From Bacteroidota bacterium (GTDB lineage Bacteria; Bacteroidota; Bacteroidia; Bacteroidales; JACABE01), in the NCBI GenBank assembly GCA_026391675.1, contig JAPLDQ010000004.1, forward strand, positions 95,747 to 159,746: a stretch of 64,000 bases of DNA. Direction: 5' to 3'. Each line of letters opens with the position of its first letter. Position 1 is the first letter of the stretch. A program made the position numbers and the translations under genes. The notes beneath the pieces are model-generated. The model had not been told where the DNA came from and searched no databases. It saw only the letters and a program-made list of their open reading frames with translations. This document shows, piece after piece, positions 1 to 64,000 of the stretch.

Positions 1-759
1 TTTGAAATACTGACTTTAATGTTTAGCGTTTTTATACTCGCAGGTGGTGCAAGTGCCTTGAATGAATACCAGGAAAGAGCGTTTGATGCAAAAATGACAA
101 GAACAAAGAACAGACCTTTACCTTCTGGTCACATATCACCAAAAAATGCATTGATTATCTCTGTTGTTTTTATAAGTCTGGGTCTGATTTTCCTTTACTT
201 CCTTTTTGGTTTCATTACTGCTTTTCTTGGATTTTTTAATATTATTTGGTATAATCTGTTATATACCAAGCTTAAAAGGATTACTGCTTTTGCTGTGGTT
301 CCCGGTTCATTAACCGGAGCTATTCCTTTATTAATGGGTTGGACTGCTGCAGGTGCATATGTTTTTGATACAGCCGCTTTATTTTTAGCTTTTTTTATAT
401 TTATTTGGCAAATCCCTCATTTTTGGCTACTTATGTTTAAGTATGGTAAAGAATATGAAGCTGCCGGATTTCCTACAATAAATCAGAATATTAATTCATG
501 GAGTCTTAAAATGATAATATTTTCATGGGTTTTAGCGACTTCATTTTCTTCTGTTATGGCAGCATTTTTTATAGGTAATATTTCTATACCTTTCATTATT
601 GCTATTTTTGTGCTTAATGTTTTGTTTATAGGGATTTTTGTTAAACTCTCATTTGCAGATGCTGCCGAACTTAATCTGAAGAAATCTTTTATAAGCATTA
701 ATGTTTACATGTTTCTATTTTTGCTTATGTTAAGTATTTTTCAATTACTGACTTCCTGA
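1..759 (+). CDS. cyoE: Protoheme IX farnesyltransferase (heme O synthase), 5' truncated by window edge
   Basis: Frame open from base 1; UbiA-family motif NEYQERAFDAKMTRTKNRPLPSG and multiple TM segments. Confidence 0.9.
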   Translation, partial: FEILTLMFSVFILAGGASALNEYQERAFDAKMTRTKNRPLPSGHISPKNALIISVVFISLGLIFLYFLFGFITAFLGFFNIIWYNLLYTKLKRITAFAVVPGSLTGAIPLLMGWTAAGAYVFDTAALFLAFFIFIWQIPHFWLLMFKYGKEYEAAGFPTINQNINSWSLKMIIFSWVLATSFSSVMAAFFIGNISIPFIIAIFVLNVLFIGIFVKLSFADAAELNLKKSFISINVYMFLFLLMLSIFQLLTS

Positions 760-764
760 AAATA

Positions 765-1595
765 TTATTCTATTTCAACTTTCTTTACCGTTTTTTTGGA
801 AATAAAATAACTTAATTCATACAGCATAAACAGGGGGATTGAAACAAGCACCTGTGTAAACATGTCTGTGGATGGTGTAATAAATCCTGCAACAATAAAA
901 ATAATAATAATGGCATATTTCCTTTTTTCCCTGATGAATTTAGGCGTTATAATTCCAATTTTACTCAGGAAAAAAATAAGGACAGGCAATTCAAATACCA
1001 GACCCATTGATAATGATAGACCGCTTACTGAAGAGATGTAAGAGCTGATGGTAATATTGTTTATAATCAGGGGACTTAACTGGTAAGAAGCAAGAAAGTT
1101 AATGGTCAGGGGCGTTATTACATAAAATCCGAATAAAACGCCAATAATAAAAAGAATGGAAATGTAAAATACTATACCGGTAGAATGTTTTCGCTCATTT
1201 TCTCTTAATGCAGGTTTAATAAATAACCAGAACTGTAAAACAATAAACGGGAAAGCAAGTATAATACCGCAAATAAACGAAATCATTATATGATAACTGA
1301 ACTGACCGCCTAATTCAATATTTATTAATTGCAAAGGGATTTTTGTAACACAAAGACCGGGAGCATTTAATAAATCCCCTAATTTGCATAAAACTCGATA
1401 AGTAATAAAGGAAGGCTCGCTGGGAGCAAGTATTATTGAATTGAAAAGGAAATCTTTATTAAAAAAAGCGACAAAGGAAAGTATAACAATAGAAAGTAAA
1501 GACCTGATGATATAAGTCCTGAGAACCTCAACATGATCCCAAAAGCCCATGTCATCAGTTTTTTGCTGAAGCGAACGAAATAAAAAACCAAACAT
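765..1595 (-). CDS. tatC: Sec-independent translocase TatC
   Basis: DMGFWDHVEVLRTYIIRSL N-terminus and multi-TM pattern with E-x-R-K-x-x-G-type loops typical of TatC. Confidence 0.9.
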   Translation of the reverse strand: MFGFLFRSLQQKTDDMGFWDHVEVLRTYIIRSLLSIVILSFVAFFNKDFLFNSIILAPSEPSFITYRVLCKLGDLLNAPGLCVTKIPLQLINIELGGQFSYHIMISFICGIILAFPFIVLQFWLFIKPALRENERKHSTGIVFYISILFIIGVLFGFYVITPLTINFLASYQLSPLIINNITISSYISSVSGLSLSMGLVFELPVLIFFLSKIGIITPKFIREKRKYAIIIIFIVAGFITPSTDMFTQVLVSIPLFMLYELSYFISKKTVKKVEIE

Positions 1596-1601
1596 AGAAA
1601 G

Positions 1602-1808
1602 TTATTTTTTTATCTCTTTCTCTGTCGGTTCATTATCATGTTTTTCAGGTTTTTCATCATAAATGCCGTCTTTGGCTTTGGTAAATTCATTTATACCTTT
1701 TCCAATGCCACGCATTAATTCCGGAATTTTCTTGCCACCAAATAAAATAAGTATAGCAATAATAATAAGGATGATTTCCTGACCGCCCAATATACCGAGT
1801 AATATCAT
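1602..1808 (-). CDS. tatA: Twin-arginine translocase TatA/TatE
   Basis: GGQEIILIIIAILILFGGKKIPELMRGIGKGINEF; adjacent to tatC. Confidence 0.93.
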   Translation of the reverse strand: MILLGILGGQEIILIIIAILILFGGKKIPELMRGIGKGINEFTKAKDGIYDEKPEKHDNEPTEKEIKK

Positions 1809-2275
1809 ATTATTTATTTTTTAATAAGTCAATTTTAAGTAAATATCCAAGGATATTTAATACAAAATTACATTTTTTTATCTCAATTAAAAAAGTTTTA
1901 AATTAAAATAAGCATTAAGAATGATAAATTGCCATAAATAAATAAAGATTTATCATAATAACAATAAAAATACTAGAAATTCAATGGTATGAAATAGCCA
2001 TTAAAGAAGTAAGAAAATCAATGGGAAATGATTTTATTAGGCGTTTTCTCCCGATAAATCGGGACGGGATATGTGACAAGTAAAAATAGAAAATAACAGC
2101 ACACGAAAAGATGTTAAAAAATATTAATTGTTGCTGTTATTATTTTCACAATAAATTTATATATTTGTAGAAATTTTCATCACACTGTGTTGAAAATTTC
2201 ATCACTATTTTATGAGTATAATATTTATTGAGCATTTATATACCTTTTTAGATAAAAACCAAAAATAATAATTTT

Positions 2276-4663
2276 ATGAAAAAACTGTTACTTAGTTTAA
2301 TTTTCCTATGTTTTATAAGCATTTCAATGAATAAGCTATTCGCACAGGAGATTAAATGTTTGGATTGTCATGAAAATTTAGTTGCAAATACGGTTCATGA
2401 TAAAAAAATAAAATGTGGTGATTGTCACAACGATGTTACTTCAGAAGAGCATTCAAAAGCTACAATAAAGAAAGTAGATTGTAAAAGATGCCATGCTGCC
2501 TTAAATACTCAGATGACAAATGATGTTCACCGTAAATTAAAGCATATCCCTGAAGAAAAAGCTCCCAATTGTAAATTATGCCATGGAACACATAAAATTG
2601 AAGCTCCTGCTTTTGTTGTAAATAAAGAAAAAACCTTTTGCGGTAAGTGCCATAAACCCGGTATTATGGCTGTTCCTTATCATACGGTCGGGAAAACGAA
2701 TGACAACTGTACGAGTTGTCATAGTAAAAGAAATCATAAGGAAGAACTGGCTAAATCGGTTCATAAGAATTTATCCTGTTCAAACTGTCATAGTTATGTT
2801 GTAAATAATATAGAAAACCATCAGAAAGCACCCAAAGAAGGAATAACTGCAGATTGTTATTTATGTCATAGTGCTATTGCCAAACAACATAAAGAAAGTA
2901 TTCATGGTTTATCCATTACAGAAGGTATCAATGAAGCAGCTCAATGCTGGAGCTGTCATGGTTCTCATGAAATTGATTCAGTTAAAAGTGCTAAGAGTAA
3001 AGTTTATCCTAAAAATTTAGCTGCAACATGTGGTAAATGCCACGATGATACATTATTTATTAAAAAATATTCCTTATCAATAAAGCAACCGGGTAAAATG
3101 TATACCATGAGTGTTCATGGTAAATTGATAATGAATGGCAGTAAAAACTCTGCTACCTGTGTTACTTGCCACGGAAAACATGATATCAAAAACAGGGTAC
3201 AGGACAATTCATTGATATCAAGTACTAATTTGCCAAATACCTGCGAAAAATGTCACACAGGAGTTACTGCAGAGTATAAACAATCCATTCACTGGATAGC
3301 TGTTAAAAAAGGCATACGGAGTGCACCAAGTTGTAATGATTGCCATAATGAGCATAATATTACAGCTATAAGTACTGCAACCAAAAGAGATGAGATGAGA
3401 AAAATACAGGACAATACCTGTTTGCAATGTCATCAGAATTTAATAATGTCGCAACGCTATGGGCTTGAAAACTTTAATGTTAAAAATTATCAGGATAGTT
3501 ATCATGGTTTAGCTTCTTCACATGGCGATAAACGTGCAGCCATGTGCGTGGATTGCCATAATGTACACAAGATACTGCCTAAATCTCATCCGGAATCGTC
3601 TATAAATAAAGCAAATATACTGGCTACCTGCAAAAAATGCCATACTAACGCAACCGAAACATTTGCCAATAGTTATACCCATACAACACAGCTTAATTCT
3701 GCAGCTAAAATTGAATCTATCGTTAAAACTGTATATATATGGCTGATTATTATTGTAGTAGGCTGGATGTTTTTACATAATTTACTGATTTTTATACATG
3801 AAATGCGCATCAGGTATAAGAAATCCATGAACCAGATCCGCATACCAAGATTTACCAGAAATGAACTGATACAGCATACCATATTACTTAGTTCATTTAT
3901 TATTCTGGCCATGACCGGTTTCCAGCTGAAATTCCCTGACAGTGTTTGGGGAAAGATGATGTATGCATTAGGTTTCAATGAGGGAATCCGTCAGTGGGTA
4001 CATCGTATTTCGGCACTGGTAATGATCTTTTTATCCATTTATCACATGATATATTTGATGTTTTATAAACGCGGTCGTGATGTGCTTTTTGGTATTTTCC
4101 CCAAATACAGTGATGTAATACAGTTTAAAGATACTATGTTGTATTATATGCATTTTTCGAAGAAGCATCCTGAATATGAAAACTACAACTATATGGAAAA
4201 ATTGGAGTATTGGGCGTTAATCTGGGGAACCCTGGTAATGGGGTTTACCGGTCTGGTACTCTGGTTCCCGACTGTAGTCGGAAACTGGGCACCGGTATGG
4301 TTTATCAAAGTCAGCGAAACCGTTCACTTCTATGAAGCTATACTTGCAACACTGGCTATCCTGATTTGGCACTGGTTCTTTGTAATTTTCCATCCGAAAG
4401 AATATCCTGTCAGTTTTACTGTTTTCAATGGTCAAATGTCGGTAAATCATTATAAAGGCGAACACCGCTTGCAATATCACAAAATAATACTCGAATACCT
4501 TGAATTTAAAGAAGGTAAACTTGAAGTGAAAAAAATGAACCATTATACCAAAATGTTTGTGAAAGCTATTGTTGCCAATGGAATTACTATGGATGATTTT
4601 GTTGCCAATGAATTGGAAAACGATACTGAATTGAAAGCTTTTATTGATTCTCATAAATCATAG
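2276..4663 (+). CDS. Multiheme c-type cytochrome (16 CxxCH) fused to C-terminal cytochrome b561/FdhI-like membrane domain
   Basis: 16 CxxCH motifs counted in the translation, then about 4 TM helices with conserved His (QWVHRISALVMIFLSIYH; HFYEAILATLAILIWHWFFVIFHP). Confidence 0.85.
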   Translation: MKKLLLSLIFLCFISISMNKLFAQEIKCLDCHENLVANTVHDKKIKCGDCHNDVTSEEHSKATIKKVDCKRCHAALNTQMTNDVHRKLKHIPEEKAPNCKLCHGTHKIEAPAFVVNKEKTFCGKCHKPGIMAVPYHTVGKTNDNCTSCHSKRNHKEELAKSVHKNLSCSNCHSYVVNNIENHQKAPKEGITADCYLCHSAIAKQHKESIHGLSITEGINEAAQCWSCHGSHEIDSVKSAKSKVYPKNLAATCGKCHDDTLFIKKYSLSIKQPGKMYTMSVHGKLIMNGSKNSATCVTCHGKHDIKNRVQDNSLISSTNLPNTCEKCHTGVTAEYKQSIHWIAVKKGIRSAPSCNDCHNEHNITAISTATKRDEMRKIQDNTCLQCHQNLIMSQRYGLENFNVKNYQDSYHGLASSHGDKRAAMCVDCHNVHKILPKSHPESSINKANILATCKKCHTNATETFANSYTHTTQLNSAAKIESIVKTVYIWLIIIVVGWMFLHNLLIFIHEMRIRYKKSMNQIRIPRFTRNELIQHTILLSSFIILAMTGFQLKFPDSVWGKMMYALGFNEGIRQWVHRISALVMIFLSIYHMIYLMFYKRGRDVLFGIFPKYSDVIQFKDTMLYYMHFSKKHPEYENYNYMEKLEYWALIWGTLVMGFTGLVLWFPTVVGNWAPVWFIKVSETVHFYEAILATLAILIWHWFFVIFHPKEYPVSFTVFNGQMSVNHYKGEHRLQYHKIILEYLEFKEGKLEVKKMNHYTKMFVKAIVANGITMDDFVANELENDTELKAFIDSHKS

Positions 4664-4676
4664 TTTCTTAAATTTT

Positions 4677-4723
4677 AGTAATAAAAAGGCTGTATCTGTG
4701 AAGATGCAGCCTTTTTTATTACT
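4677..4723 (+). terminator. Rho-independent-type terminator
   Basis: AGTAATAAAAAGGCTGtATC-TGTGAA-GATGCAGCCTTTTTTATTACT inverted repeat after CDS stop. Confidence 0.8.
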
Positions 4724-4775
4724 AAGTACTTAATTTACTTGGAGTACTTAGAGTAATTAAGTTTTACACTCATTT

Positions 4776-4900
4776 TGAAAAGCACTTAGCCTTAACTGAA
4801 AAGCAGGAGGTTTAATTGAAAAGCACGAAGGTTTAATTGAAAAGAACGGAGTCTTAACTGAAATATACGGAGGCTTAATGTAAATAGCCTCTTCAATAAT
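4776..4900. repeat. Degenerate ~21-nt tandem repeat (consensus TGAAAAGCACGGAGGYTTAAY)
   Basis: Five successive 20-21 nt units beginning TGAAA from 4776 to 4879, decaying into less similar units. Confidence 0.75.
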
Positions 4901-5088
4901 GCAAACTCACTCTGCCTTATGCAAAAAATAAATTTATTAATTTCATGAAGGCTTAATTTATTTTTTAATTTTACATCATAAAATAAAGAATATACAGCAA
5001 TATTATTGAGACAACTTATTAGGTTATAAGTGGATTTTGGAAAAATTATTGCATGTATATATAATTTATAACCTATTTTTAAAAAGAA

Positions 5089-5790
5089 ATGAGGAACAAA
5101 TTTTTAATAATTGGAATTTTACTTCTAAGCGTATCTTGTCTGAATAAGAATTTAGATAATTCAGTGAATAAAGATGAACAAAGTAAAAGTAATACTTTAG
5201 AACAAAAAGACAACTTTGTTGATTTTTTAAATCTTTTCCGAGACATTAAACCGCAAAAATTACATATTTATCCATTAACCAGGGATGAGAATGGAGATAT
5301 AAAAGGTTATCCTTTTGAAGGAATAAGAATAGATGTAAATAAATTCAAATATATGGATGATGAAAATTTATTCAACAATATTCAAGCTTATAAAGACTCT
5401 TCTGGTAATGCATATGCAATTGGGAAATTTGAAATTGACAGTAACTATATTGGACTCCTCTTCCGTGTTCGAAGTCAATATGATGAAACATTGATTCAAC
5501 TTTTTCTTTGGGATAAAAAGAATAAAAAAATAATAAATGGAATTGATTTAGCTGATTCATTTGGTGATGAAGGATGGTATTTTAATTTAGAAAGTTGGAT
5601 TATTGAATATAAGGAAAATGGAATTTTAAAAATTGTTACACGTCGAAAAGATAGTGATTTACAAGAAGATGAAACAACTGCAAAAATCAGTGACACTTTA
5701 AAACTATATACTTTTAAGAAAGACAAATTTCAATTAAAGTTGAGGAATCTAAGCGATACAACATCCTATAAATTGATAAGTTGGCAATAA
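5089..5790 (+). CDS. Hypothetical lipoprotein
   Basis: 233 aa ORF; N-terminal signal with lipobox-like LLLSVSC. Confidence 0.6.
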   Translation: MRNKFLIIGILLLSVSCLNKNLDNSVNKDEQSKSNTLEQKDNFVDFLNLFRDIKPQKLHIYPLTRDENGDIKGYPFEGIRIDVNKFKYMDDENLFNNIQAYKDSSGNAYAIGKFEIDSNYIGLLFRVRSQYDETLIQLFLWDKKNKKIINGIDLADSFGDEGWYFNLESWIIEYKENGILKIVTRRKDSDLQEDETTAKISDTLKLYTFKKDKFQLKLRNLSDTTSYKLISWQ

Positions 5791-5802
5791 AAATACAGGT
5801 TA

Positions 5803-5928
5803 TAACAGCACCTTGCTTCAAGCGGGGTTTAACAACAAAGTGAAATAAACATGAAGTAATAAACATAGCAGCGGGCTGAAAGGAAAGGAACTATACAATC
5901 CCCGCAAGCAGCAAGCCACGCAACGTTA
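5803..5928. repeat. attC-like (integron-type) imperfect palindromic site
   Basis: TAAC at left, GTTA at right; arms TAACAGCACCTTGCTTCAAGCGGGG and rc TAACGTTGCGTGGCTTGCTGCTTGCGGGG; lies just after one CDS and just before the next. Confidence 0.55.
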
Positions 5929-5959
5929 TTTGCTATATGAAACCCCAAAAACTAAAGAT

Positions 5960-6886
5960 ATGAAAAAAATAATTATTATTTCTTTTCTGACAATGATTGT
6001 TCAGGGAATTTCAGGACAAAACTATATTCCTATTCCTATGGACAGTACAATTTGGCGTGTTGATTTTCATGGTCATGACGATGCAACACATTGTAATTGC
6101 TTCATGCCTTACCAATTCTTAACTGATGGGGATACTGTAATTAATTTTGTTATATATACTAAAATAAAACGATCTGGTAATTTTAATTGTGTTAATTGTC
6201 CTTATTATTTTAGTAATGGTTACAAAGGTGCAATTCGTCAAGATACAATTACCAGAAAGGTATTCATAGTTGAACCTAACAACATAAATGAAAAGATACT
6301 ATATGACTTTTCTTTAACAGTTGGTGATACAGTTAATTCTATTTTGGTTGATCAAGGTTGTGGTCCACAACTAATAGTTGCAGTGGATTCAATTTTACTT
6401 AATTCAACTTATCATAAAAGACTAATATTAGGAGCAAATGGTTGTAATCCATTTGGTGGTAGTTTTATTGAAGGTATTGGGAGTAAACAAGGTTTTTTAG
6501 ATAAAATGTATAGCTTTGAATGGGGTTCCGTTTTAATATGTGTTACACATTCCAACAAGAATATTTATTTTAATCAGCAATCTACTTATACAGACACGAT
6601 AACAGGATGTTCAATGATTTTTCAGAATATAAATGAAAATAAAAAAAATAGAATTTTTATTGCGCCTAACCCCTTTGGCGATTTTTTTGAAATAAATTTA
6701 ATGGAACAAACAGAAAAAGTATACTTGACATTATATGATTTGTATTCAAGAAAGTTATACACAAAGATATCAGAGCAAGTTAAAACATTTAAAGTCCAAC
6801 GTGACAACTTACCATCGGGTGTTTATATTTATCAATTAAGATCAGATAAGCAAATTATTTCGACAGGGAAAATTATAGCAGAATAA
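5960..6886 (+). CDS. Secreted protein with T9SS type A C-terminal sorting domain
   Basis: Signal peptide MKKIIIISFLTMIVQGISG; C-term IAPNPFGDFFEINL...LYDLYSRKLYT...LPSGVYIYQLRSDKQIISTGKIIAE; start moved to ATG 5960. Confidence 0.8.
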   Translation: MKKIIIISFLTMIVQGISGQNYIPIPMDSTIWRVDFHGHDDATHCNCFMPYQFLTDGDTVINFVIYTKIKRSGNFNCVNCPYYFSNGYKGAIRQDTITRKVFIVEPNNINEKILYDFSLTVGDTVNSILVDQGCGPQLIVAVDSILLNSTYHKRLILGANGCNPFGGSFIEGIGSKQGFLDKMYSFEWGSVLICVTHSNKNIYFNQQSTYTDTITGCSMIFQNINENKKNRIFIAPNPFGDFFEINLMEQTEKVYLTLYDLYSRKLYTKISEQVKTFKVQRDNLPSGVYIYQLRSDKQIISTGKIIAE

Positions 6887-6901
6887 ACTACAGCACATAA
6901 T

Positions 6902-6934
6902 AGCACCTTGCTTCAAGCGGGGTTTAACAACAAA
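6902..6934. repeat. Second copy of the attC-like left arm (33 nt identical to 5807-5839)
   Basis: AGCACCTTGCTTCAAGCGGGGTTTAACAACAAA in both places. Confidence 0.85.
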
Positions 6935-7072
6935 ATGAAAAAATCAACGTTGACATTCTTTGCAATTTGCCTTACAATCCTGACTATTGGACAAGCAACG
7001 GAAAAAAAGAAAGTAATTGAACTGGCCAACGCATATAAGGACTTTATGTATAGGAAAATACCAATTTGCTGA
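6935..7072 (+). pseudogene. Truncated/frameshifted secreted-protein gene fragment
   Basis: MKKSTLTFFAICLTILTIGQATEKKKVIELANAYKDFMYRKIPIC*; a +1 frame continues ...GKYQFADERFTNL*, suggesting a frameshift. Confidence 0.45.
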
Positions 7073-7117
7073 TGAACGCTTTACCAATCTATGACCATTA
7101 ACCCCAAAAAAAATATT

Positions 7118-8026
7118 ATGAATAGAATAGCTATACTGTTATTAAGTTTGTTCATGTTTTTCAATCATTTAGAAGGACAAACGTATAAACAGCAATTTAA
7201 CAGCTGTTTCTCAAAAAAAGATACAGCCGGAATGCGTGAACTATTGCCAAAATGGGAAGCTGCTGATAATAATGACCCTGAAATGTATGTTGCATATTTT
7301 AATTATTATGTAAACAGGAGCAAAACCGAATTCATTGAACTGGGTAACAATCCAAAAGGTGAAAATGTATTGAAAATTATGAGTACCGACACCACTAAAA
7401 AACAAGCTGTCGGATATATGTATGGGAATGCATCTTATAATCCTCAATTACTTAAAAAAGGCTTTGATTATGCCGATAAGGGAATATTAAAAAATCCATC
7501 ACGCCTTGACATTAGATTTGGAAAGATTTATATGTATGGTGAGTTAAAAGACTGGAAAGCTTTTACCGAAGAAATTATTAAAACCATTGATTATTCTGAA
7601 ATAAATAAAAACAAGTGGATATGGACAGACAATAAAGCGGTTGAAAAACCTAAAGAATTTATGCTTAGTACAATTCAGGAATATCAATTAAAACTTTATG
7701 ATACCAATGATGATGATTTACTGGAAAATATGAAGCAAATTGCAGAAGCTGTGCTGAAATATTATCCTGATCATGTTGAAAGTTTGTCTGATCTGTCAAT
7801 CGTTTACCTCATAAAGAAAGACAATAATAAAGCCCTGGAAGTCTTGCTTAAAGCGGAGAAGTTAGCTCCAACTGATGCCGTTGTATTAAATAATATAGCT
7901 GAAACCTATAAACGTATGGGCACGAAAAATAACGCAGTTAAATATTACAATCTGACCATAAAATATGGTGATGAAGAACAAAAAACATTTGCAAAAAAAC
8001 AGATTGAAATTATGAATAAGAAATAG
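7118..8026 (+). CDS. TPR-repeat secreted protein
   Basis: Signal peptide and C-terminal TPR units (HVESLSDLSIVYLIKKDNNKALEVLLKAEKLAPTDAVVLNNIAETYKRMG); start moved to ATG 7118. Confidence 0.7.
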   Translation: MNRIAILLLSLFMFFNHLEGQTYKQQFNSCFSKKDTAGMRELLPKWEAADNNDPEMYVAYFNYYVNRSKTEFIELGNNPKGENVLKIMSTDTTKKQAVGYMYGNASYNPQLLKKGFDYADKGILKNPSRLDIRFGKIYMYGELKDWKAFTEEIIKTIDYSEINKNKWIWTDNKAVEKPKEFMLSTIQEYQLKLYDTNDDDLLENMKQIAEAVLKYYPDHVESLSDLSIVYLIKKDNNKALEVLLKAEKLAPTDAVVLNNIAETYKRMGTKNNAVKYYNLTIKYGDEEQKTFAKKQIEIMNKK

Positions 8027-8104
8027 GAAGAAGTCCTGTAAATACCTGATAGTTAGTAAGTCTTTAAAACAAAAAAATATATAATCTATTAATAAATTAA
8101 TATT

Positions 8105-9004
8105 ATGCCAACAAAAAAAATTATATTAGGATTTGGAATTTTGATTTCATTATTCGCATGTGGTCGCTCGGCTGAAGAAAAAAGAATGACTAACGCTAGT
8201 TTGACTGACAGCACTTCAAATGCCTTTATTTCATCAACTGCTGCAGTTGAAAACAATAAGGACTCAACACATAAATTTATCAGAACTGCCGACCTTAAAT
8301 TTAAAGTTAAAAGTGTAATCGCTTCAACTTACGATATTGAGGCCATAACAAGCAGGCTGGGTGGTTTTGTTACTTATACCAATCTGCAAAGTACTGTTGA
8401 TAATGTAAGTAAAACAGCTATCAATGCTGATTCTACGCTTGAAACAACTTATTATACTGTTTCAAACTCAATTACATTAAGGGTTCCAAATACTAAACTT
8501 GATACAACCTTAAAGGAAATATCAAAAAATATTGACTATTTGGATTACAGGATTATTAAAGCAGATGATGTTGCATTGCAATTGCTTTCAAACAATCTTA
8601 CACAAAAACGTTCAGCTAAATACGAACAGCGATTAGCGAATGCCATCGACAACAGAGGAAAAAAACTTAAAGAAACTACGGTTGCAGAAGATGTTTTGCT
8701 AAATAAACAAGAGCAGGCTGATAATGCCAAAGTTTCAAACCTTTCTTTGAATGACCAGATCAACTTCAGTACCATCACTTTAGCTATTTACCAAAGACAG
8801 ACTTTAAAGCGAGAACTGATATCCAATGATAAAAATATAGAAGCTTATGAGCCCGGATTCGGAAGTAAGATGCTGGATGCATTAAAATATGGCTGGGAAA
8901 TTCTGGCTTCATTTATTATTTTCATGATAAAACTTTGGGGATTAATCCTTTTTGGATTAATTTTATATATACTGTACCGGAAATTTTGGAATAAAAATAA
9001 ATAA
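8105..9004 (+). CDS. DUF4349-like lipoprotein
   Basis: Lipobox SLFACG, HKFIRTADLKFKVKSV...GGFVTYTNLQSTV, coiled coil, C-terminal TM. Confidence 0.7.
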   Translation: MPTKKIILGFGILISLFACGRSAEEKRMTNASLTDSTSNAFISSTAAVENNKDSTHKFIRTADLKFKVKSVIASTYDIEAITSRLGGFVTYTNLQSTVDNVSKTAINADSTLETTYYTVSNSITLRVPNTKLDTTLKEISKNIDYLDYRIIKADDVALQLLSNNLTQKRSAKYEQRLANAIDNRGKKLKETTVAEDVLLNKQEQADNAKVSNLSLNDQINFSTITLAIYQRQTLKRELISNDKNIEAYEPGFGSKMLDALKYGWEILASFIIFMIKLWGLILFGLILYILYRKFWNKNK

Positions 9005-9121
9005 AATGTAAATAAATAAAATTTTTAACTGATTCAAGTGGTAATTTTACAAATTCATAAAAGGGCATGACTCAAATGTCGTATTAAATATAGTTTGAAT
9101 TTCTGAATAATAGATAATAAT

Positions 9122-10189
9122 ATGAGGTTAGAAGACTTAGGTTATTATAAAAAATTAGAGCAATTTAAATTGGGAAATAATCTCAGTAACTTTGAGATAG
9201 GCAGGGTTATTGCAGAACATAAGGAACGTTATATTATAAGGACTGCAGATAATGAGTTTGAAGCAGAGATTACCGGTAATATGCGGTTTACTGCTATGAG
9301 TCGTGAAGATTTTCCGGCAGTAGGAGACTGGGTCGCCTTTATTTCGTACGATGAAGATACTGCTTTAATTCATAGTATTCTCCCAAGATACTCAGTTGTT
9401 AAAAGGCAGGCAGTCGGGCAATATAGCGAGATTCAGATTATAGCAACAAATATTGATTATGCTTTTTTGGTACAGGCTGTTGACCGGGATTTTAATATCA
9501 ACAGACTGGAACGATATCTTACCATTTGTAATGCATCAAAAGTTAGTCCAATAATTTTACTCACTAAAACAGACTTAATAAACGAGCAGCAGCTTACAGA
9601 GATTTTGGAGCGTATAAAGCTCAGGATAAATAATGTTCCGCTTATTGCGATAAGTAATTTGTCAAAAGACGGCTACGATAAAATTGAAGCGATAATAGAA
9701 AAAGAGAAAACCTATTGCATGCTTGGTTCCTCAGGAGTAGGAAAATCCACCTTGTTAAATAATCTATCCGCTAAAAACATAATGCGAACTGATGCCATTA
9801 GCCAAAGTACAAGCAAAGGGAGGCATATTACCAGTCACCGGGAATTGATTGTACTGGAAAATGGCGGAATATTAATTGACAATCCGGGAATGAGAGAAGT
9901 AGGTATTACTGATGTAGCTGGTGGTCTGGAACTTACTTTTGATAAAATTCATGAGCTTTCACAATATTGTAAGTTTAAATTTTGCTCACATACCGTTGAA
10001 TCTGGATGTTCAGTTATTGATGCAGTTGATAATGGTGAAATTGACAAAGCGACCTATGAAAATTACCTGAAAATGGAACGCGAAAAGGCACATTTTGAAT
10101 CAACAATTGCAGATAGACGAAAAAAGGACAAGGAATTTGGGAAAATGATGAAGAACTATAAAAAAGATTTGAGTAAAAATAAATTCTAG
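9122..10189 (+). CDS. rsgA: Ribosome small subunit-dependent GTPase A
   Basis: Circularly permuted GTPase: LLTKTDL, GSSGVGKSTLLN, DNPGMRE, C-terminal Cys/His zinc site CKFKFCSHTVESGC. Confidence 0.93.
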   Translation: MRLEDLGYYKKLEQFKLGNNLSNFEIGRVIAEHKERYIIRTADNEFEAEITGNMRFTAMSREDFPAVGDWVAFISYDEDTALIHSILPRYSVVKRQAVGQYSEIQIIATNIDYAFLVQAVDRDFNINRLERYLTICNASKVSPIILLTKTDLINEQQLTEILERIKLRINNVPLIAISNLSKDGYDKIEAIIEKEKTYCMLGSSGVGKSTLLNNLSAKNIMRTDAISQSTSKGRHITSHRELIVLENGGILIDNPGMREVGITDVAGGLELTFDKIHELSQYCKFKFCSHTVESGCSVIDAVDNGEIDKATYENYLKMEREKAHFESTIADRRKKDKEFGKMMKNYKKDLSKNKF

Positions 10190-10260
10190 GCAGAACAATA
10201 GTATTTATACTTTACTTTGAAATTTTGATTTTATTATTGATAAATCAATTTTAATATTTG

Positions 10261-10932
10261 ATGAAAACAAATTATTTGGTTAAACACCTTACGGGCAGCT
10301 TTATATTTTTTGCTATTCTTTTTGTAAGTGGGGGCAGGATAAATTATTGGCAGGGACTTATTTATGTGGCTATTGGCCTTATAATGGTAATATTAAATTA
10401 TACCATTTTTCGGATAGATGCTGCATTGGCTGAAGAACGTTCAAAGCCTGGAGAGAATACTAAAAGATGGGATAAGATTATATTGGGCTTATCATTACTG
10501 CTTACCATTGCAATGTATGTTGTTGCCGGTATGGATTCCGGCCGTTATCATTGTTCCCCTGATTTTCACTGGAGTATGTATCTTTTAGGTGGAATTTTAA
10601 CTGCTACAGGCCAACTGCTGTTTCTAATTGCCCAAAAGCAGAATAAGTTTTTCTCGAGTACCGTCAGAATACAAACCGAACGGAATCATGTGGTTTGCGA
10701 ATCAGGATTGTACAAAACGGTCAGGCATCCGGCTTATCTGGGCTCAATCATTCAGGCAACAGGTTTTTCTTTACTTCTGGGATCACTCTGGAGTATTATA
10801 CCTGTAACTTTATTGATTATTTTGTTGATAATACGGACAAAACTGGAAGATAATACCCTGATAAATGAATTGAAAGGCTATACTGAATATTCGCTTAAAA
10901 CCCGGTTTAAGCTTTTCCCTTATATTTGGTAA
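10261..10932 (+). CDS. Isoprenylcysteine carboxyl methyltransferase-family membrane protein
   Basis: C-term VCESGLYKTVRHPAYLGSIIQATGFSLLLGS...RTKLEDNTLINELKGYTEY; ATG at 10261. Confidence 0.8.
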   Translation: MKTNYLVKHLTGSFIFFAILFVSGGRINYWQGLIYVAIGLIMVILNYTIFRIDAALAEERSKPGENTKRWDKIILGLSLLLTIAMYVVAGMDSGRYHCSPDFHWSMYLLGGILTATGQLLFLIAQKQNKFFSSTVRIQTERNHVVCESGLYKTVRHPAYLGSIIQATGFSLLLGSLWSIIPVTLLIILLIIRTKLEDNTLINELKGYTEYSLKTRFKLFPYIW

Positions 10933-11229
10933 TGATTTGTTCATGTGTTGATACGATAATGCGATGATGAGTTTGTTGGCTGATTCACAAAAAGGTTGGT
11001 TATTATTATTTAATGGAGATTCTTCGCTATCACTACTAATGACAAGTTTTGTTTTTTGTTGATTTTTAAGTATATATAAGAAACATGACAATGAAATTAA
11101 AACTAGTTGATTCTTTAATCTTTGCGGTTCTCCGCGTAAAACTCCGCGGCACTCTGCGGTTAAATTAAGGCTTGAACAACTTATAACTTATAATTTATAA
11201 CTCATAATTCATAACTCATAACTCCAACA

Positions 11230-11267
11230 AAAAAGCCCTGCAAATTAGGATATTTACAGGGCTTTTT
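11230..11267. terminator. Bidirectional terminator between convergent genes
   Basis: AAAAAGCCCTG...CAGGGCTTTTT. Confidence 0.8.
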
Positions 11268-11283
11268 CTATTTGTTGTAACTT

Positions 11284-11877
11284 TTAATTAGCTGTTGCCA
11301 GCTTATTAAAAATCTTTAATTCCTCTTCTGCTTCCTTGGTTTTACCCAATTGTTTGTATGCAATAGATAAATTATGATGCGATTGGGCATGGTTATAATT
11401 TATCTGTATGTTTTTCTTTAACAAACTACAGGCTTTTTCCGGATTTTTGATATTCAGATAGCTGGTAGCCAGATCGCACCTTACATTTACGTTTTTATCA
11501 TTCAGCTTCAATGCTTTTTCATAATAAATAATAGCCTTGTCACTCTGTTCTATATCGTAATAAATATTACCCAGCAGTATCAGGGCATTCTCATTTTTTT
11601 CGTCTAGTGTAGAAACTATTTTTAAATGATAAATGGCATTGTCAAATTGTTTTTTTACATAATAATTATTTGCCAGCATGATTCGCATTTCAATGTTTAA
11701 AGAATCTTTAATCAATTCTTTTTCATAAATAGCAAAGCTGTCTGCAGGAAACATATCCACAGCATTTTGCTTTATAGTCACAATATTAGGTTTTACGTCA
11801 GATTTGTTTTTGCAGGCAGAAAAACCTAATATTAGTATAAATGAGGATAAGCTAAAAATAAGAATTCTGTAATTCAT
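11284..11877 (-). CDS. TPR-repeat lipoprotein
   Basis: Lipobox LGFSAC; repeated NALILLGNIYYDIEQSDKAIIYYEKALKLN. Confidence 0.75.
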   Translation of the reverse strand: MNYRILIFSLSSFILILGFSACKNKSDVKPNIVTIKQNAVDMFPADSFAIYEKELIKDSLNIEMRIMLANNYYVKKQFDNAIYHLKIVSTLDEKNENALILLGNIYYDIEQSDKAIIYYEKALKLNDKNVNVRCDLATSYLNIKNPEKACSLLKKNIQINYNHAQSHHNLSIAYKQLGKTKEAEEELKIFNKLATAN

Positions 11878-11892
11878 AGTATGGTTGTAAAA

Positions 11893-12669
11893 CTATTTGC
11901 TGATTTTTGCTTCTTCAACCAATACTTCATAAAAATAACTGTAGCCTAAATCTTTATTCAAAGCTACTTTTCCTTCTATGGTAATAACATCACCAACGTT
12001 AACTTTTGTAGCTAAATCTGTAGTAATTGTTAAATCAAATTTACCGTCAGATTCAGTACCATCCTGTAAATGGATCCAGTTTTTATTCATAATGTCAGGG
12101 CTGAATTTGGTAACTTTACCTTTTATTTTTACAGTTTTACCACCAAAACTGGCTTTTTTAGCAAATAAATCAGCAATGCTGATGCCTCCTTTTATAGGAT
12201 CAATTTTTACTTCGATTTTACTTACTTTAGGTTTTCCTGTGGTTGGCATGGTAGTGTCAGAAGAATTCATAAATTCATGTGAAGGAACCTGACCGATTTC
12301 TTTTTTTACAAAATCTGCTGTTTTTCTCATTTCGTCAATAAACAGCACTTCTTTAAATTCTCTGTTTAATTCCTTGCTTTTAAAATTATTCATTGGGAAG
12401 CCTTTTTTATAATAAGCTGTATCCCCAACTTTAAAATCTGCAAATGAAATTGCGCCCCAGATTGTATCAGATTCTTTAACTTTAGGATTTCCAATTTCAT
12501 TAAACTGCAAATAAGTATAGGTTCCGGCATTCATAACTTTTTGGATAACAACAGTGTGGATGCCTAATTTTAATAATTCAGCCTGTTTGGCATTATTATT
12601 TGATTTACATGCAATTATAATTGAAATTGCAAAAATTGCAAGTGTTAATAATTTTAATTTAGTTTTCAT
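11893..12669 (-). CDS. OB-fold lipoprotein
   Basis: Lipobox ISIIIAC; GKTVKIKGKVTKFSPDIMNKNWIHLQDGT...VNVGDVITIEGKV. Confidence 0.65.
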   Translation of the reverse strand: MKTKLKLLTLAIFAISIIIACKSNNNAKQAELLKLGIHTVVIQKVMNAGTYTYLQFNEIGNPKVKESDTIWGAISFADFKVGDTAYYKKGFPMNNFKSKELNREFKEVLFIDEMRKTADFVKKEIGQVPSHEFMNSSDTTMPTTGKPKVSKIEVKIDPIKGGISIADLFAKKASFGGKTVKIKGKVTKFSPDIMNKNWIHLQDGTESDGKFDLTITTDLATKVNVGDVITIEGKVALNKDLGYSYFYEVLVEEAKISK

Positions 12670-12825
12670 TTTCGTCTTCTTTATTTTGTTAATTATTGAT
12701 TTATAAATATTTGTGTAAAAAGCTGATTAAATTTTTTGCAAAAATACGTATTAATTTTAAATAAAAAATGCCAAATCAATTGATATTTTACAGCTTTATT
12801 AAATGGAAATAAGATACTTGAGCAA

Positions 12826-13395
12826 TTATAAGAGAATAAGTGCTAAAATTGGAATAATCAAACCGGCTATAACAAACCATATTCCTCTTTTACTCAGGCT
12901 GTTCTTGCTTTTTGCAATAATAAACAAACCACTTATAGCAATAATTATCATACCTACACAAAACAGGTCAGAGAACCATAGCCACCATTTACCGGGGTTG
13001 TAATGCAAAAAATTGATTTCAAAGAAAAAAGGTCTTCTTGTAATCTTTTCTATATAACCTTCTTTTGTTTCAAGGTTAATAGTAATGGAACCATTGTCAA
13101 TAAATATTTTCAAGGTTGATTTGTCAGGGAAAAAGTATTTTTTGTAATGATTTTCTTCATGAAAGTTTTTCAATAATGACATAACCCAGTCGTTTGTAAC
13201 TGTTGATTTGTCAAAACTTTCGTTTATTTTAAAATCATTATAACTGATATTATAATTAGGATTCCAGTCCTTTTTATGATTTAATGCTATTCCTGAGATA
13301 CAGTAAATTATAGTTAAGCCGAAAAAGAAATAACCGATATCACGGTGTAATATTCTGTTCCATTTACGGAAGATTCTTAATGCATTTGAAGCCAT
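12826..13395 (-). CDS. PepSY-associated TM-family membrane protein
   Basis: RKWNRILHRDIGYFFFGLTIIYCISGIALNHKKDWNP; C-terminal TM helices. Confidence 0.65.
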   Translation of the reverse strand: MASNALRIFRKWNRILHRDIGYFFFGLTIIYCISGIALNHKKDWNPNYNISYNDFKINESFDKSTVTNDWVMSLLKNFHEENHYKKYFFPDKSTLKIFIDNGSITINLETKEGYIEKITRRPFFFEINFLHYNPGKWWLWFSDLFCVGMIIIAISGLFIIAKSKNSLSKRGIWFVIAGLIIPILALILL

Positions 13396-13443
13396 TTAAT
13401 TGATATTTAAGTGAAAATAATTATAATGCTAAAGTTTAAAAAA

Positions 13444-13483
13444 AACAGGTATAAAAACTTTTTTAAATATTCTTATACCTGTT
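13444..13483. terminator. Inverted-repeat terminator-like hairpin
   Basis: AACAGGTATAA...TTATACCTGTT. Confidence 0.55.
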
Positions 13484-13548
13484 TATCGTAAATAGCTAAT
13501 TAGCTAATACTTTATAAACTTTTAACTTTATAAATTATAAACTGATTT

Positions 13549-14145
13549 TTATTTTTTGATTTCTTTTAAATCTTTACAATCAATTGCATAAATGGAAATA
13601 TATGCTTTCCCGCTTTCTTCCAGCTTTTTACGGAATGCTTTTACTTCTGCATAAGGATCATCAGTTTTTGTTTCTTCAACTTTCGATTTATCTTTGGTTT
13701 GACCTGTAATAGCTTTATTTTCTTCATTACAAACTTTCTGATCTTTATCTGCTACCTGTTTTTTAATGTCAGCTTCCCATTCATTCAGGGCATTAGCATC
13801 AATTTTTTCATCTTCAATAACAGTACCGGTAATTTCAATATCAGAACCTTCATATTTTAAATCGAAAGTAGAAAAACTTCCTCCAGCATTAATTTTTACC
13901 GTTTTTTCAGGATCAGCTGTAAAAAGGAATAGTTTTTTTCCGCTGTGTTTACATACATGCGATACAGTACCTTTTATTACTACTTCTTTTCCTGCCCATT
14001 TTTCTGGAGCAACTAGAAAACTGTCAACGGTTAGCACATTACTCACTTTAACTGAATCAGCAGATTGAGCATTTTTATTTTTACAGCCACTGTTATTAGC
14101 TAAAACAATAGCACATACAACTAATAAGATGATTAACTTTTTCAT
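13549..14145 (-). CDS. OB-fold lipoprotein
   Basis: Lipobox-like NNSGC; GKEVVIKGTVSHVCKHSGKKLFLFTADPEKTVKI...IEITGTVIEDEKID. Confidence 0.55.
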   Translation of the reverse strand: MKKLIILLVVCAIVLANNSGCKNKNAQSADSVKVSNVLTVDSFLVAPEKWAGKEVVIKGTVSHVCKHSGKKLFLFTADPEKTVKINAGGSFSTFDLKYEGSDIEITGTVIEDEKIDANALNEWEADIKKQVADKDQKVCNEENKAITGQTKDKSKVEETKTDDPYAEVKAFRKKLEESGKAYISIYAIDCKDLKEIKK

Positions 14146-14496
14146 TGGTTTTTTTGATTAAATTTTTACAAAAATAATAAATTTTACTTTCTTTAAGACA
14201 TCAGAATCTGAAGAAACCTTCGCTTTTATAAAAAATATTTTATGATATATATCGCATATTAAATGATATAAGTCAAAATAAATATATTTTTTTCAAATAA
14301 TTAGAATTTTTTTTAGTATTTTTATCATTGAATTTCAGAATTATAATACATAAATAGTATTTAAAAAATGAATTTTAAAGAATGAATGAATACTTGTTGT
14401 TGATATATATTAGTATTCGTTTAACACCAAGATTAAGGTATTTTTTGTAATATTGCCTTGATTTTTAAAAACTAAAATAACGAAAATATAAGATTA

Positions 14497-17400
14497 ATGA
14501 AAAGAATTCTGAATTTTTTATTATCATCAAAAGCTACACTGATTTTCTTATTGTTATTTGCTGTAGCTATGGCTGTAGCTACTTTTGTTGAAGATAAATA
14601 TGATACTGTAACTGCCAGACAACTGATATATAATACACTTTGGTTTGAATTATTGTTCTTACTGCTGATAGTAAATCTAATAGGACATATTAAACCTTAT
14701 CATCTGTTTACACTGAGAAAATTAGGCGGATTGCTTTTCCATTTTGCTTTTATAGCTATGATTTTGGGTGCTTTTATTACCAGATATTTTGGCAGCGAAG
14801 CCAGTATGCACATACGTAAAGGCGAAACCAGCAATATTATATACAGCAATGAACCTGCAATATTGATTTCATGTTCTGAAAATGATAAAAATTATAACTT
14901 TGAATTCCCTGTTAACAAAGGGGATAACAGTAAAAATACATTCACCGCAACAATTCCAACTGCAAAAGCAGGAAATATAGAAATAAGGTATAAAGAGCTG
15001 ATTCCTAATGCTGTTGCCAAAATTGAAGAAAATGTTGCCGGTGGTAAAAATATGATTGAACTTGCGTTTGCTTCAGCTATGGGCATGCAAAAATTAATGC
15101 TCAGCAATGGCGAATTAAAGAATATTGGCAGTACAAATATTTCATTCAACAGTAGCAATAATACAGATGGTATTAGAATCTCTGATGTAAAAGGGATAGC
15201 TGATATAATTGCTCCTATTGATATTGTTGAATCCTCTATGGATGGTACTCAAACAGATACCATAAGAAAAGATTCAACAGCAGCATTAAAAGAGGGCTAT
15301 TTATATCACATTAACGGAACAAATGTTTTGTATTCCAAAATGTATAAAAATGCCAGAAAAGTCCTGGTTAGCGGAACCGACGAAATGGGAAGGGGAGGAG
15401 ATGATGTTGTAATACTGGATGTTAATGTTAACGGTAAAAAACAGGAATTGACTGTTTTTAATACATCTCCTTATGCCGCAGAATATGAGGATTACGTAAT
15501 TGAAGGTGTAAAGCTTAGTATAGCTTTTGGCAACAAACCTGTTCAACTACCTTTCTCACTTTGTTTAAAAGACTTTATTCTGGAAAGATATCCGGGTTCC
15601 GAAAGTCCTTCATCCTACAGAAGTGAAGTTACTTTAATAGATAGCAGAGAAAGTTTAAAAGAAGACCGTAGTATATTTATGAATAATGTATTAGACTATA
15701 ATAAATACAGATTTTTTCAATCATCTTACGATAATGATGAACAGGGTACTGTGCTTTCTGTGAACCACGATTTCTGGGGCACAACTATTTCGTATCTGGG
15801 ATATGTATTGTTGGGTATAGGTTTTGTATATACTTTGTTTAGTAAATATTCACGTTTTAGTGCTTTGAAAAAATCGATAAATGAAATCAGAGAAAAAAGA
15901 AAAGCACAGGTTTTAACTTTGGTGTTGTTATTTGCATCATTTGGTTTAAGCTATGCCCAACCTGCAACAAATAAAGTTGTTGATGCAAATCATGCAATTA
16001 AATTGGGTCATATGCTTACCCAAACCTATGATGGACGTTTTGCACCGGTACATACCCTTGCACTGGATTTAATGCATAAAATAGCCAAAAAGGAAACATA
16101 TGAGATTGAAGGTAAAGGTAAAATGAATGCAATGCAGGTATTTATTGATATTATTGCTGAACCACAATTCTGGCAGGATCAGAAAATTATATATGTTCCT
16201 CAGAAACAGATACAGGAAGTTATCGGTATTAATACTGAATATGCTGCATTCCGCGATTTTTTTGATGCAAATTCACAATATAAACTGGAAGCTCTTATAA
16301 ATGAATCTTTCAGAAAAAAACAAAGCGAAAAGAATAAACTTGACAGAGAAATTTTAAAAGTTGATGAAAGGGTAAATATATTTCATATGATGACCAACGG
16401 AAGTATATTGAAAATTTTCCCCGAACAAAATTCAAAAAATAACAAATGGTTAAGCTGGGATGATAAAGTAGCTTCCATCCCTTTAACAGGCGCAATTACT
16501 GCAATTAATGAAGATTTGAAACTTAAGGTATTCAGCTATTCAAGTTTAATGCAGGCATACGTATTTGAAGTGATACAGGCAAAAGAAAGCGGAGATTATT
16601 CCAAAGCCGATAAAATTCTTGATTATATTACTGCGATTCAAAAGCAAAATTCAGATCCGAATTTATTACCCTCTGAAACTAAAATAAATGCAGAAGTATT
16701 TTATAATAATGCTGATATTTTTATTTTACTTAAAAATGTATATGCTTTATTAAGCGTGCTCATGCTTGTATTAGCATTTATTGATAATGTCAGAATAAAG
16801 AAAAGTAAAATTATTTCACTTTCTTTAAATATTTTAACTGTAATATTAATGCTCGCCTTCTTGTATCATACAATAGGCATGGGCTTAAGATGGTATATAA
16901 CCGGACATGCACCATGGGCAAATGGATATGAAGCACTGATTCTGGTTGCCTGGGGTTCATTAATTGCCGGATTCGGCTTTGTAAAATATTCAAAATTAAC
17001 CTTAGCTGCAACTGCATTGCTTGCTTTCTTTATGCTGATGACAGCAAGTCACAGCAGCTACGACCCACAGTTAACCAATCTGCCTCCGGTATTGAAATCT
17101 TATTGGTTAATAATTCATGTTGCTACATTAACAATAAGTTATGGATTTTTAGGATTAGGTTTTATTTTAGGTTTGATGAATTTATTCATATACTTATTTA
17201 AAAATCAAAAGAACGCCGGTCATTTGGATCTTCTCATTGCTGAAAATTCATATATTATCGAAATGAATTTAATTATAGGTTTAATGTTAGCAACCTTAGG
17301 TACTTTTCTTGGAGCGGTCTGGGCCAATGAATCATGGGGAAAATACTGGGGTTGGGATGCCAAGGAAACCTGGGCGCTTATCATTGTAATTACCTATTCA

Positions 17401-17658
17401 ATCGTTATTCACATGAGGTTTGTACCCAAATTAAATACAAAATATGCATTCAATGTAGCTTCAGTATTGGGATTTTCTAGTGTAATGATGACATTTGTTG
17501 GTGTAAATTACTATTTATCAAAAGGAATGCACAGTTATGGTGCCGGAGAAACCCCTGTTTTCCCACTTTGGGCTTGGGGCACGATTTTTGCTATTATCAT
17601 ATTAATTATTTCTGCAGGAATAAGAGAGAAAAATTATAAACAATTAAAATCAAATTAA
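14497..17658 (+). CDS. ccsBA: Fused ResB-CcsA (System II) cytochrome c biogenesis protein
   Basis: N-terminal ResB-like TMs, central periplasmic domain, C-terminal CcsA signature WGKYWGWDAKETWALIIVITYSIVIHMRF. Confidence 0.9.
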   Translation: MKRILNFLLSSKATLIFLLLFAVAMAVATFVEDKYDTVTARQLIYNTLWFELLFLLLIVNLIGHIKPYHLFTLRKLGGLLFHFAFIAMILGAFITRYFGSEASMHIRKGETSNIIYSNEPAILISCSENDKNYNFEFPVNKGDNSKNTFTATIPTAKAGNIEIRYKELIPNAVAKIEENVAGGKNMIELAFASAMGMQKLMLSNGELKNIGSTNISFNSSNNTDGIRISDVKGIADIIAPIDIVESSMDGTQTDTIRKDSTAALKEGYLYHINGTNVLYSKMYKNARKVLVSGTDEMGRGGDDVVILDVNVNGKKQELTVFNTSPYAAEYEDYVIEGVKLSIAFGNKPVQLPFSLCLKDFILERYPGSESPSSYRSEVTLIDSRESLKEDRSIFMNNVLDYNKYRFFQSSYDNDEQGTVLSVNHDFWGTTISYLGYVLLGIGFVYTLFSKYSRFSALKKSINEIREKRKAQVLTLVLLFASFGLSYAQPATNKVVDANHAIKLGHMLTQTYDGRFAPVHTLALDLMHKIAKKETYEIEGKGKMNAMQVFIDIIAEPQFWQDQKIIYVPQKQIQEVIGINTEYAAFRDFFDANSQYKLEALINESFRKKQSEKNKLDREILKVDERVNIFHMMTNGSILKIFPEQNSKNNKWLSWDDKVASIPLTGAITAINEDLKLKVFSYSSLMQAYVFEVIQAKESGDYSKADKILDYITAIQKQNSDPNLLPSETKINAEVFYNNADIFILLKNVYALLSVLMLVLAFIDNVRIKKSKIISLSLNILTVILMLAFLYHTIGMGLRWYITGHAPWANGYEALILVAWGSLIAGFGFVKYSKLTLAATALLAFFMLMTASHSSYDPQLTNLPPVLKSYWLIIHVATLTISYGFLGLGFILGLMNLFIYLFKNQKNAGHLDLLIAENSYIIEMNLIIGLMLATLGTFLGAVWANESWGKYWGWDAKETWALIIVITYSIVIHMRFVPKLNTKYAFNVASVLGFSSVMMTFVGVNYYLSKGMHSYGAGETPVFPLWAWGTIFAIIILIISAGIREKNYKQLKSN

Positions 17659-17681
17659 TTACTAACTTAAAAACGAAAATC

Positions 17682-18188
17682 ATGAAAAAATTATCAATCG
17701 TAATGGCTTGTATGCTTTTTTTGTTAAGCAATGTATTGCTTGCACAGAATAAGTATGTAGGTGCTGCTAAATGTAAAATGTGCCACATGGCTAAGGGAAA
17801 ACAATACCCACAATGGAGCGCATCAAAACATGCAAAAGCTTTTGAAGCCTTAAAAGGTGAAGCAGCTTTAAAAATTGGTAAGGAAAAAGGAATTGCAAGT
17901 CCTTCTACTGATGCTAAATGTTTGAAATGTCACTCTACTGCTGCAGCTGCTGGAGCATTAGTTGACGGAATTACCAAAGAAGAAGGTGTTAGCTGCGAAA
18001 CATGCCATGGTGCAGGTAGTGCATACAAAGCACCTGCTGTTATGAGAAACAAAGCTGATGCAATGAAAAATGGTTTAATTTTACCAAATGAAAAATTATG
18101 TGTAAAATGCCATAATTCTGAAAGCCCAACTTTCAAAGGATTTGATTATGCTGCTAGTTTAGCAAAAATAATTCACAAAAATCCTTAA
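17682..18188 (+). CDS. Cytochrome c-554-like tetraheme protein
   Basis: Signal peptide; 4 CxxCH (CKMCH, CLKCH, CETCH, CVKCH); KYVGAAKCKMCHMAKGKQYPQWSASKHAKA. Confidence 0.85.
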   Translation: MKKLSIVMACMLFLLSNVLLAQNKYVGAAKCKMCHMAKGKQYPQWSASKHAKAFEALKGEAALKIGKEKGIASPSTDAKCLKCHSTAAAAGALVDGITKEEGVSCETCHGAGSAYKAPAVMRNKADAMKNGLILPNEKLCVKCHNSESPTFKGFDYAASLAKIIHKNP

Positions 18189-18204
18189 TAATTAATTTAA
18201 TATT

Positions 18205-18264
18205 CCCCACAAAATATACATATTGCAGAAATAATTATTTAAATTGTTTGTATATTTTGTGGGG
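18205..18264 (+). terminator. Strong hairpin terminator
   Basis: 16-bp perfect arms CCCCACAAAATATACA / TGTATATTTTGTGGGG followed by T-run. Confidence 0.8.
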
Positions 18265-18307
18265 ATTTTTTTTAGTTTAAGTAGTATTAATCAAAAAACT
18301 TTTACAT

Positions 18308-19807
18308 ATGAAATTACCACGTTCGTATTACAATTATATTTCCTACTTAGGAACCATTGTTGCTATAATAGCCTGGGCTACATTAATATTTTTTGTTGTT
18401 CAGATTTATATTTTTAAAATAAATAATGTTTATTTCGACTTATATACATTTATTGTTACTCCTGCATTTTTAGTGCTGGGTCACATTCTTATTCCTGTTG
18501 GAATGTATAGAAGAAGGAAAAAAATTAAAAAAGGATTAGATATTTCTGATGATAAGTTTTTTGTTTTAAATCTTCGTGATGCTAAAACCAGAAATGCAAT
18601 ATTGATATTTTCAATAATATCAGTATTTTTTGTGGTATTTACAATTATAGGTAGTTATAAGGCTTTCCATTATACTGAATCGGTAGAGTTTTGCGGAAAG
18701 CTATGTCATAAAGTTATGCAACCGGAATATGTTGCTTATCAGAATTCACCTCACGCCAGAGTAAAATGTGCCGAATGCCACGTTGGTGAAGGTGCCGATT
18801 TTTATGTGAAATCAAAAATGTCAGGGTTAAGACAGGTTTTTAAATATACATTAAATACATATCCAAGACCAATTGCAACCCCAATTGAAAATTTACGTCC
18901 TGCAAGGGAAACCTGTGAAAAATGTCACTGGCCACAAAAGTTTTATACAAATGCTTTGCGCAATGAAAAATATTTTTTAGCTGATTCAGCTAATACAGAA
19001 TGGGATATAGTTTTAAATATGAAGATAGGTGCAAACCATCAGGCACTTGGTTTAGCAGAAGGAATCCACTGGCATATTAATCCTGATTATAATATTGAAT
19101 ATAAATCAAATGCCAAAAGAGATGCTATATATTGGGTTAAAATTACTGATAAAAAAACAGGAAAAGAAACAATATATAAAGATGCAGGAAGTGAAGCCAA
19201 ACCTGAAGATGTTAAAAAAGCTGAAGCAAGAAGTATGGATTGTATGGACTGTCATAATCGTCCATCACATGAATACCGTTCTCCTTCAACTTATATAAAT
19301 AATCTGTTGGCAGGAAACAGTAAATATGCTAAAATACCCTGGCTAAAGAATGCAGCTATGGAAGCATTAAAAGTTCCATATTCAACTACTGATTCTGCTG
19401 TGATGGGAATTAAAAATAATATCATTACTTATTATAAAGATAAATATCCTGTTTACTTTAAACAATTCAATAAAGAAATACTCGCTTCAATAGACGATAT
19501 TTATTCAGCTTTCTCAAAAAATGCTTTCCCTGAAATGAAAGTAACCTATAGCGTATATCCACGTCATATAGGCCATCTTGAATCAAATGGCTGTTTCAGA
19601 TGCCATAACAACAGATTTAAATCTGAAACAGGAAAAGTAATTTCAAGAGATTGTAATCTTTGCCATACTATTGTTGCTCAAGGAAGCGGTGCAACTAAAA
19701 AATATACCGGTATAAACATTACGCTGGAGTTTGAACATCCTGTTGATATAGGTGATGCATGGAAAGAATCAAATTGTATGGATTGTCACGCTGAACTCTA
19801 TAAATAG
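18308..19807 (+). CDS. NapC/NirT-family membrane multiheme cytochrome c
   Basis: N-terminal TMs; CGKLCH, CAECH, CEKCH, CMDCH, CFRCH, CNLCH, CMDCH; QNSPHARVKCAECHVGEGADFYVKSKMSGLRQV. Confidence 0.85.
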   Translation: MKLPRSYYNYISYLGTIVAIIAWATLIFFVVQIYIFKINNVYFDLYTFIVTPAFLVLGHILIPVGMYRRRKKIKKGLDISDDKFFVLNLRDAKTRNAILIFSIISVFFVVFTIIGSYKAFHYTESVEFCGKLCHKVMQPEYVAYQNSPHARVKCAECHVGEGADFYVKSKMSGLRQVFKYTLNTYPRPIATPIENLRPARETCEKCHWPQKFYTNALRNEKYFLADSANTEWDIVLNMKIGANHQALGLAEGIHWHINPDYNIEYKSNAKRDAIYWVKITDKKTGKETIYKDAGSEAKPEDVKKAEARSMDCMDCHNRPSHEYRSPSTYINNLLAGNSKYAKIPWLKNAAMEALKVPYSTTDSAVMGIKNNIITYYKDKYPVYFKQFNKEILASIDDIYSAFSKNAFPEMKVTYSVYPRHIGHLESNGCFRCHNNRFKSETGKVISRDCNLCHTIVAQGSGATKKYTGINITLEFEHPVDIGDAWKESNCMDCHAELYK

Positions 19808-19830
19808 AAATTAATTAAATATTATATTTT

Positions 19831-19868
19831 AATAAGGATTTTAATCAAAATTGATTAAAATCCTTATT
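19831..19868 (+). terminator. Hairpin terminator
   Basis: AATAAGGATTTTAATCAA-AA-TTGATTAAAATCCTTATT, followed by T-run. Confidence 0.8.
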
Positions 19869-20021
19869 TTTTTTAAGAAATATCAATATAATATTGATAA
19901 TTCATTGTTATTATCAAAAAATAGTAAAAATAATTTTTTTAGATGTTTTATATCTTATATTTGTACTACATAAATATAATAAGAAAACAAGTACTTAATT
20001 TATTAAATTAATTAAAACATT

Positions 20022-20459
20022 ATGCCACAACAAGTTAAACGACTTCTGATAGCATTTGTCATTTTTGTAGCATTGTTTTTAGGTGTCAGACATTTTCTGG
20101 TACCTAAAACCTTTGGAAAATATGGGCACTATGATGCTAAAGCATTGGAAGCTAATGCAGCTCACGATGTAAAATACATTGATGCACAGGATTGTTCCAA
20201 TTGCCACACGGATATAGATTCCTTAAAAATGGCAGGTAAACATGCTAAAATTAATTGCCAGACATGCCATGGTCCCGGTTATAAACATCTTGAGGATCCA
20301 TCTGCTAATCCATTGATAAAACCCACCGAAAGAGCATTCTGTGGTAAATGTCATGAGAAAAATGCAGCCAGACCAACAAACATTATTAAACAACAAGACT
20401 TATCAAAGCACAATCCTGACAGCAAGTGCGTTGAGTGTCATAACCCTCATCAACCATGA
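20022..20459 (+). CDS. Membrane-anchored tetraheme cytochrome c3-like protein
   Basis: N-terminal TM anchor; CSNCH, CQTCH, CGKCH, CVECH. Confidence 0.8.
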   Translation: MPQQVKRLLIAFVIFVALFLGVRHFLVPKTFGKYGHYDAKALEANAAHDVKYIDAQDCSNCHTDIDSLKMAGKHAKINCQTCHGPGYKHLEDPSANPLIKPTERAFCGKCHEKNAARPTNIIKQQDLSKHNPDSKCVECHNPHQP

Positions 20460-21265
20460 AAAACGAGTCGGAAAATAAAAAATCAAGAAGAGAATTCCTG
20501 ATTGCAACTACAGCAATTACAAGCGGACTTGTATTTGCCGGTTTACTTAAACCATTTAAGACTGTTGCCGAAAATAAAACTACAGATACAAGTTCAAAAG
20601 CAGATGGTGTTTCTAATCCATTAAAAATGGATACTGATCATTGGTATGGTTTTGGATTTGATATTGAAAAATGTATAGGTTGTGGCTCCTGCGTTAAAGC
20701 ATGTAAAATTGAAAATGATGTTCCAAAAGAACCATTTTTCTTTAGGACGTGGGTAGAACAATATGCAGAGAAAAATGACGGAACTATTAAAGTTGAATCT
20801 CCAAATGGTGGTCTGGACGGACAAAAGCAGGAAGTTGCTGATAAAGATATTTTTAAATCTTATTTTGTACCTAAAACATGTAATCACTGTTACAAATCAC
20901 CTTGTGTTCAGGTATGCCCTGTTGGTGCTACATTTGTAAGCCCTGACGGAGTGGTTCTGATTGATGAAAAATATTGTATAGCATGCGGATATTGTGTTCA
21001 GGCTTGTCCTTATGGTTGCAGATTTATTAATCCGACCAAAGATGTTGCTGATAAATGTTCATTATGTTATCACCGGCTGAAAAAAGGATTACCACCTGCA
21101 TGTGTAGAGGTTTGTCCTACAGGAGCAAGAATTCATGGTGATTTACATGACAAAAAAGGTGAATTGGTTAAGTTTATTAAAGAACATAATTGTCATGTTC
21201 TTAAACCTCACCTGAATACAGGATCAAAATTATTTTATAATGCATTAAGTTCGGAGGTTAGATAA
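20456..21265 (+). CDS. 4Fe-4S ferredoxin-type electron transfer subunit (NrfC/PsrB-like), Tat signal
   Basis: SRREFLIATTAITSG; CIGCGSCVKACK, CNHCYKSPCVQVCP, CIACGYCVQACP, CSLCYHRL...ACVEVCP. Confidence 0.88.
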   Translation: MKNESENKKSRREFLIATTAITSGLVFAGLLKPFKTVAENKTTDTSSKADGVSNPLKMDTDHWYGFGFDIEKCIGCGSCVKACKIENDVPKEPFFFRTWVEQYAEKNDGTIKVESPNGGLDGQKQEVADKDIFKSYFVPKTCNHCYKSPCVQVCPVGATFVSPDGVVLIDEKYCIACGYCVQACPYGCRFINPTKDVADKCSLCYHRLKKGLPPACVEVCPTGARIHGDLHDKKGELVKFIKEHNCHVLKPHLNTGSKLFYNALSSEVR

Positions 21266-21266
21266 T

Positions 21267-22463
21267 ATGGGAAATTATGAACAGTTATATCAGGCATTAA
21301 CAAAAGTTGATGGCTTTATATACCCAAACGAATTAGAGCTTCGTTGGTCAGTGTTAATTTGTTTATACCCTTATATTACAGGGCTTGTTGCAGGAGCATT
21401 TATCCTTGCATCATTAAACAGGGTTTTTAAGGTTAAAGTATTACAACCTACCTATGAGATTTCTTTATTGGCAGCATTTTCTTTCCTCTGTGTCGCAACT
21501 ATGCCTTTAATCAGTCACTTAGGCCAACCACAACGTTTTTATGAAATTATGATGACACCTCATCTAACTTCAGCAATGGCGATTTTTGGTTTTGTATATC
21601 TGTGGTATCTGATGGCTGTACTTGTTTTGGAAATCTGGTTTGATTACCGTGTTGATTTTGTTATCTGGTCAAAGGAAAAGAAAGGTCTGTTAAAATGGTT
21701 TTATAAAATTTTAACCCTTGGTATTTATGATATATCTCCAAAAGCAAGAAAAACAGATAATAATTTAGGTTTTATTATAACAGTAATTGGTATTCCATCT
21801 GCTTTTTTATTACATGGATATGTCGGATTTATTTTTGGTTCTATAAAAGCAAATCCTTGGTGGGCTTCTGTTTTAATGCCAATTATATTTTTATTCTCAG
21901 CAATGGTTTCAGGTATTGCATTGGTTTTATTCTTATATATGATAATTTCATACATAAGAAAACAAAAATTAGATATGCTTTGTCTTGATACAATTGGAAA
22001 GTTGCTTTTTTATATTTTAATCATAGACTTTACGTTGGAGTCTTTAGATCAGATTCACCGAATATATGAAGCCGGAGAATCCTTTGACATTATATCCTTA
22101 TTAATGACTAAACTCTTCTTTACCATGACAATTATGCAGATACTTTTAGGAACTTTTGTGCCTTTAGCAATTTTAGGTTTCTTTCAGTTTCATAAACCAA
22201 CAGAAAAAATCAGAAAAGCAGCTTATTTCTTAATAAGTATCCTGGTTTTGGTTGGCATTTTCTTTATGCGTTGGAATGTCGTTATTGGCGGACAATTGTT
22301 TTCCAAAAGTTTTCTTGGATTTACAACTTATAAAATTGGATTAATAGGACGTGAAGGTTTATTTATGTCTATTTTCTGGATGATTATGCCATTCTTAATC
22401 CTTACAGTTTTATTATGGTTGTTGCCACCATGGAAAAAATCACATCATGTTGTTGAAGATTAA
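21267..22463 (+). CDS. nrfD: NrfD/PsrC-family polytopic membrane subunit
   Basis: Directly follows ferredoxin subunit; polytopic; ELRWSVLICLYPYITGLVAGAFILASL and GQPQRFYEIMMTPHLTSAMAIFGF are typical of NrfD. Confidence 0.85.
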   Translation: MGNYEQLYQALTKVDGFIYPNELELRWSVLICLYPYITGLVAGAFILASLNRVFKVKVLQPTYEISLLAAFSFLCVATMPLISHLGQPQRFYEIMMTPHLTSAMAIFGFVYLWYLMAVLVLEIWFDYRVDFVIWSKEKKGLLKWFYKILTLGIYDISPKARKTDNNLGFIITVIGIPSAFLLHGYVGFIFGSIKANPWWASVLMPIIFLFSAMVSGIALVLFLYMIISYIRKQKLDMLCLDTIGKLLFYILIIDFTLESLDQIHRIYEAGESFDIISLLMTKLFFTMTIMQILLGTFVPLAILGFFQFHKPTEKIRKAAYFLISILVLVGIFFMRWNVVIGGQLFSKSFLGFTTYKIGLIGREGLFMSIFWMIMPFLILTVLLWLLPPWKKSHHVVED

Positions 22464-22570
22464 TTGAATTTTAAACTCAATTATTTAGCTCATTATCACT
22501 GAATTGATATTCAGTACACTTTATTTTATACTTTTTTGAATTATCGTACTATTAATAAAAATTTTTAGTT

Positions 22571-24247
22571 ATGTCAGAGAATTTTGAAGAAAATAAAGAT
22601 GAAAATAAATTATTCGAAAAGCTTGAATACCTTGAAAGAAGGGTTGCTCAGCTCGAAAAATTCCTTGGAGTAAGAAAAGTTTCGCTGGAAGAGTTCAGAG
22701 CCTATGACAAGGAGATGGAAGCTGAAGAACAAAAGTATAAACCCAGCGATGTCGATGCTGAAATTGCGATGGAGTCAAGAATAGGGGAGTTCGGCTTAGG
22801 CTGGATTGGCAGTATTGTCTTATTGTTTGGGATTTCATTTATTACACAGTATATTCAGTCAACCGGAAATCCATTGTTTTCAAGTATTTTTGGATATTTT
22901 GCTGCAGCGGTAGTATTTTTAATTGCATACTATATAAGGAAATCAGTACAGGGTCTTTCATCAAAGTTAAATATTATAAGTTATATTTTGCTTTTCTATG
23001 TTACCCTGCGACTGCATTTTTTTACCAATTTCCCTTTATTATCAAGTGCTGTAGTTCCAATCCTATTAATGCTGCTCATTAGTGGGTTCCAGTTTTATAT
23101 GGCAAATAAAAACCGTTCAGAATTTCTTGCTGCAATAGGTCTGATATTGCTTATTGTAACAGCAAATGTAAGTAATACAACTCATTTTATGCTGGCTATG
23201 GTTACACTTTCTGTAATTTATGCAGTTTATTTGTTGTATAAAAACAGTTGGTGGAAGCTGATTATAGTGGCTCAGGTATTATCGTATATTTCATTTGCTG
23301 TATGGTATATAATTCAGGTTAATTCAAATTCGAATTTCCCTGCAAATACAATAGATCAATATACTGTTGCTTATTTATTTATCTGTGTATCTGCTTTCTC
23401 TATGATTACTTTATTTAAAAGAAGAGATACAATACCGGAAGCATTTGTATTTATTTCAATATTTGTAAACGGCTTACTGTTCACTTTAATTCTCGTCATG
23501 TATATTCTTAGCTTTTACAAGACGAATTATGTTGGAATTTTGCTATCAATTTTTGTTATTTGTATTATATTTTCGGTGTTTCTTAAAAAGAAATCAGAGT
23601 GGAAATATACACCTGCTTTTTATGCATTATATGGTTTTGTTTCAGTAAGTACTGCAATTTATGGCATAGTTGGATTTCCACTGGTCTATTTCTTACTTTC
23701 AATTCAAAGTTTACTTGTTGTTTCTATGGCTATCTGGTTCCGTTCAAAAATCATAGTTTTAATGAATTTTGGTTTATTTGTGTTTTTAATATTGGCTTAT
23801 TTTTTTACTTTTAATACCATTCATTACGCAAACTTCTCTTTTGGTTTGGTAGCCATTGTAACTGCACGTATAATTAACCTGCAAAGTCACAGATTGGATA
23901 TTAAAACAGATTTATTACGAAATACATATCTGAGTATTGGCTTTATTATCATGCTGTTTGCATTGTATCAGGCTGTTCCGATGCAGTTTGTAACTTTATC
24001 ATGGACATTGATGGCATTGGTTTATTTTATTTTCAGTATTATATTGAAAAATATAAAATACCGTTGGATGGCAATATTTACAATGATAGCTGCTGCAATA
24101 TATCTGTTTATAATTGATCTGGCTAATGTTGGAATTATATACAGAATATCGGCTTTTATGTTTTTAGCAGTAATATCCATTGCAATATCAGTTTATTACT
24201 CTAAAAATAAAAAGAAGCCTGAAGAAGAAAAACAAGATCAGGAATAA
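22571..24247 (+). CDS. DUF2339-like polytopic membrane protein
   Basis: Cytoplasmic coiled-coil N-term then IGEFGLGWIGSIVLLFGISFITQYI and many TM helices. Confidence 0.65.
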   Translation: MSENFEENKDENKLFEKLEYLERRVAQLEKFLGVRKVSLEEFRAYDKEMEAEEQKYKPSDVDAEIAMESRIGEFGLGWIGSIVLLFGISFITQYIQSTGNPLFSSIFGYFAAAVVFLIAYYIRKSVQGLSSKLNIISYILLFYVTLRLHFFTNFPLLSSAVVPILLMLLISGFQFYMANKNRSEFLAAIGLILLIVTANVSNTTHFMLAMVTLSVIYAVYLLYKNSWWKLIIVAQVLSYISFAVWYIIQVNSNSNFPANTIDQYTVAYLFICVSAFSMITLFKRRDTIPEAFVFISIFVNGLLFTLILVMYILSFYKTNYVGILLSIFVICIIFSVFLKKKSEWKYTPAFYALYGFVSVSTAIYGIVGFPLVYFLLSIQSLLVVSMAIWFRSKIIVLMNFGLFVFLILAYFFTFNTIHYANFSFGLVAIVTARIINLQSHRLDIKTDLLRNTYLSIGFIIMLFALYQAVPMQFVTLSWTLMALVYFIFSIILKNIKYRWMAIFTMIAAAIYLFIIDLANVGIIYRISAFMFLAVISIAISVYYSKNKKKPEEEKQDQE

Positions 24248-24265
24248 GAAATGTATTTTTAAGAA

Positions 24266-27118
24266 TTAGAAGTCGTCACCTCTTCCGCGACCTGATGGCA
24301 TACCCATCATTCTTTCTCTACGATCAGGTTCTTTTCCGCTGAACTTACTGAAACTATAAGAAAAGCTTAGCATAAAGAATCTTGAAAGTGCATTAACTCT
24401 TCCATCTTCAATGTAATTTTCAGTAACTGTACGGTAAACGCTTTTATTATCTTCAAGAATATCAAATACCTGAAGTTTTATCTGTCCTTTTTTGTTTTTG
24501 AAAATCTGCTTTGAAATAAAAGCATTCCAGTTAGTTGTAGTTATATTATATCCTGAACCATAGCCTTTGTTTGTAGTATACTGAATATCGCTGCCAATTT
24601 TAAAACTAAAAGGTAATTCCAACTGTGCATCAAAACCAAGAGTATAGTTGGTATAATCAGTATTTGACATGGTTTTTAAAGAATACATTGCTTTAGTGTA
24701 ATTAACTTTAAATATCGGTGCTGCAATTAATTTACTACCATTATAATTTAATCTGCTGTTTAATCCAAGTATCAGGTTTCTTGTTGCATATTCTCTTGAA
24801 TTTGAGAAACTGATATTATTTGAAAAACCGGCATTTCCGGTTAAATTAATAATAAATTTCTTAACAGGTTTGCCAAAACCGGCAAAAGTATTTATTGCAT
24901 AATATCCATTAACATTAACCGGAGTTGTAATTTGTCTGCCTAAGCTATCATACGTATTTTTATTTGCAATTTTGTTAATCGTTTGATCAACCATAATGCC
25001 GGTAAAAATAAAATTCATTGATGCAAAATCCATACTATTGTAGCTGATATTCAAATTGTTATTGAATTCAGGTTTAAGATATGGATTGCCATTCACGATA
25101 TAAAGTGGATTAGAATTGTCAGGAACCGGCTGCAACTGTGTAAGACTTGGCTGACTTGTATTTCCCCTGTATCTGACTCTTAAGTTTCTTCCTTTTTTTG
25201 GCTTATAATTAATATTTAATATTGGTGAGAAATTAACTACATTTTGTTCTAATAATGTATTTTTAAAAAGCGAGTTACTTCTGATTAAAGAAGGTTCTAC
25301 AGCAAATCCAATAGTATAATCCCATAAATTTCTGAATATTCTGATATTTGCTCCAATTCTGTGGTTAATAAAAGTGTTTTCATAGTTGTTTGTATATGTA
25401 GAATCAATAATGAAATATTCATTTGTAATGGGATCAAAATTTAATGATTGTCTGTCTGATTTACTTTTATTTATATAGAAGTTATAATTAAGCTCTAAAA
25501 TTACTTTTTCAGATAAAGGTTCTGTAAATGAAATTCTTGTTTCTATTCCTTTTTCATCAGCTTCAGTTCTTTTCTTCTGATTGATACTGTCATTTCTCCA
25601 GCTGTTCATTAAATAGTAAAAGCTATTGGAAATATCATAACCATCTGTTATACTGGTTTTGTAAGTTGGTTTAACAGAAAGCGAAATAGTACGGCTTTTT
25701 TTTGCAAACCGGTGTCTTAATAACAATTCACCGGATAAATTTAAAGCATGGTTATCCCGTGTTGATATACTGTTACCTTTATTAAAATCAATCCCTGAAG
25801 GACCAAATGAATTAAAGATACTTGTATTATCACTGTTGGAGTTTGTAATCCTGATCCGTGGTGTAAATAAAATTGAATTGAGTGAGTCAATTCTGTAATC
25901 GAATTCCATATTGATATTATGGTTGTAATTGGAACTGACACTATTGGTTGTATTGTTGTTAATAATAGATGAATCTTTTACAAATGATTGCCGGCTGCTG
26001 GTTTGCACCTTGGTATTTTCTGAAGCAGTAAACATATAACTGCCTGTAAAACTGATTTTTTTACCAATACTATCTCTGAAATTTGTCCCGGCTGACCAGG
26101 ATGAATTTATTCCATTTGCGTTAATATTTGGAATGCCCGAACCACCACCGCCAAAAAATCTTGAGCCTCCGCTTGCTCCGCCTCTCATCATAAAATTAAT
26201 TGAGCCGCTTAATCTGTTGCTCTGATCCATTGATACAAAGTCTGTAAATCTGATATTATTGATATTGTTTGCTGTTCCTATAAATGAAACTTGTCTGCTG
26301 CCTTTAAACCAGTTTACCATTGCACTGCCATCATATCTTTCTTCTGTTCCAACTCCGGCAGTGGCTTTTCCAAATATTCCATTCTTTTTTCCAGGTTTTA
26401 TAACTAAATTCAGTACTTTTTCTACATCTCCATCATCTATTTGAGTGAACAAACTTTGATCAGATTTTTTGTCAATAATCTGAATTTTTTCTATCATATC
26501 AACAGGTAAGTTTTTAGTAGCCGTTTTGGTATCATTGCCAAAAAAAGGTTTACCATCCACGTATACTTTTGTCACTGTTTTTCCGAAAGCAGTAATGTTA
26601 CCGTCTTTATCCACATCAACTCCGGGAAGTTTTTTTATCAGATCTTCAACTACTGCATTTGAGTCGGTAACAAATGACGAGGCTGAATACTCTATCGTAT
26701 CTTCTTTTACCTGAACAGGGATAGCATCACCCCTGATTTCAGTAGTGTTTAAATCAATGCTTTTTTTAATTAACCTGATTATTCCTATGTTTTTCATTGG
26801 AGCATTGCCATCAAATGCAACGTCAATTTTACAGGTAATATAGCCAATAAATGAAATCATTAGCTGATATTTTCCTTTTTCAATATCTTCAACAAGAATA
26901 CTGCCTTTATTATTAGTAATCCCACCGGAAGCTACTTTTTTGTTTGATTTGTTTACCAGACTATAGGACGCATATTCAACAGGCCTGGATGATGAACTGT
27001 CTAATACAAAAGCTCTTAGCTGATATTTAATATTTTGTGCTTTTAATGAAAGGGGAAATTGAAAAATAAACAGAAATACAATTATAGTTTCAAATAAATA
27101 AGTAGTAGTTTTCTTCAT
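24266..27118 (-). CDS. TonB-dependent receptor-like outer membrane protein (OMP_b-brl_3 type)
   Basis: CarboxypepD_reg-like N-term, plug VEDLIKKLPGVDVDKDGNITAFGKTVTKVYVDGKPFFGND, C-terminal beta barrel. Confidence 0.88.
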   Translation of the reverse strand: MKKTTTYLFETIIVFLFIFQFPLSLKAQNIKYQLRAFVLDSSSSRPVEYASYSLVNKSNKKVASGGITNNKGSILVEDIEKGKYQLMISFIGYITCKIDVAFDGNAPMKNIGIIRLIKKSIDLNTTEIRGDAIPVQVKEDTIEYSASSFVTDSNAVVEDLIKKLPGVDVDKDGNITAFGKTVTKVYVDGKPFFGNDTKTATKNLPVDMIEKIQIIDKKSDQSLFTQIDDGDVEKVLNLVIKPGKKNGIFGKATAGVGTEERYDGSAMVNWFKGSRQVSFIGTANNINNIRFTDFVSMDQSNRLSGSINFMMRGGASGGSRFFGGGGSGIPNINANGINSSWSAGTNFRDSIGKKISFTGSYMFTASENTKVQTSSRQSFVKDSSIINNNTTNSVSSNYNHNINMEFDYRIDSLNSILFTPRIRITNSNSDNTSIFNSFGPSGIDFNKGNSISTRDNHALNLSGELLLRHRFAKKSRTISLSVKPTYKTSITDGYDISNSFYYLMNSWRNDSINQKKRTEADEKGIETRISFTEPLSEKVILELNYNFYINKSKSDRQSLNFDPITNEYFIIDSTYTNNYENTFINHRIGANIRIFRNLWDYTIGFAVEPSLIRSNSLFKNTLLEQNVVNFSPILNINYKPKKGRNLRVRYRGNTSQPSLTQLQPVPDNSNPLYIVNGNPYLKPEFNNNLNISYNSMDFASMNFIFTGIMVDQTINKIANKNTYDSLGRQITTPVNVNGYYAINTFAGFGKPVKKFIINLTGNAGFSNNISFSNSREYATRNLILGLNSRLNYNGSKLIAAPIFKVNYTKAMYSLKTMSNTDYTNYTLGFDAQLELPFSFKIGSDIQYTTNKGYGSGYNITTTNWNAFISKQIFKNKKGQIKLQVFDILEDNKSVYRTVTENYIEDGRVNALSRFFMLSFSYSFSKFSGKEPDRRERMMGMPSGRGRGDDF

Positions 27119-27333
27119 AGAAATTGGTTAAAAATGCAAATTTAGTTTTTTATATTCAGAACAAATTAATAATTGGGAATAAATCTTATCAATAATTTCA
27201 AAATTAAGACAAATTAATCTGAAATAACTTTTGCTGAATAGTAAAATATTTTTTTTGTTAAAAGTGATATTACGGTGCTAAAATATATAATAATAAATTT
27301 ATATTTGCATAATCAAATTTAAAAACAAAAAAT

Positions 27334-28134
27334 ATGAGGAGAAAATTTACAATTTCATTATCAATAGCCATTTTGGCTATTTTCTTTATTAATGTTCAGT
27401 CGTTTGCACAAACTGCCGGAACATTAACCTGTAATTTCACTACTGCTTCAACCGGTGGCTACTCACCTAAACATTGTATTGCAGTTTGGATTGAAACCAA
27501 CAGTGGTACATTTATTAAAACCAAATACAAAATGTGCTCAAGCGGTAATTATGATCATTTATCTACCTGGACCGGTAAATCAGGTAGTAGTATTGTAGAT
27601 GCAACTGCAGGTAGTACAAGGACAGCAAATGGTGCTTTATCAATTGTATGGAACGGAACTGATGTTGCTGCTGCTGTTGTTGCTGATGGCGTTTATAAAG
27701 TTTGGGTTGAATTTGCTTGGGCATCGTCAAGCAAACTGGTTACCTCTTTTAGTTTTACTAAAGGTAGTGTTACAGATCATCAGGCTCCTGCTGATTACAC
27801 TTCAGGTACAGGAAGTCTTACAGCTATAACCCTTGATTGGGTTCCTGCAGTTGGTGTTGCTGATGTTCAGAAACCGGCTGATTTCACAATTTATCCTAAT
27901 CCGGTAACAAATCAAAGCAAAATAAACTATACTTTAACATCAATAGCTGATGTTACCATCAGTTTATTTGATGTTACAGGAAAATTGATTAATGTATTAT
28001 TTGATGAAAATCAGGCTGCAGGCACTTATAGTTTACCTATATCAACTGAAGGCAGATTAACACCAGGTGTTTATTTTGTTAGAATGAATACTGGAAGAAC
28101 CCAGCATACTGAAAAAATTATAATTACTGAATAA
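27334..28134 (+). CDS. DUF2271-like secreted protein with T9SS type A sorting domain
   Basis: CNFTTASTGGYSPKHCIAVWIETNSGTFIKTKYKMCSSG; C-term FTIYPNPVTNQSKINYTL...GVYFVRMNTGRTQHTEKIIITE. Confidence 0.75.
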   Translation: MRRKFTISLSIAILAIFFINVQSFAQTAGTLTCNFTTASTGGYSPKHCIAVWIETNSGTFIKTKYKMCSSGNYDHLSTWTGKSGSSIVDATAGSTRTANGALSIVWNGTDVAAAVVADGVYKVWVEFAWASSSKLVTSFSFTKGSVTDHQAPADYTSGTGSLTAITLDWVPAVGVADVQKPADFTIYPNPVTNQSKINYTLTSIADVTISLFDVTGKLINVLFDENQAAGTYSLPISTEGRLTPGVYFVRMNTGRTQHTEKIIITE

Positions 28135-28155
28135 ATTTTAATTTTTAAATTTAAT

Positions 28156-28185
28156 AAAAAGGATTGGCAAATGTCAATCCTTTTT
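28156..28185. terminator. Bidirectional terminator
   Basis: AAAAAGGATTG-gcaaatgt-CAATCCTTTTT between convergent genes. Confidence 0.8.
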
Positions 28186-28186
28186 A

Positions 28187-28870
28187 TTATGGTGTGGAGA
28201 TTGAAACCGGGATTATTTTACCATTCAGGTAATGGTGGGCAGTTTCAGCAAATTCTTTGATAAATACCGCCATTTCATTGGCATGTAAAGGAGCTTCATA
28301 TCCGGGAAAGGCTTCTCTAAGCATTTCTGTATTTACTGCTCCTAAGCAAAGGCTGTTAATGCTGATGTTGTTCTCGTTTAACTCTTCTGCCAGGCATTCT
28401 GTAAGCGTATTTAAAGCCCCTTTGCTGCTGCTGTACAATGAGAGACCTTTAAATTTTGCACTTCCCTGAAACCCACCCATACTGCTTATATTGACAATAT
28501 GTGATTTTTGAGAGAAATTCGGCAATAGTTGTTGTATAATTTTAAATACACTTTTAACATTTACGGTAAACATATTGTCAAAATCAGTATCCGTTAATTC
28601 TTTAAATGGTTTATTTACAAGATAACCAGCATTGTTGATCAGGATATCAATAGTATCAAAATGAGTTAAAATTCTTTCTTTAAAGTCGTTGTTGATAATT
28701 GAAATATCGTATTCCATAGGAATGAAATCTGAATTCATTCCAAATTTAATTGTGTTATTAGCCGTTTTTGTTCTGGAAATACCGATTACGGTATTATTAT
28801 TATCTTTGCAAAAAAGTTTTGCGAGTTCTAAGCCAATTCCACGACTGCTTCCTGTTATGATGATATTCAT
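28187..28870 (-). CDS. Short-chain dehydrogenase/reductase
   Basis: MNIIITGSSRGIGLELAK, LINNAGYL, VNISSMGG, YSSSKGALNTL. Confidence 0.9.
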   Translation of the reverse strand: MNIIITGSSRGIGLELAKLFCKDNNNTVIGISRTKTANNTIKFGMNSDFIPMEYDISIINNDFKERILTHFDTIDILINNAGYLVNKPFKELTDTDFDNMFTVNVKSVFKIIQQLLPNFSQKSHIVNISSMGGFQGSAKFKGLSLYSSSKGALNTLTECLAEELNENNISINSLCLGAVNTEMLREAFPGYEAPLHANEMAVFIKEFAETAHHYLNGKIIPVSISTP

Positions 28871-28900
28871 TTGTTTATTTTTTTGGTATTATTCAAATTT

Positions 28901-28963
28901 ACAAATCAATGCCCAAATAATCATTCATGGTTTGAGTGCAAGATTTACTCGTGGGCATTTCAT
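28901..28963. repeat. Paired-arm element copy A (20-nt arm, 28-nt variable interior, 15-nt arm)
   Basis: ACAAATCAATGCCCAAATAA-N28-TCGTGGGCATTTCAT, identical arms and spacer length to 52609-52671. Confidence 0.85.
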
Positions 28964-29187
28964 GAGTAATTTTTGATTTAATACTGTAAAAGTATAAAAA
29001 TTTTACCGGAAAAATGGCAGTAAACAAATATAAATAGTTAAATTTGTATTCTATTAATCAGAAATACAGTTGTTTAATAAAATGTGGAAATAAAGTAAAA
29101 AAAATGTATCAAAATCATTTTAGAATTAAAAATAATGCTTATCTTTGCAAACTCAATTTTAAGACCAAACAAAATATATCTTAGAAT

Positions 29188-29457
29188 ATGCAATTTAAAA
29201 CAGAAAATACAAAAGAAATTTTTAAAGAGTACGGTAAATCAGAATTTGATACTGGCTCGACCGAAGGACAAATAGCTTTATTCACACACAGAATAAAATA
29301 TTTAACCGAACATCTGAAAGTTAACAGAAAAGATTACGCTACAGAACGCTCGTTGGTATTGTTGGTAGGTAAAAGACGTAAATTGTTGGCTTATTTGAAA
29401 GACAGAAATATCGAAGGATACAGAGAGCTTATCAAAAAATTAGGAATTAGAAAATAA
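29188..29457 (+). CDS. rpsO: 30S ribosomal protein S15
   Basis: TGSTEGQIALFTHRIKYLTEHLKVNRKDYATERSLVLLVGKRRKLLAYL. Confidence 0.97.
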   Translation: MQFKTENTKEIFKEYGKSEFDTGSTEGQIALFTHRIKYLTEHLKVNRKDYATERSLVLLVGKRRKLLAYLKDRNIEGYRELIKKLGIRK

Positions 29458-29484
29458 GTCAAGTTATTTTTTACACAAGACATA

Positions 29485-29517
29485 AAGGGCAATTAGACTT
29501 ATAATTGCCTTTTTTTG
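29485..29517 (+). terminator. Hairpin between rpsO and pnp
   Basis: AAAGGGCAATTA...TAATTGCCTTTTTTT. Confidence 0.65.
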
Positions 29518-29543
29518 TATTGAAATAAACATAAAATGCGAAT

Positions 29544-31670
29544 ATGCAAGTAGTTACAAAAAAAATCGAATTAAGTGATGGTAGAATTATTACCATCGAA
29601 ACAGGAAAACTGGCCAAACAGGCTGATGGAGCTGCCGTTGTTAAAATGGGCGATACCATGTTACTCGCAACTGTTGTTGCAAAAAAAGATGCAGCTGAAA
29701 ATGTTGATTTTATGCCACTTTCAGTTGATTATCAGGAAAAATATGCTGCTCTGGGGAAATTCCCGGGTGGTTTCTTTAAAAGAGAAGCCCGTCCGTCAGA
29801 ATATGAAATATTAGTATCCAGATTGGTTGACAGGGCTTTGCGTCCATTGTTTCCAAGTGATTACCATGCCGAAGTACAGGTGTTAATTACATTGATTTCC
29901 GGCGATAAAAATACTGCACCCGATGCATTAGCTGCTTTGGCTGCTTCTTCAGCAATTGCTGTTTCTGATATTCCTTTTAACGGTCCTATATCCGAAGTAC
30001 GTGTTGCTAAAATTAACGGCGAATTTACAGTTAATCCTACTATAACTGACTTAGCCAATGCTGACCTTGATTTAATGATAGCTGCTACCTTTGATAATAT
30101 CATGATGGTAGAAGGTGAAATGAAAGAGGTACAGGAAGAAGATATGATTGAAGCTTTTAAAGTTGCACATGATGCTATAAAAATTCAATGCAAAGCACAG
30201 TTAGAATTAACTGAAATGGTTGGCAAAACTGTAAAAAGAGAATATTGCCACGAAAACAACAATTTTGAATTCAAAGAAAAAATGCGTCTGGCTGTTTATG
30301 ATAAATTATATGCCATTGCAAAACAGGGTATAGCTGATAAACATTTAAGATCAGAAACTTTTGAAGCCGTTAAGACTGAATTTGTTGATACTTTAACAGA
30401 CGAGGAAAAAGAACAAAAATTTCAGATTTCACGTTATTTCCATGACATTCACAAAGATGCAGTCAGAGAAATGATTTTAAATGAAAGATCACGTTTAGAT
30501 GGCCGTAAGTTGAATGAAATCAGACCTATATGGGGCGAAGTTGATTATTTACCATCTGCTCATGGTTCAGCTATCTTTACAAGAGGCGAAACCCAATCAT
30601 TAACCACTGTGACTTTAGGAACAAAACTGGATGAACAAATGATTGATGGCGTTATATTTGAAGGGAAAAATAAATTCTTGTTACATTATAATTTCCCATC
30701 TTTCTCAACAGGTGAAGTTAAAATGAACAGAGGGACAGGCCGTAGAGAAGTTGGTCATGGTAACTTAGCGATGAGAGCATTAAAATTCACCTTACCACTG
30801 GGCGAAGAAAATCCATATACTATTCGTATTGTTTCAGATATTTTAGAATCTAACGGTTCTTCATCAATGGCAACAGTTTGTGCTGGTACTCTGGCATTAA
30901 TGGATGCAGGTGTTAAAATTAAAAAACCGGTTTCAGGAATTGCCATGGGTTTAATTACTGATACTACAACAGGAAAATATGCTGTTTTATCTGATATTCT
31001 TGGCGATGAAGATCATTTAGGTGATATGGATTTTAAAGTAACAGGTACCAAAGATGGTATTACTGCCTGCCAGATGGATATCAAAGTTGACGGTTTATCA
31101 CATCAGGTGCTGGCTGAAGCTTTAACTCAGGCAAAAGAAGGCAGATTACATATTTTGGGCGAAATGACTAAAGTTATTTCTGAACCACGCGAAGATTATA
31201 AACCTCATGTACCACGTATTGTTCAAATGTCAATTCCAAAAGAATTCATTGGTGCAGTTATAGGACCAGGTGGAAAGATTATCCAGGAAATGCAGCGTGA
31301 AACCGGTGCAGTTATTGTTATTGAAGAAGTTGGCGAATTCGGAATTATTGATATCGTTGCTGTTGACAAAGCATGTACTGATGCTGTAATTGCTAAAATT
31401 AAAGCGATTACTGCCATTCCTGAAATTGATGCAATTTATGATGGTGTTGTAAAAAATATACAGCCATTTGGTGCTTTTGTTGAAATTATGCCGGGTAAAG
31501 ATGGTTTGCTTCATATTTCAGAAGTTGACTGGACTCGTTTAGAAAATGTAGAAAGTGTATTAAAAGTTGGAGATAAAATTCTGGTTAAGTTAATTGAAAT
31601 TGACAAAAAAACAGGTAAGTTAAAACTTTCACGTAAAGTATTATTACCTCGTCCTGAAAGAAATCAGTAA
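29544..31670 (+). CDS. pnp: Polyribonucleotide nucleotidyltransferase
   Basis: Two RNase PH domains, KH ([20 protein letters not shown]) and S1 ([27 protein letters not shown]). Confidence 0.97.
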
Positions 31671-31689
31671 CTTTATTATAATATATAAG

Positions 31690-31722
31690 ATGCTGTACTT
31701 TTGATAGTTAAAAGTGCAGCAT
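31690..31722 (+). terminator. Hairpin terminator
   Basis: ATGCTGtACTTTT-gatagtt-AAAAGTgCAGCAT. Confidence 0.7.
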
Positions 31723-31808
31723 TTTAATTTTTATTTTTTTACATTAAAATTGAAACATATTTTATTTAAAAACGTTATAGAATAGGCTTAAGATAATTAA
31801 AAATACAA

Positions 31809-32672
31809 ATGAGGCAGTTAAAAATTACCAAACAAGTTACCAATCGTGAACTCGCATCGCTTGATAAATACTTGCAGGAAATCGGGCGTGTAGAACTAAT
31901 ATCTGTTGAGGAAGAGGTTATTTTAGCACAAAAAATACGTGCCGGAGATCAGGCAGCACTGGAGAAGCTTACCAAAGCTAATTTACGTTTTGTGGTATCT
32001 GTGGCAAAACAATATCAGAATCAGGGCTTAAGTTTACCCGATTTAATTAATGAAGGAAATTTAGGATTAATTAAAGCAGCCCAACGTTTCGACGAAACCC
32101 GAGGTTTTAAATTTATTTCATATGCTGTATGGTGGATTCGTCAATCCATTTTACAGGCACTGGCTGAACAATCCAGAATTGTTAGGCTTCCGTTGAATAA
32201 ACTGGGATCTATAAATAAAATCAAAAAGGCATCAGCACATCTGGAGCAGGAGTTTGAACGTCCGCCAAACGATGAAGAAATTGCTAACTTATTGGAGATT
32301 TCAGAACATGAAGTAAGAGATACCATGCGCCATTCAGGTAAACATCTTTCTATGGATGCACCATTGGTTCAGGAAGAAGATACTACGATGCTGGATGTCT
32401 TTAAAATAGATGATAATCCAACACCCGAAACCGAATTGCTTTATGATTCTTTATGCAAAGAAATCGAAAGAGCTGTTTGTACACTTACACAGCGTGAAGC
32501 TGATGTTATCCGCTATTTTTACGGATTAAACGGATGCCAGCATTTAACTCTAGAAGAAATTTCAGAAAAATTTGATTTAACCCGCGAAAGGGTTCGCCAG
32601 ATAAAAGAAAAAGCCATACGCAGGCTTAAAAATACCTCCCGATCTAAGATATTAAAAACTTACTTGGGATAA
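31809..32672 (+). CDS. rpoD: Primary sigma-70 factor, short Bacteroidetes type
   Basis: [32 protein letters not shown]; region 2 [39 protein letters not shown]; region 4 HTH. Confidence 0.95.
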
Positions 32673-32690
32673 ATTTGATTAATTTGATTG

Positions 32691-32728
32691 AAAAAAGGCT
32701 GATTCTATTTGATTCAGCCTTTTTTTTA
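32691..32728. terminator. Bidirectional terminator
   Basis: AAAAAAGGCTGATTC-tattt-GATTCAGCCTTTTTTTT. Confidence 0.75.
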
Positions 32729-32753
32729 TCATCATCCTTTATTAATAATTTTA

Positions 32754-33950
32754 TTATAAAGTATAACCAATATTAAATGTTAACGGAATAGTTATTCCCG
32801 GATTTAATGTAAAAATATTGCCATTGGAATAATGAATAATTTTAATTTCTGAATTAAACTTTCTGTTTTTACCGGCATAAAATCCTAGGCCCATAAAATC
32901 CTGAAACGTGAAATTTTTACCACTGATATGTTCATCCAGATTAATTCTTGAGATAAAAGTTGGCCCTGCTACTGAATAATTGAAATAAAAATCTGCATTA
33001 TCAGTGCGAAGGAAGGTAAATCTAAGTACCGGGAATACAGATAGTGTATAGAAATTTTCTTTATTGATATTGGTTCTCCAAAAAGATGCATTAGAGCCCC
33101 AATCTAAAGAAAATACTTTCTTTGTATGGAAAATATTCTGCTGATAACTTAAAGAAATTCCCTGTTCAATAAATATTTTACCTCCCCAGAAAATTGGGAT
33201 TCCTTCATCAGAAAATAACCGGTTTACACCATAACTGAAAGCATTGGTTGAATATGCCAATTGTATTAAATGATGAGGAAATATATAAGCTGCTTTTATA
33301 TTCTCATTGATTTTATCCTGTGAAATAGCATGCATATTATAGGTAAATCCGACCGCATGAAAAATGGTATAGGGCTGTTTTTCTGCCGAATTTGCTGGAG
33401 AGTAGGTAGTGCTTAATACCAAATCCCATTTTTTATTACAATGATATTTAATACCACCTCCTAACAATATTGAAGCATAATTGGCATCTTTAAGTTCAAC
33501 TTTGGGCATTCCAAAACCATGACGGGTAACTATAGCAAGACCACCTTCAGCAAATAATGAAAATTTAGTAGAAAGCGGATACTGTACTTTTAATGTTAAA
33601 CCCCCTACATTCATAGCAGTGGAATGGTTTATACTAATGGTATCGCCTGTTATATTGTTAAATTCAATCCAGTTTACAGGACGCATATAGCTGATTTGTG
33701 CAGATAAATACTTATTGAACCGATAGCCAAATAATGTAAGTCTTACTGCCGGATGGGGAACTTTTATGGTTTTTGCAGTAAAACCGGATTCCAGATGGGA
33801 ATTGGTGAAAGGATAATCAATATAACCGATATTAACATCAAAATATGCATTTGATAAAAGTGAAGGAAGTTGGTTTCTGTTATCCTGCGATTTTAGATTA
33901 GTTTGGAGTATTATTATTAAAAATAGGAGTATAGTTATTTTTTTTATCAT
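32754..33950 (-). CDS. Outer membrane beta-barrel protein, C-terminal PagL-like (lipid A 3-O-deacylase) domain
   Basis: C-term DFMGLGFYAGKNRKFNSEIKIIHYSNGNIFTLNPGI resembles the PagL H-x-S active-site region. Confidence 0.55.
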   Translation of the reverse strand: MIKKITILLFLIIILQTNLKSQDNRNQLPSLLSNAYFDVNIGYIDYPFTNSHLESGFTAKTIKVPHPAVRLTLFGYRFNKYLSAQISYMRPVNWIEFNNITGDTISINHSTAMNVGGLTLKVQYPLSTKFSLFAEGGLAIVTRHGFGMPKVELKDANYASILLGGGIKYHCNKKWDLVLSTTYSPANSAEKQPYTIFHAVGFTYNMHAISQDKINENIKAAYIFPHHLIQLAYSTNAFSYGVNRLFSDEGIPIFWGGKIFIEQGISLSYQQNIFHTKKVFSLDWGSNASFWRTNINKENFYTLSVFPVLRFTFLRTDNADFYFNYSVAGPTFISRINLDEHISGKNFTFQDFMGLGFYAGKNRKFNSEIKIIHYSNGNIFTLNPGITIPLTFNIGYTL

Positions 33951-34050
33951 AAGCTGATTGATTTACTTTGCAAAAATACTAAACTTAATGCAAATTAGAA
34001 ATATTTGTTAGCTATGATATGTGATGAGAATTTAACCGCTCATCATTTTA

Positions 34051-34680
34051 CTAAATTTTCATCATCTGTTTTATGGACTTTTCCAGCCTTTTAAGTTGCG
34101 TATCCCTTTCACATTCAGTTTTGCGCTTTTCTGTCAGATTGATATAAATTTCCTTGTTTACCTTATTTATAGAAATAATAGCTTTTTCAATATACATTGG
34201 CAATTGCTTAATCGGGCATTGCCATAATTGTTCAATAAGCAAATGGTCGGTGGTATTAGTGTATTGAGGATATTTGTTTAAACGGGATAATATTTCTACT
34301 CCGTTATCTATGGTAATTACAGAGCCTTTTGCTACAGTTTTCATGATGCTGTCCAGCGCTGCATATACTTCTTTGTGCTTTAAATCAGCAATACAGGATA
34401 TGGCATACATTGCACCCCAAACCAGACGGTTATTTTTGCTCTGTAGTAAGCTGATAAAGACAGCAGACTCATCTGCTATCAGTTCTGGTTTAATATAGGC
34501 AGTTTCGTAAAGGGTTTTTATGCAATCACTCTGTATGTTTTTGTTTTTATTGTTCAGGTTTTCGACTAATTCTTTTACTGCAGCTTTATTATTTGATGCG
34601 GCAATATCTTTTGCCAGTCTGATGTTGGCTTCGCTGCCTCTTAAACCCTGAACGGAAGCTAATAAATGAAGTATGGACAT
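34051..34680 (-). CDS. HEAT-repeat-like protein
   Basis: Helical repeats: NNKAAVKELVENLNNKNKNIQSDCIKTLYETAYIKPELI...NNRLVWGAMYAISCIADLKHKEVYAAL. Confidence 0.55.
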   Translation of the reverse strand: MSILHLLASVQGLRGSEANIRLAKDIAASNNKAAVKELVENLNNKNKNIQSDCIKTLYETAYIKPELIADESAVFISLLQSKNNRLVWGAMYAISCIADLKHKEVYAALDSIMKTVAKGSVITIDNGVEILSRLNKYPQYTNTTDHLLIEQLWQCPIKQLPMYIEKAIISINKVNKEIYINLTEKRKTECERDTQLKRLEKSIKQMMKI

Positions 34681-34707
34681 AAAAATAAAATTCAGAAGAT
34701 AGAAGTT

Positions 34708-34743
34708 AGAAGGTAGAATTCTAATTTCTGAATTCTACCTTCT
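34708..34743. terminator. Perfect 14-bp inverted repeat (hairpin)
   Basis: AGAAGGTAGAATTC-TAATTTCT-GAATTCTACCTTCT. Confidence 0.55.
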
Positions 34744-34752
34744 GACTTTGGT

Positions 34753-35676
34753 TTATTTATTTACCTGATAGGTTTTGTCGCCGGTTTTAATGAATTTAAC
34801 AATCTGATTTGCAGCTGCTAATCCTGCATTAACATTAGCTTCTGATGTCTGAGCACCCATTTTCTTAGGTGTAAAGAAGTAACGACCTTTAAAATTGGCT
34901 TCGAAATCGGCTTTATTTCCGGGTTCAATATCAGAAACATATTTAAAATCCGGTCTTTCAGCAAATATTTTTAACAAATCTTCTTCATTAATTACTTCTT
35001 TACGGGCTGTATTAATCAGGCATGCATTTTTAGGCATTTTTGATAATAAGTCATAATTGATGGATTTTTTTGTTTTATCATTTGCAGGAATGTGCAAAGA
35101 AACATACTGACAGGTAGTATATAATTCCTCAACGTTATTAATACATTTAATGCCGTCTTTTTCAATTTCTTCTTTCGCTATAAACGGGTCAAAAGCATAA
35201 ATATCCATGCCAAATCCTTTTGCAATCATAGCTACATATTTACCAACATTACCGTATGCGTGTATGCCCAACTTTTTGCCTCTCAATTCAGTACCTGATG
35301 AGCCGTCATAATTGCTTCTGGCAGCCATTACAGTCATACCAAGGGCTAATTCAGCCACAGCATTTGAGTTCTGTCCGGGAGTGTTCATTGCAACCACGCC
35401 TTTGGCAGTTGCTGCAGCAAGATCAATATTATCATATCCGGCTCCTGCACGAACAATAATCTTTAAATTTTTTCCTGCTTCAATAATTTCTTTATCAGCA
35501 ATATCACTACGAATGATAACTGCATCAACATCTGCAACAGCTTTGATAAAATCAGCCTGTGAAGTGTATTTTTCGAGCAATACAAGTTCGAAACCTGCAT
35601 CTTCAACAATTTTTCTTATACCGTCCACTGCAACTTTGGCAAATGGTTTATCGGTAGCAACTAATACTTTTGTCAT
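34753..35676 (-). CDS. serA: D-3-phosphoglycerate dehydrogenase
   Basis: D-isomer-specific 2-hydroxyacid dehydrogenase; GKKLGIHAYGNVGKYVA; adjacent to serC. Confidence 0.88.
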   Translation of the reverse strand: MTKVLVATDKPFAKVAVDGIRKIVEDAGFELVLLEKYTSQADFIKAVADVDAVIIRSDIADKEIIEAGKNLKIIVRAGAGYDNIDLAAATAKGVVAMNTPGQNSNAVAELALGMTVMAARSNYDGSSGTELRGKKLGIHAYGNVGKYVAMIAKGFGMDIYAFDPFIAKEEIEKDGIKCINNVEELYTTCQYVSLHIPANDKTKKSINYDLLSKMPKNACLINTARKEVINEEDLLKIFAERPDFKYVSDIEPGNKADFEANFKGRYFFTPKKMGAQTSEANVNAGLAAANQIVKFIKTGDKTYQVNK

Positions 35677-35728
35677 ATTATTTTGGTTTTTGTTACTTTT
35701 AAAAGAAAGAAACGAAATATCTTTAAAA

Positions 35729-35757
35729 ACCTGTCAGCTTATTAAAACCTGACAGGT
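35729..35757. repeat. Hairpin ACCTGTCAG-N11-CTGACAGGT
   Basis: 9-bp perfect inverted repeat between serC and serA. Confidence 0.75.
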
Positions 35758-35781
35758 CTTTAAAAATTTATAAAAATTAAA

Positions 35782-36852
35782 TTATGCATTCATTTTTTCA
35801 AATTCCTGCATGCAATCAACCAGTGCCTGAACACTTTCAATTGGCAATGCATTATAGCATGATGCACGGAATCCACCTACAGAGCGATGACCTTTAATAC
35901 CAACCATTCCTCTTGATTTAGCCAGTTCCATAAAAGCATCTTCTTTATCCTGATATTTTTCGTTCATTACAAAACAAATATTCATCAGTGAACGGTCTTC
36001 TTTTTCTGCAGTACCTTTAAACATTGAGTTACGATCGATTTCACCGTATAATAATTTAGCTTTGGCTTTGTTCATTTCATAAACTTTGCCAACACCACCT
36101 AAAGATTTAATCCATCTCAAAGTTTCTCTAACTGTGAAAATAGCAAAACAAGGAGGTGTATTGAACATTGAACCTTCTTTAATATGGGTTCTGTAGTCAA
36201 GCATAGTTGGAATGGCTCTTTCTACTTTTCCTAAAATGTCTTCGCGGAGAATTACAAAAGTAACACCAGCAGGACCTAAGTTTTTCTGTGCACCACCATA
36301 GATCATGGCATATTTAGATACGTCAACAGGACGGCTTAAAATATCAGATGACATATCAGCAATCAAAGGTACAGGACTGTCTAAATCGGTATGTAGTTCA
36401 GTCCCATATATGGTATTATTGGTTGTAATATGGAAATAATCTGAATCAGCAGGAATAGTATATGTTTTAGGAACATAACTGAAATTTTTATCTGAAGAAG
36501 ATGCAACGATGTTAACTTCACCAAATAATTTAGCTTCTTTATTGGCTTTCTTTGCCCAAACTCCGGTTTCGAGATAAGCTGCTTTTTTGTTCAACAGATT
36601 GAATGGAATCATACAGAATTGAAGACTGGCACCACCACCCAGGAATAATACCTGATAATTTTCAGGAATGTTGAGTTGTTCTTTAAATAAAGCAACAGCT
36701 TCGTCCATTATTGCCTGAAACTCTTTACTTCTGTGAGAGATTTCAATTAAAGACATACCGATTCCGTCTAATTCCAACACAGCTTTTGCAGTGTTCTCAA
36801 TGGCTGATTTAGGTAAGATACAAGGTCCGGCGTTAAAATTATGCTTTTTCAT
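35782..36852 (-). CDS. serC: Phosphoserine aminotransferase
   Basis: [28 protein letters not shown]...[16 protein letters not shown]...[20 protein letters not shown]. Confidence 0.95.
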
Positions 36853-36931
36853 TTGTTTAAGTTTTTTTAATTACTGAATTATTGATTGTTATGGTTTTAT
36901 TTATATAAAATTCATTCAAGTTTCGCCAATG

Positions 36932-36987
36932 GAATGTCCATGATTCTATTATTTCTTATAATATATCTCAGAACATGGACATTTCAT
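36932..36987. repeat. Probable copy C of paired-arm element family
   Basis: AATGTCCATG...CATGGACATTTCAT; arm-to-arm distance 43 versus 44 in copies A and B. Confidence 0.5.
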
Positions 36988-37089
36988 ATTAATATAATTT
37001 ATTGGTTATTAAGACTTTTATTTTTTGTTAAATTTTTAACAAAGGTATAAATTATTTTTAGCTAATATTTATGATTTGAAATTATTTTT

Positions 37090-39006
37090 TTAGTTTTCAA
37101 TCAGTTTTTTAATACTACTAATATTTTTATTATTACTCACAGTTTTTCCTTCAGGAGTGTATAAATAATTAATTTCATTCTGGTAATGTTCTGTTATTCT
37201 TCCTCTGACCATTTTCATAGTAGAATTGAGCATGCGGTTTTGTTCGGTAAATGCTTCATCCAAGACAATAAAGGAAGCCGGTAACCATCTTTCGGGAAAG
37301 ACTAATTTATGTTTTCCTGATTTGTTAATATGATGTATTTCATCATATAAATGTTGCAGGAAATGTTTCGCTTTTTCTTCAGTAGTAACCAGGTGATGAT
37401 GTTTGTTGTGAGCTATCCATTGTTTTACTGCTTCTTTGTTTATTACAATTAATCCGATAGTATAAGGATTCTGGTTATTATAAAGCATAATTTGCTCAAT
37501 AAAAGGCAAATGTTCAGTTAACTGTTCTTCAATACCTTCAGGGCTGTATTTTTCACCGTCATTGCCAATAAGTAAACTTTTAAAGCGACCAACTACATGT
37601 AAAAAACCATCTTTGTCAAGATAGCCCATATCACCGGTATGCAGCCATCCATCTTTTAAAGCTTCATTCGAAGCCGTTTCGTTTTTCCAGTATGCCAGCA
37701 TAACATTTTCACCTTTTACCACAATTTCACCTTTTTCACCGTCAGGCATTTCTTTATTGTCATTATCCAGTATTTTTACTTCAATAGGAGTAACCAGATA
37801 GCCTGATGATCCCAGTTTATGTTTGTGCAAGGCATTGGCAGAAATTACTGGTGAAGCTTCAGAAAGTCCGTAACCCTGCATCATTGGAATACCTATGGCA
37901 TAAAAGAATCGTTGTAAATCGATATCCAGTAAAGCACCGCCACCAATAAAAAAATCCAGTTTACCACCAAAGCCTTCGCGGATTTTACTGAATAAAATTT
38001 TATCAAAAAGTTTTACCATGGGTTGCAGTAAAAACCGTAATCCTTTACCTTTGTTCCAGCCTTCAGCATTGTAGAGATAAGCAATATTTAATCCGATTTT
38101 CAGCATATTTTCGGCCACTTTTCCTTTATCACTTATGTTTTTTTCAATATTTTTTTTGAAGTTTTTGGCTAAAGCCGGAACACTTAAAATAAGATTAGGT
38201 TTAACTTCCCTGATATTGATGGGAATATTCTTAATTGCATCCAAAGCCGATTTCCCTGACTGAACAGAAGCAATACTGGCTCCTTTGTAAATAAAACTAT
38301 ATAATCCTGCAGTGTGAGCAAATGAATGGTCCCATGGCAGTATCAATAAAGTACAATATTCTTCGGGAATAGTCATAAGGGTACAAGCCTGCTCGACATT
38401 AGCCGTATAATTGCGGTGGGTAAGGATAATCCCTTTTGGATCTGCTGTTGTCCCGGATGTATAGCAGATATTTGCATAATCATTGGCTTGAATTCCTTCT
38501 TTTCTTTTTTCAAACTCACTTCCTCTACTGGCTAAAAACGCATCACCCATTTCATAAATGCCCTCTTTATAGATTTCATCATCGTTGTAGGATTCCTGAG
38601 GGTCCAGATATATGATCTTTTCAAGCAAGGGGCATTCCTGCCGGATCTCTTTGATTTTTTTTGCCTGTCCCTGTGATACAATAATATATTTACTTTCGGA
38701 ATGATTGATACGGAATTTTATTTCTGAAGCATCAATCAGTTTAACCGAAAGCGGCACATTAACCGCACCGCAGTATAACATGGCCAGTTCGCTGATTAAC
38801 CAGTCGTTGCGGCCTTCTGAAATCAGCGAAATCCGGTCTCCTTTTTCAACACCAAGACTCAATAAGCCTGCAGCAAACCTGATTACTAAATCATAGGTTT
38901 CCTGATAAGTTATGGCTTCATATTTATCTGTTTTCTTTTCTCTGAGTAATGGATTTTTGGCGTATTTATTGACACTTTTTTCAAATAATTCTATAATGGT
39001 TTGCAT
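37090..39006 (-). CDS. Long-chain acyl-CoA synthetase (AMP-binding)
   Basis: CYTSGTTADPKGIILTHRNY; GYGLSEASPVI; GWLHTGDMGYLDKDGFLHVVGRFKSLLIGNDGEKYSPEGIEE. Confidence 0.92.
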   Translation of the reverse strand: MQTIIELFEKSVNKYAKNPLLREKKTDKYEAITYQETYDLVIRFAAGLLSLGVEKGDRISLISEGRNDWLISELAMLYCGAVNVPLSVKLIDASEIKFRINHSESKYIIVSQGQAKKIKEIRQECPLLEKIIYLDPQESYNDDEIYKEGIYEMGDAFLASRGSEFEKRKEGIQANDYANICYTSGTTADPKGIILTHRNYTANVEQACTLMTIPEEYCTLLILPWDHSFAHTAGLYSFIYKGASIASVQSGKSALDAIKNIPINIREVKPNLILSVPALAKNFKKNIEKNISDKGKVAENMLKIGLNIAYLYNAEGWNKGKGLRFLLQPMVKLFDKILFSKIREGFGGKLDFFIGGGALLDIDLQRFFYAIGIPMMQGYGLSEASPVISANALHKHKLGSSGYLVTPIEVKILDNDNKEMPDGEKGEIVVKGENVMLAYWKNETASNEALKDGWLHTGDMGYLDKDGFLHVVGRFKSLLIGNDGEKYSPEGIEEQLTEHLPFIEQIMLYNNQNPYTIGLIVINKEAVKQWIAHNKHHHLVTTEEKAKHFLQHLYDEIHHINKSGKHKLVFPERWLPASFIVLDEAFTEQNRMLNSTMKMVRGRITEHYQNEINYLYTPEGKTVSNNKNISSIKKLIEN

Positions 39007-39029
39007 ACTTTTCTATTTGTTTTTTAATA

Positions 39030-39725
39030 TTACCCTCTTTTGCTTATTTCTTCCAACTTTTCTTTATCCAACAAAACAATATTTTTCTCTTCGAGTTTAA
39101 TAATATTTTCCTTTTCGAAGTTTTTCAGGGTTTTAACTGCACTTTCAACAGAAGTGCCAGCAAATTCAGCAAGATCTTTACGGCTTAAATAAGGGAAAAC
39201 AGAGGACGAATTATATGTTTCCTTGTCTAAATAAAGCAATGCATCTGCAATTTTGCCATTCATCTGTTTATAAATTACATTACGCAAGGCATTGAATAAA
39301 AAGTTATTCTGACTGCAATAGGCTTTCATGATTTTTGATGCAAATAAAGCATTGTTTTCCAGTATATTCAGCATGGCTTCCTTTTCAATCAGAAAAGCAT
39401 GGGTATCAGTTATGGCAACACTTGAATAATTAAACCTGTTTTCGTTATAAATAGCTGATAATCCGATAAATTCTCCTGTCTTATAAAGCCTGAGATTGTA
39501 GTTTTTGTTTAAATCGCCTTCAATATATTGCTTAACAATGCCATCAACAATAAAGAGTATAAAAGAAGCAAAAGTACCTTGTTTGGTAAGGTTTTCACCT
39601 TTCCTGAAATAAACCATCGTCTTGCTTTTTCTGATAAAGTTGATTTCATTTTCGCTAAGCAATAAAAAACAAGGAGCAGTAATATCGCAGTAAATGGATT
39701 GTTCTGATTCAGCAATTATTTTCAT
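39030..39725 (-). CDS. Crp/Fnr-family transcriptional regulator
   Basis: cNMP-binding-like domain then LSRKDLAEFAGTSVESAVKTLKNFEKENIIKLEEKNIVLLD. Confidence 0.88.
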   Translation of the reverse strand: MKIIAESEQSIYCDITAPCFLLLSENEINFIRKSKTMVYFRKGENLTKQGTFASFILFIVDGIVKQYIEGDLNKNYNLRLYKTGEFIGLSAIYNENRFNYSSVAITDTHAFLIEKEAMLNILENNALFASKIMKAYCSQNNFLFNALRNVIYKQMNGKIADALLYLDKETYNSSSVFPYLSRKDLAEFAGTSVESAVKTLKNFEKENIIKLEEKNIVLLDKEKLEEISKRG

Positions 39726-39882
39726 TTATAGTCATCTTAATTTTTACAAAGATAAGAATTAATCAAAATTAACAAAAAGATTGAGCCAAATCATTCAGAT
39801 AGTTGTTTTAATAGTAAATGACAAATGTAATTCATGTTTGCTTTAATTGTAAATTTGCAATACTAAATTAAAATTGAATAAA

Positions 39883-40296
39883 ATGAAAAATATTGTTAAT
39901 ACATCATGGGCCGGTAATATGAAATTTAGTGCTAATGTTAGCGGACACCCTATAATGCTGGATGCAGCGGTTGCAGTTGGTGGAGAAAATGCAGGCTCAA
40001 GACCTAAAGAATTAATGCTGGCTGCACTGGCAGGTTGCACAGGAATGGATGTTGTATCTATATTAAAGAAAATGCAGGTTGAATTGGATGGTTTTGATAT
40101 TAAAGTTGAAGCCGATTTAACGGAAGAACATCCTAAAGTTTATACTCATATTCATATTATTTATCAATTTAAAGGGAAAGATCTGGATATTGAAAAATTA
40201 AAAAAAGCGATTGAGTTATCACAGGAAAAATATTGCGGGGTTTCAGCTATGTATAAAAAAGCGATGGAAATTAGTTATGAGATAGTTATCTTATAA
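39883..40296 (+). CDS. OsmC family protein
   Basis: GGENAGSRPKELMLAALAGCTGMDVVSILKKMQ; start moved to ATG 39883. Confidence 0.88.
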   Translation: MKNIVNTSWAGNMKFSANVSGHPIMLDAAVAVGGENAGSRPKELMLAALAGCTGMDVVSILKKMQVELDGFDIKVEADLTEEHPKVYTHIHIIYQFKGKDLDIEKLKKAIELSQEKYCGVSAMYKKAMEISYEIVIL

Positions 40297-40354
40297 ATTA
40301 TTATGATAAGTTATATATTCAGATTTTTCTCTTGATATTTATTATTTTTGCATT

Positions 40355-41056
40355 ATGAATAGAAACAAAATTCTCATTATATTTTTTCTTTTTGCATTTG
40401 CGATGCAAACTTCATATAATAGCAATGCTCAGTATACAATAACACCTTCAGATACAATTAACGTATATCAGGACTTTAATTTAATTGCATATTATAGTGT
40501 CAATATAAATAATACTACTTCTGATTCATTGCAGATGCATTGGAGAACTCTTCAATATGATACTACCGGTGGTACATATTTTGATTTCTGTGCCTCAGGA
40601 ATTTGTTATACCGGATTCCCATTAACCGGAAGTTTTCCAATAATTGCACCAGGTGGGCATGGCTGGGCAGGAGCCCATTTCAGAACCGGAAATATCCCTG
40701 TAAGCGTTACTGCAAAAGTATTGTTAACTGAAGGTTTATCTGAAACAGGTGATACTGTTACATTTATATTGCATGCTACAAATACTGCAGGCCTGGAGAA
40801 TATTAAAAGCGTTGAAAATCCATTCAGCATTTATCCCAATCCTGTAAAAGATAAGATCAGCATTAAATCCAATTCAGATAAAGCTGTTGAAATCCGTATT
40901 TTATTGTACAATATTCTGGGCGAAATTATATATGACAATAAAGGAAGGAGCAGTTTAACCGAAATTCCGGTTGAAAAAATTCCTGAAGGAATTTATCTCC
41001 TCAAAATCAGATCCGGAAGCAAAGATTATGTAAAAAAAGTTGTGGTTTCCAGATAA
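40355..41056 (+). CDS. Secreted protein with T9SS type A sorting domain
   Basis: Signal peptide; FSIYPNPVKDKISIKSN...IPEGIYLLKIRSGSKDYVKKVVVSR. Confidence 0.82.
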   Translation: MNRNKILIIFFLFAFAMQTSYNSNAQYTITPSDTINVYQDFNLIAYYSVNINNTTSDSLQMHWRTLQYDTTGGTYFDFCASGICYTGFPLTGSFPIIAPGGHGWAGAHFRTGNIPVSVTAKVLLTEGLSETGDTVTFILHATNTAGLENIKSVENPFSIYPNPVKDKISIKSNSDKAVEIRILLYNILGEIIYDNKGRSSLTEIPVEKIPEGIYLLKIRSGSKDYVKKVVVSR

Positions 41057-41327
41057 GATTACAAAAAATAATCTAAAATATTCATTTCCAGTAATTTGTT
41101 GCTTGTTAAATTACTTGAATATAGATTATTTATCTTTACATATAACTCCTTTAATAAAAACAGAATTTAATATTTTAAATGAACTATAAGCTAAGTCCTT
41201 TAAAACTTGTTTTACATCAATAAAAAACTTATTTCATTTCAATTATCTTATTGTTGTATTGTGTGCCTTAATTTTAAAAGAGATTATTAATTAGGTTAAT
41301 TTTGTATCGGTTTAATAAAATCATAAC

Positions 41328-41747
41328 ATGAACACAACCTTAATCGTATTATTTTCAGGACTGGCAATTTTCACCTATTATATCTATTATTCCTACAGGA
41401 AAATAAAAAATACACCTTTAGCTGAAGATAATGCCAATGTAATGCATCTGAATGATCAGAATTTTCAGCAGCAAATCAGCAAAGGTGTTGTTCTGGTTGA
41501 TTTTTGGGCTGCCTGGTGCATGCCCTGTAAATTATTGGGGCCAATAATCAATGAAGTTGCTGATGAAAATCAGAGTGATGCCAGAATAGGCAAGTTAAAT
41601 GTGGAAGAAAGCCCGCAAACTGCATCAAAATATAGTGTAAGAAGCATACCTACTATGATACTTTTTAAAAATGGTAAAGAAATCAACCGCTTTGTAGGTG
41701 TCAAGCAAAAAGACTTTTTATTGAAACAATTGAATGAAAACAATTAA
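41328..41747 (+). CDS. Membrane-anchored thioredoxin
   Basis: N-terminal TM; VLVDFWAAWCMPCKLLGPIINEVA; YSVRSIPTMILFKNGKEI. Confidence 0.93.
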   Translation: MNTTLIVLFSGLAIFTYYIYYSYRKIKNTPLAEDNANVMHLNDQNFQQQISKGVVLVDFWAAWCMPCKLLGPIINEVADENQSDARIGKLNVEESPQTASKYSVRSIPTMILFKNGKEINRFVGVKQKDFLLKQLNENN

Positions 41748-41772
41748 TTATTAATCTTAAATTTTAAAAATT

Positions 41773-41976
41773 ATGAAAAAGAATATGGGTATAGTTGATA
41801 AAGTAGTCAGAATACTTATCGCTGTTGTAATTGGAATTTTATTCTTTACAAATGTAATATCAGGAACCTTGGGAATCATTTTAATGATTTTAGCCATCGT
41901 ATTTTTACTGACGAGTCTGTTATCTTTTTGTCCGTTATATTTACCTTTTGGAATTCATACAAATAGCAAAAAATAA
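41773..41976 (+). CDS. DUF2892 (YgaP-like) small membrane protein
   Basis: MKKNMGIVDKVVRILIAVVIGILFFTNVISGTLGIILMILAIVFLLTSLLSFCPLYLPFGI. Confidence 0.85.
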   Translation: MKKNMGIVDKVVRILIAVVIGILFFTNVISGTLGIILMILAIVFLLTSLLSFCPLYLPFGIHTNSKK

Positions 41977-42212
41977 TGGCAGAAACATGCGAAAACAACA
42001 GACCTAAGACATTTAAGGAAATCATCCGCTCATCATGGTTCTGGAAACCGGCATCAGCCATTATTATTGGTGGAATACTTGGTTATGTTTACTATCATTT
42101 TGAAGGCTGTACTACCGGAGCCTGTGGCATTGCCAGCAATCCATTTTCAAGTATTGTCTTCGGTAGTGCATTGGGCTATTTTTTAGTAAACAGACCCTGT
42201 AGTTCCTGCTAA
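41976..42212 (+). CDS. Small Cys-rich membrane protein (DUF6132-like)
   Basis: Two TMs; GCTTGACGIASNPFSSIVFGSALGYFLVNRPCSSC; overlaps upstream stop by 1 nt. Confidence 0.65.
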   Translation: MAETCENNRPKTFKEIIRSSWFWKPASAIIIGGILGYVYYHFEGCTTGACGIASNPFSSIVFGSALGYFLVNRPCSSC

Positions 42213-42235
42213 ATTTATTGTAATATTGAATTGAG

Positions 42236-51600: not shown

Positions 51601-52578
51601 TTAGTATTTAACGGTTCTTTCAATTTCATAAAAAATTCTTTCGGGTGAAATCAGATAAAAATGTTCACCTCTTGGCAATGGCACTATAGTATCGAAACCA
51701 CCCACTCTTTTTGGCGGTGCTTCCAGATGCAGGAAGGCTTCTTCGCTGATGATGGCTGCAATTTCTGCACCAATTCCAAAACTGGTCGGTGCTTCGGCAA
51801 CGGTAATGATTCTGCCTGTTTTCTTTACAGATGCTGCTATGGTTTCTTTATCAATAGGATAAATCGTACGCAAATCAATCAGTTCAACGGAAATACCTGC
51901 TTCTTTTGCCATTACCATGGCTTTCTGAACTTCCCTTACCAAAGCACCGTAAGTAACGATGGTAACATCAGTTCCCTGGGTCAGCACTTTGGCCTTGCCG
52001 ATGGGAACGGTAAATTTTTCTTCGGCAACTTCCTGCTTGATGGCACGATAGATGCGTTTGGGTTCCATAAAAATGACAGGGTCGTTGCTTTCAATAGCTG
52101 AAATCAATAATCCTTTGGCATCATGAGGAGTAGATGGAATTACCACTTTTAATCCCGGAATATGGGCATAAAAGGCTTCCATACTTTCCGAGTGATGTTC
52201 CAGTGCGTTAATTCCACCGCCGTAAGGCATTCTGATAACCATGGCCATTTTGTACCTGCCGCGGCTTCTGTTGTGTAATCTTGAAACGTGAGAGATTATC
52301 TGATTTAAGGCAGGATAGGCAAAACCCGAAAACTGCATTTCAACCACAGGTCTTAAACCTGCAGCAGCCATGCCAATGGCAGTACCAACAATACCCGATT
52401 CAGCCAGGGGTGAATCAAAAACGCGGTCGGCACCATATTTGGCCTGTAAGCCTTCTGTTACCCTGAAAACACCGCCTTCAACGCCGACATCTTCACCATA
52501 TACAATAATATTTCTGTCTTCTTTTAACTTTATATCCAGTGCATCATTCACTGCATTCACCATATTCATTACTTTCAT
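51601..52578 (-). CDS. 2-oxoacid/pyruvate dehydrogenase E1 beta
   Basis: VYGEDVGVEGGVFRVTEGLQAKYGADRVFDSPLAESGIVGTAIGMA. Confidence 0.93.
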   Translation of the reverse strand: MKVMNMVNAVNDALDIKLKEDRNIIVYGEDVGVEGGVFRVTEGLQAKYGADRVFDSPLAESGIVGTAIGMAAAGLRPVVEMQFSGFAYPALNQIISHVSRLHNRSRGRYKMAMVIRMPYGGGINALEHHSESMEAFYAHIPGLKVVIPSTPHDAKGLLISAIESNDPVIFMEPKRIYRAIKQEVAEEKFTVPIGKAKVLTQGTDVTIVTYGALVREVQKAMVMAKEAGISVELIDLRTIYPIDKETIAASVKKTGRIITVAEAPTSFGIGAEIAAIISEEAFLHLEAPPKRVGGFDTIVPLPRGEHFYLISPERIFYEIERTVKY

Positions 52579-52608
52579 TTGTGGATTTTTTTAATGTTTT
52601 TAAAATGT

Positions 52609-52671
52609 ACAAATCAATGCCCAAATAAACTTTACGTCTTGCTGTTTTAAATTTAATCGTGGGCATTTCAT
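52609..52671. repeat. Paired-arm element copy B
   Basis: ACAAATCAATGCCCAAATAA-N28-TCGTGGGCATTTCAT; overlaps stop codon of E1 alpha by 4 nt. Confidence 0.85.
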
Positions 52672-53756
52672 TTTCTGGCCTCCTTCCACTTCAGGAAATT
52701 CTCATAATCATTTTGTTGTTTTTTCAGGTCGTCTGGCATATCTTCGTACATATAGCCGAATACATCACCGATTTTATAGGCAGGATAATTCTCTGCTTCC
52801 ACAAATTGTCTTTCCACTTCTTTTTTGAATTCAACAACTAATGCATCTTCTTCTTTCTGCGACCATAATTTCTTGCTGATAAGATATGCTTTCATTCTTT
52901 TCAACGGATCAGTGAGATCCCATGCATCTTCTTCCTCTTTAGTACGGTATTTGGTAGGATCATCAGAAGTGGTGTGGGCACCTTTACGGTAAGTCATGGC
53001 TTCAATCAGCACCGGGCCGTTACCGGCAAGTGCATAATCAGAAGCTGCTTTGATGGCCTGATACATGGCAAAGATGTCATTGCCATCCACCTGTATGCCG
53101 GCAATGCCGTAAGCTACGGATTTGATGGCGATGCTTTTTGAAGCAGTCTGTACTTTAAAGGGTGTAGATATACCATACTGGTTGTTCTGTATCATGAAGA
53201 TCACGGGGACTTTCCAAGCACCTGCCATATTGACGGCTTCATGAAAATCACCTTCGGAAGTGCCACTATCACCGCAGAAAGCATAAACCACTTCCTTCTT
53301 TTTATTGTATTTTATTTCGTAGCCAATACCTGTAGCATGAATAAGCTGTGACGCAATAGGCACAGACATAGGCAGCATGTGGTTGGCATTTTTAAAAACA
53401 TTACCGTCTTCGTGGCCCATAAAGACCAGGAAGATATCTTTAAGTGTACCGCCTTTGGCAAGATAAGCACCCATTTCCCTGAAGGCAGGCACCAGCCAGT
53501 CTTCATCGCGCATCACCATGCCCGTGGCAACAGAAATGGCTTCCTGTCCGTAATTGGGCGGGTAAGTGTAAATTCTTCCCTGTCGCTGGTAAGATACGGT
53601 TTGTAAATCGGCGGTACGGGCAAACAACATGTCTTTGTATGCTTTCACCAGCCTTTCATTGTCAATTTCGGGCATCCATTTCTTATTGATAACTTTTCCA
53701 TCGTTATCAATAACCCGGAATATCTTTTCATTTATTGGATTATATTCCTCAAACAT
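52668..53756 (-). CDS. 2-oxoacid/pyruvate dehydrogenase E1 alpha
   Basis: FCGDSGTSEGDFHEAVNMAGAWKVPVIFMIQNNQYGIST; TYRKGAHTTSDDPTKYR. Confidence 0.93.
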   Translation of the reverse strand: MFEEYNPINEKIFRVIDNDGKVINKKWMPEIDNERLVKAYKDMLFARTADLQTVSYQRQGRIYTYPPNYGQEAISVATGMVMRDEDWLVPAFREMGAYLAKGGTLKDIFLVFMGHEDGNVFKNANHMLPMSVPIASQLIHATGIGYEIKYNKKKEVVYAFCGDSGTSEGDFHEAVNMAGAWKVPVIFMIQNNQYGISTPFKVQTASKSIAIKSVAYGIAGIQVDGNDIFAMYQAIKAASDYALAGNGPVLIEAMTYRKGAHTTSDDPTKYRTKEEEDAWDLTDPLKRMKAYLISKKLWSQKEEDALVVEFKKEVERQFVEAENYPAYKIGDVFGYMYEDMPDDLKKQQNDYENFLKWKEARK

Positions 53757-53840
53757 ATTTCTTTGGTATAATTAATTTTTATAAGTTCAATCTAGAAACA
53801 AAGATATGTTAAAATGGTTCAAGGAGTTTGTTTTTTGTTG

Positions 53841-53907
53841 ATAAGTTATTGGGTTATTAGGTTATTGGGTTATTAAGTTATTAAGTTATTAGGTTATTAA
53901 GTTATTG
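53841..53907. repeat. GTTATTRRGTTATT 8-nt word repeat
   Basis: ataagttattgggttattaggttattgggttattaagttattaagttattaggttattaagttatt. Confidence 0.9.
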
Positions 53908-54140
53908 TGGGCAGAGCTGATTTGGTGATTTGGTGAATTAGCGATTTGGTTCATTTAATCATTATGAATTTAGGTTAAATCTCTCCGGACGCTGAGCGGA
54001 GTCGAAGCGTTGCTGAATCCCTTTTATCGAAATGGTTCTGTTGATAATTAATGATAAAATTATATTAAAAAAAACCACTAAGGCACTTAGGACACTAAGT
54101 TGCACTAAGAATTTAAAACTTTGCGATTTTGTCAGTTTAC

Positions 54141-54350
54141 AATGATGTTTATTTCGTATTCAAGGAGGTTTATGACACCAGTAATGAGTTTTATTTCGCT
54201 TACAATGAGGTTTATGACACCTGCAATGAGGTTTATGTCACTTTCAATGAGGTTTATGTCGTCTTCAATTAGGTTTATGACACCGTCAATGAGGTTTATG
54301 CAGCCTTCAATGAGGTTTATAACGTCTGCAATGAGGTTTATGCAGCATGC
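54141..54350. repeat. Tandem array of ten 21-nt units: conserved AATGAGGTTTAT plus variable 9 nt
   Basis: Ten consecutive units of exactly 21 nt, read directly. Confidence 0.95.
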
Positions 54351-54507
54351 AATGACAATAATGTTAAAATTGATATAAAACGAAAATAATCTTAAACAAG
54401 ATAAATATTTATTTACGGTTTATTTTTTTCACAATGGAAGCATATGAAAAAATAATTACTTTTACTGTCATATATCGCTTTAAAATGCTGTAACTTTGTT
54501 ATCTGAT

Positions 54508-57500
54508 ATGAAAAAAGCTGCCATCATATTTCTTTTCTGCTTTGTATCTGTATGCTTATTTGCGGGTAACAAGAAATCTGATAAAGCCCGAGAGGCTAAA
54601 GTAAAGGCATTGGCTGGAAATACCCCGCTTGAATTTATCGAAAACAAGGGACAAATTATCAATACCGAAGGCAAGGCTGCAAATAATGTCTTGTTTAAGG
54701 CCAGTTGCGGAAATTTTGATATTTATGTAACGGATAAGGGCTTGAGTTATGTCTTTGTGAAGTCAGAAGGCAGAAGTCAGAAGTTGAGCGAAGCGAAATC
54801 CCGAGAACAAAGTGATTCGGGATCGGAAGTTGAGCGAAGCGAAATCCCGAAAGCGAAGCGATTCGGGATCGGAAGTAAAGAAGAAAAAGAAGAGGAAAAT
54901 AAAATATTTTCCTATTACCGTCTGGATATGAATCTGGAGGGTGCAACGATTGACATAGCCAATATCATCAAAGAAGAAGAAAGCAAACAGGGGCATTACA
55001 ACTATTTTTATCCTCATTGCCCTCAGGGAATTTACAATGTAAAAGCCTATAGTAAAATTACCATCAGAAACATTTACAAGGGAATTGACTGGGTGATCTA
55101 TTGCAATACAAACAATAAGGAGCAACCCATTAAATACGATTTTGTTGTTCATTCTGGAGCTGATTATAAGGACATTAAAATAAAATTTGTAAATGCCGAC
55201 AGTTTAGGCTTAACGGACAATGAAACTAAACTGAAGATTTCCTGCATTGCCGGTAACATTGCAGAAGGGAAACTCTATTCTTTCATAAAAGATAATGATG
55301 ATGAAATACAAAGTCGTTATGTAATCGAAAATGACAGCATCATTTCATTTAAAATAGCTGATTACGATAGTACTAAGACATTGATTATTGACCCTTTGGT
55401 TTGGGCAACGTATTACCATAGTACTTATCCCGGTTATTTAACAACATTTAATTCTATTGCAACAGATAATCAGAATAATGTTTATATAACAGGATATTCA
55501 ATGACTACAAACTTTCCATGCCAGCAGTTGGCCGGAGCTTACTGGCAACCAAATAATGCAACATCAAGTAGTTCAAATATTATCATATTGAAGTTTAACA
55601 ACCAAAATCAAAGGTTTTGGGCAACATATTATGGTGGTAGTAGCGGAGAACAAGCAAAAGCTATATGTACCGACAGTCAGAATAATGTATATATTTTCGG
55701 TAATGCCGGTACAAACTTTCCATGTCAACAATTGAGCGGAGCATGGTGGCAAGCTAGTAATGCAGGGCAGATAGATCTTTTTATCTTAAAATTTAGCAAC
55801 CTTGGGGTAAGACAATGGGCTACCTATTATGGCGGAAATTATGTTGATGAGGCCTATTCAATTTGTGCTGACAGTCAGGATAATATTTACCTGACAGGTT
55901 ATACTCAATCATCAAACTTTCCTATCCTTCAGCAAACTGGGTCGTACTGGCAATCATCCATTTTAGGAGGAAATGACGCTTTTATTATAAAATTTAACAA
56001 TAATGGTACTAGGTTATGGGCTACATATTATGGTGGATATGGAACTGATGGAGGAGCTTCAATTTGTACAGACAGTCAGGATAATCTTTATATAACAGGT
56101 TGCGCTCGATCTTCAGACTTTCCAACACAACAATTAGCAGGAGCATATTGGCAGCCAACGAACAATGACACAACTACTCTAGGGACAATTTTTATATTAA
56201 AATTCAACAGTAATGGTGTCAGGAAATGGTCAACCTATTATGGGGGCAGTGGTTCAGAATTGGGCTCATCAATTTGTTGTGATGGACAGGATAATATTTA
56301 TTTAACAGGATCTGTCTTTTCACATGATTTTCCATGTCAGCAATTAATGGGTGCATATTGGCAAGCTGTAAATACATCTTATGCAGGATTGGCCTTTTTT
56401 ATTCTTAAATTTAATAATTTGGGTGTAAGACAATGGGCCACTTATTATGGTGGGACAGGGCAAGAAGAAGCATATGCAATTTGTTCAGATAATCAGAATA
56501 ATATATTTCTAACAGGATATACATCGTCTTTCAATTTTCCGATACAACAGACTGCTGGAGAATTTTATCAGGCGAACTTTGCTGGTTTCCAGGATGCTTT
56601 TATTTTAAAATTCAACAATCAGGGAGTAAGACAGTGGTCTACCTTTTACGGAGGCATTCATGATGATAGAGCTTATGGTATTGCCACTAATAATCAAAAC
56701 AATGTATATATAGTTGGGAGAATCTATGATAGCGATGCCTATACATTAAACCCGGGAAACGGTTCTTTTTTTTATAGTGGGATAACTGGACAAAGAGATA
56801 ATTTTATACTTAAAATTGCTCCCTGTAATGTACATCCTCCATTATCATTACAAAATAACAGAAATAACATCTGTGCTAATGATACCGGAATGATTACGTT
56901 GTCTTCACACGGAGGCTCAGGAGATACCTTAAAATGGTACAGGGGAGCTTGTGGCCAAAATTATATTGGTAAGGATAGCATATTAACCATAGCCTCACCA
57001 ACAACAACCACAACCTATTATGCCCGCTGGGAAAGTTTATGCGATACTTCTGTTTGTGATAGCATAACCATTAATGTATTTCCTCTGTCAAATACTCTGT
57101 TGAATCCTGTTATTTGCCAGGATGATAGTTTTAAAGTTGCCTCTCATTTTTATACAGTTGCCGGTAATTATTCCGATACCCTCACAACAGTAAATGGCTG
57201 CGATAGCATCATTACAACATACTTAACCGTAAATCCTAAAATGCAAACAACGCTTAATCCTGTAATTTGTCAGGGTGAGAGCTTTCAATGCGGTATACAT
57301 AATTATACAGTTAGCGGTATATATTCCGATACTTTATTAAGCTATAAAGCTTGTGACAGTATTGTTACCATCAATTTAACGGTAGTAGCTGTTCCGGTTG
57401 TTAATTTTGGCAAGGATACTACCTTGTGTTTATTACAATCCATAGTATTGGATGCAACTACTCAGTATGCCAGCTATTTATGGCAGGATATGAGCACTAA

Positions 57501-57888
57501 TCCCGGCTATACGGTAAATCAATCAGGTGTTTATTGGGTAAGGGTCAGTATTGACAGCAATTGCATTGTTAGTGATACCATAAGTATTGGCTATGAAGAT
57601 TGCCATGATCCCAGAATATTTATACCCAACAGTTTCACACCCGACGGAGATGGCTTGAATGATGTATTTAAAGTAGAAACCAATGAGAATTTTAAAGAAT
57701 TTGAGATGTATATCTATAACCGCTGGGGAGAACAAATCTTTGAAAGTCCTGATAAATCTATTGGCTGGGACGGAACATACAAAGGCGACAAGGCCCCTGT
57801 GGGCGCATATATTTATATGCTAACAGCCACTATTAAAGAAACCAATGTACAGATAAAAAGAAGCGGCAGTGTTAGTTTGGTGAGGTAG
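54508..57888 (+). CDS. Large secreted SBBP/beta-propeller repeat protein with T9SS type B (gliding motility-associated) C-terminal domain
   Basis: About seven DSQNNxYxTG..NFPxQQ..YWQ..ILKFNNxGxRxWATYYGG repeats; C-term IPNSFTPDGDGLNDVFKVE...YIYNRWGEQIFES...GWDGTYKGDKAPVGAYIY; ATG 54508. Confidence 0.88.
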   Translation: MKKAAIIFLFCFVSVCLFAGNKKSDKAREAKVKALAGNTPLEFIENKGQIINTEGKAANNVLFKASCGNFDIYVTDKGLSYVFVKSEGRSQKLSEAKSREQSDSGSEVERSEIPKAKRFGIGSKEEKEEENKIFSYYRLDMNLEGATIDIANIIKEEESKQGHYNYFYPHCPQGIYNVKAYSKITIRNIYKGIDWVIYCNTNNKEQPIKYDFVVHSGADYKDIKIKFVNADSLGLTDNETKLKISCIAGNIAEGKLYSFIKDNDDEIQSRYVIENDSIISFKIADYDSTKTLIIDPLVWATYYHSTYPGYLTTFNSIATDNQNNVYITGYSMTTNFPCQQLAGAYWQPNNATSSSSNIIILKFNNQNQRFWATYYGGSSGEQAKAICTDSQNNVYIFGNAGTNFPCQQLSGAWWQASNAGQIDLFILKFSNLGVRQWATYYGGNYVDEAYSICADSQDNIYLTGYTQSSNFPILQQTGSYWQSSILGGNDAFIIKFNNNGTRLWATYYGGYGTDGGASICTDSQDNLYITGCARSSDFPTQQLAGAYWQPTNNDTTTLGTIFILKFNSNGVRKWSTYYGGSGSELGSSICCDGQDNIYLTGSVFSHDFPCQQLMGAYWQAVNTSYAGLAFFILKFNNLGVRQWATYYGGTGQEEAYAICSDNQNNIFLTGYTSSFNFPIQQTAGEFYQANFAGFQDAFILKFNNQGVRQWSTFYGGIHDDRAYGIATNNQNNVYIVGRIYDSDAYTLNPGNGSFFYSGITGQRDNFILKIAPCNVHPPLSLQNNRNNICANDTGMITLSSHGGSGDTLKWYRGACGQNYIGKDSILTIASPTTTTTYYARWESLCDTSVCDSITINVFPLSNTLLNPVICQDDSFKVASHFYTVAGNYSDTLTTVNGCDSIITTYLTVNPKMQTTLNPVICQGESFQCGIHNYTVSGIYSDTLLSYKACDSIVTINLTVVAVPVVNFGKDTTLCLLQSIVLDATTQYASYLWQDMSTNPGYTVNQSGVYWVRVSIDSNCIVSDTISIGYEDCHDPRIFIPNSFTPDGDGLNDVFKVETNENFKEFEMYIYNRWGEQIFESPDKSIGWDGTYKGDKAPVGAYIYMLTATIKETNVQIKRSGSVSLVR

Positions 57889-58020
57889 GATAGTGGGAGT
57901 TATGAATTATAAGTTATAAGTTTTTGGTTATTTATACAGTTGAATGTGTTTGTTTTGTCATTCCGAGTTTTAACATTTAGAAAAATGCTTGAAGGTACGA
58001 TGACAAAAATATAAAATCAT

Positions 58021-58470
58021 TGCTTTTTCAATCTCTGCGGTCCTTTGCGCCTTCTTTGCGGCTCTCAGCGGTAAAAAAGTTTAACCGCAGACCTCTGCGG
58101 TTCTTTGCTTTTTCTCCGAGGTTCTCTGCGGTTTAAAAAAAATACTGCAAAATACACATCGGTTTCTAAAATTAACCAAAGCAAAAAAATAATTATCATT
58201 TCAACGCTGTCAGGTGCAGGCACGCTGACAGCATTTTTTAGCGAATATCAGCGTTTTCATCTTCGAAAATCAGCGGGAAATATTTTGTACTAAAACCCGT
58301 CGGGAACTTCGTACCCAACGGGTTGACAAAGAATTGCTCATTGCTCATTGTAAAAGAAATTGCTTCGACTCCGCTCAGCAACCAGCTTTTAGTGAACATT
58401 TCAACCAAAAACTCAGCGTCGGGAGCTCCCACTTTAAGTACTCTAAGTATTCTAAGTACTTTAAGTACTC
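58021..58470. repeat. Mosaic of several intergenic repeat families
   Basis: CTCTGCGGTTCTTTGC words (58030-58135), CTGTCAG-N11-CTGACAG (58207-58231), AACCCGTcGGG..CCCaACGGGTT (58294-58324), GCTTCGACTCCGCTCAGC (58362-58379), AAGTACTyTAAGTA words (58431-58470). Confidence 0.8.
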
Positions 58471-59236
58471 AATTATTCTTCTCCGGCAGATAATGCCAAA
58501 ACCTTTTAGGCATAAACTGCATCTGCACCTTCAGATTCTTACGCTCCTTTATATTGATGGCATCAAAATAGCTTTTCCATAATATCTGGTAGGTTTCTTC
58601 CTTTTCTTCCAGCAGGCTGGCATTGATTTTACCCGATGCCTTGCTGATGTTTTCCAGTGTCAGTTTGATTTCTTCCACTGTTTTTAAATCATAATAAATA
58701 CCATAATCTCTTTTAGTATCATAGATAATCCATACCTGGTCGCGGAAGCGGTTTTTAAAATGCCTGCCGATAAGAGGGATAACATCATAGTTGGGCTCAA
58801 TGGGAGCAAAGAAGATATTGTCATTGGTTTTCTGAAACCTGACAAACATCAGCATGCGGTGGGCTTCCCTCAGCACCTTGCGCTGTATCTGCTTCATCTT
58901 CAGTACACTTTCTTCACGGTAATTTATTGACACATTGTAATTGGATTCAAATACCAGCTTCAGAAACTGATAAACAAGCATTTCAATGCCATCCATTTCC
59001 GAAAGGAAACAGTGATATACCATTTCACCCGCTTTTTTGTCGCTGCGCTTCAGCAAACCCTGCCACACCCTTTCAGCCTTTTCAATATCAGTAACAACTT
59101 CAAAAGGAGTATACAGCAAGCTCGACTGAAAATCAGCCCTGCCGGCAATCAGATCCGCTTTCAGCTTCATCCTGAAGGCTTCAAATACAACGCTGAGGAG
59201 ACCTTCGAAGGTATTGTCGTAGAGGAAAATGTTCAT
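58469..59236 (-). CDS. TIGR03915-like (DUF4130) probable DNA metabolism protein
   Basis: MNIFLYDNTFEGLLSVVFEAF; VLREAHRMLMFVRFQKTNDNIFFAPIEPNYDVIPLIGRHFKNRFRDQVWIIYDTKRDYGIYYD. Confidence 0.85.
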   Translation of the reverse strand: MNIFLYDNTFEGLLSVVFEAFRMKLKADLIAGRADFQSSLLYTPFEVVTDIEKAERVWQGLLKRSDKKAGEMVYHCFLSEMDGIEMLVYQFLKLVFESNYNVSINYREESVLKMKQIQRKVLREAHRMLMFVRFQKTNDNIFFAPIEPNYDVIPLIGRHFKNRFRDQVWIIYDTKRDYGIYYDLKTVEEIKLTLENISKASGKINASLLEEKEETYQILWKSYFDAINIKERKNLKVQMQFMPKRFWHYLPEKNN

Positions 59237-59304
59237 TTTTAGTTCATAAAGTTATTAAGTTATAAAGTTATTAAGTTATTGGGTTATTAGGTTATTAAGT
59301 TATT

Positions 59305-60359
59305 AATGTGAATCAAGGGTTAAAAGATTAAGTTTATAAAAGCAGCAGAGATTTTTCCAAAAACATGAACAAAAAGGCCTTTAGTTGATCTCACCTTACT
59401 CGCTCTCTGAATATCAGTATGTTCAATTATCCAATTAAAGAATCCTTCGATAGGTTGCCTCACTTTTGAGACTGCTTTTGAAAATAAATCTACATAAGCT
59501 TTGTCACGTTGTTTTTCTACCTCTGTCTGCCCTTTTATTCCTTTTATTGGAGTAAGCATAATAGAATCTTTTTCTTTTTCAAGTTGTGTAAAAAATTCTT
59601 CATTAAAGTAAATCTTGTCACCCCAAAACATACGGCAATAGATGTTAGACCAAGCTTCTTTAAATACATACAAATCACTAACAGAAGCAGGAGTTACAAT
59701 TAATTGTTCAGGAAAAGGTAATTGACCTGAACGTCTAAATGCCAATGCATGCAACTTTAATCCGTGATAATAAATACCCTTGCTTGAACAAATACCTTTA
59801 TCTACAATTTCAGTGGCAACTTTTGGAGACCTCCTGCCTGAGCATGTAATTATAGGCATTGAGTCTAAAAGACTTTGATCTAATATGCAATCTTCTGGAA
59901 TAAAATCATTCAAAAGCTTTATTGATAAATTCTTGAAGGCTTCAGATAATCTATTTAATCTGTTATTAAATGCTTGATAACTGCCTAAATAAGGAAACCA
60001 TGAAATTAAATAATCATTAGCAAACTTGTGAATCTGCTTGATTTTTAGTCGTTGTTCTTCATGAATTACAAATAAATAGATTGTCATAATTTCTATATCT
60101 GTTAGTTCTGGTTTGTCATTATTACTGAATCTTTCACAAGAATATTTTAAATTTTCTTCAAAACTTTTTTCTACAAAAAAATAAATTTGTATTAATTTTA
60201 CAGCTTTAGCCTCGATAATCATATCTTTAGATAATAGGTGAAATAATCATCTAAGGTAATGATTATCAGGCTATTATAAAAATATATTTTACATAAGTTA
60301 CTAACATTCAATATGTTAATAACTCTTGGCTCTATTTATTTCAACTCTTGATTCGCATT
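59305..60359 (-). mobile_element. IS982-like insertion sequence, 1055 bp
   Basis: Terminal inverted repeats AATGTGAATCAAGGGTTAAAA / AATGCGAATCAAGAGTTGAAA; ATTAAGTTATT present on both flanks (59294-59304, 60360-60370); single transposase ORF. Confidence 0.75.
59320..60222 (-). CDS. Transposase, IS982-like DDE type
   Basis: LTDIEIMTIYLF...QAFNNRLNRLSEAF...ILDQSLLDSMPIITCSGRRSP...GIYYHGLKLHALAF. Confidence 0.75.
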   Translation of the reverse strand: MIIEAKAVKLIQIYFFVEKSFEENLKYSCERFSNNDKPELTDIEIMTIYLFVIHEEQRLKIKQIHKFANDYLISWFPYLGSYQAFNNRLNRLSEAFKNLSIKLLNDFIPEDCILDQSLLDSMPIITCSGRRSPKVATEIVDKGICSSKGIYYHGLKLHALAFRRSGQLPFPEQLIVTPASVSDLYVFKEAWSNIYCRMFWGDKIYFNEEFFTQLEKEKDSIMLTPIKGIKGQTEVEKQRDKAYVDLFSKAVSKVRQPIEGFFNWIIEHTDIQRASKVRSTKGLFVHVFGKISAAFINLIF

Positions 60360-60433
60360 ATTAAGTTATTCCGAAACCTCTGCCTAACAGTCTAACAGTC
60401 TAAAAGCCTAAAAGCCTACAGCCTTTTAAATCA

Positions 60434-60466
60434 CCGCATCACCGCATTATCGCATCAACACATTAA
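60434..60466 (-). repeat. TTMATGTGTTGATRCGATAATGCGRTGATG repeat directly after stop codon
   Basis: Matches 10940-10971 at about 29/33 positions in the same orientation relative to its upstream gene. Confidence 0.75.

Positions 60467-64000: not shown

Follow-up and report, generated by a model that had tools for sequence, protein, structure and literature searches.

A noncoding 21-bp tandem array between pdhA and a type IX sorting-domain gene, and a Bacteroidales-wide class of arrays spaced at two or four helical turns

The closest described systems to the locus considered here come from another member of the Bacteroidales, Porphyromonas gingivalis, in which tandem repeats with units of 22, 23, and 41 nt are known from intergenic DNA (PMC4596501). 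The 23-nt BrickBuilt and 41-nt MITE464/PgRS arrays sit within MITEs that have IS5-like ends, and BrickBuilt comprises 19 copies of one sequence, with a leader and tail and IS5-like terminal inverted repeats (PMC4596501). Most of the non-conserved sites of the 23-nt unit fall in its latter half, and BrickBuilt segments contain bidirectional promoter elements (PMC4596501). Our literature search found no class-wide period analysis of such repeats. Outside this group, plasmid iterons and centromere arrays, such as the 43-bp repeats of F sopC, also consist of direct repeats spaced by roughly two or four turns of the helix, and some contain internal dyads; each is a single locus on its replicon, served by a cognate Rep or ParB-type protein.

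The array we evaluated lies in a 64,000-nt stretch of DNA (the window) from an uncultured Bacteroidales bacterium, where it occupies the intergenic region of the divergent pdhA and CHU_C/SBBP (T9SS) genes. The features referred to below are as follows.

4776–4878, no strand assigned: another 21-bp intergenic array, the second in the window, whose unit differs (TGAAAAGCACGGAGGCTTAAC) and which contains a single 1-nt slip
52668–53756, minus strand: pdhA, dehydrogenase E1 component (PF00676)
53799–53806, minus strand: TATCTTTG, predicted Bacteroidetes-type promoter of pdhA (TAnnTTTG motif)
54074–54113, no strand assigned: dispersed ~40-bp repeat (ACCACTAAGGCACTTAGGACACTAAG...), ~20 copies in the genome, adjoining the array and separate from it
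54120–54140, no strand assigned: possible degenerate leading unit, TTTGCGATTTTG TCAGTTTAC, as read from the sequence
54141–54350, no strand assigned: ten-unit array, core AATGAGGTTTAT plus a variable 9 nt (GNMRYNTNC-like)
54204–54266, no strand assigned: three consecutive units with a perfect core
54351–54362, no strand assigned: probable broken trailing core, AATGACAATAAT, as read from the sequence
54491–54498, plus strand: TAACTTTG, predicted promoter of the SBBP/CHU_C gene (TAnnTTTG motif)
54508–57888, plus strand: gene for a 1126-aa protein with DUF7948, SBBP beta-propeller repeats, Ig_7, and a CHU_C type IX sorting domain

An initial annotation had described ten exact-period 21-nt units, each of 12 constant and 9 variable nucleotides, free of indels and just upstream of a T9SS type B gene. 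This description was borne out by the sequence, by TRF, and by the diversity test, and the downstream gene carries both a CHU_C type IX sorting domain and SBBP repeats. The ten units run gap-free from 54141 to 54350, with no indel in 210 nt, and TRF independently reported 54140–54342 with period 21, 9.7 copies, 0% indels, and a score of 196. The core is perfect in six of the ten units (those starting at 54204, 54225, 54246, 54288, 54309, and 54330), and the other four (54141, 54162, 54183, and 54267) have one core mismatch each. Shuffled sequence yielded zero arrays at the threshold of our periodic-array scanner. Mean pairwise column diversity was 0.067 in columns 1–12 (core) versus 0.491 in columns 13–21 (variable), and the contiguity of this 12/9 split had P = 0.0002 under column permutation. 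The 9-nt parts were more alike at lag 2 (42 bp; similarity 0.653, P = 0.003) than at lag 1 (0.457), a pattern suggesting that duplication proceeded 42 bp at a time.

Set against its published description, which is the basis of our comparison, BrickBuilt resembles the target array in several respects. Both are strictly intergenic Bacteroidales arrays of imperfect, spacer-free direct repeats near two helical turns, with each unit divided into conserved and non-conserved sites, and the variable unit number of BrickBuilt was counted as a further likeness. The BrickBuilt unit is 23 nt, however, compared with 21 nt in the target, and BrickBuilt is multi-copy with defined ends, whereas the target is single-copy and lacks such ends: an inverted-repeat search of 53757–54507 found no terminal inverted repeats bracketing it. 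We therefore do not file the target as BrickBuilt, given that sequence, length, copy number, and ends differ, although kind, location, and architecture are alike. MITE464/PgRS (41 nt) and the 22-nt direct repeats of P. gingivalis W83 have periods among those we found order-wide, while their sequences differ from the target (PMC4596501). No cognate Rep or ParB/ParR-type gene lies beside the target, the neighbors being pdhA and the CHU_C protein gene. The iteron and centromere arrays also differ from the situation here, which is one of many chromosomal intergenic arrays with different cores. A CRISPR array was rejected, since a 12-nt core with a 9-nt variable part does not match repeats of about 21–40 nt with spacers of similar length and the neighbors are pdhA and the SBBP/CHU_C gene rather than cas genes. 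A genuine CRISPR array was seen in the congener G001 (L057:7100–8556), where a 36-nt Cas12a-type repeat (...AATTTCTACTATTGTAGAT) is followed directly by a 42-bp two-turn array.

The Bacteroidetes-type promoter consensus is TAnnTTTG. The array is placed between the two predicted promoters and upstream of both, its end ~140 bp ahead of the predicted SBBP/CHU_C promoter (54491), and would thus probably lie outside both mRNAs. In this stretch the motif is no commoner than chance, so both promoters remain predictions. The same intergenic region contains an 8-bp repeat (53845–53906, TRF), one of three octamer arrays of GTTATTAG/AGTTATTG type in the window (53845–53906, 59241–59306, and 63754–63832), and 7–9-nt repeats are common in this genome. 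A 46-nt repeat of 2.1 copies (GAAGTTGAGCGAAGCGAAATCCCG...; window 54777–54876) was observed inside the SBBP/CHU_C coding region, where it resembles intergenic repeat DNA and leaves the frame open, yet its period is not a multiple of 3.

We then asked how far the core extends beyond this locus. Allowing up to 3 mismatches, the core pattern was found only here in the whole genome, with no second copy, and was absent from three congeners; the exact core pattern had no match in GTDB genome contigs or viral contigs. In the congeners G001 and G002, PdhA is 86% identical, but a different gene lies upstream of pdhA and there is no such array at that locus. A weak array match in G002 (L215) was discarded as ordinary coding DNA. 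The initial annotation had held that a unique locus absent from relatives would tell against its reading; the locus is indeed unique and missing from the congeners, while the class of arrays to which it belongs is not unique.

That class emerged from a scan of ~2.5 Mb sampled from partial genomes, namely this genome, G001, two further congeners, and other Bacteroidales. We defined it as noncoding arrays with a period of 21–22 or 41–43 bp and at least five units in phase, and the target, which is noncoding with period 21 and at least five in-phase units, falls within it. Among noncoding arrays with a period of at least 17, 32 of 34 had periods of 21, 22, 41, 42, or 43 bp. The array scanner and the 8-mer count seek exact periods and are thus biased to indel-free arrays; TRF tolerates indels and lacks that bias, and it placed 39 of 53 arrays at 21, 22, or 41–44 bp or multiples, a few of its 21-nt rows being 7-mer repeats. 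Recurrence of noncoding 8-mers in G001 at 21, 42, 63, 84, 105, and 126 bp was 59, 78, 41, 60, 27, and 31, against local medians of 12, 9, 7.5, 6, 6, and 6, with no comparable peak at three- or five-turn distances (31–32 and 52–53 bp). Peaks were observed at 21 and 42 bp in this genome and at 21, 22, 42, 44, 63, and 66 bp in other Bacteroidales. The control from outside Bacteroidota comprised 4.1 kb of noncoding DNA, which was too small to use. An origin from 7-bp repeats was rejected because there is no peak at 28 or 35 and because periods of 22, 41, and 43 do not fit. The remark of the initial annotation that 21 bp makes two helical turns proved to be the key feature, since noncoding arrays across Bacteroidales take periods of 21/22 and 41–43 bp whatever their sequence. 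The cores are mostly unrelated between arrays, though some are common to several. One recurrent core, AAACGAAGA, searched at any spacing in 198 Bacteroidales genomes, occurred mostly at 21-bp spacing, but coding heptads confound this result; many matches, when translated, give NEE heptads resembling those in coiled-coil proteins, and we did not use them as evidence. In one G001 array (L135:15653–16346), ~30 units of TTTTGGA plus a mosaic linker repeat every 21 bp and are interrupted by a run of N, a hint that such arrays are hard to assemble or become masked.

Significant dyads were found in 15 of 35 arrays (~40%), compared with 1.75 expected. Examples are ATCATGSCATGAT and AATAAGTCWGACTTATT, each repeated every 22 bp, and dyad centers have near-zero loops of zero or one base, a geometry that would be more in keeping with a dimeric protein than with an RNA hairpin. 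Near-perfect odd-centered palindromes make up the 22-bp arrays at L161:5182–5357 (ATCATGSCATGAT), L154:4076–4185 (ACAATGSCATTGT), and L163:13126–13235 (AATAAGTCWGACTTATT), and their central base flips between units, as if the palindromes had been inverted. The target itself showed no dyad symmetry (P = 0.84), so its protein, if there is one, would recognize the units as direct repeats. Two species have 22-bp arrays in the orthologous dapB-TPR interval; read by eye, the palindromes of these arrays are CAATGSCATTG and TCATGSCATGA and differ in both arms, that is, by compensated changes. At one orthologous locus, close relatives have 3 versus 6 units. Upstream of pdhA, three other relatives have orthologous arrays in which the 21-bp phase is kept over three units while the sequence has diverged; aligned identity there is 0.71 in the core (TRAAWC.AAGA) versus 0.38 in the linkers (P = 0.053), which is only suggestive of core-over-linker conservation.

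The locus is, in our reading, a noncoding minisatellite of a Bacteroidales-wide two- or four-turn class and most likely a phased protein-binding array, an interpretation to which we assign a probability of roughly 45%. Such an array was among the possibilities raised by the initial annotation, and helical phasing makes it the best supported of them, with binding itself being what we infer. Under this reading, repeat spacing would be locked to two (21–22 bp) or four (41–43 bp) helical turns, and tandem duplication, often of two units (42 bp) per step, would both enlarge and homogenize the arrays. The 12-bp recognition core would be presented ten times on one helix face, and a DNA-binding protein could occupy it cooperatively in the interval that separates the divergent promoters of pdhA and the T9SS-substrate gene. 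Selection would preserve the core and its two-turn spacing and leave the 9-bp linker free to drift, and binding may act on the flanking genes or on local DNA architecture. Dyads in a subset of arrays, compensated palindromes, phase kept despite divergence, and higher identity in core than in linker together favor selection on the core and helical spacing. The location upstream of both predicted promoters also counts in favor of the binding array. Counting against the binding array are its absence from congeners, the lack of a dyad in the target, and the bias of exact-lag detection.

Core diversity and lineage-specific presence leave room for a serious rival, neutral growth with a two-turn mutational ruler, which we regard as a possible if less probable account. 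Here a duplication process, by slippage or by recombination where DNA is helically constrained or wrapped on protein, would preferentially copy 21 or 42 bp of any sequence, followed by functionless drift. Loci that are mostly unrelated in sequence yet alike in period are what it would produce, as are lineage-specific arrays and the change from 3 to 6 units at one orthologous locus; two-unit duplications likewise predict the lag-2 similarity, and the target is located in repeat-rich intergenic DNA. Uniform drift, however, does not produce the 12/9 diversity split, the core/linker contrast being matched in 0 of 3000 uniform-rate simulations on the tree of the units. Also against this rival are the dyads in 15 of 35 arrays, the compensated arm changes between orthologous arrays, and the retention of phase after strong divergence.

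The phased-binding reading has one constraint of its own: because cores differ between arrays and the target core occurs at a single locus, one sequence-specific protein cannot serve them all. A broader version, which we consider rather unlikely as it stands, is a general DNA-architecture system. Each genome would carry dozens of arrays specific to their loci, differing in core but all spaced at two or four turns; a protein or protein family responsive to spacing and helical face, and not to any one sequence, would read them and organize or regulate intergenic DNA.

The target could also be a minisatellite lying inside a non-autonomous element that resembles BrickBuilt or MITE464 and has decayed or unrecognizable ends, which we judge improbable. 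P. gingivalis offers the precedent of MITEs in intergenic DNA whose tandem repeats are 23 or 41 nt long, the 23-nt unit having most of its non-conserved sites in the latter half (PMC4596501). In G001, a dispersed element with ends CGCAAGTGCG...ATAAAGGAA was seen at L055:12350–13000, L053:12850–13000, and L204:1480–1740; one copy contains a long 42-bp array, another almost none. The three loci have element ends in common, flanking or next to arrays, and a link between arrays and mobile elements is thus plausible in the genus. Against this origin for the target, no terminal inverted repeats bracket it, its only dispersed flank is the common short repeat, and the array is single copy.

The initial annotation also raised bent DNA. 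The target is predicted to be curved (0.483 versus 0.125 for shuffled sequence and 0.363 for column-permuted repeats), but so would be any 21-bp repeat of matching composition, and the two-turn class as a whole is not specially curved (mean curvature z 0.11). Curvature as a selected trait was accordingly rejected, as column-permuted 21-bp repeats are nearly as bent and the target is not significantly more so. A structured repeat RNA or leader RNA is very improbable for the target: some sister arrays are palindromic, but the target folds no better than shuffled sequence (z = +0.71), an Rfam search of the array matched no family, and the array is upstream of both predicted promoters.

Several frames are open across the array, as had been noted at the outset, including an 85-aa MRFMTPA frame on the plus strand and a ~95-codon INLIADV frame on the minus strand. 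They are open because the period is divisible by three. In all six frames pN/pS was 0.78–1.16, codon positions vary equally with no wobble-position excess, and the core is invariant at every codon position, wobble included, while the linker varies. Other arrays with periods that are multiples of 3 behave alike: best open-frame pN/pS was 0.6–1.9 in all scorable arrays but one, the sole genuine coding array (L048, 0.21). Reading frame does not explain the periods of the class, since 22, 41, and 43 are not divisible by 3. A translated heptad protein, which the initial annotation had named as an outcome that would refute its reading, is therefore rejected despite its open frames, and we give it next to no credence.

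The 22-, 23-, and 41-nt repeats of Porphyromonas have been known as MITE minisatellites described by sequence, while the common property observed here across the order is helical spacing rather than sequence. Arrays appear to grow in steps of 21 or 42 bp, and some hold phase while their sequence changes. Were selection responsible, this would point to a system of phased binding widespread in Bacteroidales; were mutation responsible, to a duplication process with a two-turn ruler. Either cause would explain many odd repeats that resemble short heptad-repeat open frames.
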